The notes under the pieces were generated by a model, which was given only the letters and a program-made list of their open reading frames with translations, searched no databases and was not told where the DNA came from. DNA of 64,000 nt, from positions 1-64,000 of the forward strand of contig JANRDC010000015.1 in assembly GCA_030726725.1 (NCBI GenBank), read 5' to 3'. Each line of letters opens with the position of its first letter. The stretch's first letter is position 1. Below are positions 1 through 64,000 of this stretch, one piece after another. The stretch comes from Flavobacteriaceae bacterium. Its GTDB lineage: Bacteria; Bacteroidota; Bacteroidia; Flavobacteriales; Flavobacteriaceae. A program made the translations under genes and the position numbers.

Positions 1-270
1 ATCGCCCTGGGTGGAGCGGTGATGGGCCCGCAAATCGCCCGAAAGGTGATGGAGTTTTTTGGGCAAGGAAAATTTCATATGCAGGATGTTCAAAGTTTGA
101 GCGATCAAGAAAAGGCAGTAGCTCAGTGGGTGGTTTTGGGCCGTACCACTCAAGAAATTGTGGCAGAGATGAAGATCAGTCCGGGATTGGTAAAATTCCA
201 CTTGCGCAATATGTACCAGAAACTGCAAGTGCACAACCGTCAGTCATTAATCAAGAAGTTTAAAAAATAA
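1..270 (+). CDS. Response regulator, LuxR/NarL type, C-terminal part (cut by window start)
   Basis: The frame is open from base 1, so the protein begins upstream of the window; the first in-frame ATG (base 19) is probably internal. What remains is the end of a receiver domain with the stretch GGAVMGPQIARKV, a form often seen in the linker of Bacteroidota NarL-type regulators. A LuxR helix-turn-helix follows: LSDQEKAVAQWVVLGRTTQE and then ISPGLVKFHLRNMYQKLQV, where the recognition helix lies. The expected role is a DNA-binding regulator controlled by phosphorylation from a sensor kinase. The receiver domain and its phosphoacceptor Asp are outside the window, so the partner kinase is unknown. 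Confidence 0.85.
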   Translation: MALGGAVMGPQIARKVMEFFGQGKFHMQDVQSLSDQEKAVAQWVVLGRTTQEIVAEMKISPGLVKFHLRNMYQKLQVHNRQSLIKKFKK

Positions 271-293
271 AGCGGGGGCCGAAGGCCCCCGCT
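271..293. terminator. Bidirectional terminator between response regulator and htpG
   Basis: A perfect 10-bp GC-rich stem (271-280 with 284-293) has a 3-base loop. On the minus strand the apex reads C-TTCG-G and is followed by a T-rich run (the complement of 261-270), so it mainly terminates htpG. On the plus strand no clear U-tract follows. Confidence 0.8.
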
Positions 294-318
294 TAACGGC
301 AGATATTTGCCGCCGAGT

Positions 319-2205
319 TTATTTGATCAAAGAGTAGCTTCTTTGGATAAAGTCGGTAAGCGCAGCACCTTTGAGCAAACCTTTGGAAAGCTTAGCCAAA
401 TCAACAGATTGGGCGATTAACTTCTCTTGTTTTTTATCGGTCTTGGCTTCCAAAATTTCTGAGATTAACGGGTGATTTGTATTGACGACCAGTTGATACA
501 TATCCGGCATATTGCCCATACCAAACATACCGCCACCCCCAGTCTGCTGCATTTCTTTCATACGGCGCATAAACTCAGGTTCTGTGATCATAAATGGCGC
601 GGCGTCGCTGTCCATAGCTTCCATTTGAACGGTAAATTCTTTGGAGGCGACCACTGCTTCAATTTTATTCTTTAAAGTTTCTTTTTGCTCGTCGGACAAC
701 TTAGATATAGCGTCATCTGACTTTTTGATCAGTTTATCGATCGGGTCTGTATCGATGCGGGCAAAGTGAACTTTCTCTTTTGAAGTTTCCAGTTTTTGCA
801 TCAAGTGGGCCACAATAGGTGAGTCCAGCAACAACACTTCATAACCTTTTTCACGAGCGGACTGGATGTAGCTGTGTTGAGCGTCTTGGTCAGAGGCGTA
901 CAGCAATACAAATGTACCGTCTTTATCAGTCTGGTTTGGTTTGAGTTTTTCTTCTAACTCGGCCCAAGTGTAGTATTGGCCATCTACGGTGGGGTACAAG
1001 GCAAATCCGTCTGCTTTCTCCATGAATTTTTCTTCTGAAAGCATTCCGTATTCGATGACAATTTTAATGTCATTCCACTTAGATTCAAAGTCAGCACGGT
1101 CGTTTTTAAACAAACTGCTCAATTTATCCGCTACTTTTTTTGTGATGTAGCTGGATATTTTTTTCACAGCCCCATCCGCCTGAAGATATGATCTGGAGAC
1201 ATTTAAAGGAATGTCTGGGGAGTCGATTACTCCGCGAAGCATGGTGAGGAACTCAGGAACAATTCCTTCTACGTGATCAGTTACATACACCTGATTTTGA
1301 TAGAGTTGGATTTTGTCTTTCTGCAAGTTTAAATCCCCTTTGAGTTTGGGGAAGAAAAGGATTCCTGTGAGGTTAAACGGATAATCAACGTTGAGGTGAA
1401 TGTGGAACAACGGCTCCTCAAACTGCATGGGGTAAAGCTCGCGGTAAAAAGCTTTGTAGTCTTCATCTTGTAGTTCAGTTGGTGGTTTAGTCCAAGCTGG
1501 ATTCGGGTTGTTGATCACGTTCGGCACTTCGATGGTCGGTGCGGGGTCTTTTTCATCTGCGCCTTCAGGTTTGGGCAGTGTTTCAGTTTTTGTGCCAAAA
1601 ATGATGGGCACAGGCATAAACTTATTGTACTTATTCAACAGTTCGCGTATTCTTGATTCTTCCAAAAATTCTGTGGAATCTTTCGCGATGTGCAAGATGA
1701 TTTCAGTACCTCTTTCTTTTTTATCGTGGGGCTTCAGTGTAAATTCTGGTGAGCCGTCACAAGTCCAATGTGCCGCAGGCTCGTCTTTGTAGCTTTTGGT
1801 GATGATTTCTACCTTTTCAGCCACCATAAATGCTGAATAGAACCCCAAACCAAAGTGGCCAATAATACCGGTGTCCTTGGCGGAGTCCTTATAGGTGTTC
1901 ATGAACTCTTCAGCTCCTGAAAACGCTACTTCATTGATATATTTTTGCACTTCTTCTTGGGTCATCCCCAAACCTTGGTCGATGATGTGCAGGCGTTTTT
2001 TCTTTTTGTCGATTTTGATTTCGATTTTGGGATCGCCCAAATCCACCTTAATTTCCCCAATCGAGGTAAGGTGCTTTAGTTTTGTCGTTGCATCAGTGGC
2101 GTTGGAGACCAATTCTCTGAGGAAAATTTCGTGGTCGCTGTACAAGAATTTTTTGATGAGTGGAAAAATGTTTTCTACAGAAACATTGATTTTACCTTGT
2201 GTCAT
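319..2205 (-). CDS. htpG: Molecular chaperone HtpG (bacterial Hsp90)
   Basis: This is an ATP-dependent cytosolic chaperone dimer. At 628 aa it is close to the usual length of the family. The N-terminal GHKL ATPase carries E31 and N35 (RELVSNATDA), the DxGxG element D76-G80 and the glycine-rich lid region GHFGLGFYS (116-124). The middle and C-terminal dimerisation domains follow and the protein ends normally. ATG at 2205 fits the family N-terminus MTQGKINV. The gene stands alone, divergent from the FabH gene across 126 bp, and is closed by the hairpin at 271-293. No clear TAnnTTTG promoter precedes it. Instead a near-palindrome sits at 2266-2280 and may carry stress control. Confidence 0.97.
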   Translation of the reverse strand: MTQGKINVSVENIFPLIKKFLYSDHEIFLRELVSNATDATTKLKHLTSIGEIKVDLGDPKIEIKIDKKKKRLHIIDQGLGMTQEEVQKYINEVAFSGAEEFMNTYKDSAKDTGIIGHFGLGFYSAFMVAEKVEIITKSYKDEPAAHWTCDGSPEFTLKPHDKKERGTEIILHIAKDSTEFLEESRIRELLNKYNKFMPVPIIFGTKTETLPKPEGADEKDPAPTIEVPNVINNPNPAWTKPPTELQDEDYKAFYRELYPMQFEEPLFHIHLNVDYPFNLTGILFFPKLKGDLNLQKDKIQLYQNQVYVTDHVEGIVPEFLTMLRGVIDSPDIPLNVSRSYLQADGAVKKISSYITKKVADKLSSLFKNDRADFESKWNDIKIVIEYGMLSEEKFMEKADGFALYPTVDGQYYTWAELEEKLKPNQTDKDGTFVLLYASDQDAQHSYIQSAREKGYEVLLLDSPIVAHLMQKLETSKEKVHFARIDTDPIDKLIKKSDDAISKLSDEQKETLKNKIEAVVASKEFTVQMEAMDSDAAPFMITEPEFMRRMKEMQQTGGGGMFGMGNMPDMYQLVVNTNHPLISEILEAKTDKKQEKLIAQSVDLAKLSKGLLKGAALTDFIQRSYSLIK

Positions 2206-2265
2206 AGATCAAATATTTTTTTGTTCTGTTCCTAGAAAGGCAAATCAGATGCCAACAAAAAGTTT

Positions 2266-2280
2266 CTGCCAAATTGACAG
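2266..2280. promoter_or_regulatory. Near-palindrome between htpG and FabH gene (possible stress operator)
   Basis: CTGCCAAATTGACAG has CTG-n-CA half sites arranged as an inverted repeat with a 3-base centre. It lies about 60 bp from each divergent start codon. No housekeeping -7 box was found for htpG on the minus strand. A role as operator or alternative promoter is inference only. Confidence 0.4.
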
Positions 2281-2331
2281 AGTGATCAACTACCTGTTTT
2301 TTTCCTATTTTAGAGGGATTAAATCATTTCT

Positions 2332-3342
2332 ATGTTCCAATCGCGAATTTCTGGCGTAGGGTATTATGTCCCCGAACGCGTAGTCACCAACCACGACCTA
2401 GCTAATATTATTGATACCAGTGATGAATGGATTCAGGAGCGGACCGGTATTCAACGCAGGAGACACGTGGATCCCAAAGATGGAGAAACCACTTCAGGAA
2501 TGGGTGTGAAAGCCGCGCGTATGGCGATGGATGATGCGGGAAAAACAGCTTCAGATATCGATTTTGTGGTATTTGCCACCTTGAGTCCAGATTATTATTT
2601 TCCAGGTCCTGGAGTTACCGTGCAGGAGGCATTGGGCTTGGATACGGTGGGTGCACTGGATGTGCGCAACCAGTGTTCCGGGTTTATTTACGCGCTTTCA
2701 GTAGCGGATCAGTTTATCAAAACCGGGATGTACCAAAATATTTTGGTCATCGGTGCGGAGTTGCAGTCCAAAGGACTAGACATGACCACCAGGGGGAGAA
2801 ATGTTTCCGTGATTTTTGGAGATGGGGCAGGAGCAGTGGTGCTTTCCAGAGACGATCGTCCGGGTTTTGGGATACTTTCAACACACCTGCACGCTGAAGG
2901 CTCCTGGGCCAAAGAGCTGGCGGTGATCGCCCCGGGTATGGGACAGCGTTGGGTCACGGACATATTGGCCGAAAACAATCCTTTGGACGAGTCTTATTTC
3001 CCCTATATGAACGGTCAGTTGGTGTTTAAAAACGCAGTGGTCAGGTTTGAAGAGGTGATTCGCGAAGCGTTGGCTGCCAATGCGTTAGATCAATCCGACA
3101 TCAGCTTATTGATTCCTCACCAGGCCAACTTGCGCATCGCTCAATTCATACAAAAGAAGTTTCAATTGTCCGATGCCCAGGTGTACAACAACATCATGGA
3201 ATACGGAAATACAACTGCTGCCTCTATTCCGATAGCTTTGGCAGAAGCCCATCAAAAAGGCAAAATCAAGTCAGGTGATTTGGTGGTTTTGGCAGCTTTT
3301 GGCAGTGGATTTACTTGGGGATCAGCGCTTATTCGCTGGTAA
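2332..3342 (+). CDS. 3-oxoacyl-ACP synthase III (FabH/KAS III family)
   Basis: This thiolase-fold enzyme condenses an acyl-CoA with malonyl-ACP to start fatty acid chains. The KAS III triad is visible: C115 (VRNQCSGFIY), H263 (IPHQANLRIA) and N293 (EYGNTTAASI). The glycine-rich end FGSGFTWGSALI is also present. At 336 aa it fits the family. Flavobacteria often carry more than one FabH paralogue, and the gene is not beside other fab genes here, so primer preference cannot be told; I leave the symbol blank. Its last 21 bp overlap the end of the convergent symporter gene. Confidence 0.92.
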   Translation: MFQSRISGVGYYVPERVVTNHDLANIIDTSDEWIQERTGIQRRRHVDPKDGETTSGMGVKAARMAMDDAGKTASDIDFVVFATLSPDYYFPGPGVTVQEALGLDTVGALDVRNQCSGFIYALSVADQFIKTGMYQNILVIGAELQSKGLDMTTRGRNVSVIFGDGAGAVVLSRDDRPGFGILSTHLHAEGSWAKELAVIAPGMGQRWVTDILAENNPLDESYFPYMNGQLVFKNAVVRFEEVIREALAANALDQSDISLLIPHQANLRIAQFIQKKFQLSDAQVYNNIMEYGNTTAASIPIALAEAHQKGKIKSGDLVVLAAFGSGFTWGSALIRW

Positions 3343-4791
3343 ACGAATCAGCCAAAGCCCCAGAAATGTAATAGCCCCATTGATGGGTAATAATTCATAG
3401 CCCAATTGGTATCCGCCTAAACTTGTTGCTGGGATATTGCCGATTAGGAAAGCGATCGCCAAACTGAGGCCGGCCACCCACCATACCCCTGTTGAACGCA
3501 CCTTGTGCTTTGTGAGTATCCCGAAGGCAAATAAGCCCAAAAGCGGACCATAGGTATACGTGGCAACGGTGAGTAAGCCATCAATGGTGTTTTTTTCTAG
3601 CAAATATTTGAAACTGATAATCACTGCAACCAACAAAGCGCTCATGCCCACATGGGTCTGTTTCCGCAGTTTTTTTTGATCGGCCTCAGTGCGGCCTTCC
3701 ATGGAAATAAAGTCGATGCAAAAAGAGGTGGTTAAGGCAGTAAGCGCTGAGTCTGCGCTGCTGTATGCCGCTGCGATCAAGCCCAGTATAAAAGGAATGC
3801 CCAACAGCAAGCCCAAGTCTCCGTTCAGTGCAATTTGCGGAAATAGCAGATCTGTTTTGGGGGTTCCATCTACGGTGGGGATCTCAACTTGAAATTTTGC
3901 GCTGTAGGCAAACAACAAAGCGCCCAGCACCAGGAAAAGCACGTTGACCAAAACCAATACGATACTCATAGACACCATATTTTTTTGTGCGTCACCGAGG
4001 TTGCGGCAACTCAGGTTTTTTTGCATCATATCCTGATCTAATCCAGTCATGGCAATGGTGATAAACGCACCGCCCAAAACTGATTTGACCCAATAATCCT
4101 TGCGCAGTGGATCGTCGGTGACCCACACTTGACTGAGTGAGTTGACTTCTGAGGCTTCCCAAATCCCCCTTAGATCAAGCTCGAGTGACTGGGTGATCAA
4201 GACCACTGCAGCCACCACAGAAAACAACATCATACCGGTTTGAAGACTGTCTGTCCAAACAATAGTTTTAATGCCCCCTTTATAGGTGTAGGCCCAGATG
4301 AACAATACGGAAAGTATTACAGTGCCTTCAAAGGGAAAGTTCCAGTAGTCAAAAACAAATTGTTGGAGTACTGTAGCCACTAAAAACAATCTAAATGAAG
4401 CGCCAAGCACTCTGGAGAGCAGAAAAAAGAACGCCCCAGTCTTGTAGGCTGATGTGCCAAATCTCTGATCTAAGTAGGTGTAAATTGAAACTACATTGAG
4501 TCGGTAATAGATCGGAAGCAGCACGAAGGCAACCACAAAGTAACCGATCAGATACCCGAAAACAACCTGTAGATAGCTGAATTGTGTCCCTCCTACCCAG
4601 CCGGGCACCGAGATAAAAGTAACGCCCGAAAGCGAGGCTCCGATCATACCAAAAGCGACTAGGTACCAAGGTGAATTCTTGCTGGCTGAAAAAAAGTCGC
4701 TGTTGGTGTCATTTTTTGAGGTAATCATGGAGATACCCATCAAGACAAGAAAATATACAGCGATGACACCGGTAATTAAAATTGGGCTCAT
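3322..4791 (-). CDS. Sodium:solute symporter (SSS family)
   Basis: This is an inner-membrane Na+-coupled transporter of 489 aa with about 13 hydrophobic segments. The sequence near GVTFISVPGWVGGTQFSYLQ (about residues 57-76) is typical of the TM2 region, and QDMMQKNLSCRNLGDAQKN (about 265) of the loop found in SSS proteins of the sugar, sialic acid or amino acid groups. The substrate cannot be assigned. The gene is divergent from recR and convergent with the FabH gene, overlapping it by 21 bp with no terminator hairpin between them. Confidence 0.9.
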   Translation of the reverse strand: MSPILITGVIAVYFLVLMGISMITSKNDTNSDFFSASKNSPWYLVAFGMIGASLSGVTFISVPGWVGGTQFSYLQVVFGYLIGYFVVAFVLLPIYYRLNVVSIYTYLDQRFGTSAYKTGAFFFLLSRVLGASFRLFLVATVLQQFVFDYWNFPFEGTVILSVLFIWAYTYKGGIKTIVWTDSLQTGMMLFSVVAAVVLITQSLELDLRGIWEASEVNSLSQVWVTDDPLRKDYWVKSVLGGAFITIAMTGLDQDMMQKNLSCRNLGDAQKNMVSMSIVLVLVNVLFLVLGALLFAYSAKFQVEIPTVDGTPKTDLLFPQIALNGDLGLLLGIPFILGLIAAAYSSADSALTALTTSFCIDFISMEGRTEADQKKLRKQTHVGMSALLVAVIISFKYLLEKNTIDGLLTVATYTYGPLLGLFAFGILTKHKVRSTGVWWVAGLSLAIAFLIGNIPATSLGGYQLGYELLPINGAITFLGLWLIRLPANKR

Positions 4792-4844
4792 GAGTTCGTT
4801 TTAAAATTGAAAAGTACAAAAACAAATACATCTTTGGAAAGTTG

Positions 4845-4852
4845 TAATTTTG
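4845..4852 (+). promoter_or_regulatory. -7 box of recR, four bases from ATG
   Basis: TAATTTTG matches the Bacteroidota -7 consensus TAnnTTTG. Only four bases (CCCC) separate it from the recR ATG at 4857, so the expected transcription start falls at or next to the A of ATG, giving a leaderless mRNA. No well-spaced -33 TTG is seen. Confidence 0.6.
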
Positions 4853-4856
4853 CCCC

Positions 4857-5474
4857 ATGGATCTACCTTCAAAATGGTTGGAACGCGCTGTTGATGAAGT
4901 CGCACAACTGCCAGGAATTGGTAAAAGGACAGCGCTTCGCCTGGTGCTACACTTGTTAAAAAGACCCAGTGCGCAAACCCAGCAACTCGCTCAGGCATTG
5001 ACTGACTTGAGAAGCAATATCAAGTATTGCAGCGAGTGTCACAATATCTCAGACCAAGACATTTGTGGGCTTTGTACCAGTTCGAAAAGAGATCGCGGTT
5101 TGGTGATGGTGGTGGAAGATGTGCGCGATGTTATGGCCATTGAAGCCACAGGTCAGTACGGTGGTTTGTATCACGTATTGGGGGGTAAAATTTCACCCAT
5201 GGAGGGTATAGGTCCTCAGGACTTGACCATTGGTGCCTTGGTCGAAAAAGCCAAGTCGGGAGGTATTGCTGAGCTTATTTTTGCTTTGAGTTCCACTATG
5301 GAAGGGGATACCACTAACTTTTATATTTTTAGACAGATTGAAGGGTTAGGTATCAAAACATCGACCATAGCACGAGGAATATCTGTTGGGGACGAGTTGG
5401 CCTACGCCGATGAGGTCACTTTGGGCAGGAGCATATTGCAGCGTATCCCCTTTGAGTTGGCCCTAAAATCATAA
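4857..5474 (+). CDS. recR: Recombination mediator RecR
   Basis: RecR works with RecO/RecF to load RecA at gaps. The 205-aa protein has the family order: an N-terminal helix-hairpin-helix ([12 protein letters not shown], 18-29), a C4 zinc finger (C58, C61, C70, C73) and a Toprim domain starting at [11 protein letters not shown] (81-91) and containing [19 protein letters not shown] 4857 is the family start and directly follows the promoter box at 4845-4852. The gene appears to be transcribed alone; a 73-bp gap separates it from the next gene. Confidence 0.96.
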
Positions 5475-5547
5475 CCGGAGATTAGGTCAGCTGTTTGTCC
5501 TTGGTTGTCCGGCATTTTTTGTTACTTTATGTCTTGAAATTGAATCT

Positions 5548-6870
5548 ATGGCCAAGTTTGAATTGCGCTTACCCAAAATGGGGGAGAGCGTTGCAGAAGC
5601 CACTATTACTGGGTGGTTAAAACAAGTGGGTGATCACATATCGATCGATGAAGCTGTGGTAGAAATCGCCACCGATAAAGTGGATTCCGAAGTGCCTAGT
5701 GAGGTGAGCGGTATTTTGGTGTCACAATTGTTTGCGGTGGATCAAGTGGCTCCAGTCGGCGCTGTATTGGCCATTATTGAAACGGCGGATCAGGTGGACT
5801 CCACGGCAACTTCCACTCCATTAGCGAGCCCTGTTGCAGCGGCTCCTGTATCTGCAGAAGCAGTTGAGTTGGCCATGGCGCCCTTGGCTTCTGTGACCGC
5901 TGAATCACCTGCATCAACGATTTCGACAGACCGTTTTTATTCTCCCTTGGTGAAAAATATCGCCAAGGAGGAAAATATTTCTTTGGAGGAGTTGTCCGAA
6001 GTTCCTGGAACTGGAGCTGGAGGGCGATTGACTAAGGCTGATTTGATGGATTATATCGCTCAAAGAGGGCAGCAATTAGCCCCTGAAAAAGCAGTTGCTC
6101 AGCCCGTGCAAAAGACTATTGCTGATTCCTCAACGACTGCAGAACCCTTGGTTCTAGGGGTGGGGCAAGAGAGAATCCCCATGAGCCGAATGGGCAAATT
6201 AGTCGCGCAACACATGGTTAAGTCGGTACAAACCTCTGCTCACGTTCAGAGTTTTGTAGAAGTAGATGTCACACGTGTGGTCAATTGGCGCAACAAAGTA
6301 AAAGCAGCTTTTGAGCAAAGGGAGGGGGAAAAGTTGACCTTTACCCCAATTTTTATGGAAGCCGTAGCACATGCGCTCAAAAAATATCCGATGATGAATA
6401 TTTCCGTGGACGGGGATGACATCATTGTTAAAAAGAACATCAATTTAGGTATGGCGGCAGCTTTGCCAGATGGCAACCTAATCGTACCTGTGATCAAAAA
6501 TGCGGACCGCCTCAATTTGGTGGGTATGGCCCAAGCAGTCAACGACTTGGCCCAGCGTGCCAAAGCCAATCAACTCAAGCCGGATGAGGTGATGGATGGC
6601 ACTTATACGGTGACCAATGTGGGCTCGTTTGGTTCAATTTTTGGTACGCCCATCATCAATCAACCTCAAGTGGGCATATTGGCCTTAGGGGCGATCAGAA
6701 AAGAGCCTTCGGTCATCGAGACCCCTGAAGGGGATTTAATAGGAATCCGTTCCAAAATGTTTTTATCCCACAGCTATGACCACCGTGTGGTCAATGGCGC
6801 TTTGGGAGGTATGTTTGCCTTTGAGGTAAAACAGTACCTGGAAAATTGGGATGTAAACAGAACGATGTAA
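5548..6870 (+). CDS. 2-oxoacid dehydrogenase complex E2 (dihydrolipoyl acyltransferase)
   Basis: This is the acyl-transferring core of a pyruvate, 2-oxoglutarate or branched-chain 2-oxoacid dehydrogenase. In the 440-aa protein a lipoyl domain (1-77) has the lipoylation site K44 (TDKVDSEVP). A linker rich in Ala, Pro and Ser follows, then a peripheral-subunit binding domain (about 130-170: YSPLVKNIAKEE, GTGAGGRLTKAD) and the catalytic domain (about 205-440). At the active site the sequence reads YDHRVVNGALGG: His412 is present, but the usual HxxxD ends in Asn416. No E1 or E3 gene is nearby, so the substrate is not assigned. The exonuclease gene starts one base after the stop. Confidence 0.9.
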   Translation: MAKFELRLPKMGESVAEATITGWLKQVGDHISIDEAVVEIATDKVDSEVPSEVSGILVSQLFAVDQVAPVGAVLAIIETADQVDSTATSTPLASPVAAAPVSAEAVELAMAPLASVTAESPASTISTDRFYSPLVKNIAKEENISLEELSEVPGTGAGGRLTKADLMDYIAQRGQQLAPEKAVAQPVQKTIADSSTTAEPLVLGVGQERIPMSRMGKLVAQHMVKSVQTSAHVQSFVEVDVTRVVNWRNKVKAAFEQREGEKLTFTPIFMEAVAHALKKYPMMNISVDGDDIIVKKNINLGMAAALPDGNLIVPVIKNADRLNLVGMAQAVNDLAQRAKANQLKPDEVMDGTYTVTNVGSFGSIFGTPIINQPQVGILALGAIRKEPSVIETPEGDLIGIRSKMFLSHSYDHRVVNGALGGMFAFEVKQYLENWDVNRTM

Positions 6871-6871
6871 T

Positions 6872-7645
6872 ATGGAATTAAACCTCAAACGCCCCATTTG
6901 TTTTTTTGACTTGGAAACCACAGGGATTCAAGTAGCTAAGGACAGAATTGTTGAAATATCTGTGCTTAAAATACATCCAAAAGGACTCCAAGAAAAAAAA
7001 ACATGGTTGGTTAACCCTGAGGTGCCCATTCCCAGTGAGGCTACAGCCGTACACGGAATAACCGATGAAAAGGTGCAGCACGCTCCGAAATTTAAAGAGA
7101 TCGCCAAGGATATCTATCAGATGATTAAAGACGCTGATTTGGCTGGATTTAATTCAGATCGATTTGATATACCTATGTTGGCTGAAGAAATGCTGCGCGC
7201 AGGTGTAGACTTCGATATGAAAAACAAGGTGTCTGTCGATGTGCAGACTATATTCCACAAAATGGAGAAAAGAACCTTGGAGGCAGCCTATCGCTTTTAC
7301 TGCGACAAGTCCTTGGTGGACGCCCACTCCGCTGAAGCGGATACCTGGGCCACCTATGAAGTGCTCAAAGCTCAATTAGATCGGTATCCAGACCTCCAAA
7401 ACGACGTGGCCCACTTGGCTTCATTTTCTGAGCGCAGGAAAAATCTGGACTATGCGGGTTTTATCGGGGAGGACGAGCATGGAACCCCTGTCTTTACCTT
7501 TGGCAAACACAAAGGTCAGGCTGTTTTAGCGGTATTGGAAAAAGAACCGGGTTATTACGGTTGGATACAGCAGGCAGATTTTCCGCTCTACACCAAAAAA
7601 GTGTTGACACAAATAAGGCTTTCAGCCCTAAAGACAACAAATTAA
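6872..7645 (+). CDS. DnaQ-like 3'-5' exonuclease (DEDDh)
   Basis: The 257-aa protein has an N-terminal RNase T/DnaQ fold. Exo I is D13 and E15 (FFDLETTGI), Exo II is in GFNSDRFDIPML (about 92-103) and Exo III is H152 and D157 (DAHSAEADTWA). This predicts a metal-dependent 3'-5' exonuclease on DNA or RNA. The C-terminal 50 residues (FTFGKHKGQAVLAVL, then GYYGWIQQADFP) resemble the small domain at the end of exonuclease X-like proteins. One base separates it from the E2 stop codon and three from the next gene, so the four genes from 5548 to 9507 look like one operon despite unrelated functions. It is unlikely to be the polymerase III proofreading subunit itself. Confidence 0.88.
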   Translation: MELNLKRPICFFDLETTGIQVAKDRIVEISVLKIHPKGLQEKKTWLVNPEVPIPSEATAVHGITDEKVQHAPKFKEIAKDIYQMIKDADLAGFNSDRFDIPMLAEEMLRAGVDFDMKNKVSVDVQTIFHKMEKRTLEAAYRFYCDKSLVDAHSAEADTWATYEVLKAQLDRYPDLQNDVAHLASFSERRKNLDYAGFIGEDEHGTPVFTFGKHKGQAVLAVLEKEPGYYGWIQQADFPLYTKKVLTQIRLSALKTTN

Positions 7646-7648
7646 ACT

Positions 7649-8260
7649 ATGAAATTGATTTGTATCGGCCGCAATTATGTGGACCATATCGAGGAATTAA
7701 ACAACGAGCGGCCAGCTGAGCCAGTGGTTTTTATCAAACCAGATTCTTCTGTTCTTCCCAAAGAACAGGATTTTTATATCCCTTCATTTACCAGTGATGT
7801 GCATCACGAAGTTGAGGTATTGGTAAAAATCAAGAAAGTGGGCAAGCACATCGATGTGGAATTTGCACACACTTACTACGACGAAATCGGTTTGGGTATT
7901 GACTTTACCGCACGAGACGTACAGCAAAAATTAAAGGACAAAGGTCTGCCTTGGGAGAAAGCTAAAGGGTTTGATGGAGCTGCCGTTATCGGCCAGTGGG
8001 TGGATAAGAAAACCTTGGGCAACTTGGGCGAGCTGCCTTTTGGCTTAGTAAAAAATGGGCAGTGGGTACAACAAGCATCGACAGCTTTGATGCTTTGGTC
8101 CATCGATGAGCTGATTGCTCATGTGTCCACATATTTTACCCTGAAAAAAGGAGATATTATCTTTACGGGGACACCCGCTGGTGTATCTCGGGTTCAGGAA
8201 GGAGATGTCTTGGAAGGTTATATCGGAGCAGTCCCATTCTTTAAAGTGAACGTTCAGTAA
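7649..8260 (+). CDS. Fumarylacetoacetate hydrolase (FAH) family protein
   Basis: This 203-aa protein is a single-domain member related to FAHD1/YcgM acylpyruvate hydrolases and oxaloacetate decarboxylases. The metal ligands are E54 and E56 (HHEVEVLVKI) and D85 (GLGIDFTARD). KGFDGAAVIGQWV and the C-terminal FTGTPAGVSRVQEGD are family signatures. The likely role is cleavage or decarboxylation of a small acylpyruvate-like metabolite in the cytosol; the exact substrate is not visible. Its stop codon TAA shares the final A with the cinA ATG (TAATG), indicating translational coupling. Confidence 0.88.
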   Translation: MKLICIGRNYVDHIEELNNERPAEPVVFIKPDSSVLPKEQDFYIPSFTSDVHHEVEVLVKIKKVGKHIDVEFAHTYYDEIGLGIDFTARDVQQKLKDKGLPWEKAKGFDGAAVIGQWVDKKTLGNLGELPFGLVKNGQWVQQASTALMLWSIDELIAHVSTYFTLKKGDIIFTGTPAGVSRVQEGDVLEGYIGAVPFFKVNVQ

Positions 8261-9507
8261 TGAAGGCAGAACTAATGACCATTGGCGATGAATTACTCAT
8301 CGGCCAAGTGGTGGATACCAATTCAGCATTTATAGCTCAAGAGCTTCAGAAAATTGGCATTGAAGTAGTGCAGATCACTTCGATATCGGATCAACTGCCG
8401 GACATTTTATCCGCTCTAGAAGCGGCCCAGTCTCGCGCAGCCATAGTGATCACCACCGGTGGTTTGGGTCCTACAAAAGACGATGTGACTAAAGAAGCAT
8501 TTTGCCGCTATTTCGACACGGAGTTGGTGGAACACCAACCCTGGCTAGAACACGTCAAACATTTGTTTGCCAAGTATATTTCAACGCCGATCAACGCGAT
8601 GAATTACACCCAAGCCATGCTTCCAGCTACTGCTGAATTACTGGCCAATCCCTACGGTACAGCGGCCGGTATGTGGATGGAAAACACCAAGGGCGTGGTT
8701 GTGGCGATGCCAGGTGTTCCCTTTGAAATGAAAAGCATGCTGCAGGACGAGTTGATACCCCGATTGGTATCTCGATTTAAAAGACCTTTTATCTCCCACA
8801 AAACCATAGTGACCTATGGATTGGGGGAGTCCGCTGTTGCTGAGCTCATTCAAGATTGGGAGGCCTCCTTGCCACCTGAATTGAAGCTGGCCTATCTGCC
8901 CAATTTGGGGAAGGTACGCTTGAGAATATCGGGTTCACACACCGATCAACTCGTTTTGAATGATTTGATGGACCGAGCGCTGAAGGGGCTTTATCCCTTG
9001 ATTGAACACCTTTCTTTTTCGGCAGAGCACGACCGTCCCGTCGAGGCATTAATCGCAGATAAATTGACCCAAATCAACGGTTCGTTGGCCTTGGCTGAGA
9101 GCTTTACCGGTGGGGCTTTGGCGGCAAAATTCACCCAGATGCCAGGGGCTTCAAAATATTTTATGGGCAGTGCGGTAGTTTATGCCTCATCGGCCAAAAC
9201 TTCAGTACTTGGCGTGCCCCCCTCAGATTTAGACAGTTATTCTTCGGTAAGTGCCCAAGTTGCAGAAGCTATGGTATTGGGCGCTCAAAAGACCTTTGGT
9301 GCCCAGTACGCTATAGCGACCACGGGCAATGCTGGTCCAAGTATTGCGGATTCGCCTGAAGAAGTAGGGGTGGTTTATCTAGCGATAGCAACCCCTGAAA
9401 GGGTTTGGGTGGAAAGGCATGAGATGGGAAATCACAGGGAGCGCATCGTAGAGAAGAGCATCAACAAGGCATTGACCTTATTGTATGCAGAATTGCTAAA
9501 ATTGTAG
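8260..9507 (+). CDS. cinA: CinA family nucleotide amidohydrolase
   Basis: CinA proteins combine an N-terminal MoaB/MogA-like COG1058 domain (1 to about 170; MTIGDELLIGQVVDTNS, TTGGLGPTKDD) with a C-terminal PncC-type deamidase domain (about 255-415). They act in pyridine nucleotide salvage by hydrolysing NMN to nicotinate mononucleotide. At 415 aa the length is normal. In the C-terminal domain the usual ESCTGG reads ESFTGG (280-285), keeping the Ser, and the usual TGIAGP-GG region reads TGNAGPSIADSPEEVG. Catalytic competence of that domain is therefore likely but not certain. It overlaps the preceding gene by one base. Confidence 0.93.
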   Translation: MKAELMTIGDELLIGQVVDTNSAFIAQELQKIGIEVVQITSISDQLPDILSALEAAQSRAAIVITTGGLGPTKDDVTKEAFCRYFDTELVEHQPWLEHVKHLFAKYISTPINAMNYTQAMLPATAELLANPYGTAAGMWMENTKGVVVAMPGVPFEMKSMLQDELIPRLVSRFKRPFISHKTIVTYGLGESAVAELIQDWEASLPPELKLAYLPNLGKVRLRISGSHTDQLVLNDLMDRALKGLYPLIEHLSFSAEHDRPVEALIADKLTQINGSLALAESFTGGALAAKFTQMPGASKYFMGSAVVYASSAKTSVLGVPPSDLDSYSSVSAQVAEAMVLGAQKTFGAQYAIATTGNAGPSIADSPEEVGVVYLAIATPERVWVERHEMGNHRERIVEKSINKALTLLYAELLKL

Positions 9508-9516
9508 AAAAAGAAT

Positions 9517-9547
9517 TTTGCAGCCCCAAAAAAATAATATAAATTTG
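9517..9547 (+). promoter_or_regulatory. Promoter of rpmB-rpmG-DUF4295
   Basis: TTTG at 9517-9520, a 19-base spacer and TAAATTTG at 9540-9547 match the Bacteroidota consensus in sequence and spacing. The 9-mer TTTGCAGCC occurs at both elements (9517-9525 and 9544-9552), forming a direct repeat 27 bp apart. A leader of roughly 28 bases is predicted. Confidence 0.75.
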
Positions 9548-9579
9548 CAGCCTGTTAAAATAACTCAATAGCGAGCGTC

Positions 9580-9801
9580 ATGTCTAAAGTGTGCGAAATT
9601 ACTGGTAAGAAAGCGATGGTTGGAAACAACGTTTCTTTCTCGATCAATAAAACCAAGAGAAGGTTTGAGGTAAACCTTTCTAAAAAGCGTTTTTACATTC
9701 CTGAAGAGGATCGTTGGATCACTTTGAAAGTGTCTGCTAAGGCGTTGAAATCAATTAACAAGAAGGGTATTTCTGCTGTTTTGAAAGAAGCAGGCAAATA
9801 A
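9580..9801 (+). CDS. rpmB: 50S ribosomal protein L28 (bL28)
   Basis: This 73-aa basic protein starts MSKVCEITGKKAMVGNNVSF, the typical bL28 N-terminus, with SKKRFYIPEEDRWITLKVS in the second half. It is a structural protein of the large subunit near the L1 side. It is first in a three-gene run with rpmG (24-bp gap) and the DUF4295 gene (8-bp gap), an arrangement characteristic of Bacteroidota, with its own promoter at 9517-9547 and a shared terminator at 10188-10217. ATG 9580 is the only sensible start. Confidence 0.96.
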   Translation: MSKVCEITGKKAMVGNNVSFSINKTKRRFEVNLSKKRFYIPEEDRWITLKVSAKALKSINKKGISAVLKEAGK

Positions 9802-9825
9802 TCCACCTACCTAACAAGCAGAACG

Positions 9826-10008
9826 ATGGCAAAAAAAGGCAATAGAATTCAGGTAATTTTGGAGTGCACCGAGCACAAAGAGTCCGGCATGGCTGGAACA
9901 TCTCGTTATGTGACTACCAAAAACAAAAAAAACACGCCAGACCGTATGGAGATTAAGAAATTTAATCCCATCCTAAAGCGTATGACTGTACACAAAGAAA
10001 TTAAATAA
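9826..10008 (+). CDS. rpmG: 50S ribosomal protein L33 (bL33)
   Basis: This 60-aa protein has the bL33 pattern: [15 protein letters not shown], then [16 protein letters not shown], then [15 protein letters not shown]. Only one cysteine (C14) is present, so this is a zinc-independent (C-minus) form; no zinc-ribbon paralogue lies in the window. It is the middle gene of the rpmB operon. Confidence 0.96.
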
Positions 10009-10016
10009 GCAATACC

Positions 10017-10169
10017 ATGGCAAAGAAGACAGTAGCATCTCTACAAACTAGCTCTAAGCGTTTGACCAAAGCCATCAAAATGGTTAAGTCACCTAAAACT
10101 GGTGCTTACACTTTTGTTGATTCTGTAATGTCACCCGAATTAGTTGGTGCCTGGTTGGACAAAAAATAA
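10017..10169 (+). CDS. DUF4295 family protein, 50 aa
   Basis: This very short gene begins MAKKTVASLQTSSKRLTKAI and ends LVGAWLDKK. The protein is basic at the N-terminus, with a middle KSPKTGAYTFVDSVMSPE. It matches DUF4295, a Bacteroidota-specific family routinely found directly after rpmB and rpmG. The position 8 bp after rpmG and before the operon terminator, plus the size and charge, suggest a ribosome-associated protein. The function is not established as far as I know, and the ribosomal role is inferred from context only. At 50 aa it is easily missed by gene finders. Confidence 0.93.
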   Translation: MAKKTVASLQTSSKRLTKAIKMVKSPKTGAYTFVDSVMSPELVGAWLDKK

Positions 10170-10187
10170 TGACACTGGAGTCATCTG

Positions 10188-10217
10188 AAAAAGCTGCTTG
10201 AAAAAGCAGCTTTTTTT
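10188..10217 (+). terminator. Intrinsic terminator of rpmB operon
   Basis: The stem AAGCTGCTT (10191-10199) pairs with AAGCAGCTT (10204-10212) around a GAAA tetraloop. It is extended by A-T pairs and followed by a run of seven Ts (10211-10217). Confidence 0.9.
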
Positions 10218-10235
10218 ATGCCCAATTGTGCCGTA

Positions 10236-10269
10236 TTTGAGCAGGAGCCAAGTTCATGTTGTATCTTTG
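10236..10269 (+). promoter_or_regulatory. Promoter of ftsY-rimO operon
   Basis: TTTG at 10236-10239, 22 bases, then TATCTTTG at 10262-10269 matches the Bacteroidota promoter. A leader of about 16 bases to the ftsY ATG at 10290 is predicted. Confidence 0.75.
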
Positions 10270-10289
10270 TATTTCGATAAAACCAATAC

Positions 10290-11246
10290 ATGAGTTTCTT
10301 TAAAAAGATTTTCTCTTCACCCGATAAGGAAAAATTGGATCAAGGCCTTGAGCCTTCAAAGCAGTCTTTTATCGCCAAGCTTGAAAAGGCGGTCATGGGT
10401 AAGGATCAAGTAGATGACGATGTGCTTGATGAACTTGAGGAAGTGCTGATAGCCAGCGATGTTGGTGTGGCCACGACACTTAAAGTAGTTGATCGTGTTC
10501 AGCAGCGGGTGAAGAAAGATAAATATGTCGGTGTAGATCAACTCCACGGGATACTGAAACAAGAGATCGCTTCACTATTTTTAGAACAAGACAAATCACC
10601 AGAGTACCTATGGGAGCAAAAACCACATGTGATTATGGTGGTTGGTGTCAATGGAGCGGGTAAAACCACCACTATTGGAAAGTTAGCGCACCAGTTTAAA
10701 GCAAAAGGATTAAATGTGCTACTCGGGGCCGCTGATACGTTTAGGGCTGCAGCCATTGATCAGCTTCAGGTATGGGCTGATCGCGCGCAGGTGCCTATGG
10801 TGCGTCAACAAATGGGATCGGATCCGGCCTCTGTCGCTTTTGAAGCGATCACTGAAGGTGTGCAGCGGGGCGCTGATGTGGTGATTGTTGACACTGCAGG
10901 TCGTCTGCACAACAAAGTGAATTTGATGAATGAACTCGCCAAAATAAAACGCGTGATGGAGCGCGTAGTTCCAGGAGCGCCCCACGAGGTGTTGTTGGTG
11001 CTGGATGGATCCACAGGTCAGAACGCTTTTGAACAAGCCAAACAATTTACGTTGGCTACTGAAGTGACGGCATTGGCCATCACTAAACTGGACGGCACAG
11101 CAAAAGGGGGTGTGGTGCTCGGTATTTCAGATCAGTTTCAGATACCGGTGCGCTATATCGGTGTTGGTGAAGGGATAGAAGATCTTCAAGCATTTGACCG
11201 AGTAGCTTTTGTTCAGTCCTTTTTTAACTTGAAAAAAGAAGCTTAA
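10290..11246 (+). CDS. ftsY: Signal recognition particle receptor FtsY
   Basis: FtsY is the membrane-associated SRP receptor GTPase for co-translational targeting. The 318-aa protein holds an N domain (about 25-105) and a G domain with G1 GVNGAGKTT (119-127), DTFRAAA (149-155), DTAGR (201-205), TKLDGTAKGG (265-274) and the closing GVGEGIEDLQAFD. The acidic A domain found in Escherichia coli is absent; only MSFFKKIFSS and a short charged stretch precede the N domain, as is usual in Bacteroidota. The rimO ATG overlaps its stop (TAATG). Confidence 0.97.
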   Translation: MSFFKKIFSSPDKEKLDQGLEPSKQSFIAKLEKAVMGKDQVDDDVLDELEEVLIASDVGVATTLKVVDRVQQRVKKDKYVGVDQLHGILKQEIASLFLEQDKSPEYLWEQKPHVIMVVGVNGAGKTTTIGKLAHQFKAKGLNVLLGAADTFRAAAIDQLQVWADRAQVPMVRQQMGSDPASVAFEAITEGVQRGADVVIVDTAGRLHNKVNLMNELAKIKRVMERVVPGAPHEVLLVLDGSTGQNAFEQAKQFTLATEVTALAITKLDGTAKGGVVLGISDQFQIPVRYIGVGEGIEDLQAFDRVAFVQSFFNLKKEA

Positions 11247-12568
11247 TGCGCACAAAGTCTATTAAAAAGAATGTCATCAATGTGATCACCTTAGGCTGCT
11301 CTAAGAACCTTTACGATTCGGAAGTTTTGATGGGTCAGCTCAAGGCCAGTGGAAAGGAAGTAGTTCACGAACAAAAAGGCAATATAGCTGTGGTAAACAC
11401 CTGTGGCTTTATCGCCAATGCCAAGCAAGAAAGCGTCAATGCCATCTTAGAAGCCGTGCGTCAAAAAGAAGAGGGTGTTTTGGATAAAGTTTTTGTGATG
11501 GGTTGCCTCAGCGAGCGATACAAGCCCGAGTTGGAAAAGGAAATCCCCGATGTAGACGCTTATTTTGGCACTACAGATTTGCCTCAATTATTGGAGGCCC
11601 TAGGCGCCGATTACAAACATGAGTTGATCGGAGAACGATTGACGACTACGCCAAAAAATTATGCCTACTTAAAAATCGCTGAAGGTTGTGACCGACCCTG
11701 TTCTTTCTGTGCGATCCCTTTGATGCGCGGAAAACACAAGTCTAAATCTATAGAGGATCTGGTCACAGAAGCGAGCGGTTTAGCAGCAAAAGGGGTGAAG
11801 GAATTGATTTTGATCGCACAAGATCTTACCTACTACGGATTAGACCTCTACGGAAGCAGGCGTTTGGCAGATCTTTTACGCGCCTTGGTCAAGGTGGAAG
11901 GTATTGAGTGGATCAGACTCCACTACGCTTTTCCTACTGGTTTCCCTATGGAGGTGCTTGAAGTCATGCGCACCGAATCCAAAATATGCAACTATTTGGA
12001 TATTCCGCTCCAGCATATCTCAGATCCCATTTTAAAAAGTATGCGCCGGGGTACCACTCAGGCAAAAACTACCGCCCTGATCGAAAACTTTAGAAAAGAA
12101 GTGCCAGGAATTGCCTTGCGCACTACCCTGATTGTGGGCTATCCCGGTGAAACACAAGAAGATTTTGACCGATTGAAACAATGGGTCATCGACATGCGTT
12201 TTGATCGATTGGGCTGTTTTACCTACAGCCACGAGCAGGACACCAAGGCCTATGAACTCGAAGACAACGTGCCCCAAGAAGTGAAAGATGCGCGCGCTGC
12301 TGAGATTATGGAGATTCAGGCTGAAATTTCATGGTCCATGAATCAACTGAAAGTGGGTCAGGTATACCGCTGTTTAATCGACAGAAAAGAAGGCGGCTAT
12401 TTTATTGGACGCACGGAGTTCGACTCCCCAGACGTAGACAATGAAGTGCACATCAACGCCAAAGATCACTATGTTCGCATTGGCGACTTTACTTGGGTTG
12501 AAATCACGGAAGCAAGTGACTTTGATTTGATGGGCGTTCCTGTACAACAAAATTCTGCTGTAAAATGA
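11246..12568 (+). CDS. rimO: Ribosomal protein uS12 methylthiotransferase RimO
   Basis: This radical SAM methylthiotransferase modifies the conserved Asp of ribosomal protein S12. The UPF0004 domain has its three cluster ligands C18 (TLGCSKN), C53 (NTCGF) and C87 (GCLSERY). The radical SAM triad is C148, C152 and C155 (GCDRPCSFC). A C-terminal TRAM domain covers about 370-440. The 440-aa length is typical. Conserved YLKIAEGC, and IPLQHISDPILKSMRRG in place of the MiaB form, support RimO rather than MiaB. It overlaps ftsY by one base and the next gene by four (ATGA). Confidence 0.95.
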   Translation: MRTKSIKKNVINVITLGCSKNLYDSEVLMGQLKASGKEVVHEQKGNIAVVNTCGFIANAKQESVNAILEAVRQKEEGVLDKVFVMGCLSERYKPELEKEIPDVDAYFGTTDLPQLLEALGADYKHELIGERLTTTPKNYAYLKIAEGCDRPCSFCAIPLMRGKHKSKSIEDLVTEASGLAAKGVKELILIAQDLTYYGLDLYGSRRLADLLRALVKVEGIEWIRLHYAFPTGFPMEVLEVMRTESKICNYLDIPLQHISDPILKSMRRGTTQAKTTALIENFRKEVPGIALRTTLIVGYPGETQEDFDRLKQWVIDMRFDRLGCFTYSHEQDTKAYELEDNVPQEVKDARAAEIMEIQAEISWSMNQLKVGQVYRCLIDRKEGGYFIGRTEFDSPDVDNEVHINAKDHYVRIGDFTWVEITEASDFDLMGVPVQQNSAVK

Positions 12569-13422
12569 TCAAAAGCTGGTTCACAGGCTTGTTTTTTTTG
12601 CTGTTGGTTGCTTCATGCCAATGGTTTTCCTCCCCAGAAAAACCTGAATTGGTGGCGAGATACGGTACTGTGGAATTGTATTTAAACGATATTCCCGCTT
12701 CCTTGTATTCGGGAAAAAGCCCTGAAGACAGCACAATAGCGATCAATTACTACATCGATAAATGGGCGCTTGAGTTGATGTATGTCGAGAAAGCAGGCGT
12801 CAATTTATCTGAAGAAAAGTTAACTGAGTTGTCTGAGTTGGTGGATAACTACAGAGCTGACTTATTGGCCCTTACCTACAAAGAAGTGATGGCGCAGTCC
12901 GCTCTGGATTCCTTGGTGAGTTCTGAAGAATTAGAAGCATTTTACCAAAGCGAACAAGAAAATTTTTTGTTGAAAGAGAAAATTGTTCAGCTGCGCTTCG
13001 TTCAAGCGCCATCAGGTTATCCAGCATTGAATCAAGTGAGAAAAAGCCTCCGACGATTTTCGGCAGCTGATCAGAAATATTTGGATTCTACCAGTATATA
13101 TTTAGATCAAGTATTCCTCAATGATTCACAGTGGATTCCCGCTCGAGAGTTGTTTGTCGCCATAAAACCAATCAACCCTGAAAACGAGCATTTATACTTA
13201 AAAAATGCACAATTTTTTGAAATTCAGGATTCAATAGGGGTATATTTGGGACAAGTCAAAAGTGTGCTTATGCCGCCTGACGTAGCTCCTTTGTCCTATG
13301 TCACTAAGGACATAAAAACGATTTTGATCAACAGAAGAAAACAGAATTATTTCAGAAATCTTGAAAAAGCATTACTCGATGAAGCCATCCGCAAAAAAAA
13401 CTTGGAAATCTATCGCCCTTAG
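12565..13422 (+). CDS. Lipoprotein related to SurA/PpiC chaperones, no isomerase domain evident
   Basis: The 285-aa protein has a lipoprotein signal peptide (FFLLLVASC, lipid-modified C18). An alpha-helical middle section holds EELEAFYQSEQENFLLKEKI, a pattern common in the SurA/PpiC N-terminal chaperone region. The tail ends in a basic helix. I see no convincing parvulin core. It overlaps rimO by four bases, and the following SurA-type gene begins inside its 3' end. In Bacteroidota such lipoproteins often sit beside SurA homologues, so a periplasmic chaperone role in outer-membrane protein assembly is a reasonable inference, not proven. Confidence 0.75.
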   Translation: MIKSWFTGLFFLLLVASCQWFSSPEKPELVARYGTVELYLNDIPASLYSGKSPEDSTIAINYYIDKWALELMYVEKAGVNLSEEKLTELSELVDNYRADLLALTYKEVMAQSALDSLVSSEELEAFYQSEQENFLLKEKIVQLRFVQAPSGYPALNQVRKSLRRFSAADQKYLDSTSIYLDQVFLNDSQWIPARELFVAIKPINPENEHLYLKNAQFFEIQDSIGVYLGQVKSVLMPPDVAPLSYVTKDIKTILINRRKQNYFRNLEKALLDEAIRKKNLEIYRP

Positions 13423-14755
13423 TCTCATTGCGCTTTGGTCTATTACGGCTACTCTTTATGGTCAGCAACGCATCAAGGTTGACGGGGTTGCCGCAGTTGT
13501 TGGAGACTACGTTATTTTGGAGTCAGATATTGAAAAAACACTGATTGATTTGCGCAATCAAGGAGTTTCTGAGCAGGACATCAATCGCTGCCAGTTATTG
13601 GGCAAGCTGATGGAAGACAGGCTTTATGCCCACCAAGCCATACAAGACAGTATTTTAGTGGCTGATGACGAAGTGCGCGCCGTAGGAGATCGGCAAATAC
13701 AGCAGTTAATCGCACAGGCGGGTTCCATGGAACGCATATTGGGCATATACAAAAAAGACAGCGAAGACAGTTTTAGAGAAGAGTTGTTCAAAATCAATAA
13801 GTTAAGGCTGCTTTCAGAGCGCATGCAGGACAAAATTGTCTCCGACATTGAAGTTACTCCTGAAGAAGCGAGACAGTTTTTTAACCGTTTGCCTAAAGAA
13901 GAGCGTCCTGTGTTTGGTACCGAACTTGAAATCGGTCAGATTGTGAAGATTCCTAAAGCGCCGGAGTCGGAAAAAATGAGGGTGGTGGAAAGACTGAGAG
14001 AGATCAAAGCTGATGTTGAAGACAACGGGGCCAGCTTTAGCGTTAAGGCGATTTTGTATTCCCAAGATCCAGGCTCTAAATCCAAAGGTGGGTTCTATTC
14101 TATGACGAGAGAAACTCCATTTATCAAAGAATTTAAAGATGTGGCTTTTAGTTTACAGGCTGGAGAAATTTCTGAGCCTTTTGAGACTGATTTTGGTTTT
14201 CACATCATTTACTTGGAGAAAATCAGAGGTCAAGAATTGGATTTAAGACATATTTTGCTGATTCCTGAAGTTCCTCAAAAGGCGATTGATGCTGCTGTAG
14301 CCTCCTTAAAGGATATTCGCCAACAGATTATGGACGGAAAAATTACTTTTGCTCAGGCTGCCCTGGAAAATTCTGAGGAAATTGAGACCAAGTTTGATGG
14401 CGGTTTATTGCGCAATCCAACCAATTATGACACTAGATTTGAACTGACTAAAATGGATCCAAGTCTATACGCTCAGGTGAGTAAACTCAAGGATAATGAG
14501 ATTTCTATGCCCATAGCTGAGCCTGACCCCAGAGGAGGTGCTACCAAGTTCAAAATCCTACAAGTCAGCAATAGATATGAAGAGCATCAGGCAGATTATG
14601 CCCGCGATTACATGAAGATCCAGGCATTGGCCAAGACAGAAAAACAGCTCGCAGAGATCGATCGCTGGTTGAAGAAACACATTGCGGATACCTACATCAG
14701 TATCAGCAGTTATTATTCCGATTGTACGTTTGCCAATAATTGGAGAAAAGAGTAA
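13379..14755 (+). CDS. SurA-type periplasmic peptidyl-prolyl isomerase/chaperone
   Basis: The 458-aa protein has a signal peptide (about 1-28, ending ATLYGQQ) and a SurA N-terminal chaperone region (VDGVAAVVGDYVILESDIEK). Two parvulin-like segments follow: the first around FGTELEIGQIVKIP to FGFHIIYLEKI, the second starting LDLRHILLIPEVPQ. It should assist folding of outer-membrane barrels in the periplasm. A longer reading frame opens at a TTG at 13361, but ATG 13379 starts a sensible signal peptide, so I use it; it overlaps the previous gene by 44 bp. It is the last gene of the ftsY operon; an 80-bp gap precedes aconitase. Confidence 0.88.
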   Translation: MKPSAKKTWKSIALSLIALWSITATLYGQQRIKVDGVAAVVGDYVILESDIEKTLIDLRNQGVSEQDINRCQLLGKLMEDRLYAHQAIQDSILVADDEVRAVGDRQIQQLIAQAGSMERILGIYKKDSEDSFREELFKINKLRLLSERMQDKIVSDIEVTPEEARQFFNRLPKEERPVFGTELEIGQIVKIPKAPESEKMRVVERLREIKADVEDNGASFSVKAILYSQDPGSKSKGGFYSMTRETPFIKEFKDVAFSLQAGEISEPFETDFGFHIIYLEKIRGQELDLRHILLIPEVPQKAIDAAVASLKDIRQQIMDGKITFAQAALENSEEIETKFDGGLLRNPTNYDTRFELTKMDPSLYAQVSKLKDNEISMPIAEPDPRGGATKFKILQVSNRYEEHQADYARDYMKIQALAKTEKQLAEIDRWLKKHIADTYISISSYYSDCTFANNWRKE

Positions 14756-14835
14756 GGTTTTATTACCTGTATAAGTATTTTTAACTGATTGAAATTTCGT
14801 TTTTTAGTAATTTTACCGACTTTAAAGATTGAAGC

Positions 14836-17100
14836 ATGGCTTTTGATATTGAAATGATACAGGGCGTGTATGCCCAAATGGCAGAACGCATTGAACGCGC
14901 CCGCACTATTGTAGGAAGACCTTTAACGCTTTCAGAGAAAATTTTGTACAATCACCTTTGGGATGGGTTGCCAACAACTGCTTATGGCAGAGGTAAGGAT
15001 TATGTGGATTTTGCCCCAGACCGCATCGCTTGTCAAGACGCTACGGCGCAGATGGCTTTGCTTCAGTTTATGCAAGCAGGTAAATCAAAAGTTGCGGTGC
15101 CTACCACCGTGCATTGCGACCACTTAATTCAAGCTAAAAGCGGCGCTGTGGCCGACCTTAAGTCAGCCAATAATTCAAGTGCTGAGGTGTTTAATTTCTT
15201 GGAGTCTGTCTCCAACAAATACGGGATTGGCTTTTGGAAGCCAGGTGCAGGGATCATTCACCAAGTAGTCTTAGAAAATTACGCATTCCCTGGGGGTATG
15301 ATGATCGGAACAGATTCCCATACGGTTAATGCTGGTGGATTGGGTATGCTCGCCATCGGTGTCGGAGGGGCAGACGCTGTAGACGTGATGGCAGGAATGG
15401 CTTGGGAGTTAAAATTCCCCAAACTCATCGGTGTAAAACTAACGGGTAAGTTATCTGGCTGGTCTTCAGCCAAAGATGTTATTTTGAAAGTGGCAGGTAT
15501 CCTGACTGTTAAAGGAGGTACTGGAGCTATTATCGAATACTTTGGAGAAGGCGCCCAAAACCTGTCTTGTACTGGAAAAGGTACTATTTGTAATATGGGT
15601 GCTGAGGTCGGTGCAACGACTTCAACTTTTGGTTATGACGATTCTATGGAGCGATACCTTCGCGCCACAGACCGCAGTGATGTAGCTGATGCGGCCAATG
15701 CGGTTCGCGCTCACTTAACAGCTGATCCAGAAGTATATGCCCACCCGGAAAAATATTTTGATCAAGTGATTGAAATTGATCTGAACACATTAATGCCGCA
15801 CTTAAACGGTCCATTTACTCCAGATTTAGCCACTCCGATCAGTGAAGTTGGTGATTTGGCCCAAAAAAATGACTGGCCTGTGAAGGTAGAGTGGGGTCTG
15901 ATCGGGTCTTGTACCAACTCTTCATACGAGGATTTGACCAGAGCTGCTTCAATCGCCCAACAAGCGGTGGACAAGAAAATAAAAGCCAAAGCTGACTTTG
16001 GTATCAACCCTGGGTCAGAACAGATCAGATACACCGCGGAGCGCGACGGCTTGTTGGCCACCTTTGAAACGCTGGGGGCTACTATTTTTACCAACGCCTG
16101 TGGACCGTGTATCGGACAGTGGGATCGTTCTGATAGTGAAGGAGATCGCAAAAATACTATTGTGCACTCATTCAACAGAAACTTTTCAAAACGCGCTGAT
16201 GGAAATCCCAACACCCATGCTTTTGTAGGCTCACCTGAATTGGTTGCTGCTTTGGCCATCGCAGGAAGGTTGGATTTTAATCCACTGACTGATGCGTTAA
16301 TCAATGAGGATGGAGAAGAGGTTCGTTTTGATGAGCCTATGGGCATTGAATTGCCACCTGCAGGATTTGCCGTTGAGGATGCAGGATTTGTCGCTCCAGA
16401 AGCAGATGGATCACATGTTCAAGTAGCGGTGAGCCCAGATTCTGAGCGCTTGCAGTTGCTAGCATCGTTTGAGCCGATGACTGTAGACAGTCTTCAAAAT
16501 ATGATGTTGCTGATCAAAGCTAAAGGCAAGTGTACCACAGACCATATTTCAATGGCAGGTCCTTGGTTGCGCTACAGAGGTCATTTGGACAACATTGCCA
16601 ACAATACTTTGATCGGTGCCGTAAATGCATTTAACGAAAAAACCAACCTGGTTAAAAATCAGTTGAGCGGTGTCTATGGAGGTGTGCCTGACACACAACG
16701 CGCCTATAAAGCGGCAGGGATTCGCTCCATGGTAGTGGGTGACCACAACTACGGCGAAGGGTCTTCCCGTGAACACGCGGCCATGCAGCCCCGTCACTTA
16801 GGGGTAGGTGCTGTTTTGGTGAAGTCATTTGCCAGAATTCACGAGACCAACCTGAAAAAGCAGGGTATGCTAGCGCTTACCTTTGCCCAGGAGTCCGATT
16901 ACGATTTAATCAGAGAAGACGACCGCATCAGCTTAGTGGATATCGAGTCAATCGCTCCAGGGAAGCCAGTGACCATTGAATTGGCACATGCTGATGGCAG
17001 CAAAGATATTATCAAAGCAGCCCACAGTTATAACGATGCTCAGATTGCCTGGTTTAAGGCAGGGTCTGCATTGAATTTGATCAAATTGCAGAACGCTTAA
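14836..17100 (+). CDS. acn: Aconitate hydratase (mitochondrial-type)
   Basis: This TCA-cycle enzyme interconverts citrate and isocitrate with a [4Fe-4S] cluster. The cluster ligands are visible: C359 ([10 protein letters not shown]) and C422/C425 ([11 protein letters not shown]). The swivel domain has [15 protein letters not shown] and [19 protein letters not shown]. The length (754 aa) and sequence style match the mitochondrial-type aconitase common in Bacteroidota rather than AcnB. The leader at 14756-14835 holds TTG about 20 bases before TAATTTTA (14811-14818), a one-mismatch promoter. A strong bidirectional terminator follows at 17120-17145. Confidence 0.96.
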
Positions 17101-17119
17101 TACTTATTTTTTACGCATG

Positions 17120-17145
17120 AAAAAGGCCCCAAATGGGGCCTTTTT
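17120..17145. terminator. Bidirectional terminator, aconitase / D-amino-acid dehydrogenase
   Basis: A perfect 11-bp stem AAAAAGGCCCC (17120-17130) pairs with GGGGCCTTTTT (17135-17145) around an AAAT loop. U-tracts occur on either strand, serving both convergent genes. Confidence 0.92.
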
Positions 17146-17147
17146 AT

Positions 17148-18395
17148 TTAGCTAAATTTTCGGTTGGGATCAAAAGGTTTGAGGTCTATGGAGGTAGGCT
17201 CTTGGTCGATACATTGTTGGATCAGTTTGCCTGTGCCGGGACCTAAGCTCCAACCCATCATGGCGTGTCCTGTAGCTACCATCAAGTTGGGATATTTTTT
17301 GGTAGGGCCAATCAACGGAAGCCCATCGGGACTCAGCGGCCTCAATCCACACCTCGCTTGTTGCATCTCCGAGGTGTTGAGTTCGAAATTCTCGTAGTAA
17401 GCGCTTACGGCGGAAGCAATGGCTTTGACCCGTTCAGGTCTGATGCGGTGATTAATTCCGGATAATTCCATCGTTCCAGCAAAACGAGCCCATCCCTCCA
17501 TGGGGGTAATGGCACATTTAGGCTCCATCAATATAGCTGGGTATTTGATGGGATGAGGTCGGTGAACATCCATGCTGTATCCTTTTCCCGCTTCCAGGCT
17601 GAGGCGAATACCAGCTCTTTTTAATAGGTCTTTGCTCCAAACACCTGCAGCCACGACAAAATAGTCTGCGGCAAATGCTTTAGTTTTGGTGTGAACCGCT
17701 TTAATTTGGTTGTTGCTGACTTCCCATCGATCTAGTGATTCTTCAACCCAGCAGACCCCTTTCTTTTTGAGATGGTCCATAAGCAGTGTCATGATCTCGG
17801 GTGGGGTAGTATGTGCATCACAGGTATAGTGAATAGCGCCTTTTACACCGGCATGTATACCCGGTTGAATCCGGTCCAATCCTTGGCGATCTAAAAAGGA
17901 AACCCCTAGTCCGTCAGACTGTGCGCGAAGTGCTACAGCGGTTTCTGATTTTTCAGCTGCAGCTGTTTTGTAAAGCATCAGCAATCCCCTTTGGTCCAAT
18001 TGAAATGTGCCCATCTTCAGTGATTGGTGAAGTGTTTCATAGCACTCTTTGCTGAATAGATTGATCTGCTCGATCGGACCAATAGCATCAGCCACCTTTT
18101 TCGGGGTAGAGGAGCGGTAAAACTCCCACAACCATCGAACAAAATCAGGCGATAGCCTTGGTTTCATATAAAATGGACTATCCGAGCGGAACATCCATTT
18201 AATACCGTTAGTCAATGTTTTTGGGTTGGCTATGGTAATGATATGGCTGGGAGTCAGATAACCTGCATTGACCCAAGAAGCTCCTTGGTATTCTCTATGA
18301 GGATCGATGATGGTTACTTGGTGTCCTGCTTCCGCCAAGTAATAAGCGGCAGACAATCCTTGAATTCCTGAACCGAGGACCACACATTTTTTCAT
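17148..18395 (-). CDS. D-amino-acid dehydrogenase-like FAD oxidoreductase (DadA family)
   Basis: The 415-aa protein belongs to the DAO family. The N-terminal Rossmann motif is GSGIQGLSAAYYLAEAG (G8, G10, G13). FVVAAGVWSKDLLKRAG follows in the middle, with CGLRPLSPDGLPLIGPTKKY and a closing ATGHAMMGWSLGPGTGKLI that binds FAD. This arrangement is characteristic of DadA small-subunit-like dehydrogenases, which deaminate D-amino acids and pass electrons to quinone. Some homologues act on hydroxyproline or other imino acids, so the substrate is open. It is a single gene convergent with aconitase; no clear -7 box is seen upstream. Confidence 0.88.
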   Translation of the reverse strand: MKKCVVLGSGIQGLSAAYYLAEAGHQVTIIDPHREYQGASWVNAGYLTPSHIITIANPKTLTNGIKWMFRSDSPFYMKPRLSPDFVRWLWEFYRSSTPKKVADAIGPIEQINLFSKECYETLHQSLKMGTFQLDQRGLLMLYKTAAAEKSETAVALRAQSDGLGVSFLDRQGLDRIQPGIHAGVKGAIHYTCDAHTTPPEIMTLLMDHLKKKGVCWVEESLDRWEVSNNQIKAVHTKTKAFAADYFVVAAGVWSKDLLKRAGIRLSLEAGKGYSMDVHRPHPIKYPAILMEPKCAITPMEGWARFAGTMELSGINHRIRPERVKAIASAVSAYYENFELNTSEMQQARCGLRPLSPDGLPLIGPTKKYPNLMVATGHAMMGWSLGPGTGKLIQQCIDQEPTSIDLKPFDPNRKFS

Positions 18396-18458
18396 GGATT
18401 ATGGATGTATATAGGCAAGTGAAAGTAGAAAAAATACTGAATAACCCCACTATCGGGC

Positions 18459-18488
18459 AAAAAAATAGCCCTTCCTATGGGAAGGGCT
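18459..18488 (-). terminator. Terminator after tRNA-Leu
   Basis: The stem AGCCCTTCC (18467-18475) pairs with GGAAGGGCT (18480-18488) around a short loop. On the minus strand it is followed by a run of Ts (the complement of 18459-18465), ending the tRNA transcript. Confidence 0.85.
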
Positions 18489-18491
18489 TTG

Positions 18492-18575
18492 TGCCCACGA
18501 CTGGATTCGAACCAGCACGTCCTTACGAACACCACCCCCTCAAGATGGCAAGTCTACCAATTTCTCCACGTGGGC
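18492..18575 (-). tRNA. tRNA-Leu (anticodon GAG)
   Basis: An 84-base class II tRNA with a perfect acceptor stem GCCCACG/CGTGGGC and discriminator A. The anticodon stem CCATC/GGTGG holds the loop TTGAGGG, giving anticodon GAG (codons CUC/CUU). A variable arm follows, and the T-arm contains GGTTCGAATCC. The 3' CCA is not encoded. It is co-transcribed behind tRNA-Lys. Confidence 0.95.
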
Positions 18576-18599
18576 TGGAAAACCTAAACTAGATGATAC

Positions 18600-18629
18600 A
18601 AAAAAAGTTAAGCGGTAAACTTAACTTTT
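18600..18629 (-). terminator. Hairpin between tRNA-Lys and tRNA-Leu
   Basis: AAAAGTTAAG (18603-18612) pairs with CTTAACTTTT (18620-18629) around a 7-base loop. On the minus strand a run of seven Ts follows. It looks like a weak terminator that may reduce tRNA-Leu relative to tRNA-Lys, or a processing site. Confidence 0.65.
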
Positions 18630-18633
18630 GTTG

Positions 18634-18706
18634 TGACCGGGCTGGGATTCGAACCCAGGACCCTCTCATTAAAAGTGAGATGCTCTACCGGCTGAGCTAC
18701 CTGGTC
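18634..18706 (-). tRNA. tRNA-Lys (anticodon TTT)
   Basis: A 73-base tRNA. The anticodon stem TCTCA/TGAGA holds loop CTTTTAA (anticodon TTT). The D-arm is GCTCAGCCGGTAGAGC and the T-arm CTGGGTTCGAATCCCAG, with discriminator A. The acceptor stem GACCAGG/CCCGGTC has an A5-C68 mispair. CCA is not encoded. Promoter at 18739-18768. Confidence 0.95.
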
Positions 18707-18738
18707 AGTCGCATTAACTTATGCGTTAATAGCGGGTG

Positions 18739-18768
18739 CAAATATACTATCTAATATTGATTATACAA
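18739..18768 (-). promoter_or_regulatory. Promoter of tRNA-Lys/tRNA-Leu
   Basis: On the minus strand TTG (18768-18766), 19 bases, then TATATTTG (18746-18739) matches the Bacteroidota consensus in both elements and spacing. Transcription should start near 18735, about 29 bases before the mature tRNA-Lys. Confidence 0.8.
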
Positions 18769-18828
18769 GGCTTTTTTGGATAAATCCCCTTTTTTTTTGA
18801 CCGAGGAATTTCCGGGCCAGTTTTGGTG

Positions 18829-18836
18829 TATTTTTG
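18829..18836 (+). promoter_or_regulatory. -7 box of aroK, four bases from ATG
   Basis: TATTTTTG is followed by four bases and the aroK ATG at 18841, the same geometry as at recR and rlmD. It predicts a leaderless transcript. No -33 TTG lies at the usual spacing; a TTTG at 18796-18799 is about 29 bases away. Confidence 0.55.
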
Positions 18837-18840
18837 GCTG

Positions 18841-19356
18841 ATGAAAATTGTGCTTGTCGGTTATATGGGGAGTGGTAAATCCACCGTAGGTCGCCTGATT
18901 GCTCATCAGTTAGGTATTCCATTTTTGGATTTAGACGACCTAATCGAAGAACAAACCGGTTTGACTGTCACCGATTTATTTGCCCAAAAAGGAGTGGTTC
19001 ACTTCAGAAAGTTGGAACAATCACTGCTGAGCACTGTATTGACTGAACACCCATCATTTGTGTTGTCTACAGGAGGAGGAACGCCAAGTTTTGGGGATAA
19101 TATGGAGCGGATTTTATCCGAGGCAGATCAGGTGATCTATCTGCAAATGTCAGTTTTGGGATTGGTGGGTAGGCTGATCAAGGAAAAGTCAACCAGGCCC
19201 TTAATCGCTCATTTGACCGACGAAGAACTCCCTGAATTTATCGGTAAGCACCTGTTTGAGCGAATGCCCTTTTACACCAAAGCTACCTGGCACATCTCTG
19301 TGGACGGATTAAGTCCTCAGGAGGTCTTAGATCGCATACGCCCTCATATCTATTGA
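18841..19356 (+). CDS. aroK: Shikimate kinase
   Basis: This 171-aa P-loop kinase phosphorylates shikimate at the 3-hydroxyl in aromatic amino acid synthesis. The Walker A motif is GYMGSGKST (7-15). FLDLDDLIEEQTG is the shikimate-binding DxD region, RKLEQSLL and STGGGTPSF hold the Arg and GGG substrate contacts, and the lid has KSTRPLI. A longer frame begins at 18823, before the promoter box, so ATG 18841 is chosen. The last 7 bp overlap the convergent phosphoribosyltransferase gene. The pathway partner aroE lies far away at 47189-47941. Confidence 0.94.
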   Translation: MKIVLVGYMGSGKSTVGRLIAHQLGIPFLDLDDLIEEQTGLTVTDLFAQKGVVHFRKLEQSLLSTVLTEHPSFVLSTGGGTPSFGDNMERILSEADQVIYLQMSVLGLVGRLIKEKSTRPLIAHLTDEELPEFIGKHLFERMPFYTKATWHISVDGLSPQEVLDRIRPHIY

Positions 19357-19850
19357 CTTAAATACACAGCATCCTGTTCTTGATCTAAGACAACATCGAT
19401 GTGTTCATTTAGGGAGGTAGATAGAGAGATTCCCTTAAAATCAGCTTTTACAGGATATTTTTTGTGGTTGCGGTTGACCAAAACAGCAGTCTTTAGTTTT
19501 TTTAGGGGGATTTGCAAGAAATGATGTACTCCATAAATCAGCGTGGTCCCAGAATTCAATACATCGTCGACCAACACTAAGGAAGTATGGGTGAGATCCT
19601 CTAGCGGTATACTTGTTTTTATCGGTCTGGATAAAGGGTTTTTTTTGTCCATGTCCAGGGTACAGGACAAAATTTCAGCTTGGGTGATGCGTTGGAGTAC
19701 ACGGATGATCCTGTCTGCAAATAATGCCCCGCCACCTTGAATGCCAGCGACTACAATTTTCGTTTCATGAACATTTGATTCATAAATCTGGTAGGCAATT
19801 CTATTTATTTTATGCTGTATGGCTTCGTGGCCCAATATGAGGTCTTTCAT
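19350..19850 (-). CDS. PyrR-like phosphoribosyltransferase
   Basis: The 166-aa type I phosphoribosyltransferase fold carries the PRPP-binding loop VLVDDVLNSGTTLIYG (about 91-106), preceded by GIQGGGALFADRIIR (the pyrophosphate loop). It resembles PyrR/uracil phosphoribosyltransferase-type proteins. It is not linked to pyrimidine genes here, and whether it is an enzyme or an RNA-binding regulator is open. It is coupled to the S4-domain gene by a 4-bp ATGA overlap, so a joint RNA-related role is possible. Confidence 0.8.
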   Translation of the reverse strand: MKDLILGHEAIQHKINRIAYQIYESNVHETKIVVAGIQGGGALFADRIIRVLQRITQAEILSCTLDMDKKNPLSRPIKTSIPLEDLTHTSLVLVDDVLNSGTTLIYGVHHFLQIPLKKLKTAVLVNRNHKKYPVKADFKGISLSTSLNEHIDVVLDQEQDAVYLSQ

Positions 19851-20302
19851 AGCGCATCGTTTTCGGTTAAAGGTAATAAAGTAGTACTTGTTCCAGGTGT
19901 TTCTTGAGCAAACTCATCGATAAGCGCATCAGTAATCGCATCAGGCGTGTATTGTTCCAGTGCTCTTCTGTCTTTTTTGGTAGGTCTTCCGGTACCTCTT
20001 TCTCGGTAGTGACTCTGGGCTAATTGTTTCAATCGAGCCACTTCTAAATTTTCTGGAGGTGTCATGTCTGTACGGTAAAGATTGAGCAATTTAGCACCCA
20101 CCCTAGATTCAGGCAGTGCGATTACTTCCATGACATAATCCACCTGTTCTTTGCGCAAAGCGATCACATCACCTGGAAATACTTCTCTGGAGGGCTTGGC
20201 TATTTGGTCCCCGATACGCGCTTTTCCTTTTTTCAAGGCTTCAGTGGCCAATGATCTAGTTTTGAAGTAGCGCATGGCCCACAAATATTTGTCTAGCCGC
20301 AT
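19847..20302 (-). CDS. S4-domain RNA-binding protein (HslR-like)
   Basis: The 151-aa protein opens with an S4 domain (MRLDKYLWAMRYFKTRSLAT, then KKGKARIGDQIAKPSREV and GDVIALRK). A tail with GRPTKKDRRALEQY follows, as in Hsp15/HslR, which recycles stalled 50S subunits carrying peptidyl-tRNA in E. coli. The last about 35 residues are acidic and low in complexity. It is first in a two-gene unit with the phosphoribosyltransferase and has a clear -7 box at 20325-20332. Confidence 0.85.
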   Translation of the reverse strand: MRLDKYLWAMRYFKTRSLATEALKKGKARIGDQIAKPSREVFPGDVIALRKEQVDYVMEVIALPESRVGAKLLNLYRTDMTPPENLEVARLKQLAQSHYRERGTGRPTKKDRRALEQYTPDAITDALIDEFAQETPGTSTTLLPLTENDAL

Positions 20303-20324
20303 AATTCTTTGTTAATGACTCAAG

Positions 20325-20332
20325 CAAAAATA
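20325..20332 (-). promoter_or_regulatory. -7 box of S4-protein operon
   Basis: On the minus strand TATTTTTG matches TAnnTTTG; a leader of about 19 bases to ATG 20302 is predicted. A related but imperfect TATCTTGC lies on the plus strand at 20344-20351 for the divergent lipoprotein gene. Confidence 0.6.
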
Positions 20333-20370
20333 AGGGAAAATTGTATCTTGCCGCCCATAATTTCAGCCTA

Positions 20371-21309
20371 ATGAACTTTAAAAATGCCCTCATTTTCAGC
20401 TTGTTTACGTTCTTTTTGATCGGATGCAAAAAAGACGACAACGGAGTTGAAGTAACACCCCCTTTGCCCATTGGTGAGGTTTATCAAACCAACAGTGCAG
20501 ACATTGAGGCGTTTATGGCGACACACACCTATAACTACGCTGAATTTGACAGTCCCTCAGCTGATTTTGATTTCAAGGTAAGGATTGATACCCTAGCGGG
20601 AACATTTGCCGATAGAACACCGCTGATACAACGGGCGCAGGCCATTAAAGTCACCCTGAAGTCTGAAGATTTGGGGTTGGAAGACGGTGAAACCGTGGAG
20701 CATACCATTTATTATGTTCCCCTCAGGGAAGGAGCTGGTCCTCAGCCTACTACAGCTGATTCTACCTTGGTGAAGTACCGAGGTATGCGATTTAACGGGA
20801 CTACGTTTGATGCTTCTGCTCAGTATCTTTGGCAGTATTTGCCGTTTACCATCCAAGGCTACGGGATTGGGGTTTCAAAATTGAAAAAGGGTACCCAGGT
20901 GCGTATCAATGACGATGGGACCTCTGGGTACACAGACAGTGGTATGGGAATGTTTATTATTCCTTCAGCATTGGGTTATTACAGCAATGTTTCAGGTAGT
21001 ATTCCTGCTTATGAGAACCTTATTTTTGTGCTTGAGCTAGGTAATTTTGTTCCAGATACTGATTACGACAATGATGGGATTCCATCCTGGATGGAAGATC
21101 TTAATAGCAATGGAATTTACGACGATGACAATACAGATCAAGATATTGAACGCAGATCGTTTCAGGTAGGCACGCCCAATCATTTAGATAATGACGACGA
21201 CGGAGATGGAATACCCACTAGAGACGAAATTGTGATCAATGCAGATGGCACGATTACTTTTCCCGATACAGACAAGGACGGTATTCCGGACTATTTAGAC
21301 AAAGATTAA
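20371..21309 (+). CDS. FKBP-type isomerase lipoprotein with Asp-rich calcium-binding-like repeats
   Basis: The 312-aa protein has a lipoprotein signal peptide (LFTFFLIGCKKD, C19). An FKBP-like domain spans about 105-240: VKYRGMRFNGTTFDAS, KKGTQVRI, GMFIIPSALGYYSN, PAYENLIFVLELGNF. The tail is Asp-rich: DTDYDNDGIPSWMEDLNSNG, NDDDGDGIPTRDE, DTDKDGIPDYLD. These segments resemble thrombospondin type 3-like calcium-binding repeats. It is probably anchored to the outer membrane and active on exported proteins. I use ATG 20371; the longer frame from TTG 20341 adds residues before a proper signal peptide. Its stop overlaps the convergent barrel gene by 4 bp. Confidence 0.85.
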   Translation: MNFKNALIFSLFTFFLIGCKKDDNGVEVTPPLPIGEVYQTNSADIEAFMATHTYNYAEFDSPSADFDFKVRIDTLAGTFADRTPLIQRAQAIKVTLKSEDLGLEDGETVEHTIYYVPLREGAGPQPTTADSTLVKYRGMRFNGTTFDASAQYLWQYLPFTIQGYGIGVSKLKKGTQVRINDDGTSGYTDSGMGMFIIPSALGYYSNVSGSIPAYENLIFVLELGNFVPDTDYDNDGIPSWMEDLNSNGIYDDDNTDQDIERRSFQVGTPNHLDNDDDGDGIPTRDEIVINADGTITFPDTDKDGIPDYLDKD

Positions 21310-21950
21310 TCTCGGCTTAATTGATAGGTTACTCCCAGTAACCATTGGCTTTTTCTCTGATCGATTCGGCTGCTCCACTGAGGCGTATTTCGATGTACTA
21401 TAGCTGATTCCTGTGCATTGAGCCCTCGGTCCATTCTGACTTCAATCGCCCACCTGTTGGTGTGAAAACCAACACCCCACTGAAGGCCAAGCGTCCATTG
21501 ATCGCCTACTTGATCCACATTGAGGTCTTTAATTCCGCTTACTTGTTCTTGGAGTAAATAACGAAATTGAGGGCCTGCACTTAAATGAACTGGACCCAAC
21601 ACGGAAAATCCAACCAATACAGGTAGCTCAATATGCTGCTGGGTTAATTTGAATTCATCGGAAAGATCAGCGGCCAATCCCTGCGTTTGGTAATTGCTGG
21701 ATGTTTGCGCAAAAACAAGCTCAGGCTTTAGGTAGAAGCCACCTAAATATATCATTCTAGAAGCGCCGATGTGCCATCCGGAACGCTGATTTGCCCCAGA
21801 GGATACATCTTGTTCAACCGAAGCAATTGAGGTCTTTAAATCCCCGTTTTGCGGGTATTGAATTCCTGCGCGCAGGCCCCAACCGCTTTGCGTTTGTGCT
21901 CCTGCCGCAGCAAAAAATAAGAGCGTGGGAATCCAGAGCAGTTTTTTCAT
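21306..21950 (-). CDS. Outer-membrane beta-barrel protein
   Basis: The 214-aa protein has a signal peptide (KKLLWIPTLLFFAAAGAQ) and alternating aromatic/polar strands typical of a small eight-stranded barrel: WGLRAGIQYP, GWHIGASRMIYLGGFYLKPE, LPVLVGFSVLGPVHLSAGPQ, FRYLLQEQ. It ends SQWLLGVTYQLSR. This pattern fits the PorT/OmpX-like barrels common in Bacteroidota, though I cannot name the subgroup. ATG 21950 follows the transketolase stop with one base between. A longer frame (21971) would overlap that gene and lose the signal peptide start. Confidence 0.8.
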   Translation of the reverse strand: MKKLLWIPTLLFFAAAGAQTQSGWGLRAGIQYPQNGDLKTSIASVEQDVSSGANQRSGWHIGASRMIYLGGFYLKPELVFAQTSSNYQTQGLAADLSDEFKLTQQHIELPVLVGFSVLGPVHLSAGPQFRYLLQEQVSGIKDLNVDQVGDQWTLGLQWGVGFHTNRWAIEVRMDRGLNAQESAIVHRNTPQWSSRIDQRKSQWLLGVTYQLSRD

Positions 21951-21951
21951 A

Positions 21952-22941
21952 TCAGGCTTTTTTTCTAGCAATGGCTTTTAGAGCCGCTTTTTCAATAGCC
22001 CCTGCATTCAAACCGTATTTATCCATCAATTGGCTAGGGGTTCCGCTTTCTCCAAAGGTATCTTGGGTGCCGACAAACTCCTGTGGGCATGGATGATGCT
22101 GAATTAATGTTCTGGCAATACTCTCACCCAAACCTCCCAGAATATTGTGTTCTTCACAAGAAACCAAACAGCCTGTTTTGGCTACTGATTCCAAAATAGC
22201 CTGTTCGTCCAACGGTTTTATGGTGTGAATATTGATCACTTCGCACGAAATGCCTTGGGCTTCAAGTGACTCAGCGGCCTGAAGTGCTTCCCATACCAAA
22301 TGTCCTGTAGCGGCAATGGTTACATCGGTTCCTGGTGAAAGCATCAGTGCTTTTCCAAGTATAAATGGTTGGTCTTCTGGAATAAAATTTGGCACTACTG
22401 GGCGGCCAAATCTCAAATATACAGGCCCTTGGTAATCTGCGATAGCCATGGTAGCTGCTTTGGTTTGGTTGTAGTCACAGGTGTTGATGACCACCATTCC
22501 TGGCAACATTTTCATCAGCCCAATATCCTCTAAAATTTGGTGAGTAGCTCCGTCTTCTCCCAGGGTTAGACCTGCGTGAGAGGCGCATATTTTCACATTT
22601 TTTCCAGAGTATGCAATGGACTGTCTGATCTGATCGTACACTCTTCCAGTAGAAAAATTGGCAAATGTACCCGTAAAAGGTATTTTACCGCCTATGGTTA
22701 ATCCGGCAGCGATCCCCATCATATTGGCTTCAGCGATGCCCACTTGCACAAAACGCTCAGGGTATGCTTCAATAAAGGCCTCCATTTTAAGTGAACCGAT
22801 CAAATCGGCACATAAAGCCACTGCGTTTGGGTGGGTTTTACCCAGCTCAGCCAATCCTGCGCCAAAACCACTACGGGTATCTTTTTTTCCTAAATCTGTA
22901 TATTTTTTCATCGCCAAATCTTCAAGATTAATAATCGCCAA
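21952..22941 (-). CDS. Transketolase, C-terminal subunit
   Basis: This 329-aa subunit of a split transketolase has the pyrimidine-binding domain (about 13-180: DTRSGFGAGLAELGKTHPN, GIAEANMMGIAAGL with the catalytic Glu) and the C-terminal domain (SCEEHNILGGLGESIARTL). Together with the upstream N-terminal subunit it transfers two-carbon ketol units in the pentose phosphate pathway, using thiamine diphosphate at the subunit interface. The ORF overlaps the N-terminal subunit by 14 bp, so the two are translationally coupled. ATG 22914 (MKKYTDLGKKDTRSG) is an alternative start nine codons in. Confidence 0.92.
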   Translation of the reverse strand: MAIINLEDLAMKKYTDLGKKDTRSGFGAGLAELGKTHPNAVALCADLIGSLKMEAFIEAYPERFVQVGIAEANMMGIAAGLTIGGKIPFTGTFANFSTGRVYDQIRQSIAYSGKNVKICASHAGLTLGEDGATHQILEDIGLMKMLPGMVVINTCDYNQTKAATMAIADYQGPVYLRFGRPVVPNFIPEDQPFILGKALMLSPGTDVTIAATGHLVWEALQAAESLEAQGISCEVINIHTIKPLDEQAILESVAKTGCLVSCEEHNILGGLGESIARTLIQHHPCPQEFVGTQDTFGESGTPSQLMDKYGLNAGAIEKAALKAIARKKA

Positions 22942-23773
22942 GGGTTTCTGGGTTTTGCGCGAGCGCTTGTGCTAATTGATCGTCATTGGGTGCTTTTCCA
23001 TGCCAGGCGTGGGTGTGCATCATAAAATCAACCCCGTGGCCCATCACGGTGTACAACAATACACAAACTGGTTTTCCTTGGCCCAAAAGCGATCGAGCGG
23101 TCTCATAACCAGAAATAATGGCCGCAACATCATTGCCTTGTTTCACCTCGACAACTTCCCAGCCAAAAGCCAAAAACTTTGCTTTGAGATCTCCCATGGC
23201 CAATACATGGTCGGTCGAACCATCGATCTGTTGTCCATTAAGGTCAACAGCAGCGATCAGATTGTCTACTTTTTTTGCGGCAGCAAACATCAGGGCTTCC
23301 CAATTTTGGCCCTCTTGAAGCTCGCCATCGCCGGTCAACGCGAATACTGTATGCGCGTCTTGATTCATTTTTTTGGCTAGGGCAGCACCAATGGCTACAG
23401 ATAAACCTTGTCCCAAAGAGCCTGAAGCCATACGTATACCCGGTAAACCTTCGTGGGTAGTAGGGTGGCCTTGCAGTCTGGAGTCCAACTTTCTAAAGGT
23501 GGCCAGCTCAGCTACATCAAAGTACCCTTTGCGGGCCAATGTGCTGTAAAAAACAGGAGAGATATGTCCGTTGGACAAAAAGAATACGTCTTCGCCAATA
23601 CCATCCATAGAAAACCCAGGTTTGAGTTTCATGATTTTATGGTACAATGCGATAAAGAATTCTGTACAACCCAAGGATCCACCGGGGTGTCCTGAATTGA
23701 CTTGGTGTACCATGCGCAAAATATCTCTGCGTGTCTGAAAGACTAGGTCGTTGAGTGCTGGATCTTGATTCAT
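22928..23773 (-). CDS. Transketolase, N-terminal subunit
   Basis: This 281-aa diphosphate-binding half has HQVNSGHPGGSLGCTEFFIA (about 22-41), FLSNGHISPVFYSTLA, and the ThDP/Mg motif TGDGELQEGQNWEAL with its downstream Asn (VDLNGQQIDG). The gene leads the operon tktN-tktC-barrel protein. A one-mismatch -7 element TACATTTA lies at 23805-23798 on the minus strand. The stretch 23774-23947 between this gene and tgt otherwise holds only the divergent tgt promoter. Confidence 0.93.
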   Translation of the reverse strand: MNQDPALNDLVFQTRRDILRMVHQVNSGHPGGSLGCTEFFIALYHKIMKLKPGFSMDGIGEDVFFLSNGHISPVFYSTLARKGYFDVAELATFRKLDSRLQGHPTTHEGLPGIRMASGSLGQGLSVAIGAALAKKMNQDAHTVFALTGDGELQEGQNWEALMFAAAKKVDNLIAAVDLNGQQIDGSTDHVLAMGDLKAKFLAFGWEVVEVKQGNDVAAIISGYETARSLLGQGKPVCVLLYTVMGHGVDFMMHTHAWHGKAPNDDQLAQALAQNPETLGDY

Positions 23774-23921
23774 TGAGCTCGGGATTAAATTCCGCGGTAA
23801 ATGTAAAGGCTCTTTTCAAGCTGGCCAAGGCTGCTGCAGTGTTTTTATCCCAGAAATGTCAACATATGATCACAAAGTATTGAAATTGGTCTAGGGTAAA
23901 GACCAGCGGCTGAATCTTCCC

Positions 23922-23929
23922 TATATTTG
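23922..23929 (+). promoter_or_regulatory. -7 box of tgt operon
   Basis: TATATTTG matches the -7 consensus. It includes the TTG at 23927 that would start the longest frame, which argues that translation begins downstream at GTG 23948 with a leader of about 14 bases. Confidence 0.65.
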
Positions 23930-23947
23930 TGCCCATATTTAAGCGAA

Positions 23948-25078
23948 GTGCAGTTTACATTAAACCATAAAGATCCCGAAACAAAAGCTAGAGCAGGGGT
24001 GATCCACACCGATCACGGATCGATTGAGACCCCTATTTTCATGCCTGTGGGTACAGCGGCAACCGTCAAAGGTGTGCATCAACGCGAACTCAAAGAAGAG
24101 ATCAATCCTGATATTATCCTGGGAAACACCTATCATTTATACCTCAGACCAGGAACGGAAATTATCCGAAAAGCCGGTGGGCTGCATCGATTTATGAACT
24201 GGGATCGACCCATTTTAACCGACAGTGGGGGGTACCAAGTGTATTCATTATCCGCCAATAGGAAAATTAAGGAGGAGGGCGTGAAATTTAAGTCCCATAT
24301 CGACGGGTCTTACCATGTATTCACCCCTGAAAATGTGATGGAAATTCAAAAGACCATAGGTGCGGATATCATCATGGCTTTTGACGAGTGTACGCCCTAT
24401 CCATGTGATTACCACTACGCAAAGAGGTCTATGCACATGACCCATCGCTGGTTGGATCGCTGTATCACACACCTGGAAAAGTGCCCAGATCTCTATGGGT
24501 ATTCCCAAGCTTTTTTCCCCATTGTACAAGGATCAACCTACAAAGACCTCAGGTTGCAGTCAGCGGAATACATCGCCAACAGCGGGGCCGTGGGCAATGC
24601 CATAGGCGGGCTCTCTGTAGGAGAGCCCGCTGAAGAAATGTACGCCATGACTGAAGTGGTCTGTAGCGTACTCCCAGAGGATAAACCCAGATACCTCATG
24701 GGTGTAGGCACACCGATCAACTTGTTGGAAAACATCGCTTTGGGGATTGATATGTTTGATTGTGTGATGCCCACGCGAAATGCCAGAAACGGTATGTTGT
24801 TTACGGCCCATGGAACCATCAACATCAAAAACAAAAAGTGGGAAGATGATTTTTCACCCATTGATCCAATGGCCCTCACTTTTGTTGATACAGAGTACAC
24901 CAAAGCTTATTTGCGACATCTTTTTGTTTGTAACGAATATTTAGGCAAGCAGATCGCCACCATTCACAACCTCGGGTTTTATCTTTGGTTGGTTCGAGAA
25001 GCCAGGAAACATATATTGGCTGGTGACTTTAGGTCTTGGAAGAATCAAATGGTGCAACAGATGGACAAACGTTTGTGA
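23948..25078 (+). CDS. tgt: Queuine/preQ1 tRNA-ribosyltransferase
   Basis: Tgt exchanges guanine-34 for preQ1 in GUN-anticodon tRNAs. From GTG 23948 the protein is 376 aa and starts MQFTLNHKDPETKARAG, the expected N-terminus. The active-site segments are ILTDSGGYQVYSL (nucleophile region), FDECTPY, and GLSVGEPAEEM with MGVGTPINLLENI. The CxCxxC of the usual zinc site is missing: the segment reads PMALTFVDTEYTKAYLRHL, although IHNLGFY keeps the His. The stop overlaps the lptG ATG (ATGA-type, one base). Confidence 0.94.
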   Translation: MQFTLNHKDPETKARAGVIHTDHGSIETPIFMPVGTAATVKGVHQRELKEEINPDIILGNTYHLYLRPGTEIIRKAGGLHRFMNWDRPILTDSGGYQVYSLSANRKIKEEGVKFKSHIDGSYHVFTPENVMEIQKTIGADIIMAFDECTPYPCDYHYAKRSMHMTHRWLDRCITHLEKCPDLYGYSQAFFPIVQGSTYKDLRLQSAEYIANSGAVGNAIGGLSVGEPAEEMYAMTEVVCSVLPEDKPRYLMGVGTPINLLENIALGIDMFDCVMPTRNARNGMLFTAHGTINIKNKKWEDDFSPIDPMALTFVDTEYTKAYLRHLFVCNEYLGKQIATIHNLGFYLWLVREARKHILAGDFRSWKNQMVQQMDKRL

Positions 25079-26166
25079 TGAAAAAAATCGACAGCTACAT
25101 ATTGCGTCGTTATCTCATCACTTTTACGGTGATGCTTTTTTTGTTTATCCCCATTGGTATTATGGCCAATATCGCCGAGCAAATCGGAAAAATGATCGAT
25201 AACCAGGCGCCAACGGCTGAAATCATACAATACTACATCAATTTCACCCTGTACATTGGGACGCTTTTGTTCCCTATATTTCTGTTCCTGTCGGTGATTT
25301 TTTTCACCTCGAAACTCGCCAACAACACCGAAATCATCGCCATATTAGGTTCTGGAATCTCCTACGAGCGGTTTTTAAGACCGTATTTAATCGGTGCGGG
25401 CATATTGGCCAGCGCAATTTTTTTGCTTGCTATGTTTTTGGTGCCTAGGGCTAGTTTAGGGTACAATGAGTTTGTTTTTAAATATTTAAAAGCGGGAAAA
25501 CAAGACCGACAAACGGAGAATATTTATACCCAAATCAACGAGCGGGAGGTAATTTATGTCAGCAATTATGACCACAACCGCCAGAGGGGTTACCAATTTA
25601 CCTTAGAGCATTTTGATTCAACAGGAACGCTGTCCTTCAAAATCAATGCGTCTTCTATCCGCTGGAAAGAACAGGACAGTGTTTATCAGATGATCCCCTA
25701 TACCAAAAGAATCATCAAAAATGATGAAGTTATTCGCGTGGAACACCAAACGAGTTTCGACACTATTTTTCCCTTTGAACTATCCGATATGACACCCGTT
25801 TCTTATGTGGCAGAAACCAAGAATTTGTTTGAGCTCAACAGCTTTATTGAGGACATGCGCCAGAAAGGTGCTTCGAACATCAACACCTATGTTTTGGTCA
25901 AATACAAACGCTGGGCTTTGCCATTCTCCATTTTTGTGTTGACCATAATCGGAGTTTCTGTGTCCGCCAACAAAAGAAGAGGGGGTATGGGAATCAATCT
26001 GGCTTTGGGTGTGTTGATCGCCTTTTTATATATTTTCTTTGACCGAGTATTTTCCACCATGGCCCAGCAGTCAGGTCTGCCTCCGCTTTGGGCGGTATTG
26101 ATCCCCAACGCTATTTTTGGCGCTTTGGCTGTTTATCTCTTACACGATGCCAAAAAACAACACTAG
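25078..26166 (+). CDS. lptG: LptF/LptG-family LPS export permease (YjgP/YjgQ)
   Basis: The 362-aa inner-membrane protein has the family layout: N-terminal MKKIDSYILRRYLITFTVML with three TM segments by residue 120, a periplasmic beta-jellyroll domain (about 135-265) and three C-terminal TM segments. It forms part of the LptB2FG ABC transporter that extracts lipopolysaccharide towards LptC/LptA. LptF and LptG cannot be told apart with certainty; an LptA-like gene lies at 52499-54061. The start is ATG 25078, sharing A with the tgt stop TGA; the longer frame from 25036 lies inside tgt. Confidence 0.88.
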   Translation: MKKIDSYILRRYLITFTVMLFLFIPIGIMANIAEQIGKMIDNQAPTAEIIQYYINFTLYIGTLLFPIFLFLSVIFFTSKLANNTEIIAILGSGISYERFLRPYLIGAGILASAIFLLAMFLVPRASLGYNEFVFKYLKAGKQDRQTENIYTQINEREVIYVSNYDHNRQRGYQFTLEHFDSTGTLSFKINASSIRWKEQDSVYQMIPYTKRIIKNDEVIRVEHQTSFDTIFPFELSDMTPVSYVAETKNLFELNSFIEDMRQKGASNINTYVLVKYKRWALPFSIFVLTIIGVSVSANKRRGGMGINLALGVLIAFLYIFFDRVFSTMAQQSGLPPLWAVLIPNAIFGALAVYLLHDAKKQH

Positions 26167-27049
26167 TCACCTGCTTCAGCTGCACGGAATTGTGCTTATC
26201 TGGGGTTTTACCGCAGTTCTAGGTGCTTTGATCTCTTTAGGTGCCCTTCCCCTGGTTTGGTATCGCATGGGTATTGCAGTGGTATCGGTAGCTTTGTTTA
26301 TGATTTGGAAAAAGAAATCATTTGCACAGCCTTGGCCAGTGGTGCGGCACATGATGGCTACAGGAGTGGTAATTTCCCTGCATTGGTTGTTGTTTTTTTA
26401 TGCCATTAAGGTGTCCAATGTTTCTATCACGCTGGCTTGTTTGTCCACGGGGGCATTTTTTACCGCCCTTTTGGAGCCACTGATCTACCGCAGGAAGCTG
26501 CTGTGGTACGAGGTGGGATTAGGTGTTTTGGTGATTTTGGGATTGCTGTTGATTTTTGGGATGGACATGAGTTATGCCCAAGGCATGATGGCAGGTTTGG
26601 GATCTGCTTTTTTAGCGGCTGTTTTTTCGCTGAACAACGGCAGATTGATTCAAAAAACAGAGGCCTCGGTCATTTGTTTTTACGAGTTGGGTACCGGATG
26701 GCTTTTCTTGGGGGTTGTTTTGTTATTTTCGGGGATGTTGACTGCTGAAGTTATGCAGCTTCAAGGTTGGGACCTTCCCTATTTGATTGTTCTCGCCACT
26801 GCTTGCACCGCTTATGCCTTTATCGAGTCCATTCGATTGATGAAGTTTTTAACGCCGTACACCGTGATGCTGACCACCAATATGGAACCGATTTACGGGA
26901 TTTTACTCGCTTATTTTATTCTGGGAGACCAAGAACAAATGCACGCATCCTTTTACTTTGGGGCTGTTTTAATTCTGTTTGCAGTGGTCGCTGATTCGGC
27001 GATTAAGTATCGCGTAAAATCCAAATTAAAACAGCAATCTGCAGCTTAG
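26147..27049 (+). CDS. EamA/DMT-family transporter
   Basis: The 300-aa membrane protein has ten hydrophobic segments forming two EamA halves: HGIVLIWGFTAVLGALISLG with LVWYRMGIA in the first, and VLATACTAYAFIESIRLMK with TTNMEPIYGILLAYFILGD in the second. Drug/metabolite superfamily members export amino acids or other small molecules; the substrate is unknown. I take ATG 26147, overlapping lptG by 20 bp; the longer frame (26117) would add ten residues inside lptG. It is the last gene of the tgt operon. Confidence 0.87.
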   Translation: MPKNNTSHLLQLHGIVLIWGFTAVLGALISLGALPLVWYRMGIAVVSVALFMIWKKKSFAQPWPVVRHMMATGVVISLHWLLFFYAIKVSNVSITLACLSTGAFFTALLEPLIYRRKLLWYEVGLGVLVILGLLLIFGMDMSYAQGMMAGLGSAFLAAVFSLNNGRLIQKTEASVICFYELGTGWLFLGVVLLFSGMLTAEVMQLQGWDLPYLIVLATACTAYAFIESIRLMKFLTPYTVMLTTNMEPIYGILLAYFILGDQEQMHASFYFGAVLILFAVVADSAIKYRVKSKLKQQSAA

Positions 27050-27064
27050 AGAACTTCATATGTT

Positions 27065-27072
27065 TATATTTG
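27065..27072 (+). promoter_or_regulatory. -7 box of accA
   Basis: TATATTTG, with a predicted leader of about 19 bases to ATG 27096. No clear -33 TTG is seen at the right distance. Confidence 0.6.
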
Positions 27073-27095
27073 TAGGCTATATTTAAGTGTCAAAG

Positions 27096-28058
27096 ATGGA
27101 ATATTTGGATTTTGAACTTCCGATCAAAGAGCTCGAAGAGCAGTTGAACAAATGCCGTTTGATCGGACAAGAAAGCGATGTTGACGTAACAGAGACTTGT
27201 CAACAGATCGAGCAGAAGCTCAAAGAAACCAGAAAAGAAATCTACAAGAATTTAACCCCTTGGCAGCGGGTTCAACTTTCCAGACATCCCAATCGTCCCT
27301 ACACATTGGATTACATCAAAGCCCTTTGTGGAGACACTTGGCTCGAACTTCACGGCGACCGCAATGTCAAAGACGACAAAGCCATGGTCGGTGGTTTAGG
27401 TAAAATAGGGGACCAGAGTTTTATGATTGTCGGACAGCAAAAAGGGATTAATACCAAGATGCGTCAATACAGAAACTTTGGTATGGCCAATCCTGAGGGA
27501 TACCGCAAAGCGCTTCGATTGATGAAGTCTGCAGAAAAATTTAACCTCCCTGTTTTGTGCATCATCGATACTCCGGGTGCTTATCCCGGTGTTGAAGCTG
27601 AAGAACGTGGACAAGGAGAAGCGATCGCGAGAAATATTTTGGAAATGACCCGATTAGAAGTGCCCATTATCGTTGTGATTATCGGTGAAGGTGCCTCTGG
27701 CGGTGCATTGGGTATCGGGGTAGGAGACAAGGTCTTGATGTTGGAGAATACTTGGTATTCTGTCATATCGCCAGAATCGTGTTCCTCTATTCTTTGGAGA
27801 AGTTGGGAGTTTAAGGAAAAGGCTGCGGAAGCCCTAAAGCTCACTGCGCCGGACATGAAAAAACTAAACCTGATTGACGAAATTATCAAGGAACCAGAAG
27901 GTGGCGCCCATACCAATCGCGAAAAGACTTTTCAAACCGTTAAAACCAAAATTCTCAAATACTACGGTGAGTTAAAGGATTTGCCTAAAGACGAATTGGT
28001 CGACCAACGCATGAATAAGTACTTGGCCATGGGTCAATACAATGAAACGACTGTATAA
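27096..28058 (+). CDS. accA: Acetyl-CoA carboxylase carboxyltransferase subunit alpha
   Basis: AccA with AccD forms the carboxyltransferase that moves CO2 from biotin to acetyl-CoA, giving malonyl-CoA for fatty acid synthesis. The 320-aa protein starts [20 protein letters not shown] as in other members. It contains [12 protein letters not shown], the crotonase-fold core [20 protein letters not shown] and the oxyanion-loop [19 protein letters not shown] nine bases upstream (27087) gives a slightly longer frame, but ATG 27096 fits family starts. It is monocistronic between its own -7 box and dnaB. Confidence 0.96.
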
Positions 28059-28152
28059 GCACCGTTAATCGCCTGTTTTTTTTCGTTATACACAATTTTT
28101 TTAGGTTATCAACAGCCTGAATGTTGATGGGGTGTAGATATTTACGCCTTCG

Positions 28153-28189
28153 TTTACCCTGCTCAGCTGTGGGTAAATATTTACTTTAG
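28153..28189 (+). promoter_or_regulatory. Inverted repeat and near-consensus -7 box before dnaB
   Basis: TTTACCC (28153-28159) and GGGTAAA (28171-28177) form a perfect 7-bp inverted repeat with an 11-base spacer. TGTGGGTAA at 28169-28177 and TTATCAACA near 28106 each differ by one base from a DnaA box. TACTTTAG (28182-28189), one mismatch from the -7 consensus, lies four bases before the dnaB ATG. The rest of 28059-28193 shows nothing clear. Confidence 0.45.
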
Positions 28190-28193
28190 CCTT

Positions 28194-29720
28194 ATGGAAA
28201 GACCAATCACCAATATAGATGCAGTTCGTTCAAACGCCGCTTCTTTAATTCAACTAGAAAGGGGTAAAATCCCACCACAAGCACTCGATTTAGAAGAAGT
28301 AGTATTGGGGGCTATGCTGATCGATAAGAAGGGTGTAGATGAAATCATCGATATATTGCATCCCGAAGTCTTTTATCGCGAAGCTCATCAACATATTTAT
28401 CAGGCGATATTTTCGCTTTTCGAATCCTCAGAGCCCATTGACTTACTGACTGTTTCAGCTGAGCTTAAAAAGACAGGAAAGCTGGACGCTGTAGGCGGTA
28501 ACCATTATTTAATCGGATTGACGCAAAAAGTTGCCTCGTCAGCCCACATAGAATTTCACGCCCGTATCATTCTCCAAAAGTATATACAAAGGAGTTTGAT
28601 TAAAATTTCTAACGAAATAATTCAAGAAGCCTACGACGAATCCACGGATGTGTTTGACCTGCTAGATGCTGCAGAGTCCAAGCTCTATGATGTCACTCAA
28701 GGCAACATCAAGAGATCAGCTGAGACAGCTCAAAATTTGGTGATTCAAGCCAAAAAGAAAATTGAAGAAATCGCCAATAAAGAAGGATTGAGCGGTGTAC
28801 CCTCAGGATTTGATCAATTGGATAAGTTGACTTCAGGATGGCAGCCCAGCGATTTGGTGATTGTTGCTGCAAGACCGGGTATGGGTAAAACTGCATTGAC
28901 ACTATCGATGGCCAGAAATATTGCAGTGAATGGTCAGATTGGGGTGGCATTTTTCTCTTTGGAAATGTCTTCTGTTCAGTTGATTACCCGATTGATTTCT
29001 GCGGAAACAGGATTGTCTTCTGAGAAGTTGAGAACAGGAAAGTTGGAAAAGCACGAGTGGGAGCAGCTCAATGTAAAAGTGAAGGCCTTAGAATCGGCAC
29101 CACTGTACATCGACGACACCCCTTCACTCTCCATTTTTGACCTGAGGGCCAAGGCGAGGAGGTTGGCCTCACAACATCAGATCAAATTGATCATCATCGA
29201 TTATCTCCAACTGATGACAGCGGGATCAAACCAAAAAGGAGGAAACCGAGAACAGGAGATTTCAACTATTTCCAGAAACTTAAAGGCATTGGCCAAAGAG
29301 CTTAATATCCCGGTAATCGCACTTTCACAGCTATCTCGTGCGGTGGAAACCAGGGGAGGCACCAAACGCCCCATACTATCTGACCTCCGGGAATCCGGGG
29401 CGATCGAGCAAGATGCGGATATCGTTTCTTTTATCTACAGACCCGAGTACTATCAAATCACAGAGTGGGATGATGAAGAGCGCAGCTCAACTACTGGTCA
29501 AGCGGAGTTTATCGTGGCCAAGCACCGAAACGGAGGTTTGGGTAATATCAGGCTCAAGTTTATTGGAAACCTCGGTAAATTTGACAATTTGGATTCATTT
29601 GACACCCCATTTGAGTTTCAATCAAAAATGAACCAAGGCGCTGAAAATCCTTTCGTCACCCGAAAATTACCCCACCCCAATGAAGCGTTTGACGGAGTGG
29701 ATGACGATATGCCCTTTTAA
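28194..29720 (+). CDS. dnaB: Replicative DNA helicase DnaB
   Basis: This hexameric 5'-3' helicase works at the replication fork. The 508-aa protein has the N-terminal DnaG-binding domain (about 22-135, LDLEEVVLGAMLIDKKGVDE) and a RecA-like motor. Walker A is AARPGMGKTALTLS, Walker B IKLIIIDYLQLMTAG, and IPVIALSQLSRAVETRGGTK and LRESGAIEQDADIVSFIYR follow. No intein or insertion disrupts these motifs. The C-terminal about 30 residues are a flexible tail ending acidic (DGVDDDMPF). It overlaps the convergent HAD gene by 4 bp. Confidence 0.97.
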   Translation: MERPITNIDAVRSNAASLIQLERGKIPPQALDLEEVVLGAMLIDKKGVDEIIDILHPEVFYREAHQHIYQAIFSLFESSEPIDLLTVSAELKKTGKLDAVGGNHYLIGLTQKVASSAHIEFHARIILQKYIQRSLIKISNEIIQEAYDESTDVFDLLDAAESKLYDVTQGNIKRSAETAQNLVIQAKKKIEEIANKEGLSGVPSGFDQLDKLTSGWQPSDLVIVAARPGMGKTALTLSMARNIAVNGQIGVAFFSLEMSSVQLITRLISAETGLSSEKLRTGKLEKHEWEQLNVKVKALESAPLYIDDTPSLSIFDLRAKARRLASQHQIKLIIIDYLQLMTAGSNQKGGNREQEISTISRNLKALAKELNIPVIALSQLSRAVETRGGTKRPILSDLRESGAIEQDADIVSFIYRPEYYQITEWDDEERSSTTGQAEFIVAKHRNGGLGNIRLKFIGNLGKFDNLDSFDTPFEFQSKMNQGAENPFVTRKLPHPNEAFDGVDDDMPF

Positions 29721-30538
29721 CCCTGAGCTTGTATATCCTGGATGATTTTCTCCAGGACCAATTCTACACCCCATTCATCATTGCTTTTCGTGCGGAACCT
29801 GGCAGCTTCAACTACTGATGGGTGCGCATTTCCCATGGCAAAAGAGTAATGTCCGCGATCCAACATCTCAAGATCGTTTAAGTAGTCTCCCAGGCACAAG
29901 GTTTGAGATGGATCAATACCCAATAGCGATTGAATTTTAGCTACAGCGGTTCCTTTGTGGGCGTCTTTGTGGGATAAATCCACCCAATTAGGTCCGGATA
30001 TTTTCACTTTTAACTCATCGCTTAATTCTTGAACGTAGGGATAGATATGCGCTTCAGAACCATCTGGGTGATAAAGCGCAATTTTAAGCACTGGATCTGT
30101 GCAATCGCTCAGTTGATCGACGGTTTGATAGGCGCTGTAATACTGTACCACAAAGGATTCAAATGCTGGATAGCCACTTTTGATATAGGCTTTGTCTTTG
30201 GTGCACAGCACTGGGTGAATTTCAGGACGCTCTTCCAACAGTTTTAATGGACGGACCAATAGGTGCTCTGGAAAATCGGATCTGTGGATTTCACGATCCC
30301 GAAACACTGTATATCCTCCATTTTCAGCCGCGATATATATTTGGTCAGCAATCCGATACAATTTGTGGTAGATGCTGTCGTATTGTCTTCCAGAAGCGGC
30401 AACAAAAGTAACGCCCAGTGATTGAAGCTGTTCAAATGCGGCGTAAAATCGTTCACTTACTTGATGGTGACTGTTCAGCAGTGTGCCATCCATGTCGGAA
30501 ACCACCAACTTAACTTGAGATAGATTTGGTATAAGCAT
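29717..30538 (-). CDS. Cof-type HAD-IIB hydrolase
   Basis: The 273-aa haloacid-dehalogenase phosphatase has motif I VVSDMDGTLLNS (two Asp), motif II VAASGRQ, a C2B-type cap, a Lys in motif III (about 205) and motif IV CLGDYLNDLEML. Cof-type enzymes dephosphorylate small metabolites such as sugar phosphates, nucleotides or cofactors; the substrate is not predictable. It lies downstream of rplT on the same strand but is separated from it by a hairpin at 30552-30582. Confidence 0.9.
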   Translation of the reverse strand: MLIPNLSQVKLVVSDMDGTLLNSHHQVSERFYAAFEQLQSLGVTFVAASGRQYDSIYHKLYRIADQIYIAAENGGYTVFRDREIHRSDFPEHLLVRPLKLLEERPEIHPVLCTKDKAYIKSGYPAFESFVVQYYSAYQTVDQLSDCTDPVLKIALYHPDGSEAHIYPYVQELSDELKVKISGPNWVDLSHKDAHKGTAVAKIQSLLGIDPSQTLCLGDYLNDLEMLDRGHYSFAMGNAHPSVVEAARFRTKSNDEWGVELVLEKIIQDIQAQG

Positions 30539-30551
30539 GGGACAAGGATAT

Positions 30552-30582
30552 AAAAAAACCCGCGCATAGCGCAGGTTTTTTT
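30552..30582. terminator. Terminator behind rplT
   Basis: CCCGCGC (30559-30565) with GCGCAGG (30569-30575) forms a stem with one mismatch and an ATA loop, flanked by A- and T-runs on both sides. It probably ends the thrS-infC-rpmI-rplT transcript before the HAD gene. Confidence 0.8.
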
Positions 30583-30603
30583 CAGTGAGTTGGTTATAGA
30601 CTT

Positions 30604-30951
30604 CTATTTGTTGATTTGATCCACTACAGCTTTAAAAGCTTCTGGGTGGTTCATCGCTAGATCGGCCAATACCTTTCTGTTTAGCTCGATGTTGTGCGCC
30701 TTGGCTTTGCCCATAAAGACAGAGTAAGACATACCGTGCAAACGAGCTCCAGCATTGATACGGGTGATCCAAAGTCCCCTAAATGATCTTTTCTTGTTTC
30801 TGCGGTCTCTGTATGCGTATAGCATCGCTTTTTCAACCGCGTTTTTAGCAACAGTCCAAACGTTCTTTCTTCTTCCGAAGAAACCTTTGGCTTGTTTCAT
30901 GAAATTTTTTCTGCGTGCCCTTGAGGCAACTGCGTTTACTGATCTTGGCAT
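30604..30951 (-). CDS. rplT: 50S ribosomal protein L20 (bL20)
   Basis: The 115-aa very basic protein starts [20 protein letters not shown] and has [20 protein letters not shown] and [20 protein letters not shown], all bL20 signatures. L20 is needed for early 50S assembly and in many bacteria represses its own operon by binding mRNA. The 78-base gap before it (30952-31029) can form small hairpins, including CCTG-GAGC-CAGG, but I see no clear L20-binding mimic. It ends the thrS operon. Confidence 0.97.
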
Positions 30952-31029
30952 AGTAGTTTGTTTTTTTGTAGCAGGCGGCTTGTGCTCTTGTTAGGGCCTG
31001 GCTCCAGGGTTAGACATTACCGATTTGGA

Positions 31030-31227
31030 TTATTTTAATCCCAATTGCTCTTTGATGCTGTTCACATCAGACTCGTGTACCAAGCCTGAGTGTGTCAACG
31101 CCAATTTGCGTTTTTTTGATTTTTTGGTCAAGATGTGGCTCTTAAAAGCGTGCTTTCTCTTGATCTTTCCAGATCCGGTCACCACGAAGCGTTTCTTGGC
31201 GCTGGACTTAGTTTTGATTTTAGGCAT
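31030..31227 (-). CDS. rpmI: 50S ribosomal protein L35 (bL35)
   Basis: The 65-aa basic protein [20 protein letters not shown] with [20 protein letters not shown] is typical bL35 in length and sequence. It lies 25 bp after infC and 78 bp before rplT in the conserved infC-rpmI-rplT order. Confidence 0.97.
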
Positions 31228-31252
31228 CTTTTTTATTTAGGGTTAAACTCAC

Positions 31253-31807
31253 TTACTTTTTTACTTTCGGGGCGAGGAACATGGTCATTCTCTTCCCTTC
31301 TAACTTGGGCATTTGCTCTACTTTTCCAAGTTCTTCCAACTCGGATGCCAGTTTGAGCAATAAAATCTCACCTTGGTCTTTGTAGATGATTGAACGTCCT
31401 TTAAAAAACACATAAGCCTTTAATTTCGCACCTTCCTTAAGAAAGCTCTCGGCGTGTTTCTTCTTAAAGTTGTAATCGTGGTCATCGGTTTGTGGACCGA
31501 ATCTGATTTCCTTGATCACTACTTTAGTGGCTTTAGCTTTTAGGGCTTTGTCCCGCTTCTTCTGTTCGTACAAGAATTTCTTGTAGTCTAGGATCTTGCA
31601 CACTGGAGGTGCTGCATTGGGGGAAATTTCCACCAAATCCAGCTCGAGTTCCTCTGCTTTTTGGAGGGCGTCTCTCAATGTGTATATGCCCACTTCAATG
31701 TTGTCCCCCACAAGTCGCACGTTTGGTGCGGTGATGCGTTGGTTGATGTTGTGAAGGTCTTTGTTTTCCTTCCTGGGCTGGGGCGTAAAGCGTTTACGTA
31801 TGGCTAT
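31253..31807 (-). CDS. infC: Translation initiation factor IF-3, non-canonical (AUA) start
   Basis: IF-3 binds 30S, blocks premature 50S joining and checks the start codon. The reading frame closes with TGA at 31813-31811. After it come GCC, ATA (31807-31805), GCC, ATA, CGT, and no ATG or GTG appears until GTG 31720, which lies inside the conserved N-domain (VRLVGDN). Starting at ATA 31807 gives 184 aa beginning (M)AIRKRF, then [19 protein letters not shown], the family N-domain. The C-domain has [20 protein letters not shown] and [15 protein letters not shown]. Rare start codons in infC are a known autoregulatory device. The gap to thrS is 24 bp. Confidence 0.9.
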
Positions 31808-31831
31808 GGCTCAATAAATTTAGTTCAACTT

Positions 31832-33778
31832 CTATTTAAACGACTTCAAGGTCGATTTTATCTCTTGGTCAATGGTCGAGACGAATGCCTCGAGGGTGAT
31901 GCTTCCCAAAGATTCACCACCGTGTTTGCGCACGGAGATGGTTTGGTCTTGTGTTTCTTGGTCACCTACAATAATCATGAAAGGAACCTTGCTCATTTCC
32001 GCTTCTCGGATTTTCTTGCCAATGGTCTCGTTTCTAGCGTCAATGAGGCCGCGAATTTCGTGATTTTCTAGGGAATTTAAAACTTTTTCAGCATATTTTT
32101 CGTGTTTCTCGCTCACAGGCAAGACCATCACCTGATTTGGGGTCAGCCACAAGGGGAAATTTCCTCCCGTATGCTCCAATAAAAGGGCGATAAAACGCTC
32201 CATGGAACCAAAAGGAGCCCGGTGGATCATGACAGGTCGGTGAAGTTCGTTGTCGCTTCCTTTGTAGGTTAGATCAAAACGCTCAGGCAGGTTGTAATCC
32301 ACCTGAATGGTGCCGAGTTGCCATTGTCTACCCAGGGCATCGCTGACCATAAAGTCTAGTTTTGGCCCGTAGAAAGCCGCTTCTCCGGGTTCAATCACAT
32401 AATCAAGCCCTTTTTCTTGCGCGGCATTGATAATGGACTGTTCTGCTTTTTCCCAGTTTTCAGGACTTCCGATATATTTTTCTGGTTGACTCAGGTCGCG
32501 AACAGAAACCTGGGCCCTAAAGTTGTCAAACCCAAGCGAATTCAACACGTAAAGCGACAGATCAATCACGTTTTTAAATTCCTGATCCAACTGTTCAGGG
32601 GTGCAAAATATGTGGGCATCATCCTGAGTAAAGCCACGCACCCTAGTCAGACCGTGCAGCTCTCCACTTTGTTCGTACCGGTAAACAGTCCCAAACTCAG
32701 CATACCTTTTGGGGAGCTCTTTGTAGCTAAATGGCTTGGTGTTATAGATTTCACAGTGGTGTGGACAGTTCATGGGTTTTAACAAAAACTCCTCATCCAA
32801 CTTAGGTGTTTTAATCGGCTGAAAACTATCTGCACCGTATTTAGCGTAGTGACCTGAGGTTACATAGAGCTCTTTTTGGCCGATATGTGGGGTGACCACC
32901 ATCTCATATCCCGCCTTTTTCTGGGCTTGTTTTAGAAAGTCCTCCAACCGAGCGCGCAACGCAGCTCCTTTGGGTAACCAAAGCGGAAGTCCAGGACCTA
33001 CTTTTTGAGAAAAGGTGAACAATTCAAGTTCTTTCCCCAGTTTTCTGTGGTCTCTTTTTTTTGCTTCTTCTAGCAATGCCAGATAATCGGTTAAATCTTT
33101 TTGTTTGGGGAAGGAGATCCCATAAATTCTGGTGAGTTGTTTTTTCTGTTCGTCCCCCCTCCAGTAAGCCCCTGCAACGCTTAGGATTTTAAACGCTTTT
33201 ACCCATCCAGTATGGGGCAAATGCCCTCCGCGACACAAGTCGGTAAACACGTCGTGGTCGCAAAACGTAATCGTGCCATCGGCTAAATTTTCGATCAGCT
33301 CTACCTTAAACTCGTTTCCTTCAGCGTTGTATTTTTTTAAAGCATCAGCTTTAGAAACTGCGCGCATCGAAAAAGGGTGCTTCCCTTTAGCGATTTCCAG
33401 CGCTTTTTGCTCAATCGATTCAAAGTCTTTGTCTGAGATGACCTGACCCTCTGGAAGATCCACGTCGTAATAAAACCCTTGGTCAATCGCAGGGCCAATG
33501 GTCAATTTAACGCCAGGATATAGGCTTTCCAAGGCTTGTGCCAAAATGTGGGCGGAAGAGTGCCAGAAAGCTTTTTTGCCCTCCTTGTCATTCCACGTAT
33601 ACAGCACCAAGGATCCTGAAGCAGTTAACGGTGTTGCGCTTTCGATGATTTGACCGTTAAACGATGCGGAAAGCACATTGCGCGCCAGTCCTTCACTGAT
33701 GCTCGTCGCAACATCCATGGGAGTTACGCCGGGCGCATAGGAACGAACACTTGAATCTGGGAGAGTAATTTCAATCAT
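31832..33778 (-). CDS. thrS: Threonine--tRNA ligase
   Basis: The 648-aa class II synthetase has a TGS domain (1-65), an editing domain with the HxxxH-type site near [17 protein letters not shown] (about 73-89) and [10 protein letters not shown], then the catalytic core. The catalytic zinc Cys is in [13 protein letters not shown]. Motif 2 is near [20 protein letters not shown] and motif 3 in [18 protein letters not shown]. The anticodon-binding domain ends it. It leads the operon thrS-infC-rpmI-rplT and has a full promoter at 33798-33828, which overlaps the 3' end of the ZIP gene. Confidence 0.97.
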
Positions 33779-33797
33779 GAATCATGGGATTGGGCGA

Positions 33798-33828
33798 CAA
33801 ATATACCACCTTGTCCTTATCCCACCAA
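33798..33828 (-). promoter_or_regulatory. Promoter of thrS-infC-rpmI-rplT
   Basis: On the minus strand TTG (33828-33826), 20 bases, TATATTTG (33805-33798). A leader of about 16 bases is predicted, so there is no room for a T-box or long attenuator. The promoter overlaps the stop region of the upstream ZIP gene (ends 33817). Confidence 0.75.
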
Positions 33829-34491
33829 GTAGCCTAGGGCAAATCCCCCAAGGATTACTGCAAATTTTCTGAGGTTAAATCGATGTCCATCAGAACTTTC
33901 AAACAGGATCACGGTGGCGATGTGCAGTAAAATACCCACAGCCAGCGCATTGAGGTAATTGTTCCAGTGTTCCGGCCATAAAGATTGGCCTGATAAAAAA
34001 CTGCCTAAAGGGGTCATTATTGAAAACAGGCCTATAGCCCACAGGGACGAAAACTTGGGGGCTTTTGACTCCATGAGCAACAGAGACAGCGCTAGTGCAA
34101 TGGTAAATTTATGAACCAATACGCCCCAAAAAAGTCCGGTGAGCCCCCCCAGGGGAATGCCTTCTAAAAATGCGTGTATGCACAGACTCCCGATGACCAG
34201 CCAAGGCACTTTGCCAGAGTGTCCGTGGAGGTGGGTGTGTCCGTGCTCAGCTCCCTGAGACAAATATTCCAAAGAGAGCTGAAGCAGGATGCCTAGCGAC
34301 AAAAACAGGCCAATACTTTTATGATCCCCACCGGTGTACAGTTCCGGAAGCATCTCAAAGATCAATGTCGACAACAAGAACGCTCCGCTGAAGGAAAGTC
34401 CCAAAGAAATCAACGGAGCTGATTTGGATATTCTTGTGCGCACGGCCAAGTAACCCAGCCAAACAACCAAAATGGGAAAAATAATCAACAT
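33817..34491 (-). CDS. ZIP-family metal transporter
   Basis: The 224-aa inner-membrane protein has about eight TM segments. The binuclear metal site is CIHAFLEGIPLGG (HxxxE) in TM4 and HKFTIALALSL in TM5. The loop before TM4 is His-rich (AEHGHTHLHGHSG), typical of the zinc-sensing loop in ZIP proteins. It probably imports Zn2+ or another divalent cation. A longer frame (to 34653) would run over the divergent rlmL start; ATG 34491 gives MLIIFPILVVWLGYLAV, a proper first TM segment. No zinc-regulator site is obvious upstream. Confidence 0.88.
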   Translation of the reverse strand: MLIIFPILVVWLGYLAVRTRISKSAPLISLGLSFSGAFLLSTLIFEMLPELYTGGDHKSIGLFLSLGILLQLSLEYLSQGAEHGHTHLHGHSGKVPWLVIGSLCIHAFLEGIPLGGLTGLFWGVLVHKFTIALALSLLLMESKAPKFSSLWAIGLFSIMTPLGSFLSGQSLWPEHWNNYLNALAVGILLHIATVILFESSDGHRFNLRKFAVILGGFALGYLVG

Positions 34492-34525
34492 AGATGGGCA
34501 CTGCTGCCAAGCGGAATAAAGCGGC

Positions 34526-34557
34526 TTGGTATGCCGGGTAAAATTAGTGTATTTTTG
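34526..34557 (+). promoter_or_regulatory. Promoter of rlmL-like gene
   Basis: TTG (34526-34528), 21 bases, TATTTTTG (34550-34557). The box lies downstream of the ATG at 34531 that opens the longest frame, which supports ATG 34576 as the real start. Confidence 0.7.
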
Positions 34558-34575
34558 CGGGAGTATAATCAGCAG

Positions 34576-35760
34576 ATGAAGCAAGAAAATTACCCCATGG
34601 TAGCCAAAACCCTGCACGGGTTTGAAGAAATATGTGCCCAAGAGCTGCGCCAACTAGGTGCGTCTAAAGTGGAAATTGGGGTCCGCAGTGTGCGTTTCGA
34701 CGGTGATTTAGGCTTTATGTACAAGGCCAACCTCAATCTGAGGACGGCCATCAAGATTGTGAAACCAATCGCCCAATTTACGCTGAATAACCAGGAAGAC
34801 CTCCCCCGAAAAATGGACCAGATTGACTGGAGCCAGTGGTTGACTGTCGACCAAAGTTTTGCCATTGATACGACACTTAATTCTGAGATATTTACCCATT
34901 CACTGTTTGTATCTCAAAAAGCCAAAGACGCTATTGTCGATCAGTTTAGAAAAAAAACAGGTAAACGTCCCGACGTCGACTTACAGTTCCCTGACCTGAG
35001 GCTCAACATCCACATACAGCAAAACCAATGCACGGTTTCCCTAGACAGTTCTGGGAAGTCGTTACACCAAAGAGGGTACCGTACCGCGACCAATATAGCG
35101 CCGATCAACGAGGTGTTGGCCGCGGGGATTTTGTTGCTGAGCGGTTGGAAAGGGCAGACCCCATTTTTAGATCCTATGTGTGGATCAGGCACGTTTTTGG
35201 TGGAGGCAGCTATGATTGCTTGCAATATTCCGGCCAATATCAATCGAAAAGAATTTGCCTTTGAGAAATGGGCAGATTTTGACGAGGCTCTTTGGGAGAA
35301 AATCACAGAAGTAAGCTTAAAGAGAACACGGGAATACCCGTTTAAATTGGTCGGCTACGACAAAGCGCCTTCCGCAGTGCGCAAAGCTTTGGACAATGTG
35401 GCCAATGCCCATTTATCTGAGTTTATCGAGGTGCGTCAAGCCAATTTTTTTACCTCTGAAAAAGAGGTGACAGGCCCTTTACACCTGGTGTTTAATCCGC
35501 CTTATGGTGAGCGATTGGACATTGAAATGGAGTCGTTTTACAAGGATATTGGCGATACCCTGAAAAAAAATTATCCGCAAACTGACGCCTGGATGATCAC
35601 CTCTAATTTGGAGGCCTTAAAACACGTAGGTCTTCGCCCCACGGCTAAAATCAAGTTATTTAACAGTCATTTGGAGTCCAGATTAGTACATTATCCCATG
35701 TACTCGGGAAGCAAACGAACAAAATTTCAAATCCATGAAGGCCAAGGCACTGATCTTTAA
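34576..35760 (+). CDS. THUMP-domain 23S rRNA guanine-N2 methyltransferase (RlmL N-terminal type)
   Basis: The 394-aa protein has a THUMP RNA-binding domain (about 45-160) and a Rossmann methyltransferase domain. The SAM motif is PFLDPMCGSGTFLVEAAMIA and the catalytic motif LVFNPPYGERL (NPPY type acts on exocyclic amines). This layout matches the RlmL/YcbY N-terminal half without the RlmK half, as is common in Bacteroidota. The likely target is 23S rRNA G2445 or an equivalent. The small membrane protein gene begins inside its last 26 bp. Confidence 0.9.
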   Translation: MKQENYPMVAKTLHGFEEICAQELRQLGASKVEIGVRSVRFDGDLGFMYKANLNLRTAIKIVKPIAQFTLNNQEDLPRKMDQIDWSQWLTVDQSFAIDTTLNSEIFTHSLFVSQKAKDAIVDQFRKKTGKRPDVDLQFPDLRLNIHIQQNQCTVSLDSSGKSLHQRGYRTATNIAPINEVLAAGILLLSGWKGQTPFLDPMCGSGTFLVEAAMIACNIPANINRKEFAFEKWADFDEALWEKITEVSLKRTREYPFKLVGYDKAPSAVRKALDNVANAHLSEFIEVRQANFFTSEKEVTGPLHLVFNPPYGERLDIEMESFYKDIGDTLKKNYPQTDAWMITSNLEALKHVGLRPTAKIKLFNSHLESRLVHYPMYSGSKRTKFQIHEGQGTDL

Positions 35761-35962
35761 TTTTCTAGGCTTTACTTTTTTATTCCTTTCATTTCGGTTT
35801 TTAGCACTTTGGCTTTACCCGACAGAAAATATATTTCCGATAGTAATTGCCGCCGTATTGGCCAATGTTTTGGCGCCAAAATTCGGAGTAGTGGAGGATA
35901 AAGAAGGAAAAAAAATGATGATGAAGTGGCTTTTGATCAAAGGTATTCGACAGATCAAATAA
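35735..35962 (+). CDS. Small membrane protein, 75 aa, unknown function
   Basis: It overlaps the methyltransferase by 26 bp and ends exactly where the convergent DUF6048 gene ends. The sequence has two hydrophobic segments (about 6-28, FNFLGFTFLFLSFRFLALWL, and about 33-48, FPIVIAAVLANVLAPKF) and a basic C-terminus (KEGKKMMMKWLLIKGIRQIK). That is a plausible two-pass inner-membrane protein with a cytoplasmic basic tail. I do not recognise a named family. The clean TM pattern and coupled position make it a likely real gene. Confidence 0.7.
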   Translation: MKAKALIFNFLGFTFLFLSFRFLALWLYPTENIFPIVIAAVLANVLAPKFGVVEDKEGKKMMMKWLLIKGIRQIK

Positions 35963-36781
35963 TTAAAATCCACTATCTCTAAAACCGGATTGCCCCATAT
36001 TCCTAGATCCAGAGAAGGGATCTTCTGCTCCGGATTCCAGCATCGGTTTTTTCTTGCGGTACACTTTAGGTCGCTGAAACAGCGGAACTAAATAACTCAA
36101 TTGGTATTGATAACTACTGCCAAAACGGGCATCATCAGTCACTGAATTGAAACCGGGGATCCAGTGGTTTGGCGCATTGACTTGTTTCTGGGCGGACAAC
36201 AGATAACCCAGTCGAACACTGCCGCTTAAGTATACGTTTTTAATCAGTTCGGCTTTAATGCCCACCACTGCTTCTATCCATTGGGCGGTTAACCCGCTGA
36301 CCGGATCTGGAATTTCTAGTGCAGCAGCGTATTGCTGGGGGTGCCAATAGCGGTTCGTATCATACCACATCATCGACTCGGTGGTCACCTCATATTGAGC
36401 GCTGGCCAATCTAAAACCTCCAAAAATCATGTTGTTCATCCCAAACCAATTGTCGTATAGATTGATGTCTAAACCAGCCTTGAGGTAGGTTCCCTTGGGT
36501 GTCCATACATAGCTGTCCTCCTCAAGTGTGATGGCTTCTTGACCCAATTCAACAGCCAGGTAACGAAAGCCGCCAATGCGCAGATCAGCACTGATTTCAT
36601 TTCCGGTATAACCCTCTTTGGTTTGGGAGCGCAGTATTTTTGCCGCATCGATTCCCACCCTTAACCCATAGGGTTCCATAGGAGGAACAGTATCTTTGGA
36701 CACGGTATCCTGTGCCCATAGACCCATTACCCACAAACAAGTTACCCACCTAGTGATAGATGATCGTATGTATGCTTTCAT
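35963..36781 (-). CDS. DUF6048 family protein (predicted outer-membrane barrel)
   Basis: The 272-aa protein has a signal peptide (about 1-24, ending MGLWAQ) and many alternating strands: EISADLRIGGFRYLAVELGQ, GTYLKAGLDINLYDNWF, NNMIFGGFRLASAQYEV, LSGSVRLGYLLSA, SYQYQLSYLVPLFQRP. It has a Gly/Ser-rich C-terminal tail. It resembles the DUF6048 proteins that in flavobacteria sit next to a DUF6452 lipoprotein and rlmD, exactly the arrangement here. The function is unknown; the pair may act together at the outer membrane. It overlaps the DUF6452 gene by 32 bp. Confidence 0.78.
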   Translation of the reverse strand: MKAYIRSSITRWVTCLWVMGLWAQDTVSKDTVPPMEPYGLRVGIDAAKILRSQTKEGYTGNEISADLRIGGFRYLAVELGQEAITLEEDSYVWTPKGTYLKAGLDINLYDNWFGMNNMIFGGFRLASAQYEVTTESMMWYDTNRYWHPQQYAAALEIPDPVSGLTAQWIEAVVGIKAELIKNVYLSGSVRLGYLLSAQKQVNAPNHWIPGFNSVTDDARFGSSYQYQLSYLVPLFQRPKVYRKKKPMLESGAEDPFSGSRNMGQSGFRDSGF

Positions 36782-37253
36782 CTTCAGTAATTTGTGTGGT
36801 GGTCCAGGTTACAGACTTGATCCACGATTTATTTTCCCCAGTCCAAGTCCCTTGAACTTCATTGAATTGCGGTATAAAACCACAGGCTTTTGATAAAAAT
36901 TTGGGATCTGTACTGTAGGAAATAGAAATTTGTTCCCCAGCACCACTGAGTTGATCGTTTTCCAACACACCAAAGGCGATTAAGTTGAATGTGGTCTTGT
37001 CGTTTGCTGGGTCAATGGGCAGCCATATTTCAGTAGCATCACTGCTGCCAGGTGTAGGGGTAGTGATGGGCTTTGTACTGTTTAGACCTAGGATCCAAAG
37101 TGATTCAGGTGCTTTGGCTAGATCTGGTTGATCCGCATCTCTAAAAGAGATATGCCATCGAGGTGCATCACCAGCGATGCAAATATCATCTTTTTCGCAG
37201 CCGACAAGAATCAAAAAAACAAGAGTCAAAAGCCAATAACCAGCAATTCTCAT
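36750..37253 (-). CDS. DUF6452 family lipoprotein
   Basis: The 167-aa protein has a lipoprotein signal peptide (LLTLVFLILVGCEKDD, C19) followed by ICIAGDAPRWHISFRDAD, the conserved start of DUF6452 proteins, and strand-rich sequence to the end. Its start overlaps the rlmD stop by four bases (ATGA), and DUF6048 starts inside its 3' end, so all three are probably translated as a coupled set. The function is unknown; the location is probably the periplasmic face of the outer or inner membrane. Confidence 0.8.
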   Translation of the reverse strand: MRIAGYWLLTLVFLILVGCEKDDICIAGDAPRWHISFRDADQPDLAKAPESLWILGLNSTKPITTPTPGSSDATEIWLPIDPANDKTTFNLIAFGVLENDQLSGAGEQISISYSTDPKFLSKACGFIPQFNEVQGTWTGENKSWIKSVTWTTTQITEDESIHTIIYH

Positions 37254-38665
37254 TCCGCTATTTTGGTCAAAAGTACAACATTTTCCACGTGGTGGGTTTG
37301 GGGGAACATATCGACAGACTGGCTGGTGATCAATCGGTATTTTGCACTGAGCAGCTCAATGTCCCTAGCCTGGGTGGCGCTGTTGCAGCTGACGTAAACA
37401 ATTTTCTCTGGCCCCATGGCCAATATTTGCGCCACAACATCTGGATGCATACCGGCTCTTGGCGGATCAGTGATCAATACATCACAAGTTCCATGCTCCG
37501 CCACAAATTCGTCGGTGAGCAGAGATTTCATGTCACCGACAAAGAAATGCACATTGTCAATTTTGTTGCGCAGCGCATTGGCCTTGGCATCAGCTACCGC
37601 ATCTGCCACTGACTCAATCCCGATTACTTTTTTCGCAGACTTTGCCACGAATTGAGCAATGGTCCCAGTGCCAGTGTACAAGTCGTAGACGACTTCAGTC
37701 CCGGTGAGACCAGCCATAGATCGCGCGATTTGATACAAGGTGTACGCCTGGGCCGGATTGGTTTGGTAGAAAGATTTAGCTTGAATTTTAAAGCTCAACC
37801 CCTCCATGGTCTCCAGGATGTGGTCTTGACCGTTATAACACACTAATTCACAATCGTATAGACTATCGTTGGCCTTTTGATTGATGGTGTACATCGCAGA
37901 TTCAATTTGCGGAAATGCCTCCAGCAAATAATCGAATAGTCCCTTGATTTGCCCTTGATTGTCCTCAAAAAACTGAAACAGTACCATGACGGCTCCTGCT
38001 TGGTTGTTGCGAATCATCAAACTGCGCAAAAGGCCTGTCTGCTGTCGCACATGGTAAAAGGTCAGTCCGTTTTTTAGGGCGTATTCCTTCACGGCAAGCC
38101 GTATGCTGTTGGAAGGCTCAGGTTGTAAATGACATTCTTTGAGGTCTAGAATTTTATCCCACATGCCAGGAATATGAAATCCTAAAGCCTCTCGATCTGT
38201 AATTTCTTCTGATTGTTTGATTTCGGCATCAGTCAGCCACCTCTGGGCGGAAAATGAAAACTCCATTTTGTTTCGATACCCGTAGGGCGTTGCGCAGCCT
38301 GCAATCGGCAAGGTGTTTAACGGTTGGGTATGTCCGATGCGCTCTATGTTTTGAGCTACTTCTTTTTCTTTGAAATACAACTGTCTTTCGTAGGACATAT
38401 TTTGCCATTTACAACCCCCACAAACACCAAAGTGCATGCATTTAGGGGTTGTTCGGTGTGGCGAAGGTGTTTTTAAGGCGGTGACTACTCCTTCAAAAAA
38501 ATTTTTTTTCTTTCGGGTGGTGCGCACATCGACGATATCGCCAGGAACGGCACCTTCTAAAAACACCACTTGTCCATCGGGTGTTTTGGCCACACTTCGG
38601 CCTTTATCTGCAGTATCCACCACAAATAGATCGGTGAAGGTCTGCGGGGTTTTAACTTTTCGCAT
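37250..38665 (-). CDS. rlmD: 23S rRNA (uracil-C5)-methyltransferase RlmD/RumA type
   Basis: The 471-aa SAM enzyme has an N-terminal TRAM domain (about 1-60) and an iron-sulphur motif CMHFGVCGGCKWQNMSYERQ (CxxxxxCxxC, with the fourth Cys farther along). The methyltransferase domain has YDLYTGTGTIAQFVAKSAKK, DPPRAGMHPD and the catalytic Cys in IVYVSCNSATQARD. The expected product is 5-methyluridine at 23S U1939 or an equivalent. The longest frame begins at 38704 but lies upstream of a -7 box; ATG 38665 (MRKVKTPQTFTDLFV) is preferred. Confidence 0.92.
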   Translation of the reverse strand: MRKVKTPQTFTDLFVVDTADKGRSVAKTPDGQVVFLEGAVPGDIVDVRTTRKKKNFFEGVVTALKTPSPHRTTPKCMHFGVCGGCKWQNMSYERQLYFKEKEVAQNIERIGHTQPLNTLPIAGCATPYGYRNKMEFSFSAQRWLTDAEIKQSEEITDREALGFHIPGMWDKILDLKECHLQPEPSNSIRLAVKEYALKNGLTFYHVRQQTGLLRSLMIRNNQAGAVMVLFQFFEDNQGQIKGLFDYLLEAFPQIESAMYTINQKANDSLYDCELVCYNGQDHILETMEGLSFKIQAKSFYQTNPAQAYTLYQIARSMAGLTGTEVVYDLYTGTGTIAQFVAKSAKKVIGIESVADAVADAKANALRNKIDNVHFFVGDMKSLLTDEFVAEHGTCDVLITDPPRAGMHPDVVAQILAMGPEKIVYVSCNSATQARDIELLSAKYRLITSQSVDMFPQTHHVENVVLLTKIAE

Positions 38666-38669
38666 GCCC

Positions 38670-38677
38670 CAAAAATA
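38670..38677 (-). promoter_or_regulatory. -7 box of rlmD, four bases from ATG
   Basis: On the minus strand TATTTTTG ends four bases before ATG 38665; TTTG (38705-38702) lies 24 bases upstream. A leaderless mRNA is predicted, as for recR and aroK. Confidence 0.55.
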
Positions 38678-38802
38678 ATATCTTTTTTTGCGAGTGTGGC
38701 CCAAAGGGTTTTAATTCATGTTCAATATTTGTAGTTTTACCATGGATGATTTCTCTCCGCAACAAAAGCAGGAATGTCTTAGGTTGGATCCAATAACAAA
38801 AC

Positions 38803-40089
38803 ATGACAAATACTTCGATCAGCAGTTCTCAAGAAGCCATAGCGCTCGAATCCAAATACGGTGCCCATAACTATCACCCACTACCGGTGGTGTTACAAAA
38901 AGGAGCTGGTGTTTTTGTTTGGGATGTAGAAGGGAAGAGGTATTATGATTTTTTGTCGGCATATTCTGCTGTTAATCAAGGACATAGTCACCCAAAAATC
39001 ACCCAAGCACTAATCGATCAATCCCAAAAGCTCGCTTTGACCTCCCGAGCGTTTTACAACGATCAGTTAGGTCTATACGAGCAGAAAATCACCAAAACTT
39101 TTGGGTTTGACAAGGTCTTGCCGATGAATACAGGGGCAGAAGCTGTGGAAACCGCAATTAAAATTGCTAGAAGATGGGGTTACCGCGTTAAAAGGATACC
39201 GGCTAATCAAGCAAAAATAGTGGTCTGCGCGCATAATTTTCACGGAAGAACCACCACGATCATCTCTTTTTCATCCGATCCAACGGCCCAAACAGATTTT
39301 GGACCCTATACTGAGGGATTTATTCAGATTCCATATAACGATATTCCCGCATTGGCCAAAGTGTTGGCGTCGGATCCGAACATTGCCGCCTTTTTGGTGG
39401 AGCCTATTCAAGGCGAAGCAGGTGTATTTGTTCCAGATCCTTCCTATTTATCAGCCGCAAGAGCTCTTTGCACCCAACACCAGGTGCTGTTGATCGCAGA
39501 TGAGGTGCAGACGGGGATAGCGCGGACGGGTAATTTGTTGGCTAGTTGTGGGCGTTGCACCTGTGCAGATGCGCATTGCAGCGGTACCCCTGAGGCCAAG
39601 CCGGATTTGTTGGTATTGGGCAAAGCGCTGTCCGGCGGCGTTTATCCCGTTTCAGCAGTATTGGCCCAAAATGAAGTAATGGATGTCATCGAGCCTGGAA
39701 GCCATGGGAGTACATTCGGTGGCAACCCAATCGCTGCTGCAGTAGCTATCGCTGCGCTAGAGGTGGTGGAAGAAGAGCAACTCGCGCTCAATGCAAGGGT
39801 GTTGGGCGAACGATTTAGAAATGCGCTCCAGCAGTATATCGACAGCTCAAAAATTGTTCGTTTGGTGCGCGGTCGTGGACTGCTGAACGCTATTGTGATC
39901 AATGATCACCCTGAAGGGGATACTGCTTGGAACATATGTCTGGCCTTGAGTCGCGAAGGACTTTTGGCAAAGCCTACCCATGGAAACATCATCAGATTTG
40001 CCCCGCCATTAGTGATTACAGCTGAGCAAATAGATGATTGTGTAGCTATTATCACCCGCGTTTTAAGCGCTTTTGAACCCAAAGCATGA
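38803..40089 (+). CDS. rocD: Ornithine--oxo-acid transaminase
   Basis: The 428-aa class III PLP aminotransferase converts ornithine and 2-oxoglutarate to glutamate semialdehyde and glutamate. Family features are [18 protein letters not shown] near the start, [40 protein letters not shown] and the PLP Lys K274 ([10 protein letters not shown]). Between these an insert carries four cysteines, C249, C252, C254 and C259 ([13 protein letters not shown]), which could bind metal. A one-mismatch -7 element TAGTTTTA lies near 38730. It overlaps the next gene by four bases (ATGA). Confidence 0.93.
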
Positions 40090-41234
40090 AACAGATTTAT
40101 TTTGACCACGCAGCAACGACTCCACTGCGTCCCGAGGTGATTGAAGTGATGCATCAAGCTATGATAGCGCACTTTGGCAATCCGTCTTCAACACATCAGT
40201 TTGGACGCCAAGCTAAATCTGGAGTAGAGCAAGCGCGCAAAACAATTGCGGCCCAGCTCGGGGCACATCCCTCGGAAATTATATTTACCTCAGGGGGTAC
40301 TGAAGCGGATAATATGATCATATACGGCTCAGTTCGCGACCTAGGGGTGCAACGAGTCATTACCACAGCGATTGAACACCACGCTGTGCTTCATCCACTG
40401 GAAGATCTTCGCGATCGCGGTCTGATCGAGTTGGTTTTTTTATCCATCGACGATAGCGGAAATCCAGATTTAAATCAGCTTACAGCGCTTTTGACCCAGG
40501 AATCGACCAAAACTTTGGTGAGCTTAATGCATGTGAACAACGAGATAGGAACGCTTTTAGATGTGTCCAGGGTGGCGCAAATCTGTCGAGATAACAATGC
40601 CTTATTTCACTCGGATACCGTTCAGTCAATCGGGCACTTTACATGGAATTTACAGGAGATTCCCATTGATTTTTTAACTGCAGCAGCCCATAAGTTTCAC
40701 GGACCAAAAGGTGTGGGATTTGCCTTTATTCGCAAAAAACACCCCATCAAGCCCTTGATCTCTGGTGGTGCCCAGGAAAGAGGATTTAGGGCGGGAACAG
40801 AGTCCGTACACAGTATACTGGGGATGGAAAAGGCCTTTGTGCTGGCTTATCAAAATCTGGAACAAGAGAAAGACTATATATCGGGGCTGAAAAAATATTT
40901 CATTGATCAGTTAAAGAGTAGAATTCCGGGAGTTCAGTTTAACGGAGCTTGCAGTGATCCAGAAAAAAGCACCTATACAGTGCTCAACGTCAGTCTTCCG
41001 TTGACTACTGATCAGTCCCTAATGATGTTGTTTCAATTGGATATGCAGGGAATCGCTTGCTCTAAGGGATCTGCATGCCAATCGGGTAGTACCCATGCGT
41101 CTCATGTGCTTACTGAACTGCGCTATGACACTGCTAGAGCGGCCAATGCCATTCGTTTTTCCTTAGCGCACACCAACCAAACCGACGAAATTGATTACAC
41201 CATTGATCAACTGTGCGCATTGATGGCTCAATAA
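40086..41234 (+). CDS. Cysteine desulfurase (NifS/IscS type)
   Basis: The 382-aa PLP enzyme takes sulphur from cysteine for Fe-S clusters or tRNA thiolation. It starts [21 protein letters not shown] Lys is K203 ([11 protein letters not shown]), and the catalytic Cys C331 lies in [19 protein letters not shown]. It is of the class I (NifS/IscS) kind with the mobile loop. It is coupled to rocD by ATGA and not linked to iscU or suf genes here, so its partner is unknown. Ten bases separate its stop from the convergent M23 peptidase gene. Confidence 0.92.
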
Positions 41235-41244
41235 ATGGGATCAA

Positions 41245-42924
41245 CTATTTCGTTTTCGTGATTTGGGTAGAAAACACCGATTGGTTTCCCACTTGATCCG
41301 TCACTTCAAGTCGAATTTCATATACACCTGGAGCGTCCACTAAATGGTCTGCATCATAGGTGAGTTGTGCTTTTTTAGGTTCGTAAGCCAGCAACATCCA
41401 TTTTCCGTTGATCGTACCTCTATATGACTGAATACCGCTGCCCACGTCACTGATCTTAAAAGTCAGGAAATTGAAAAAAGGTAACTTTTGTTGGCGCACA
41501 AAGTTTTTAGGTTGGATACTCGGGGGTATCGAATCAAATCCGACTTGATAATGGCCCAAAATTTTTGTCCACGTGGAAAGTTCATTGTCTTTTCTAGTGG
41601 TAGGGACAAAAACACGCCCTCCTTTTTCTGTGATGCGCATCAATGCGGCAAATGGTTTTCTGTGCTCGGGTATCGAATCCATTGACTGGCGTATTCCGAT
41701 AGATTTTGCCATAGGAATCTGTGGTTTTCCGATCAGTATTCCCGATTTTTTCTCAGCGACCAACAGTGCTGTTTTTTCAAAAAACGCATGCTGCGGAATA
41801 TTGATCTGCCAATTTCCTGATTGGTATTGCCAGGGTTGATCCGGTAGGATGGTCACTTGACCTTGTGGTGCAGTTGCATCCGACCAAGGGGGTGAGATGC
41901 CTCGATCAGCCACGGTGCCCAAAACAGGAATTTTGCCGTGAGTCGTATTTCCGTTCAGGTCCCAAACCTCCAAATGAAGGGTGTCTCGCTGATTGATAGC
42001 CAGGGTAAACCAACCCTGTTTTTGGTCGTCAGGGGCAAATAACCACCTGACCATAGTTCTGTTTTTTTGGTACTGGGGATAGTCGATGAGGTAGTTAAAT
42101 TTTGCGTCATCGCTAAACGAAAATCTTTGGTGTGTTTTTTCATACAGCACTTGATCTCCGAGTTTTACCCGATAACCGTAAATGCCATTTCTGTTTGCAG
42201 CGCCATCTTGTCTGTCAAATCCAGCAACACCTAGGGCAGATGGCCCACTGATGCGCACTTCAGAAGCAATCCAAGATCCTTGCTGGGGAAGTTGCATGGG
42301 GATTTGCCGCTTCTTGATTTGATCTAGATTTTTCCAGGGTTCATAGAGCCATAGCTGTTGGATCATTGGGGGTGTTTGATCGTTGATCCGAATTCCTTGC
42401 GCTGCTGGATTTAAAGGATCAGCGCTTGGTGTATCCCGGATTTCAAAATGCAGGTGAGGAGCTGCAGAACTTCCCGTATTGCCGCTGAGCCCGATGAGCA
42501 TTCCCTGGGTGACGGGCAGCTGTTCAGGTGTTAGAAAACGCTCAATTTTATAAGACTCAGCCTCGTATTGCTCTTTTTTTACAAAGGTTTCTATGGTGCC
42601 TGAAAATTTTTGTAGATGTGCATAAACAGTGGTGGTTTGGTTGGGGTGGGTGATATAGATCACCTTTCCATATCCCCAAGGACTCACCTTGATTCTCGAA
42701 ACATAACCATCGGCAACAGATCGAATTGGAATACCTTCCCTCTGTTGGGTTTTGAGGTCTAAACCGGCGTGAAAGTGATTGTTTCTCAACTCTGCAAAAT
42801 TACCCGCCAATACCAGGGGAATATCCATGGGCGGAAGCAAAGTATCGTTTAAAGTCTGCGTGGCTTTTGCGTAAGTCGCTAGGTGGATTACTCCAAGCCA
42901 CAGTAATAATAGAGGTAGGCGCAT
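41245..42924 (-). CDS. Secreted M23-family (LytM) peptidase
   Basis: The 559-aa protein has a signal peptide (MRLPLLLLWLGVIHLATYAK) and a LytM domain (about 45-180). Its zinc ligands are in NNHFHAGLDLK (HxxxD) and HLHFEIRD (HxH), with SGNTGSSAAPHLHF between. The long C-terminal part (about 190-559) is strand-rich, with FDRQDGAANRNGIYGY and an Ig-like end VYEIRLEVTDQVGNQSVF. It probably cleaves peptidoglycan cross-links in the periplasm. The longest frame starts at 42993, but ATG 42924 gives the signal peptide. Confidence 0.88.
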   Translation of the reverse strand: MRLPLLLLWLGVIHLATYAKATQTLNDTLLPPMDIPLVLAGNFAELRNNHFHAGLDLKTQQREGIPIRSVADGYVSRIKVSPWGYGKVIYITHPNQTTTVYAHLQKFSGTIETFVKKEQYEAESYKIERFLTPEQLPVTQGMLIGLSGNTGSSAAPHLHFEIRDTPSADPLNPAAQGIRINDQTPPMIQQLWLYEPWKNLDQIKKRQIPMQLPQQGSWIASEVRISGPSALGVAGFDRQDGAANRNGIYGYRVKLGDQVLYEKTHQRFSFSDDAKFNYLIDYPQYQKNRTMVRWLFAPDDQKQGWFTLAINQRDTLHLEVWDLNGNTTHGKIPVLGTVADRGISPPWSDATAPQGQVTILPDQPWQYQSGNWQINIPQHAFFEKTALLVAEKKSGILIGKPQIPMAKSIGIRQSMDSIPEHRKPFAALMRITEKGGRVFVPTTRKDNELSTWTKILGHYQVGFDSIPPSIQPKNFVRQQKLPFFNFLTFKISDVGSGIQSYRGTINGKWMLLAYEPKKAQLTYDADHLVDAPGVYEIRLEVTDQVGNQSVFSTQITKTK

Positions 42925-42974
42925 ATTGCATAAAATTATAAAAGAAGAATGACACTTTTTTGCCGTTAAATGAT

Positions 42975-42982
42975 TAATTTTG
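42975..42982 (+). promoter_or_regulatory. -7 box of ZapB-like/zapA unit
   Basis: TAATTTTG lies after the ATG at 42970 that opens the longest frame, so translation should start downstream at ATG 43006. Confidence 0.6.
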
Positions 42983-43005
42983 TAAATAAGCATGTTGTTT
43001 GCGAA

Positions 43006-43296
43006 ATGAGTGAAATGATCGCCATCGTTGCAGGTTTAGAGCAAAAAGTACAGCAATTGTTGGACAGAAACCACCAGTTAAGGGCATCAGTGGCCACCTT
43101 AAGCGCTAGTAATTCAAGCCTTCAGGACAAACTGGAAGAAAGCCAACGGCAACAATCGCATCTTGAGCATCAAGTTCAAGCGCTTCAAATGGCACACAGC
43201 GTGCTCGGCAGTGATCAAAACACGACCGATGCCAAACAGAAAATGAACACCCTAATCATAGAGCTGGACCGATGCATCGGTGCGCTCTCAGTGTAG
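43006..43296 (+). CDS. ZapB-like coiled-coil protein upstream of zapA
   Basis: From ATG 43006 the protein is 96 aa. Residues about 5-70 form a continuous heptad-rich coiled coil (IAIVAGLEQKVQQLLDRNHQ, then LQDKLEESQRQQSHLEHQVQ), and the tail KQKMNTLIIELDRCIGALS is conserved in style among proteins preceding zapA in Bacteroidota. By size, coiled coil and position it resembles ZapB, the partner of ZapA at the division septum. There is no firm family motif, so ZapB is an inference. Two bases separate its stop from the zapA ATG. Confidence 0.75.
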   Translation: MSEMIAIVAGLEQKVQQLLDRNHQLRASVATLSASNSSLQDKLEESQRQQSHLEHQVQALQMAHSVLGSDQNTTDAKQKMNTLIIELDRCIGALSV

Positions 43297-43298
43297 TA

Positions 43299-43589
43299 AT
43301 GTCGGAGAAATTAAAAATAAAAATCTCCATAGCCGATCGGGTATATCCGCTCACCATCGATCCCAGACAGGAAGAAGGTTTGCGCAAAGCCGCTAAGCAA
43401 ATAGAGCTGATGACAAAAAGCTTTGAACAAAACTACGCCGTGCGAGACAAACAAGATGTATTGGCCATGTGTGCCTTGCATTTTGCCTCTAAAGTCGAAC
43501 AAAAAGTTTTGAACGATTCCTCCGAATCCAAAGAACTTGCTGAACGATTAACACGATTGGATGACCTCATTGCTGAAGCTATCGGCTAA
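43299..43589 (+). CDS. zapA: Cell division protein ZapA
   Basis: The 96-aa protein starts MSEKLKIKISIADRVYPLTI and continues GLRKAAKQIELMTKSFEQNY, the FtsZ-binding head and helix of ZapA. It promotes bundling of FtsZ protofilaments. The longest frame begins at 43272 inside the upstream gene; ATG 43299 matches family starts. It is coupled to the ZapB-like gene and followed by the candidate 6S RNA. Confidence 0.92.
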   Translation: MSEKLKIKISIADRVYPLTIDPRQEEGLRKAAKQIELMTKSFEQNYAVRDKQDVLAMCALHFASKVEQKVLNDSSESKELAERLTRLDDLIAEAIG

Positions 43590-43604
43590 AACGTTCTTTA
43601 TCAA

Positions 43605-43775
43605 GATTCTGCCCACATTGGTCAATTTTTGACAAACTCAACACGAATGAATTCGAGGGGGTAAGTCAGTATCCTAGAGCATGCCTTCACGTCAAGGAAA
43701 CTCGCATATACTGTTAGCCTTAAACCTGTTTTTTGGAGTTTGTACAAACCCCAACCAGTGTGGGTTTTTTATTTT
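43605..43775 (+). ncRNA. ssrS: Candidate 6S RNA (ssrS-like)
   Basis: The 204 bases between zapA and rny can fold as one long rod. The closing stem is CCCACATTGG (43612-43621) with CCAGTGTGGG (43755-43764), 10 pairs, followed by TTTTTT. A second stem pairs TTGACAAACTC (43629-43639) with GAGTTTGTACAA (43736-43747) with one bulge. A central bubble follows (about 43640-43659 against 43727-43735). The apical arm has CAGTAT (43667-43672) with ATACTG (43708-43713), then GAG/CTC, then CCTT/AAGG with a 6-base loop. Stem, central bubble and apical arm are the hallmarks of 6S RNA, which binds RNA polymerase. Position after zapA matches the gene order in many bacteria. No -7 box precedes it, so it may be cut from the zapA transcript. 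Confidence 0.78.
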
Positions 43776-43793
43776 AATTTAAACAGACAAACA

Positions 43794-45359
43794 ATGGAAA
43801 TAACCCCGTGGATCATCGGTGCAATTATGTCAATCCTTGGATTTGGTGCTGCCAAAGTCATGGAAAAAGGCAAGGCATCGAAAACCATAGCCAGCGCTAG
43901 AAAAGAGGCCTTGGACATCATCAAAAACGCTAAGGTTGAAGCTGAAAACATCAAGAAAGACAAAATTTTTCAAGCGAAAGAAAAGTTTTTAGAGCTCAAG
44001 GCTGAGCACGAACAACACATCGTACAGAAAGACAAGAAAATTGCTGAAGCTGAGAAACGCACCAGAGACAAGGAATCTCAGGTCAGTTCAGAGTTGGCCC
44101 AGAACAAGAAACTGTCCGATCAATTGGAGCGTCAGCTGCAAGAGGTAGCGCAAAAGTCTGAGTTGTTGGACAAAAAACAAGCTGAGGTTGATCGACTGCA
44201 CAAGAATCAAGTACAACAACTCGAAGTGATTTCAGGGCTATCGGCCCATGACGCTAAAGAGCAATTGATGACCACCCTGAAGGAGGAGGCCAAAACAGGT
44301 GCTATGGCCTACATGCAAACGGCTATGGAAGAGGCTAAGCTCACCGCGCAACAAGAAGCCAAAAAGATTGTCATCAATACGATTCAACGTATTGGTACAG
44401 AAGAGGCGGTTGAGAATTGCGTCTCAGTTTTTAATTTGGAATCTGACGATGTAAAAGGTAGAATTATCGGTAGAGAAGGGCGAAATATACGCGCTATTGA
44501 GGCTGCAACAGGTGTTGAAATTATTGTAGATGATACGCCAGATGCGATCATTCTATCTTGCTTTGATTCGGTGCGCAGAGAGATTGCGCGACTATCACTA
44601 CATCGATTGGTGACGGATGGTAGGATACACCCAGCCCGAATCGAAGAGATCGTCAAAAAGACTGAAAAACAGATCGAAGAGGAGATTGCTGAGGTGGGCA
44701 AGAGAACAGTCATTGATTTAGGTATTCACGGTTTGCACCCTGAATTGATCAAGGCAGTTGGCCGAATGAAGTACCGATCTTCTTATGGTCAAAACTTGCT
44801 ACAACACTCCAGAGAAGTAGCTAAGTTGTGCGGTGTGATGGCTGCTGAGTTGGGCATCAATGCCAAATTGGCCAAACGCGCGGGATTGCTACACGATATT
44901 GGAAAGGTTCCTCACAGTGAGGCCGACGCAGAAACACCTCACGCGATACTAGGGATGCAGTGGGCAGAAAAATACGGGGAAAAACCGGATGTCTGCAACG
45001 CGATAGGCGCTCACCATGACGAGATAGAAATGAAGACGCTGATCGCACCTATTGTTCAGGTTTGTGATGCGATTAGCGGTGCGCGTCCAGGTGCGCGAAG
45101 ACAAGTATTGGATTCCTATATCCAAAGACTTAAGGATTTGGAAGATATCGCTTTTGGGTTTAAAGGAGTACAGAAAGCGTATGCTATTCAAGCGGGTAGA
45201 GAATTGCGCGTGATCGTTGAAAGCGAGAAAGTAACCGACGAACAAGCCATGGAAATGTCCTTTGAAATATCTCAAAAAATTCAAACAGACATGACTTATC
45301 CAGGACAAGTAAAAGTTACTGTTATTCGCGAAACCCGCGCAGTAAATGTAGCTAAGTAA
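43794..45359 (+). CDS. rny: Ribonuclease Y
   Basis: The 521-aa endoribonuclease starts mRNA decay. An N-terminal TM segment ([20 protein letters not shown]) anchors it to the inner membrane, followed by a long charged coiled coil (about 30-200). The KH domain has [20 protein letters not shown] and the HD domain [23 protein letters not shown] at 43740 would lengthen the frame but lies inside the RNA structure at 43605-43775; ATG 43794 gives the family length. No promoter is seen between that RNA and rny, so read-through is likely. Confidence 0.95.
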
Positions 45360-45382
45360 TTAAGGTCAATATACTTTTCATG

Positions 45383-45411
45383 AAAAAGCCTCCATACGGA
45401 GGCTTTTTTTT
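45383..45411. terminator. Bidirectional terminator, rny / DUF349 gene
   Basis: AAAAGCCTCC (45384-45393) pairs with GGAGGCTTTT (45398-45407) around an ATAC loop, with A- and T-runs on both sides. It serves both convergent genes; its end touches the DUF349 stop at 45410. Confidence 0.9.
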
Positions 45412-47098
45412 ATTCAGCGGTATCTTCTTGAGCTTCTGAAGACTCCTCAGCTTCTTGCGCTGCTTTTTTCTGTTGGTGCTCCTGTATATTTATTTGTTTG
45501 AGTTGGTCCTTTAACTGATCCAATTGCTTGTGGAGCTGGTCGATTTGTTTTTGAACATCTTTGACTACAGGATTGTCCTGAGGAACATGACTGAAGAAAG
45601 CCAGGTTGTTTTCCAGTTGGCGAATCTTGTCTTGTTCTTCCTCTATTTTTTTTCTGATCACAGCGCGTTCTGATTGTTGTGCAGGGGCAGAATGAGTTTG
45701 ACGGCCGCGACCAACTCGCTCCGTGTTTTGGGGTTGTTGGGTTTTCCGCTCTGCTTGTAAGCGTTCAAAATAAGCGTTGCACGCGGCTTTAAATTCTTTC
45801 CATAGCGCATCAGAAAATTTTCTGGGAACATGGCCTACTTCTTTCCACGCTGACTGAATGCGTTTTAATTCGGCGGTATTTGCCTCATTGATCTCCGCAT
45901 TGACGAGCCCTTGTGCGATTTCAAGCAAGGATCTTTTTTGCGACAAATGGTCATTCTGATCCTTCTTGATGTTTTTATAAAAGTTGTTTTTGTTTTTGTT
46001 GAATGCTCTGCTCAACTCCTTAAAGTTGCGCCAAACTTTATCGCTTTGTTTGCTGGGTACTTTGCCAATTTCCATAAAGGATTGGCGCAAAGTCTCCATA
46101 GTTTTTATCTGGTTTTGAATTTCTTTATGCGATGTTGGGGCAGTTAGGGTCAGTTCTTTTAATTCTTTTAGGATGGCCTCTTTAGCCTGCAAGTTTACCT
46201 CAAGATCTTTGTCTAGATGGGCAAAATAAGCCTGTCGTTTGTCGTGGATTGTTTTGGTTGCCTTACTAAATCGGTCCCAGATCTCGTTTCTGTGTTCCTT
46301 GTCTACCGGACCCAGATCCTCTTTCCAAATTTTGTGCAGTACTTGTAGTTCCTGAAATGCTTGGTGGATATCGTCTTGTTCCGCCAATTCTTCTGCCCGA
46401 ACTACGAGTTTAAGCTTTTCCTCTAGATTGTGTTTAAAGTCCAAGTCGCGCAGTTCGCGATTCAGGTTTAAGAAATCGTAAAAGATCTCCATGTGGTGGT
46501 GGTAAGTGCGCCATACATCGTTGTATTGATCACGGGGTATAGGGCCCGCATTTTTCCACTCTGTCAGTATTTGTTTAAAATTGTTGTAGGTGGCATTGAT
46601 GTCCTCTTCCATGGATATCAATCCTTTCAGGCGTTCGATCAACGTCCACCTCAGTGCCAAATTGTTTTTGAGCTGTATTTCTTGACGTTGATAGTGGTCG
46701 GCTTTTTTCTCTCGGTATTCTTTGTAAACCTCGTTGAATTGACGTTTGTCTACACTGCTGAATTTAAAGTCCATTTCAACTCCGCCTTGCGCGATAAATT
46801 CCTCTTTTTTAGCTTCAAAAAGAGCTTGATACTGTTGATCAAATGAGGTTTTTATCGCGTCTACATGGCGTTTGATCGCCGATATAGATTCGTTCTTGAC
46901 CAATCGTTGCAATTCTCCCACCAAGTTCTCCATCGCCATACTGGAATAATCCAGAAAAGGTATGTGATGCTTGTCGTAATGGACATCATCTTCTGCAACA
47001 GCTGCATTGGAGTTTTCTATCTCGTGCATATGCGCATCAACGGGGCTGTGTACCTCTGGGGATGTGGGCTGTTGATCGGGCGCTTTCTCTTCTGACAT
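45410..47098 (-). CDS. DUF349 repeat protein
   Basis: The 562-aa, mostly helical and charged protein has four or five DUF349 repeats. They are marked by recurring W-K/V-P-x5-W-F/K patterns: ILTEWKNAGPIPRDQYNDVW, KIWKEDLGPVDKEHRNEIW, ETLRQSFMEIGKVPSKQSDK and IQSAWKEVGHVPRKFSDALW. The N-terminus is low in complexity and acidic; the C-terminus is a coiled coil (about 470-540) with an acidic tail. No enzyme motif or signal peptide is present. The function of the family is unknown. No -7 box was found in the 90-bp gap behind aroE. Confidence 0.88.
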   Translation of the reverse strand: MSEEKAPDQQPTSPEVHSPVDAHMHEIENSNAAVAEDDVHYDKHHIPFLDYSSMAMENLVGELQRLVKNESISAIKRHVDAIKTSFDQQYQALFEAKKEEFIAQGGVEMDFKFSSVDKRQFNEVYKEYREKKADHYQRQEIQLKNNLALRWTLIERLKGLISMEEDINATYNNFKQILTEWKNAGPIPRDQYNDVWRTYHHHMEIFYDFLNLNRELRDLDFKHNLEEKLKLVVRAEELAEQDDIHQAFQELQVLHKIWKEDLGPVDKEHRNEIWDRFSKATKTIHDKRQAYFAHLDKDLEVNLQAKEAILKELKELTLTAPTSHKEIQNQIKTMETLRQSFMEIGKVPSKQSDKVWRNFKELSRAFNKNKNNFYKNIKKDQNDHLSQKRSLLEIAQGLVNAEINEANTAELKRIQSAWKEVGHVPRKFSDALWKEFKAACNAYFERLQAERKTQQPQNTERVGRGRQTHSAPAQQSERAVIRKKIEEEQDKIRQLENNLAFFSHVPQDNPVVKDVQKQIDQLHKQLDQLKDQLKQINIQEHQQKKAAQEAEESSEAQEDTAE

Positions 47099-47188
47099 AT
47101 CAGTGGTGTTTCATGGTTATTACCGGTCAGTAAGATACTAACAACCCAACAAATTCCAAAAAATTGAAGACTAATTACGCGGTCTAAT

Positions 47189-47941
47189 TTACTGGGGCTT
47201 TTTTGTCCAAATACGCCAAGCTTCTTCAGCTTGTTCCACCAACATTTGATAGCCATTAAGGGCTTGAGCACCTTGATTTAACCCAGCTTTCATAAATGCA
47301 GTGACTTCTGGATTGTAGATCAAATCAAACAGTAAATGTCGGTCAGCGAGACATCCATAAGGCAAATCTGGTTTCTGATCTACGTGGGGAAAAGTACCCA
47401 CCGGACTACACTGAATGATCAGATGATGTTCGTCTACAACGCCTTGATCGACATCTTTATATGAAATTTGATCTATTTTTGGTGTGCGCGATACCCATAG
47501 ATAGGGAATATTCAATTGATCGAGTACGAAGGCGACGGCTTTGGACGCACCACCCGTTCCTAAAATAAGCGCTTTTTTGTGGTGGGGCTTCAGGTGGGGT
47601 TGGAGGGCTTTCTCAAATCCCACTACATCGGTGTTGTATCCAATGAGTCGATCTCCTTCGCGAGCGATGGTATTCACCGCTTGGATTTCCGCTGCTGGGC
47701 CCCGAAGTTCATCAATCCACTGGATCACCTCTGTTTTGTAGGGGATGGTTACATTCAAGCCTTTAATTGAAGGTTGCTCATCCAGCATGATTTTTAGCGT
47801 CAAGAGATCAGGTAGGTCGAAATTCTCATAACTGTGATCCAACAGTCCAGAGGATTCAAATTTTTGAGCGAAATATCCTCTAGAAAATGAATAAGCTATA
47901 TTTCTGCCCAGAAGGCCAAATCTATTTTTTTTGAGCTCCAT
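47189..47941 (-). CDS. aroE: Shikimate dehydrogenase
   Basis: AroE reduces 3-dehydroshikimate with NADPH, one step before AroK. The 250-aa protein has the shikimate-binding FGLLGRNIAYSFSRGYF (Ser pair), catalytic Lys in GLNVTIPYKTEVIQWIDEL, NTDVVGFEKAL, and the nucleotide loop ILGTGGASKAVAFVL. It ends NGYQMLVEQAEEAWRIW. It is short but within range for Bacteroidota. Its start overlaps the DUF368 gene by 20 bp, placing it last in TPR-DUF368-DUF368-aroE. Confidence 0.94.
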   Translation of the reverse strand: MELKKNRFGLLGRNIAYSFSRGYFAQKFESSGLLDHSYENFDLPDLLTLKIMLDEQPSIKGLNVTIPYKTEVIQWIDELRGPAAEIQAVNTIAREGDRLIGYNTDVVGFEKALQPHLKPHHKKALILGTGGASKAVAFVLDQLNIPYLWVSRTPKIDQISYKDVDQGVVDEHHLIIQCSPVGTFPHVDQKPDLPYGCLADRHLLFDLIYNPEVTAFMKAGLNQGAQALNGYQMLVEQAEEAWRIWTKKPQ

Positions 47942-48932
47942 AGCGTTCTAGAAATACGAGTAATGCTATTCCCGATAGAATAAAAACCAAAGCCCAAATA
48001 TTTTGCGGCTCGTTTATCTGAGGAATATAGCGGGTAAATTGAATGACGATGGGTTCTGCATGACTGTCTGTGACTAATTGGCCAGTTGCATCGTATAAAT
48101 AGTTCGCTTTTTTCCACGGCCAAACCACTCCGAGGGAACCTGTGATGAAACCAATGATGGAGGCTGTGGTCTGATCGTGATAGCGTTTGAGCAAAAAACC
48201 GATGAAGTGGGACAGTGTGATGAGTCCGACTACCGATCCTAGGGTAAAAATACCCAGAGTCAATAAAGCGGATAGTCTGGCTGGATTATCGATAAATCCA
48301 AAGTTGAGTACCGCAATTTCTGTGAGGGTATCGAATAATGCATTGACAGATTCAACGAGTAAAAGGACATAGTTGCCCATAAGCATCAATATAAACGAGC
48401 CTGAAAGGCCGGGTAACGTCATACCCGAAACACTGATCATACCGCAGAAGAATACGAACAGCCAATGATCGTTTTCCTGAGCCGGGCTGAGAAAACTTAT
48501 GCCCACCCCCAAGATAAGCCCCAAAAGTCCAAAACTTCGATTTTTGCTGTTCCATCCGCCAAAACCTTTGGAAATGTAATACACAGATCCAATGATCAAA
48601 CCAAAAAAAACAGACCAGACGTAGAGCTCTCTAGTTTTGAGGAAATAGTCGAGAATTTTGGAGATGCTGAAATAGCTAAACACCATGCCCATGACCAAGA
48701 AACCCAAAAAAACAAAGTCGGTATGTTCTTTAAATTCTTTGAATTTTCCGCGCATCAACAGAGAAAATGCGCGAGCGTCCATTTTTTTTAATGAAGAGAT
48801 AAAACGTTCGTAAAAACCCCAAACAAAAGCGACAATTCCGCCGGATACTCCAGGAACCTTATTGGCCGCACCCATGGTTAAGCCCTTGATAAAAGTCAGA
48901 AGATTTGATTTCAGATCAGCGGGTTCTTTCAT
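47922..48932 (-). CDS. DUF368 membrane protein (PopT-type polyprenyl-phosphate translocase), copy 1
   Basis: The 336-aa protein has about ten TM segments. The DUF368 signature is KGLTMGAANKVPGVSGGIVA (about 14-33), with a second SVSGMTLPGLSGSFILMLMG (about 158-177). DUF368 proteins such as PopT have been reported to return undecaprenyl phosphate across the inner membrane for cell-wall synthesis. This copy has a longer cytoplasmic loop after TM1 (KKMDARAFSLLMRGKFKEFK) than its neighbour. It begins one base after the second copy ends, so this looks like an old tandem duplication. Confidence 0.88.
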   Translation of the reverse strand: MKEPADLKSNLLTFIKGLTMGAANKVPGVSGGIVAFVWGFYERFISSLKKMDARAFSLLMRGKFKEFKEHTDFVFLGFLVMGMVFSYFSISKILDYFLKTRELYVWSVFFGLIIGSVYYISKGFGGWNSKNRSFGLLGLILGVGISFLSPAQENDHWLFVFFCGMISVSGMTLPGLSGSFILMLMGNYVLLLVESVNALFDTLTEIAVLNFGFIDNPARLSALLTLGIFTLGSVVGLITLSHFIGFLLKRYHDQTTASIIGFITGSLGVVWPWKKANYLYDATGQLVTDSHAEPIVIQFTRYIPQINEPQNIWALVFILSGIALLVFLERYGAQKK

Positions 48933-48933
48933 T

Positions 48934-49833
48934 TTAATGAGCTGCTGGCTTTTGGGCCCAGCGCTCCAACCCTAAAATTAAGAAAATACCTGCGAACATC
49001 AAGCAGATTGCTGGAACCCATTGGCTCTGCATGGGAAAATTCCAAGGAGCAACTACATCAATCGCTTGATCAGTAGGGTATTTCCAGGGCCAAATTTTAG
49101 GCAAAGCGCCCAACATAAATCCAACCAACACAGCTAGCGTTTGGTGCTGGTATCGCGACAGCATCCATTTGAGCAATGAAGAAAAGGACAGTAGTCCGGT
49201 GATGGCGCCGAGTCCCACCACGCTGACGACAGCTAGGTCCCTTTCGTGCACTCCGGTCAACACAGTGGCATAGCTGCCTAAGAGCACCAATATAAATGCA
49301 CCTGAAATTCCAGGTAAGATCATGGCAATGCTGGCCAAGGCACCAGAAATGAATAAGTAAGTCAGCGAGCTATTTGCAGCGCCCTCGGGCAAAAAATTAA
49401 TGCTGCCTGCGATCAGCGTCCCCAAAATAAGCCAAAGATATAGTCCCTTTTTCCACTGACCGATCGATCGGTAAATATGCCAACAGCTGGCCAACATCAA
49501 ACCGAAAAAAAAGGACCAAACCAAAATAGGTTTGTTCGACAATAGCCAGCTAATTCCTTGGGCGAGCGAGGCGATACTCAGGCCTATACCGCTGACTAAA
49601 GCAAGTAAAAACGAGGCGTTAGACGCTTTCCAAAAGGCCTTCAACCCTTGATTTTTGAGCACCAACAGCAGGCTAGGACGGAGTTTTGAAATGGTTTCAA
49701 CGAGTTCTTGATATATTCCTGAGATAAATGCGATGGTGCCCCCCGATACGCCAGGAACAACATCTGCTGCACCCATGGCCATACCTTTAAGGACAATCCA
49801 CAGGTAGTCTGATGATTTTCTTTTGTTTTCCAT
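48934..49833 (-). CDS. DUF368 membrane protein (PopT-type), copy 2
   Basis: The 299-aa protein has about nine or ten TM segments. The signature KGMAMGAADVVPGVSGGTIA (about 13-32) parallels copy 1, as does the second repeat IAMILPGISGAFILVLLGSY. The two copies have clearly diverged, so they may differ in substrate, polarity or conditions of use, for example pH or sodium. It lies seven bases after the TPR gene stop in the same transcription unit. Confidence 0.88.
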   Translation of the reverse strand: MENKRKSSDYLWIVLKGMAMGAADVVPGVSGGTIAFISGIYQELVETISKLRPSLLLVLKNQGLKAFWKASNASFLLALVSGIGLSIASLAQGISWLLSNKPILVWSFFFGLMLASCWHIYRSIGQWKKGLYLWLILGTLIAGSINFLPEGAANSSLTYLFISGALASIAMILPGISGAFILVLLGSYATVLTGVHERDLAVVSVVGLGAITGLLSFSSLLKWMLSRYQHQTLAVLVGFMLGALPKIWPWKYPTDQAIDVVAPWNFPMQSQWVPAICLMFAGIFLILGLERWAQKPAAH

Positions 49834-49840
49834 GATTTAT

Positions 49841-51250
49841 TTAATGACCCAGCCAGTGGGTCTGGGTCCATTGGCTCGCCCAAAAATAGGGAAAAGCAGT
49901 TTGGGCTAGCGCAAGCATCGACACATCTTTGCCTACTTGTTCCAGATGAAAGGAAGCTTTGTCCATGTCTTGCAGGGCGTGGTAGGCCACGGCCATACGC
50001 AAGTGGAGTTCTGTGTTGTCCACATAAAGTTCAAGGGCTTCTTCCAAAACCAATACGCAGCCTTGAGGATCTTCCAGCGACCAGACCGTTTGTGCCCACA
50101 TCAGCCAAAGCTCAATGCGTTGTCCCCCAAAGGCTACGGATTGTTTGCAGGCGAAATCAGCTTCAAAATGCATGTCCATTGATGCGTAAATCATCGCGCA
50201 GGTTTCCCAATAATTCGGATTTTCATCATCTACTTGAAGTGCCTTTTGAATCCAATCCAAGGCAACACCAGAGGCGTTTTGATTCAGGTGAAACTGGGCA
50301 ATGGACAGCCAAGCGCGCTCTAATAGCGGATCTTCGCTCACGGCTAGAGTGTAGTATTCTTCTGTTTGCGCAAAAAGACCCAGGGCTTCGTGACATTGAC
50401 CCAGACGCAGATATGTTTGGGCGCTGGGCTCTCCTAAATCCAGTGTGGTTTGGTAGTTTTCAATGGCTTCGTTGTAGCGCTTTAATTTTTCCAATACCAT
50501 CGCTTTTTCAAAATAAGCCCCGGTAAACGTATCGTCTGAGATGATGGCAAAATCAAAAGCGGTCAAAGCTTCTTTGAACATTGTTTTTTCCACATATTGT
50601 TTGCCCAATTGATGCCAGGCAACTTCGCAATAAGGGTTTTGTTCCAGGTAATCGTTTAGAAATTCTATAGCTCCTTCAAAGTCTTCGAGGAACTCAAAGC
50701 AATAAACCACATTATACAGGGATGCGTAGTCCTCGGGATCGTCCTCAACACATTGAATAAAGCAGTGTTTTGCTTGTTCAAAATCGTCGAGAAACAAATA
50801 TTCCATACCCATCAGGGCGTAGATGTCCATTTGATCAGGTGCGATTTCCAATGCCTTTTTTAGGTAGTCAATGGCTTTGGGGTGATCGTCTTTTTTTGAG
50901 TAGATGTTGGCCCTTTGGATGTAAACTTCTTCGTTGGTGCCATCTACCTCCTCGATCTGATTGAGTTGCTTTACAGCTTCTTCCAGACGATTTTCAAACA
51001 CCATAACCTCAACTTCCAGCAGTTTTAAGGGGGTAGTATTGGGGTGTTGTTCTAAACTGAGTTGAATCGCTTTTTTGGCCAGACGCACTTTACCTTGGTT
51101 GAGGTAATGGTGGATGATGTCTTCAAAGTCCTCGGCGTCAAAAAAATAGACATCGTCTGTCTTGAGCATTGATTCAAACCTGGCGATCGGTTTTCCGGGA
51201 CGTTCTTCGGGATCTATGGCCATAATACGCTTTTGGATTCCTATTGCCAT
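49841..51250 (-). CDS. Tetratricopeptide-repeat protein
   Basis: The 469-aa protein has at least ten TPR helices pairs from about residue 45 to 440, for example KAIDYLKKALEIAPDQMDIY, ALMGMEYLFLDDFEQAKHCF and AIENYQTTLDLGEPSAQTYL. No signal peptide or TM segment is seen, so it is probably cytosolic, acting as a scaffold. ATG 51250 overlaps a -7-like element TACATTTA (51257-51250), so the ATG at 51223 (MAIDPEERPGKPIARFESML) may be the true start. It leads the DUF368-aroE unit. The partner proteins are unknown. Confidence 0.85.
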   Translation of the reverse strand: MAIGIQKRIMAIDPEERPGKPIARFESMLKTDDVYFFDAEDFEDIIHHYLNQGKVRLAKKAIQLSLEQHPNTTPLKLLEVEVMVFENRLEEAVKQLNQIEEVDGTNEEVYIQRANIYSKKDDHPKAIDYLKKALEIAPDQMDIYALMGMEYLFLDDFEQAKHCFIQCVEDDPEDYASLYNVVYCFEFLEDFEGAIEFLNDYLEQNPYCEVAWHQLGKQYVEKTMFKEALTAFDFAIISDDTFTGAYFEKAMVLEKLKRYNEAIENYQTTLDLGEPSAQTYLRLGQCHEALGLFAQTEEYYTLAVSEDPLLERAWLSIAQFHLNQNASGVALDWIQKALQVDDENPNYWETCAMIYASMDMHFEADFACKQSVAFGGQRIELWLMWAQTVWSLEDPQGCVLVLEEALELYVDNTELHLRMAVAYHALQDMDKASFHLEQVGKDVSMLALAQTAFPYFWASQWTQTHWLGH

Positions 51251-51308
51251 AAATGTAGCCCAATAAGCGCCCCAATTGGGGTGATTGTCAGGCTATCTTA
51301 TCAACAAA

Positions 51309-52502
51309 TTAGTTAACATCTGGCTGATGATATCGATCCAGAATAGATAAAATTAATTGACATCCCAAGGTGATTTCTTGTTCAGAAATAGTGAGGGGTG
51401 GGGTGATTCTCACTGCTTTTTTCTCAATGAGCAACCAGAAAAGTATCAGTTGATTTTCTGCGGCTTCTAGGACCAAGTAATCGGCAATTTCAGGATGGGG
51501 CATGATCAATGCCAACATCAATCCACTTCCCCTAATTTCCTGAATCAATGGATGTTGCAGCAAGGATCTGAACAGCAATTCTTTGGTTTTTACCTGTGCC
51601 ATCAGATCGCTGTCGATCAATACACGCAAGGTGGCCAAAGCAGCAGCAGCCACTACAGGGTTACCGCCAAAGGTGGTAATGTGCCCCAGTTTGGGATGAT
51701 CGCTTAACAAATCCATATGCGCTTTTGAGGCGACAACGGCGCCACAGGGCAAACCTGAGGCCATCCCTTTTCCTATAGCCAATACATCAGGTACACAATC
51801 GTGTTGTTGAAAGGCAAATAGGCTGCCAGTTCTCCCAAATCCAGGCTGAATTTCATCTAAAATCAACAGCGCTCCCACTTCGTTGCATCTGTGTTGTAAC
51901 GCTTTAAGGTAACCGGGTAATGGCACAATGAATCCCGCTCCTCCCTGTATAGATTCCACCACAACCCCGGCTGTATGGGTGTCAATTTTTTCTAAATCTT
52001 CAAATTGGTTGAATCGGATAAAATCGATATCGGTCAGCAGAGGCTCAAAAGGTTTTCTCTGTGCTTCCATACCCATGAGACTCATACTGCCCATAGTGTT
52101 CCCGTGATAAGCCTCGTAGGCGCCCATTATTTTTTTGCGTCCGGTAACCCTTCTGGCTAGTTTGATGGAAGCTTCGATCGCTTCTGTACCCGAGTTGACC
52201 AAATAGGTGGTTTCCAGGGGCTCTGGCAACTGTTCGGCCAATAGCGCACAGTAGGAGACTGCTGGACCTTGGGCGTATTCGCCATACACCATAACGTGCA
52301 TGTATTGATGAATTTGATGTTCTATGGCACTCACTACTTCAGGCGCACAATGGCCTAAAGTACAGGCGGATACACCAGCGACAAAGTCCAGATGCGGTTT
52401 CCCCTCAGCGTCATAGATATAACTTCCTTTGGCTTTAGAAACCACCATACCCAAGGGATGTGGGGTGGTTTGTGCTTGAAACCTCAAAAAATCTTCCTTC
52501 AT
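51309..52502 (-). CDS. Class III aminotransferase
   Basis: The 397-aa PLP enzyme starts MKEDFLRFQAQTTPHPLGM (ATG 52502, overlapping the upstream stop by ATGA). It has VSACTLGHCAPEV, LVNSGTEAIEASIKLARR, EAYHGNTMGSMSLMG, LLILDEIQPGFGRTG and the PLP Lys in LAIGKGMASGLPCGA. It is related to acetylornithine/4-aminobutyrate-type transaminases, but the substrate cannot be read from sequence. It is last in the unit rsh-fur-purA-LptA-like-aminotransferase. The longer frame from 52529 lies inside the upstream gene. Confidence 0.88.
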   Translation of the reverse strand: MKEDFLRFQAQTTPHPLGMVVSKAKGSYIYDAEGKPHLDFVAGVSACTLGHCAPEVVSAIEHQIHQYMHVMVYGEYAQGPAVSYCALLAEQLPEPLETTYLVNSGTEAIEASIKLARRVTGRKKIMGAYEAYHGNTMGSMSLMGMEAQRKPFEPLLTDIDFIRFNQFEDLEKIDTHTAGVVVESIQGGAGFIVPLPGYLKALQHRCNEVGALLILDEIQPGFGRTGSLFAFQQHDCVPDVLAIGKGMASGLPCGAVVASKAHMDLLSDHPKLGHITTFGGNPVVAAAALATLRVLIDSDLMAQVKTKELLFRSLLQHPLIQEIRGSGLMLALIMPHPEIADYLVLEAAENQLILFWLLIEKKAVRITPPLTISEQEITLGCQLILSILDRYHQPDVN

Positions 52503-54061
52503 CCTTTTTTGGTCTTTGGCATGTCCCATTTCAGGTCATTAACATCAAAAATATCTTCAGGTTTTTTCATCTGTAGGGTGCCAAACCATTGAAATCCCTC
52601 CAGTTTTTTATCCGCTTCCAAAAACTCCTTTTCCGGGGTAACCGTTCCATCTGGAGAGGTGATAAATTTGATGTCCTCCAGTTCATTGTCCTTGAGGTAC
52701 ATCCAGACCTCGGAACAAACGGTTTTATCGATACCCATCAGGTTTTGATCGTCGTCGTACACATAGTAAATCACTTCTGTGTTTTGCAATAACTGAATGC
52801 GGTCCAATGAATTATTGACAAACCTGCCGTTTAGTTTTTTCCCCTTAGCCTGGTTATAACCTTGTTTTGAAATAGTGTCCAAAGAAATGACAAACGCGTT
52901 ACCCACTACTTTTAGAGAATCTAAATCATTGGTGATTGGATGTGCCTTAATCTGAATACTGTCCCCGGTGAGTTGCGTGTCACCATTCCACACAATGGGC
53001 TGACGTATCAGCTGGGTTACTCCAGATTTTTGACTGTAGTGAATTGAATCGCTTCGCCCGCTCAGCCCTTGTTTAAAAAATCGCGCATCTTTAAACGCCC
53101 GCATTACCCGTTCGTTCTCAGGGCCTGTGACCATGAGTTGGTCACCGTGAACGTATAGAGAGTCTTTTTCGACTAATGAGATAAACACTGCTTTTTTAGT
53201 GGCAAATACCGAGTCTTTTTCTTTGTACACTTCCGCGTAATGCGCTTTGATCAAGTTTTTATTTATCGTGTCTAATACTTTGATGTTTTGTGTAGCTGAA
53301 GCGAAACTGCGGGCCTTGTCAAAATAGATGCTGTCTCCGAAAACCTCCTTTTTGTCGTACCAAATTTTTGTGTTTTTCGTTCCGTGTCCCCGTTCAATTA
53401 TGCTGTTGTAGTAACCCTGTTCACAATAAAAATCATAGTCTTTACCTCGAATCCTGGAGGGACCGTGAAAATACACCTCTTTGGTGGTGGTCCAGTAGTC
53501 CATTTTTTCTGCATCAACCGTATAATCTGGATGCTCAATGTGAACTTTTTCCTTGAACTCGTATTGGTCAAGGTCCATGTATAGCCTTCCTTTTTGCGAA
53601 GTCAACTTGTTTTGACTGTCTTGGATTTCTCCCCATTGACTGTAGTAAGCCTGCTGTAGAGCTCGATCCATAAAGACCTCCTCAGAGACCAGAGTCATGG
53701 TGTTGTTTTTTAAAACAACTGACCCACTGGCCTTGGCCAGTAATAGAATTCCATCGTAGTCAATGCGTTCGGCTTCCATGCTGATGCTGTCTCCTTGAAT
53801 GAGCACCACACTTCCTGAAGCCTTAATTTTGTTTTCTGCGGGATATAAAATAGCTGTGTCACACCACAGGTCTGCTCCTCGATGCCTAAAATGCAATCGT
53901 TGATTGTCTTTTCTAAATAGAGATGCACCTGGGTATAAGGCTTCGTTTTTGGCATAGTTAGCGCCATAAACAACCTCAATGCGTTTTTCTGTTGTTGATT
54001 GTGCCCAAAGCAGTTGGAATCCTCCAAAGGCCCACAACAAGTAAAGCAACAATCTGTTCAT
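52499..54061 (-). CDS. OstA/LptA-like periplasmic protein
   Basis: The 520-aa protein has a signal peptide (about 1-20, LLYLLWAFGGFQLLWAQ) and repeated beta-strand units of the OstA/LptA jellyroll type, for example IKASGSVVLIQGDSISMEAE, LLAKASGSVVLKNNTMTLVS and KVVGNAFVISLDTISKQGYN. These proteins form the LPS bridge between inner and outer membranes. The length is far above E. coli LptA, as is typical of Bacteroidota. It works with the LptF/G permease, encoded elsewhere (25078-26166). It is six bases after purA. Confidence 0.85.
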   Translation of the reverse strand: MNRLLLYLLWAFGGFQLLWAQSTTEKRIEVVYGANYAKNEALYPGASLFRKDNQRLHFRHRGADLWCDTAILYPAENKIKASGSVVLIQGDSISMEAERIDYDGILLLAKASGSVVLKNNTMTLVSEEVFMDRALQQAYYSQWGEIQDSQNKLTSQKGRLYMDLDQYEFKEKVHIEHPDYTVDAEKMDYWTTTKEVYFHGPSRIRGKDYDFYCEQGYYNSIIERGHGTKNTKIWYDKKEVFGDSIYFDKARSFASATQNIKVLDTINKNLIKAHYAEVYKEKDSVFATKKAVFISLVEKDSLYVHGDQLMVTGPENERVMRAFKDARFFKQGLSGRSDSIHYSQKSGVTQLIRQPIVWNGDTQLTGDSIQIKAHPITNDLDSLKVVGNAFVISLDTISKQGYNQAKGKKLNGRFVNNSLDRIQLLQNTEVIYYVYDDDQNLMGIDKTVCSEVWMYLKDNELEDIKFITSPDGTVTPEKEFLEADKKLEGFQWFGTLQMKKPEDIFDVNDLKWDMPKTKKG

Positions 54062-54067
54062 CAGGAT

Positions 54068-55342
54068 TTATCCTCTGACAATCGTTTGGGTTCGGTCAGG
54101 ACCAACAGAGACCATAGTAATCGGCACTTCTAAAGCTTGCTCGAGATATTGAACATACGCCATTAATTCTTCCGGTAAATCACCTTCCTCGGTCATTCCG
54201 GTAAGGTCTTGTTTCCAGCCCTTAAATTCGGTGTATAGAGGTGTTGCTGCATCATCTTCAAGGGTGTAGGGGAAGTGGGTTATTTCCGCGCCTCTGTATC
54301 GGTAAGCGTGACAAACTTTAATGGTGTCAAATCCGCTTAACACATCGGCCTTCATCATGATCAGCTCAGTAACTCCATTGACTTGTATGGCGTATTTAAG
54401 GGCCACCAAATCCAGCCATCCACATCTTCTGGGTCTTCCAGTTGTGGCGCCAAACTCTCGACCAACACGACCCATAGTGGCACCGTCTTCATCAAATAAT
54501 TCTGTAGGAAAAGGTCCGCTCCCTACACGGGTGGTGTAAGCTTTAAAAATTCCGAGTACTTTTCCGATAGATTTTGGGGAAACACCTAATCCAGTACACG
54601 CCCCTGCGGCGGTAGTGTTAGAGGAAGTGACATAGGGATAAGTCCCAAAATCAATATCCAATAAAGACCCTTGTGCGCCTTCAGCCAGTATTTTTTTACC
54701 TGATTTTTGGGCTTCGTGCATGAATTGCTCACTGTCGATAAACGGCAGTTTTTTTAAGGCATCTACCGCCTTAAAGAATTCATTTTCAAGTTCTTTTAAA
54801 TCGTATTCGAGCTCCACATTGTAAAACCCGATCATGGCTTGGTGTTTTTCTGCCAGCGCTCTGTATTTCTCTTTCCAATTGTCAAATTCCAAATCGCCCA
54901 CACGCATCCCGTTTCTTCCGGTTTTATCCATATAGGTCGGGCCAATCCCTTTTAATGTTGAACCGATTTTGGCTTTTCCTTTGGCAGCTTCAGATGCTGC
55001 ATCCAACAGTCTGTGGGTGGGTAAGATCAGGTGGGCTTTTCTTGAAATAAACAGAATTTTGCTTAGGTCCAAGTTAAAAGGAGCTAATTTTTCAATTTCT
55101 TTCTGAAAAACTACCGGGTCAATCACCACACCATTACCCACAATATTTTGTGCGTTTTTGTGAAATATACCTGAAGGAATAGTGTGCAATACGTGTTTGA
55201 TGCCATCGAATTCAAGGGTGTGTCCTGCGTTAGGTCCTCCCTGAAAACGAGCAATTACATCGTATCCCTGGGTGAGAACATCGACAATTTTTCCTTTTCC
55301 TTCATCGCCCCATTGGAGCCCGAGCAATAGATCTACAGCCAT
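54068..55342 (-). CDS. purA: Adenylosuccinate synthetase
   Basis: PurA uses GTP to join IMP and aspartate in AMP synthesis. The 424-aa protein has the P-loop LLLGLQWGDEGKGKIVDVL at the start with GGPNAGHTLEF, then GTPYMDK-like GIGPTYMDKTGRNGMRVGDL, EGAQGSLLDIDFGTYPYVTS, ATTGRPRRCGWLDLVALKYA and the terminal TMVSVGPDRTQTIV. It sits nine bases after fur. AMP supply next to an RSH alarmone gene may be metabolically sensible, since ppGpp inhibits PurA in several bacteria. Confidence 0.97.
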   Translation of the reverse strand: MAVDLLLGLQWGDEGKGKIVDVLTQGYDVIARFQGGPNAGHTLEFDGIKHVLHTIPSGIFHKNAQNIVGNGVVIDPVVFQKEIEKLAPFNLDLSKILFISRKAHLILPTHRLLDAASEAAKGKAKIGSTLKGIGPTYMDKTGRNGMRVGDLEFDNWKEKYRALAEKHQAMIGFYNVELEYDLKELENEFFKAVDALKKLPFIDSEQFMHEAQKSGKKILAEGAQGSLLDIDFGTYPYVTSSNTTAAGACTGLGVSPKSIGKVLGIFKAYTTRVGSGPFPTELFDEDGATMGRVGREFGATTGRPRRCGWLDLVALKYAIQVNGVTELIMMKADVLSGFDTIKVCHAYRYRGAEITHFPYTLEDDAATPLYTEFKGWKQDLTGMTEEGDLPEELMAYVQYLEQALEVPITMVSVGPDRTQTIVRG

Positions 55343-55351
55343 TAAGCTTAT

Positions 55352-55822
55352 TTATTCTTGGTTATTGGATTCTTTGTTTTTGGTTCCGTAAAAATACAAC
55401 GAGTGGTTTTGAATACTGATATCAAAGACCTCTTCAATGGTTTTTTTGATGGTTTGAATTCGTGGATCACAAAACTCAATCACTTCACCAGTATCGGTAA
55501 GGATGACGTGATCGTGTTGTCTGTCGAAATAAGACTTCTCGTATTGAGCTTGATTTTTACCAAAAAGGTGTCTGCGCACTAATTTGCACTCCAATAAAAT
55601 TTCAATGGTGTTGTACAAAGTAGCTCGGCTCACCCGATACTTTTTGTTTTTCATTTTAAGGTAGAGTGATTCTACATCAAAATGACCCTCATTTTCGTAG
55701 ATTTCTTGAAGTATGGCGTATCGCTCCGGTGTTTTTCGGTGTCCGTTTTCCTCTAAAAAAGTAGTGAATACTTTTTTGACTACTTCTTGTTGGGGCTCGT
55801 TATTGGAGGTTTTCGCTTGCAT
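55352..55822 (-). CDS. fur: Fur-family transcriptional regulator
   Basis: The 156-aa regulator has an N-terminal winged helix ([40 protein letters not shown]) and a dimerisation domain with the sensory ligands H103 and H105 (HDHVIL), E116, C118 and H140 (NHSLYFYG). The CxxC that binds structural zinc in most Fur proteins is lost: residues align as L108 and T111. Its target metal is unclear. It is preceded by its own -7 box and followed closely by purA. The rsh gene lies 28 bp upstream. Confidence 0.9.
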
Positions 55823-55832
55823 TTTTACCCGG

Positions 55833-55840
55833 CAAATGTA
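55833..55840 (-). promoter_or_regulatory. -7 box of fur
   Basis: On the minus strand TACATTTG matches the consensus; ATG 55822 follows after ten bases, implying a leader of about 7 bases. It would give fur-purA expression separate from rsh. Confidence 0.55.
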
Positions 55841-55850
55841 CGCTTAAAAT

Positions 55851-58055
55851 TTAAATTCTGACCACTTTGTCGATGCCCTTGAGCTGTCCTAGGTGTTTCA
55901 ATAATTTGGCCAATGTTTCGTTGTTGTCTACCACCACTCGGATACTTCCCTCAAAAGTTCCCCCTTCCGTTGAAAACGATATTTTTTTCATGTTTACGTT
56001 CATGGTGTTGGAGATCACATGGGTGACCTGGCTGACCAGTCCGAGATGATCGATACCGCTCAACTTGATGTCCACTGGGAAATCCTGTTGCGCACTGTCG
56101 ATCCACTGCGCTTGTATGATTCGATAGGCGTATTGGGCTTGAAGGGCCACTGCGTTGGGGCAGTTTCTTTTATGGACCTTAATGCCGTCTTTGATGGTGA
56201 TAAAACCAAAAACGTCATCACCAGGTATGGGATTGCAACAAGGGGATAGGGTGTATTCTAGTCGGTCCCCTTCTTTGCCAAACACCAGCGTATCGTAAAC
56301 TTGTGGTGCCTCGTCTTCCAATATGGGCGACTTTGGTTTTCTGCGTATTTTTTCTTTGAAAAATCTGAGGATGGTGTTGTTGTAGGAGGAGGAAAATTCC
56401 TTCAGCTTGTGGTTGTCAATAGTACCCACACCGACTTGATAAAACAAATCAAGGCTGGTTTTTAACTTGAAATAGACCACCAGCTTATTGACCATAGATT
56501 CGTCGAGCTTGATCTTTTGGGTGCGAAGTTTTCTGCGCAGAATTTCTTTGCCCTGTTCGGCTATGGTTCTGCGCTCTTCTTTGAGGGCAGACTTGATTCT
56601 GGAAATCGCTCGGGCAGTAGTCGCGTAATTCACCCAGTTTGGGTTTGGCTTGATGGTGTCCGAGGTGATGATTTCTACCTGATCACCGCTTTTTAGCACG
56701 GTGTTTAACGGGACTAATTTGCCGTTGACTTTTGCGCCGCGGGTCTTCATGCCAATTTCCGTATGCACGTGAAACGCAAAGTCCAACGGAGTTGAATTTT
56801 TAGGCAGGGATTTCAGATCGCCCTTGGGGGTAAATACAAAAATCTCTTTGGCGTACAGATTTAATTTAAATTCCTCTACAAAATCGATGGCGTTTCCGTT
56901 GGCGTTTTCCAAAGCCTCTTGTAGCCTGTTGAGCCAAAGGTCAATTCCTTTTTCTTTTTGGTCTCCGTGCTTGTACTTAAAATGAGCTGCGTAACCCTTT
57001 TCAGCGATTTCATGCATGCGCTCTGAACGGATCTGTACCTCGACCCATCGGTTTTTCGGCCCCATCACGGTGATGTGTAAGGCCTCGTAGCCCGTAGATT
57101 TTGGCGAAGAAATCCAATCCCTTAAACGAACTGGGTTGGGCGTATAGTGGTCAGTAACCATGGAATAAATCTTCCACGCCAAAAACTTCTCTTGCTCAGG
57201 CTTTGCTTTGTAGATGATTCGAATGGCAAATTTGTCATAGATTTCCTCATACCGAACACCTTGACTTTGCATTTTTTTGCGAATCGAAAAAATAGATTTT
57301 GGCCTTCCCTTGATTTGATATTTGATTTTCTCTTTGTCAAGGGCCTGGGTCAAAACGCTCGAAAAGTCTTCGATGTATTGATTTTGTTCGGATTTACTCT
57401 CTTTTATTTTGCTGAGTATCTCCTGATAAATATCGGGATCAGTATACTTTAAACTCAAGTCCTCAAGCGCTGTTTTGATGTTGTATAACCCTATTCGGTG
57501 GGCCAAGGGGGCATAGATAAACAGCGTTTCTGAAGCAATTTTTAATTGTTTGTGCTCGGGCATGGAATCCATGGTGAGCATGTTGTGATAGCGATCTGCT
57601 ATTTTGATGATGATTACACGCACATCGTCGTTGAGCGTGAGCAACATTTTTCGAAAGTTTTCAGCTTGATGAGAAATTCCAGCATCTAAACTCAGGTGTG
57701 CGATTTTGGTTAATCCATCAACAATTTTAGCGACAGTGGGGCCAAACATGCGTTCAAGATCTTCCCTGGTGTATTTAGTATCTTCGATGACATCGTGCAT
57801 CAATGCCGCTGCAATCGAGGTGGCATCTAATCCAATTTCGGAGGCCACGATTTTAGCCACAGCTATGGGGTGAAAAATATAGGCTTCACCTGATTTTCTT
57901 CTTTGACCATTGTGGGCATCAACGGCGGTGTCAAAGGCCAGGCGAATCAGTTTTTTATCCTCATCGTTTAGCGATTGATAACTAATTCTGAGCAGCTCTT
58001 TGTATTCCCGAGCAATGGCTTTGTTTTCCGCTATTTCGTCAATGACATAAGACAT
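55851..58055 (-). CDS. RelA/SpoT-homologue (p)ppGpp synthetase/hydrolase
   Basis: The 734-aa long RSH enzyme has an N-terminal HD hydrolase (HPIAVAKIVASEIGLDATSI, AAALMHDVIEDTKYT, both His/Asp present), a synthetase domain (RPKSIFSIRKKMQSQG, EEIYDKFAIRIIY, YEALHITVMGPKNRWVEVQ), a TGS domain (EIFVFTPKGDLKSLPKNSTP), a zinc-finger/helical region (SPCCNPIPGDDVFGFI) and an ACT domain at the end. Both active sites look intact, so it should make and degrade (p)ppGpp. It leads the unit with fur and purA, from a promoter at 58081-58088 inside the trmH-like gene's end. Confidence 0.96.
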   Translation of the reverse strand: MSYVIDEIAENKAIAREYKELLRISYQSLNDEDKKLIRLAFDTAVDAHNGQRRKSGEAYIFHPIAVAKIVASEIGLDATSIAAALMHDVIEDTKYTREDLERMFGPTVAKIVDGLTKIAHLSLDAGISHQAENFRKMLLTLNDDVRVIIIKIADRYHNMLTMDSMPEHKQLKIASETLFIYAPLAHRIGLYNIKTALEDLSLKYTDPDIYQEILSKIKESKSEQNQYIEDFSSVLTQALDKEKIKYQIKGRPKSIFSIRKKMQSQGVRYEEIYDKFAIRIIYKAKPEQEKFLAWKIYSMVTDHYTPNPVRLRDWISSPKSTGYEALHITVMGPKNRWVEVQIRSERMHEIAEKGYAAHFKYKHGDQKEKGIDLWLNRLQEALENANGNAIDFVEEFKLNLYAKEIFVFTPKGDLKSLPKNSTPLDFAFHVHTEIGMKTRGAKVNGKLVPLNTVLKSGDQVEIITSDTIKPNPNWVNYATTARAISRIKSALKEERRTIAEQGKEILRRKLRTQKIKLDESMVNKLVVYFKLKTSLDLFYQVGVGTIDNHKLKEFSSSYNNTILRFFKEKIRRKPKSPILEDEAPQVYDTLVFGKEGDRLEYTLSPCCNPIPGDDVFGFITIKDGIKVHKRNCPNAVALQAQYAYRIIQAQWIDSAQQDFPVDIKLSGIDHLGLVSQVTHVISNTMNVNMKKISFSTEGGTFEGSIRVVVDNNETLAKLLKHLGQLKGIDKVVRI

Positions 58056-58074
58056 AGGAGTGGGGTAGAAGGTA

Positions 58075-58887
58075 TTACTTCAAAGATACCAAATTTCTTT
58101 GACGTTTTGCTTCAAAGACCAGTATAGCCGCGGCTACAGAAACATTCATAGAGTCGATTGCGCCCATCATGGGTATGATCAAGTTCTGTGTGCTGTGCGC
58201 TCTAAATAGTTCGCTTACCCCTCGATCTTCAGACCCAACTACAATAGCTGTTGCCTCCGTTGCATCCCATTGGCTGTAAGGAATTGATGCTTGAAGTGTA
58301 GCGCTGTAGACCCCAATGTTATTGGTTTTCAGATAGTCGATCACTTCTTGGGAGGTACCTGTAGCTATAGGCACTGTAAATACACAACCCAAACTCGCCC
58401 TGATGGTATTGGGATTGTATAAGTCGCTGGGCATGTCTGGAAGCAAAACCGCGTCAATCCCTGCTGCATCTGCTGTCCTGAGCATGGCTCCGATATTTCC
58501 GGGTTTTTCTATGCCTTCTGCGACTAAAACCAAGGGGCTTTTACCTAGAGATCCCCATTGTGATATGTGGTGGTTTTTTTGTTTCCCCAACGCAATAACG
58601 CCTTCTGTACTCGATCTGTGGGCCATTTTTTGGTACACCTCTGCGGAGACATTGAAGGTGGGCACCTTGGTGTCATTGGTCAAATTCGATAGTTCATCGA
58701 TGGTGATCAGTCCTGATTGATAGAAAATAGCGGTTAGTTCAATACCTCCCATGCATGCGAGGGCAACCTCTCTTTTGCCTTCAATAACCGCCAGGCCGAG
58801 TTTACTGCGCAGCCTAGACTTTTCTTGAAGGGCAATCACTTCTTTTATTCTTGGATTTGAGGTGCTGGTGATGTCAAAATTTTCCAT
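58075..58887 (-). CDS. SpoU-family RNA 2'-O-methyltransferase
   Basis: The 270-aa protein has an N-terminal substrate-binding domain (NPRIKEVIALQEKSRLRSKL) and a knotted SpoU domain. Motif 1 is VAEGIEKPGNIGAMLRTADA, motif 2 VVGSEDRGVSELF, and motif 3 IPMMGAIDSMNVSVAAAILV. It should methylate a ribose in rRNA or tRNA; the site is unknown. Its first ATG follows the terminator at 58895-58925; its 3' end holds the rsh promoter. Confidence 0.9.
   Translation of the reverse strand: MENFDITSTSNPRIKEVIALQEKSRLRSKLGLAVIEGKREVALACMGGIELTAIFYQSGLITIDELSNLTNDTKVPTFNVSAEVYQKMAHRSSTEGVIALGKQKNHHISQWGSLGKSPLVLVAEGIEKPGNIGAMLRTADAAGIDAVLLPDMPSDLYNPNTIRASLGCVFTVPIATGTSQEVIDYLKTNNIGVYSATLQASIPYSQWDATEATAIVVGSEDRGVSELFRAHSTQNLIIPMMGAIDSMNVSVAAAILVFEAKRQRNLVSLK
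58081..58088 (-). promoter_or_regulatory. -7 box of rsh
   Basis: On the minus strand TATCTTTG lies inside the last codons of the SpoU gene, with TTTG (58116-58113) 24 bases upstream. A leader of about 21 bases to ATG 58055 is predicted. Confidence 0.6.
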
Positions 58888-58894
58888 GAGATCA

Positions 58895-58925
58895 ATTAAA
58901 AAAGCACCCCGCCAAGGGGTGCTTT
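58895..58925 (-). terminator. Terminator of amidohydrolase operon
   Basis: AAAGCACCCC (58901-58910) pairs with GGGGTGCTTT (58916-58925) around a 5-base loop. On the minus strand it is followed by a T-run. It lies just before the SpoU gene. Confidence 0.88.
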
Positions 58926-58944
58926 AATGATAAAACAAAGGGTT

Positions 58945-60237
58945 TTATTGATTGTATTTGCCGGAGTAGCGTTGGTAAAGCTCCGTTTGATGGGTCTCTA
59001 AAGATATCTTTCTTCCATCGATAAATGCGTGCTCTATCTGATTGGTGCGCATGTCTAAGGCATCTCCTTGGGAAATAAACAGCGTAGCGCTCTTGCCAAC
59101 TTCTAAGGTGCCATAACTCTGGTCAATGCCCAGAATTTTGGCTGGATATTGCGTGATAACACGCAGTGCCTCCTCCGGATTCATGCCTTGACCCACCAGC
59201 TGACCTGCGTAAAACGGAAGGTTTCTGTTTTGGTGGTTGGCCTCATTCATGTTGTGCATAGCGACTACCAAACCGCCATCCGATAAAATTTTGGGAAGCT
59301 TAAAGGGCATGTCGTAATCTGAATCAGCGTCAAAGGGGAGCTGATGAGTAGCCTGGGTAATGACCGGAACCTGATTTTCTAGGAGCATAGGAATTACTTT
59401 GTACGCCTCTCGTCCACCTACAATCACCACTTTCTGAATTCCTGCGGCCTTGAGTTTTTGCACTGCATCGATAATTTGACGTTCGCTATCCGCTGCTACA
59501 TAAGCTGCGTCTTCACCGGCCAATAAGTCTTTTAGCGCTTCGTAGGGTTCGTTGCGGGTAGCAGATCCACCTTGGTGGTAAGCTTTTGCTTCTTCGATAA
59601 ACTGAAGTAAACGATCCACTTGTAGGGAATAGTTTTTGTTGGGTTTCATCCCCGGATCTTCTCCCATCCACCATCTGCCTTGACTGATGGGGTTGGGCCA
59701 GCTCATGTGAATCCCTTCATCTGTCTTTACGGCTGCATCTTCCCAGTTCCAGGCGTCGAGTTGAACGACTGAAGAACTCCCCGAAATCATTCCGCCTTTT
59801 GGCGATACTTGGGCCAACAGCACACCATTGGGCCGCATACTTTCAACTACCTTGGATTCAGCGTCGTAAGCGATGATGCTGCGCACATGGGGTATCATGT
59901 CTCCGATATCGCCTTGGTCATCGGTGGCCTTAACAGCATCTACCTCAATCAGACCCAGGGAAGTCCCCATAGTAATAAATCCGGGATAGATATGTTTTCC
60001 TGAGGCGCTGATGACTTGGCCTTGGGTTGGGGTCTCGGGACCGCCAAGGGCAATGATTTGCCCCTGGTCAAAAACCAGGGTGGCCTGTTGAATCACCTGT
60101 CCATTTCCTAAGTGGGCAGTTGCCCCTACGATAGAAATGGCTTCGGTTTGTTTGGGGGCGGGTGTCTGTTGCGCAGTTGCACTCCAAGACATCGCTGTCA
60201 GTGCCCCTAATAGGGCTAATAGATTTGTCTTTTTCAT
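58945..60237 (-). CDS. Secreted amidohydrolase-family protein lacking the HxH metal site
   Basis: The 430-aa protein has a signal peptide (LLALLGALTAMSWSATAQQ) and the amidohydrolase-superfamily layout: N-terminal beta-sandwich (SIVGATAHLGNGQVIQQATL), then the TIM barrel. Where the superfamily has PGFID-x-HxH, it reads YPGFITMGTSLGL (84-96), so the first metal ligands are absent. The end (MNPEEALRVITQYPAKILGI, LEVGKSATLFISQG) is typical. It may be catalytically inactive, acting with its 980-aa partner, which starts one base upstream in the same unit. Confidence 0.86.
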   Translation of the reverse strand: MKKTNLLALLGALTAMSWSATAQQTPAPKQTEAISIVGATAHLGNGQVIQQATLVFDQGQIIALGGPETPTQGQVISASGKHIYPGFITMGTSLGLIEVDAVKATDDQGDIGDMIPHVRSIIAYDAESKVVESMRPNGVLLAQVSPKGGMISGSSSVVQLDAWNWEDAAVKTDEGIHMSWPNPISQGRWWMGEDPGMKPNKNYSLQVDRLLQFIEEAKAYHQGGSATRNEPYEALKDLLAGEDAAYVAADSERQIIDAVQKLKAAGIQKVVIVGGREAYKVIPMLLENQVPVITQATHQLPFDADSDYDMPFKLPKILSDGGLVVAMHNMNEANHQNRNLPFYAGQLVGQGMNPEEALRVITQYPAKILGIDQSYGTLEVGKSATLFISQGDALDMRTNQIEHAFIDGRKISLETHQTELYQRYSGKYNQ

Positions 60238-60238
60238 A

Positions 60239-63181
60239 TTACATGGTATCGCAATGGAATTCTTCCGGTTTTATAGAAGACTTCAGCTGTGTAGGTCTTC
60301 CTTGATTTTTCTCGTCCAACATCTGTTGAATCAACATTTCTCGTTGTTCGGCCACTTGTTTGCGCAATTGCTGATCCAACTCCCTGTCGAAATATACAGC
60401 ACCCTCGATCATCGTTTTTTCTGCCATAGCGTATACGGCCATAGGATGTGCGCTCCAAAGCACTAGATCCGCATCCTTGCCCACTTTGATACTGCCGACT
60501 CTTTGGTCTAAGTGAAGCAATTTAGCTGGATTAATGGTTACCATTTTCCAGGCTTCTTCCTCACTCATTCCACCGTATTTTACTGTTTTAGCAGCCTCTT
60601 GATTTAATCTTCTGGACATCTCAGCGTCATCAGAATTGATCGCTACGGTTACCCCAGCGCGTTGCATGATGGCTGCATTGTAGGGAATAGCGTCCTTGAC
60701 CTCCATCTTGTAGGCCCACCAATCCCCAAATGTTGATCCACCTACACCGTGTTCAGCCATCTTATCAGCTACTTTATAGCCTTCGAGTATGTGGGTAAAG
60801 GTTTGGACTTTAAATCCAAATCGCTCCGCAACTTTCATCATCATGTTGATTTCGCTTTGCACATAGGAGTGGCAGCTGATAAATCGCTCGCCCCTCAGGA
60901 TTTCCCCCAATACTTCCATCTCTTCGTCGTAGCGGTAAGGTTTGCCCGCTTTTTTGATGTCGTCGTACTCTTTTGCTCTTTGGAAGTAGTTGACAAATAC
61001 CTGTTCAACCCCCATTCTGGACTGTGGAAATCTATTTCCGCCACTATCCCAGTTGGATTGTTTTACGTTTTCCCCCAAGGCAAATTTTATGTACTTGGGA
61101 CTGTTGCTGTAAATCAATTCCTCGGCAGGCGCACCCCATTTCATTTTGATAATGGCAGATTGTCCCCCGATGGGGTTTGCAGAACCGTGCAATAACTGAG
61201 CTGTAGTAACCCCGCCGGCCAAGTCTCTGTAGATCCCCATGTGCTTGCTGTCGACAACATCGCTCATGCGCACCTCTGCAGTGCTGTTTTGCCCACCTTC
61301 ATTGACTGACTTCAAGGCGATATGACTGTGCTCGTCAATGATTCCAGCTGTGAGGTGTTTGCCTGTGGCATCGATTACTTTTCCTTGGGCGCTTATGTTT
61401 TTTCCGATTTGGACAATTTTACCATTTTTGACCAGCACATCTGTTTCTGTCAAAACACCTGCAGCCTCGGAGGTCCAAACAGTGGCATTTTTAAAAAGCA
61501 CTGTTTCTGCCGTAGGTTTTTGGGTATAACCGTAACCCACATTGGGATAAGTAACAGGGACAATAGCTCTGATTTCTTTGGGGTTGACTTTTTTCTCTGC
61601 AGCATCAAATGGCGCAGTGCGCAACAAAGCGATGGGCGTGTTGTCTACGTCGGTGCTCAAGGCGATACGGTCCTTAACCAAAAGTGCATTGCCGCTAAAG
61701 CGCATCCATCCACCTTGGTCTTGATCGTACATCTGAAGTTTCATCCAAGCGCCATCTCGTTCAGCTTTTGCGGTGAGTTTTACACTGTCTTTAGTCGCTT
61801 GAACGCTCGGCTTTTCCAAACTGCCGCCAATCACTAATTTATAGTTCGTCTCTTTGAACTGAAGGGTGTAGTCTCCGCGAATATCAGCCAAATCTTTTGG
61901 GTGAATGACATGGGGTTCCCCCATGATCCACAACTCGTGTATGGTTGTTTTCTCATGGAAAATAGGGCCATTAGTCACTGTGAAGTTGGCCATAAATCCA
62001 GGTTTGATTTGTCCTATTTTGTTGGATTGTCCCAGTATTTGGGCTGGAACTGTGGTCAGTGCGGCTAACGCTTGACTTTCACTCAATCCGTAGTCCATGG
62101 CCATACGCACATTTTTCATCAAGTCCCCGGGGTTTTTAAGTCCATGAGTTGTGATGGCAAATGGAACTTTTGCACGATCCAAAGCGGCCAAATTACTGGG
62201 CGCTTGGTTCCAGGTTTTCATGTCTGATAGTGTAATAAACGAGGCCATCAAAGGGTCTGACACATCATAAGCAGTAGGGTAATTCACAGGTACTATCAAA
62301 GTGGCCCCTGTTTTTTTAACCCGTTCAATATCTTCGTAGGCATTGTGTCCTCCCACAATAGCCATTTTCTTGGCAAATTGATCTCCGATCTTGTCCGCTG
62401 AAACAACGGCGTCTAAATCTCCAGCTTCAAAGATGTGGGGCAGTCTGCTGTTCTCGTTATACGCTTCAAGTGACCGGTCTTTGGTCTTTGACCCACCTTG
62501 GGCATACCATTGAGCGTCAGAAAAGAACTGTCTCATCAATGCAGTAGATCCCATGGTAGAAGAAGGGTAGGACTGTTGTGATTGCTGGCTTCTGGTTAAA
62601 GAAAAGTATTGAGCAGATTTTGGAGAGATCACGCGGGTTGCATTAGAGCTGCGCTCTGAAAGGGCAATTAAGGCCCCTGTTCCCCTGGCCAATCCGTCTG
62701 CTAAATGGGTGTTGACCAATCCAAATCCTGCAGCCCTGAGTTTTTCCGCAGTCGCCGCGTCATAAGTAAATGATTCAATCCCGCTTTGTTCAGGCCTGAT
62801 GTGGTCATTCCAATAAAAACCTTCTCTTGAAGGATCGTATTGGGTGGAACGACCTCTGGATTGACCCGTTGGCTTTTTTATTCCGAAACTGCTGTGCACA
62901 TCGATAAAAGCAGGGTAAACATGCATGCCCTTTAAAGAGGTAACCACTGCATTCTTGGGATAAGTGCTGTTTTTTCCTACCGAGATAATCTGGCCATCTT
63001 TGACCACAATGGTGGCATTTTCAATAATTTCAGCACTGTTTTGGTGTACGGTAGCCTCTGTAAATACCTGATAAAGGTCTTTTTTTACCAGAACACCGTC
63101 GTTTTTTGGAAAATACTCTTGGGCTTGTACCCATTGCACCAACAACAGGAGTAAGGCCCAACGCATTGCATTATTTTTCAT
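60239..63181 (-). CDS. Secreted two-domain amidohydrolase, 980 aa
   Basis: The protein has a signal peptide (about 1-20, LLLLLVQWVQAQ) and two tandem amidohydrolase units. The first (about 35-445) has YPAFIDVHSSFG (89-100), keeping H96 but with Ser98 in place of the second His. The second (about 560-950) has IIDEHSHIALKS (about 612-623, HxH present), THILEGYKVADKM and VAINSDDAEMSRR, with the metal-ligand His and Asp positions, so it looks active. The substrate may be a dipeptide, imide or similar; this is open. A one-mismatch -7 element TATATTTA is at 63208-63201. Confidence 0.88.
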   Translation of the reverse strand: MKNNAMRWALLLLLVQWVQAQEYFPKNDGVLVKKDLYQVFTEATVHQNSAEIIENATIVVKDGQIISVGKNSTYPKNAVVTSLKGMHVYPAFIDVHSSFGIKKPTGQSRGRSTQYDPSREGFYWNDHIRPEQSGIESFTYDAATAEKLRAAGFGLVNTHLADGLARGTGALIALSERSSNATRVISPKSAQYFSLTRSQQSQQSYPSSTMGSTALMRQFFSDAQWYAQGGSKTKDRSLEAYNENSRLPHIFEAGDLDAVVSADKIGDQFAKKMAIVGGHNAYEDIERVKKTGATLIVPVNYPTAYDVSDPLMASFITLSDMKTWNQAPSNLAALDRAKVPFAITTHGLKNPGDLMKNVRMAMDYGLSESQALAALTTVPAQILGQSNKIGQIKPGFMANFTVTNGPIFHEKTTIHELWIMGEPHVIHPKDLADIRGDYTLQFKETNYKLVIGGSLEKPSVQATKDSVKLTAKAERDGAWMKLQMYDQDQGGWMRFSGNALLVKDRIALSTDVDNTPIALLRTAPFDAAEKKVNPKEIRAIVPVTYPNVGYGYTQKPTAETVLFKNATVWTSEAAGVLTETDVLVKNGKIVQIGKNISAQGKVIDATGKHLTAGIIDEHSHIALKSVNEGGQNSTAEVRMSDVVDSKHMGIYRDLAGGVTTAQLLHGSANPIGGQSAIIKMKWGAPAEELIYSNSPKYIKFALGENVKQSNWDSGGNRFPQSRMGVEQVFVNYFQRAKEYDDIKKAGKPYRYDEEMEVLGEILRGERFISCHSYVQSEINMMMKVAERFGFKVQTFTHILEGYKVADKMAEHGVGGSTFGDWWAYKMEVKDAIPYNAAIMQRAGVTVAINSDDAEMSRRLNQEAAKTVKYGGMSEEEAWKMVTINPAKLLHLDQRVGSIKVGKDADLVLWSAHPMAVYAMAEKTMIEGAVYFDRELDQQLRKQVAEQREMLIQQMLDEKNQGRPTQLKSSIKPEEFHCDTM

Positions 63182-63236
63182 AGAGTTTGATTTAGCATTC
63201 TAAATATAACAATAAAATGATGTCTTGGGGGATACC

Positions 63237-63266
63237 CAAAAAAAAACCTCCTAAAGCGGAGGTTTT
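63237..63266 (-). terminator. Terminator of cyclophilin-FKBP gene
   Basis: AAAACCTCC (63243-63251) pairs with GGAGGTTTT (63258-63266) around a 6-base loop. On the minus strand a T-run follows. It starts five bases after the gene's stop. Confidence 0.88.
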
Positions 63267-63270
63267 GGAA

Positions 63271-64000
63271 TTATTTTTCTACACCGGTAATTTCGAGATC
63301 AAATACCAGATTAGCGCTCGGAGGAATCACATTGCCCGCTCCAGCTTCTCCATAACCCAAATGAGGTGGAACAAAGACGCGTATTTTATCGCCTACTTTC
63401 ATGCGCAACAAGGCCTCTTTAAATCCGCTGATCAGTCTGGCTTCGGGGGAATAGGGCATGGGAATTGGGTTGTACCCACCCATTTCTTTTCTCTGGGCAT
63501 CAAAAGTGCCAAATGCAGTGGCGATGTCCTCCATATTGGTGTCAAAAACACCCCCATCCTCAAAGTAACCAGCGTAAAGTACTTTGGCAAAACTACCTTC
63601 ACTGGGTACGGGTCCCTCACCTTCTTTCAATACGACCACCCCTAGACCGCTCTCGGTGACCAAGGCGGTAGATTTTTGGGTTTTGAATTCGGCACTGAGC
63701 GTTTCTTTGGCTTTGCTCACCGCAGCCTCTTGCGCTTTAATGTCATCAAAATACTTTTTGAGCACGGAGACAGCATCGAAAGATTTGGCAGATTTGCCGT
63801 TGCGGTGAATGACTACCGACTTAAGCACCAATGGGCTGATCGGTCTGTCTGAAGGGTCGCGTTTTACCAAGGCCATAGAGTCGATGACTTCAAGACCTTC
63901 TACAGCTTTCCCAAATACGGTGTGTCTGCCGTCCAAAAATGCGGTTTCCCCCGCAGTGATAAAAAATTGACTTCCATTGGTGCCTGCGCCTGCATTGGCC
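63271..64000 (-). CDS. Peptidyl-prolyl isomerase, cyclophilin-FKBP fusion (5' end outside window)
   Basis: The minus-strand frame is open through the window end. The visible N-terminal part reads [20 protein letters not shown] and [19 protein letters not shown], the second half of a cyclophilin domain (FFIT and RHTVFG motifs). After a charged helical linker (about 80 residues) comes an FKBP domain: [36 protein letters not shown] and [19 protein letters not shown]. The FKBP aromatic pocket residues seem present. The first in-frame candidate start inside the window (TTG 63936) is internal to the cyclophilin domain. The protein is presumably exported, but its signal sequence is not visible. Confidence 0.9.

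Follow-up and report, generated by a model that had tools for sequence, protein, structure and literature searches.

The bL38 locus

In the window, by which we mean the whole stretch of 64,000 nucleotides that was analysed, a short open reading frame (ORF) of the forward strand follows the genes of the ribosomal proteins bL28 and bL33. The features of the locus are as follows.

9517-9547, forward strand: putative promoter TTTG-N-TAnnTTTG 5' of rpmB (pattern match)
9580-9801, forward strand: rpmB, encoding bL28, 73 residues (Pfam bL28, 95.1 bits)
9826-10008, forward strand: rpmG, encoding bL33, 60 residues (Pfam bL33, 68.3 bits)
10017-10169, forward strand: bL38 (DUF4295) gene, ATG start, 50 codons, 50 residues
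10187-10217, forward strand: hairpin with T tract, probable intrinsic terminator of rpmB-rpmG-bL38 (folding)
10236-10269, forward strand: putative separate ftsY promoter, TTTG...TAnnTTTG, between the bL38 terminator and ftsY (pattern match)
10290-11246, forward strand: ftsY, the next gene, probably on a separate transcript

The gaps are 24 bp between rpmB and rpmG and 8 bp between rpmG and the bL38 ORF. The first-pass annotation had placed the ORF within the rpmB-rpmG operon; the grouping with the two genes stands, but the ORF comes third, downstream of rpmG, and not between them. In all 50 same-class loci examined (as in the window itself), bL33 lies directly upstream and on the same strand; bL28 was seen in 43 of them, and FtsY follows downstream in 47, but note that some of the flanks are short. 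In E. coli K-12, one of our negative controls, rpmB-rpmG is followed by mutM and not by bL38.

The hairpin covers positions 10187 to 10216, with a T tract up to 10217, and the respective stretch of 53 nt folds with -19.8 kcal/mol (z = -4.17). The two promoter-like sites were assigned with the consensus TTTG-N-TAnnTTTG, which we take to be the promoter pattern of Bacteroidota. We counted five matches to this pattern in the 64-kb window versus 2.39 expected, and 11 of 100 shuffles reach five; this is a weak signal, and no significant excess. A first promoter pattern with a fixed spacing missed both sites, and simple terminator and sigma-70 scans of the window reported neither the promoter-like sites nor the hairpin. 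Since a hairpin with a T tract follows bL38, and promoter-like sites precede both rpmB and ftsY, we infer that rpmB, rpmG and bL38 are probably co-transcribed as one unit, with ftsY apart.

To quantify the coding status, the ORF was compared with six relatives. The comparison gave 0.58-0.83 differences per synonymous site and 0.07-0.17 per non-synonymous site; since the former by far exceed the latter, the ORF is not a product of chance and is under purifying selection. As had been noted before, the protein is basic (10 K+R versus 3 D+E, pI 10.2). A search of the whole genome to which the window belongs found a single copy of the gene. The warning that a gene of this size may fall below common gene-length cut-offs is borne out by Flavobacterium columnare, in which, according to the available part of PMC5395568, the homologue was absent from the original annotation and was picked up as an expressed intergenic region. 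The AlphaFold model of the window protein is poor (pLDDT 58.4), and no PHROGs family matches the protein.

Identity of the protein

Pfam assigns the window protein to PF14128 (DUF4295) with 62.8 bits, compared to a gathering cut-off of 27. In a phmmer search against PDB, its residues 1-50 aligned with residues 1-50 of 7jil_4, "50S ribosomal protein L38" (E = 4.4e-21), and 41 of the 50 positions are identical as counted on the alignment. The search also returned 9i5t_15, "DUF4295 domain-containing protein", with E = 3e-8; with profile A1, which had been built with weakly matching sequences from outside the class, the E-value was 3.6e-22, and chains of 7jil and 9i5t were the only significant matches. 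Both entries also contain bL28, and are thus ribosomes. We see as well that entry 9i5x has the bL28 sequence of 9i5t and 9i5v, yet no DUF4295 chain is listed for it.

The bL38 of F. johnsoniae (7JIL chain 4; also 9oz9, 9ozn, 9ozz and 9p0e) likewise has 50 residues and aligns from end to end; the nine substitutions that separate it from the window protein lie mostly in the C-terminal third. The DUF4295 protein of 9i5t and 9i5v belongs to the same family and stems from a ribosome entry as well, but has 49 residues and is more distant.

The window gene is therefore an already known ribosomal protein gene. In the part of PMC10618245 available to us, bL38 is named as a component of the F. johnsoniae ribosome, called "recently identified" and credited to Jha et al. 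2021. The earlier interpretation as a ribosomal subunit protein of Bacteroidota was right in kind, and both the 7JIL match and the same part of PMC10618245 allow it to be specified as bL38 of the large subunit; the protein is not new, and the word "undescribed" has to be dropped, as it has been modelled in 7JIL and treated by name in PMC10618245. The other option offered at the time, an assembly factor, is less likely given that the ribosome model of F. johnsoniae includes this protein. In the CC-licensed literature the names DUF4295 and bL38 are hardly connected; we found DUF4295 there with F. columnare only, and no paper for 9OZ9 or 9I5T. Pfam and the annotation of plasmid records still use the name DUF4295. 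With this domain of unknown function settled, DUF4295 should be renamed bL38, and the PF14128 profile should be widened.

Distribution of bL38 in the phylum

Using PF14128, we found a match at E <= 0.001 in 225 of the 392 genomes that were sampled from the phylum; 159 of these were above the curated cut-off. Profile A5, which was widened with members found adjoining rpmB-rpmG, matched in 367 of the 392 genomes and in 161 of 179 genera, nearly always once per genome; note that 367 leans towards itself, since some of the sequences in A5 come from genomes on which it was run. The negative controls (PF14128 in 14 named genomes, with a match in Bacteroides only, and the E. coli K-12 locus) pertain to PF14128 and to the locus, and not to the widened A5. 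All of the 105 entries counted for the genome of the window and for its family, order and class were matched by both PF14128 and A5, and the non-matching genomes among the entries listed are of other classes.

From outside of the class we picked 20 weak PF14128 matches. Seventeen of these lie directly after bL28-bL33 and can for this reason be regarded as orthologues by position; the remaining three do not. Of 20 genomes missed by Pfam, 14 were matched by profile A1, and two of the 14 matches adjoin bL28-bL33. One of 15 profile matches, L086 (E = 0.009), was dropped as it lay inside a long unrelated frame. In a genome scan with 411 pattern matches, 200 proved to be relatives, of which the best 80 were kept. 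The titles of these best 80 loci name Bacteroidota or Bacteroidetes, Chlorobi, Kapabacteria, Ignavibacteria, Melioribacter, Chloroherpeton and similar groups, or a plain "bacterium". In none of the 80 did we find bL28 or bL33 within flanks of up to 2.5 kb, so these loci are assigned by sequence alone. In summary, the linkage to rpmB-rpmG marks only a part of the phylum, and the PF14128 model misses divergent members (L032-L051, L072-L085 and L087-L166).

Of the 25 genomes without an A5 match 20 were examined, and bL33 was found in 19. A simple start-pattern scan of these 19 bL33 loci has shown no bL38-like ORF, which suggests that some deep families seem to be truly devoid of bL38. The bL33 locus of one such family has a different operon layout, with an ORF that looks SecE-like by eye (L184:1900-2034). 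The expectation of a lineage-restricted protein is correct on the level of the phylum, as indicated by the 14 control genomes and by the titles from the genome scan; the family extends well beyond the class, and to one phage contig. An additional 50S protein that is nearly phylum-wide is of relevance to drugs that target the ribosome, and to comparisons with Borrelia.

Proposed role and alternative explanations

We are highly confident in the explanation as a whole: the ORF is bL38, probably belongs to one operon with bL28 and bL33, and most likely acts as a brace at the periphery of the 50S subunit that may tune the GTPase region. In Bacteroidota, bL38 is a small basic 50S protein, which would be produced from one operon together with bL28 and bL33. 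As for its location, which we take from the literature, it is most likely found on the outer side of the 50S subunit, in the neighbourhood of uL6, uL14 and bL19 and by the 23S rRNA helices H95 and H97. There it would brace the 23S rRNA close to the base of the arm with the sarcin-ricin loop, and this role of a peripheral brace is the best-supported one. bL38 may also tune the sarcin-ricin loop region, that is, the place where the translation GTPases bind.

The location draws on a comparison with Borrelia burgdorferi, whose bL38 (bb0162) is reported, in the part of PMC10618245 that we could use, to lie at H95 and H97 with uL6 and uL14. The F. johnsoniae protein is described there at a distance of 14 Å from the Borrelia protein, within the same neighbourhood, which is structurally conserved; the two thus share a region of the 50S subunit, but they are displaced against each other and differ in internal structure. 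In the same part of PMC10618245 it is stated that the authors did not find the Borrelia protein using the F. johnsoniae sequence. Likewise, searching PDB (Borrelia ribosome 8fmw included) with profiles A1 and A2, we obtained no Borrelia chains at E up to 10. Judged by these sequence searches, Borrelia bL38 is an unproven homologue of the Bacteroidota protein, and the shared name may mislead.

A protein that is small and basic, and apparently dispensed with by a few deep families, might also be an assembly or hibernation factor which binds to the 50S subunit only for a time. We consider this very unlikely, as 7JIL includes bL38 among its ribosomal proteins, and further ribosome entries contain it too; moreover, the available part of PMC10618245 terms the Borrelia counterpart a stable 50S component and describes it as unaltered in a 50S class. 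Still less probable, to a degree that we hardly reckon with it, is that a non-ribosomal protein merely rides in the operon: in Ignavibacteria, Kapabacteria and similar groups the gene indeed lies apart from rpmB-rpmG, but a homologue with 41 of 50 identical residues forms part of a solved ribosome structure, and 7JIL contradicts this explanation. That the ORF is spurious, for which only its length of 50 codons speaks, is practically out of the question in view of the purifying selection, the Pfam score, the solved structures and the expressed F. columnare homologue (available part of PMC5395568).

A copy of bL38 on a phage contig

While the window gene is an ordinary one, a copy in a phage deserves a second look. 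The IMG/VR contig IMGVR_UViG_3300024262_000198 contains an ORF of 49 residues (L168:5001-5150) that is 48% identical to the window protein and matches PF14128 with 54 bits; PHROGs has no family for it. Directly after the ORF there are 13 tRNA genes with two HNH endonucleases among them, and bL28, bL33 and FtsY do not occur in the L168 stretch of the contig. Elsewhere on the contig we find a major head protein, a head maturation protease, a portal protein, a clamp loader and an exonuclease. The contig represents part of the genome of a T4-like huge phage. Its portal protein is 62.6% identical to that of an uncultured phage of 735 kb and about 34% identical to those of the Prevotella Lak phages. 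The ORF just before the phage bL38 has a homologue (41%) in a 635-kb phage with a related portal, where tRNA genes are nearby; for two other ORFs neighbouring the phage bL38, nothing matched in the phage collection.

The viral bL38 is one case on one assembled contig. Neither of two profiles found bL38 in six related huge-phage records at E up to 10, a tblastn search over 50,697 phage records found none, and scans of IMG/VR with the window protein and with profiles including A4, A8 and A9 gave no viral bL38 beyond this contig. In the literature that we searched there was no report of a viral bL38, and neither "bL38" nor "DUF4295" occurs in the main text of PMC6375957, which deals with 14 viral ribosomal proteins, or of PMC13157829.

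There are precedents for such a gene. Phage-encoded bS21, bL12, bL31 and bL33 (available parts of PMC6375957 and PMC9723584) are likewise small ribosomal protein genes amid phage neighbours, but the proteins are different ones. Bacteroidetes phages are among those with bS21 (available part of PMC9723584), and phage bS21 and bL12 enter E. coli ribosomes (available part of PMC6375957). On the contig the bL38 gene stands ahead of the tRNA array; by analogy with these two, we lean slightly towards the view that this huge T4-like phage, with a host among the Bacteroidota, inserts its own bL38 into 50S subunits of the host during infection, which would make bL38 another ribosomal protein acquired by viruses. 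The phage copy, if real, would be a further candidate for the few ribosomal proteins that are encoded by viruses. In a tree, the phage copy joins two sequences of the same class as the window (90/91) on a long branch, which makes the placement unsure. Finally, the phage bL38 gene is rich in AT, as is the phage, with a GC content of 0.245 (GC3 0.163), the value for the phage being 0.297.

Follow-up and report, generated by a model that had tools for sequence, protein, structure and literature searches.

A boxA-like element heads the 6S RNA gene behind zapA in a Flavobacteriaceae genome and across the class Bacteroidia

We find that the 6S RNA gene between zapA and rny (RNase Y) of a Flavobacteriaceae bacterium is headed by a motif matching the boxA of ribosomal RNA (rRNA) leaders, and that across the class Bacteroidia 6S is almost always headed in this way. 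The RNA itself belongs to a known family; what is new is the boxA in front of it. The DNA analysed, henceforth the window, is a stretch of 64,000 nucleotides (contig JANRDC010000015.1), to which all coordinates refer. We favour, with a probability of roughly 0.7, a reading in which the genome's single 6S gene is part of a zapB-zapA-6S-rny operon, boxA recruits NusB and S10 where translation ends and the 6S RNA is cut out of the transcript. An earlier note, made from the letters of the window, had proposed a 6S-like RNA at 43605-43775; this part stood, whereas the boxA upstream and the operon arrangement had escaped it.

The 6S RNA gene and its neighbourhood

The locus lies on the forward strand and comprises a zapB-like coiled-coil gene (43006-43296), zapA (43299-43589; Pfam ZapA, E 7.4e-18), the RNA and rny (43794-45359; Pfam RNase_Y_N, E 1.3e-32, with HD and KH_1). 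The match of the first gene to Pfam ZapB is weak (26.5 bits, below the cut-off of 31.5), and the gene is syntenic in relatives; its longest frame opens at 42970, and we placed the start downstream of the predicted promoter described below. The order zapB-zapA-6S-rny is kept through Flavobacteriaceae and in many other families of the class, which bears out the remark in the earlier note that a place after zapA is shared with 6S genes elsewhere. Among 80 RNase Y loci from named genomes, 79 have zapA, a gap of about 200-350 nt and rny, and the remaining sequence (L079) begins about 170 nt before rny, too short to show zapA. The small host genome (1.73 Mb in 31 contigs) is placed by its RNase Y in Flavobacteriaceae near Sediminicola and Zeaxanthinibacter, and it encodes NusB (PF01029, E 3.9e-21). 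Elsewhere in the window, two adjacent membrane-protein frames on the reverse strand (47922-48932 and 48934-49833) share the N-terminal pattern KG-MGAA-VPGVSGG and look like tandem paralogues.

A search with the Rfam 6S models, the check that the earlier note had proposed, yielded an end-to-end match of 6S-Flavo (RF01685) to 43636-43741 with 77.8 bits (E 3.5e-13, 801 bases searched), and it is the only RF01685 match in the whole genome. Since this score is just below the curated cut-off of 85 bits, a standard Rfam annotation run misses the gene. Genomes of the same family score 75-83 bits, also below 85, so that the cut-off seems too strict and the match not a poor one. The general 6S model (RF00013) gave no match at the locus. 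Our own covariance model, whose training set includes this locus, spans 43594-43772 with 146.7 bits; its antisense hits were discarded as a palindromic echo of the stems.

The RNA core runs from closing stem to closing stem (43611-43765, forward strand). The closing stem pairs G43611-G43621 with C43755-U43765 in 11 pairs, the outermost a G-U, and the second stem pairs U43628-C43639 with G43736-A43748 in 12 pairs, with A43744 bulged; the earlier note had drawn them by eye with 10 and 11 pairs. The central bubble, apical arm and T run that it described are likewise present. The 5' strand of the bubble, presumed from 6S biology to be the side that templates the product RNA (pRNA), lies at approximately 43640-43660. 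The T run directly follows the closing stem, such that 43755-43771 reads also as an intrinsic terminator, in a layout found in relatives too, and the mature RNA probably extends as far as the T run, for a length of about 160 nt. The predicted folding energy of the stretch is -50.9 kcal/mol (z -2.96), a stability equalled by none of 200 shuffles and weaker on the antisense strand (z -1.63). The interval is non-coding, as had been claimed: the rny ATG is at 43794, and only the longest rny frame reaches back into the RNA, through a TTG at 43740.

Alignment with relatives, which had also been suggested, shows that the pairing is maintained by compensatory changes. In 41 loci, nearly all from Flavobacteriaceae plus near relatives, the consensus structure holds 40 pairs after one lone pair was dropped, and standard pairs fill 97.3% of the pair cells. 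Two-sided changes occur in 26 of the 40 pairs (187 cells), a level reached by none of 500 shuffles, and pairing falls to 42-50% when the partner is slid by one base. The closing stem alone shows compensatory change at 7 of its 11 pairs, for example CCTACATTAGT/ACTAATGTAGG against CCTGTATTAGT/ACTAATACAGG, CCCACATTGGT/ACCAATGTGGG and others.

In Flavobacterium psychrophilum, 6S RNA has been detected as a stand-alone RNA (PMC9723704), and in Bacteroides thetaiotaomicron both 6S RNA and its product RNAs were seen (PMC7366714). Given the RF01685 match, the covariation of the stems and the detection of 6S RNA in relatives, with the conserved zapA-linked position alongside, we regard 43611-43765 as a genuine 6S RNA gene, an identification that is secure at the sequence level. 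A structured RNA directly preceding rny and ending in a terminator-like stem could also be a leader or attenuator of rny. We hold this to be very improbable in view of the RF01685 match, the occurrence of the same RNA away from rny in other genomes and the independent RNA of F. psychrophilum.

The boxA-like motif and its distribution

The sequence CGTTCTTTA (43592-43600, forward strand) is separated by 2 nt from the zapA stop and by 10 nt from the closing stem downstream. In relatives, (A)CGTTC[T/A]TT with an A-rich stretch behind it stands at the start of nearly all gaps, the motif lying between -15 and +14 nt of the zapA stop and sometimes overlapping it. In rRNA leaders of the class, GTTC[A/T]TTGA or a close variant is found about 85-180 nt ahead of 16S, where boxA is expected, and we read these elements as boxA. 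The motif after zapA matches these leader elements and is thus a predicted boxA. The 31 contigs of the host genome contain no 16S rRNA gene, and the comparison rests on the rRNA leaders of other genomes; one of these (G215) has ACGTTCTTTGAA both in its rRNA leader (L237) and before 6S (L205).

The resemblance was also scored blind, with a matrix built from 17 rRNA-leader boxA elements only and run over about 480 nt per locus. Of 129 loci with 6S, 118 had their best match at the zapA stop, compared with about 8 expected; among 43 loci lacking 6S, 2 did. We considered whether CGTTCTTTA is a general motif of the genome and rejected this, as its 15 copies genome-wide compare with 29 for the reversed control. 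We also asked whether T or A at motif position 5 tracks the rRNA boxA of the same genome. It does so in G134 and Aquimarina latercula; most Flavobacteriaceae do not fit, having mostly A in rRNA and mostly T before 6S, and this co-variation was therefore left out of the evidence. A motif so constant in position, between the zapA stop and the start of 6S and next to the gene of a ribonuclease, might instead be an RNase processing site that releases 6S from the zapBA mRNA without binding NusB/S10. Its resemblance to rRNA-leader boxA, and not to an unrelated signal, makes this an unlikely account.

For a census, RNase Y loci across Bacteroidia were chosen without reference to 6S and scored with our own covariance model. 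zapA is upstream of rny in all census loci examined but one (L214), and the zapA-rny gap is long in some families and too short for 6S in others. Among 36 loci with 6S, 34 have boxA, whereas among 43 short gaps a single one (L183) does, chance being 1.5% per search window; Fisher's test returns p 1e-14, a value that ignores the relatedness of the loci and so overstates their independence. The 6S-positive loci outside Flavobacteriaceae represent 11 families. Six further long gaps have boxA with a weak or no 6S score, and one (L150) has neither. A wider count across the class found the motif in 125 of 126 zapA-6S-rny loci, a figure that counts three genomes twice, includes six loci with weak 6S scores only and leaves out two loci of family f2 (L136 and L137).

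In short-gap genomes, 11 relocated 6S genes were found at E < 1e-7, with GTTCTTT just upstream in 5 and absent in 6. Since boxA separates 34 of 36 from 1 of 43 loci in the census and stays with 5 of the 11 relocated genes, it accompanies 6S and not zapA or rny. It is not indispensable, as the other 6 relocated genes and the f2 loci indicate: at L136/L006 and L137 no boxA is recognisable, though 6S follows zapA there. The f2 rRNA leader carries GATCATTGA, and boxA itself may therefore have changed in this family.

Several loci depart from the common layout. L183, with a zapA-rny gap of 143 nt, keeps GTTCTTTA at the zapA stop in a gap seemingly too short for 6S, perhaps with a remnant or shortened RNA. 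In family f34 (L010/L135, L139, L141, L142 and L148), a small hairpin between boxA and the closing stem lengthens the spacer. Four loci from other classes of the phylum (L271, L272, L273 and L275) show the zapA-6S-rny order but lack GTTCTT downstream of zapA; directly behind the zapA stop they have in common a TTACATTGAAAGTAGA-like string, ending GAGAGTGA in L273, that is possibly a divergent boxA.

Transcription unit and predicted action of boxA

The housekeeping sigma factor of Bacteroidota recognises a -7 element of the form TAnnTTTG (PMC7366714). The sole match in 42601-43800 is TAATTTTG (42975-42982, forward strand), the predicted sigma-A -7 element of the zapB-zapA-6S operon. Such an element directly precedes zapB in 78 of 79 Flavobacteriaceae loci, at a distance of about 616-639 nt from boxA, and is almost never found nearer 6S. 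A dedicated 6S promoter was sought between zapA and 6S and not found, no conserved TAnnTTTG being present there in a search limited to promoters of this type. The spacing from motif to closing stem, as compared across loci, ranges from 16 nt (window) to 40 nt. Because the only conserved TAnnTTTG is upstream of zapB and this spacing is variable, we infer that 6S forms the last, untranslated part of the zapBA transcript.

The same data bear on whether GTTCTTTA is a DNA element of a 6S-specific promoter, such as a -33-like box, rather than an RNA boxA. The distance from motif to closing stem is 22-26 nt in most Flavobacteriaceae, which would roughly suit an upstream promoter box. A promoter would, however, not tolerate a variation of 16 to 40 nt, and no conserved TAnnTTTG partner lies between motif and 6S. 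Moreover, the motif matches rRNA-leader boxA, itself inside transcripts, and in four relocated copies (L217, L222, L224 and L225) a -7 element with one mismatch is upstream of the motif. A promoter box is thus improbable.

Between the 6S terminator and the rny start (43765-43793), the window holds no sigma-A promoter for rny, and rny therefore probably relies on polymerase reading through that terminator. This dependence would also suit a boxA that serves rny, by antitermination through the 6S terminator, and not 6S. We judge such a role quite unlikely, since boxA precedes rny in only 1 of 43 loci when 6S is absent and stays with 6S in 5 genomes where 6S is away from rny.

In rRNA operons, boxA binds NusB-S10 and prevents Rho termination on untranslated RNA. 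It also tethers the leader, which allows the long-range helix between leader and trailer to form; in Enterobacteriaceae the helix strand lies 18-19 nt from boxA (PMC10250234, PMC4807359). The 6S locus has a parallel layout: after the end of translation come boxA, a short spacer and the 5' strand of a helix, with the pairing strand transcribed about 150 nt later. We propose the same service for 6S. Transcription would start at the sigma-A promoter upstream of zapB, and boxA would mark the end of translation after zapA. NusB and S10 would bind boxA on the nascent RNA, as on pre-rRNA, so that Rho does not terminate transcription while polymerase crosses the untranslated 6S, and the complex may hold the 5' strand of the closing stem close to polymerase until the 3' strand has been made. 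Transcription would then stop at the closing stem and U run or continue into rny, and 6S would be cut out of the zapBA operon transcript. NusB/S10 binding, antitermination, processing and read-through into rny are what we infer from this arrangement; against the mechanism, the need for antitermination is less obvious for 6S than for rRNA, 6S being short.

6S RNA imitates an open promoter and holds the housekeeping RNA polymerase until a short product RNA is copied from it. By analogy, the 6S RNA of this locus would sequester polymerase in this way and be freed by a product RNA copied from its bubble. More tentatively, and at somewhat less than even odds, Bacteroidia as a class may make 6S through an rRNA-type boxA with NusB and S10 from the end of a cell-division operon, its synthesis being tied to the factors that drive rRNA, free S10 included, and to RNase Y expression through read-through.

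Relation to known systems

boxA goes unmentioned in Rfam 6S-Flavo and in passages of the main text of Weinberg et al. 2010 (PMC2864571), as it does in the B. thetaiotaomicron 6S paper (PMC7366714). The literature searched, largely without subscription papers, did not bring boxA, 6S RNA and antitermination together, an absence that is not proof. Papers containing both boxA and 6S RNA did so incidentally (an author name; a ParB boxA) and were set aside.

If the proposed reading is true, a conserved boxA before 6S, an RNA that sets global transcription by growth state, links it to the machinery of rRNA transcription, and gives NusB an identified small-RNA client in a phylum that is prominent in the environment and in the gut. 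To our knowledge, little is known of how 6S synthesis is controlled outside Proteobacteria. boxA would also account for 6S staying attached to zapA. In practical terms, a boxA, a closing stem and a T run between zapA and rny provide a rule for finding 6S genes below Rfam cut-offs.

E. coli 6S consists of two long stems around a central bubble. Its gene, ssrS (RF00013), is directly downstream of zapA like the window 6S; unlike it, ssrS is followed by fau and not rny, RF00013 is silent at this locus, and a boxA, looked for in the zapA-ssrS gap of 42 nt, is absent where the window gap has one. The window RNA shares with 6S-Flavo (RF01685; Weinberg et al. 2010, PMC2864571) the conserved core sequence and the apical arm. 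The RF01685 consensus, however, leaves the outer stems unpaired (including ACUC with GGAGU) and omits the closing stem, both of which covary in relatives. Bacteroidales-1 (RF01693), the Bacteroides 6S RNA of the same phylum, matches weakly here at 14.1 bits (E 8.4), which is not significant. The boxA of rRNA operons (PMC10250234, PMC4807359) has the core GTTC[T/A]TT followed by A or G, as does the 6S motif, and precedes at fixed spacing the 5' strand of the leader-trailer helix, much as the 6S boxA precedes the closing stem. Unlike rRNA boxA, the 6S boxA, a predicted NusB site, stands in an operon of protein-coding genes, at whose end it precedes a small regulatory RNA.
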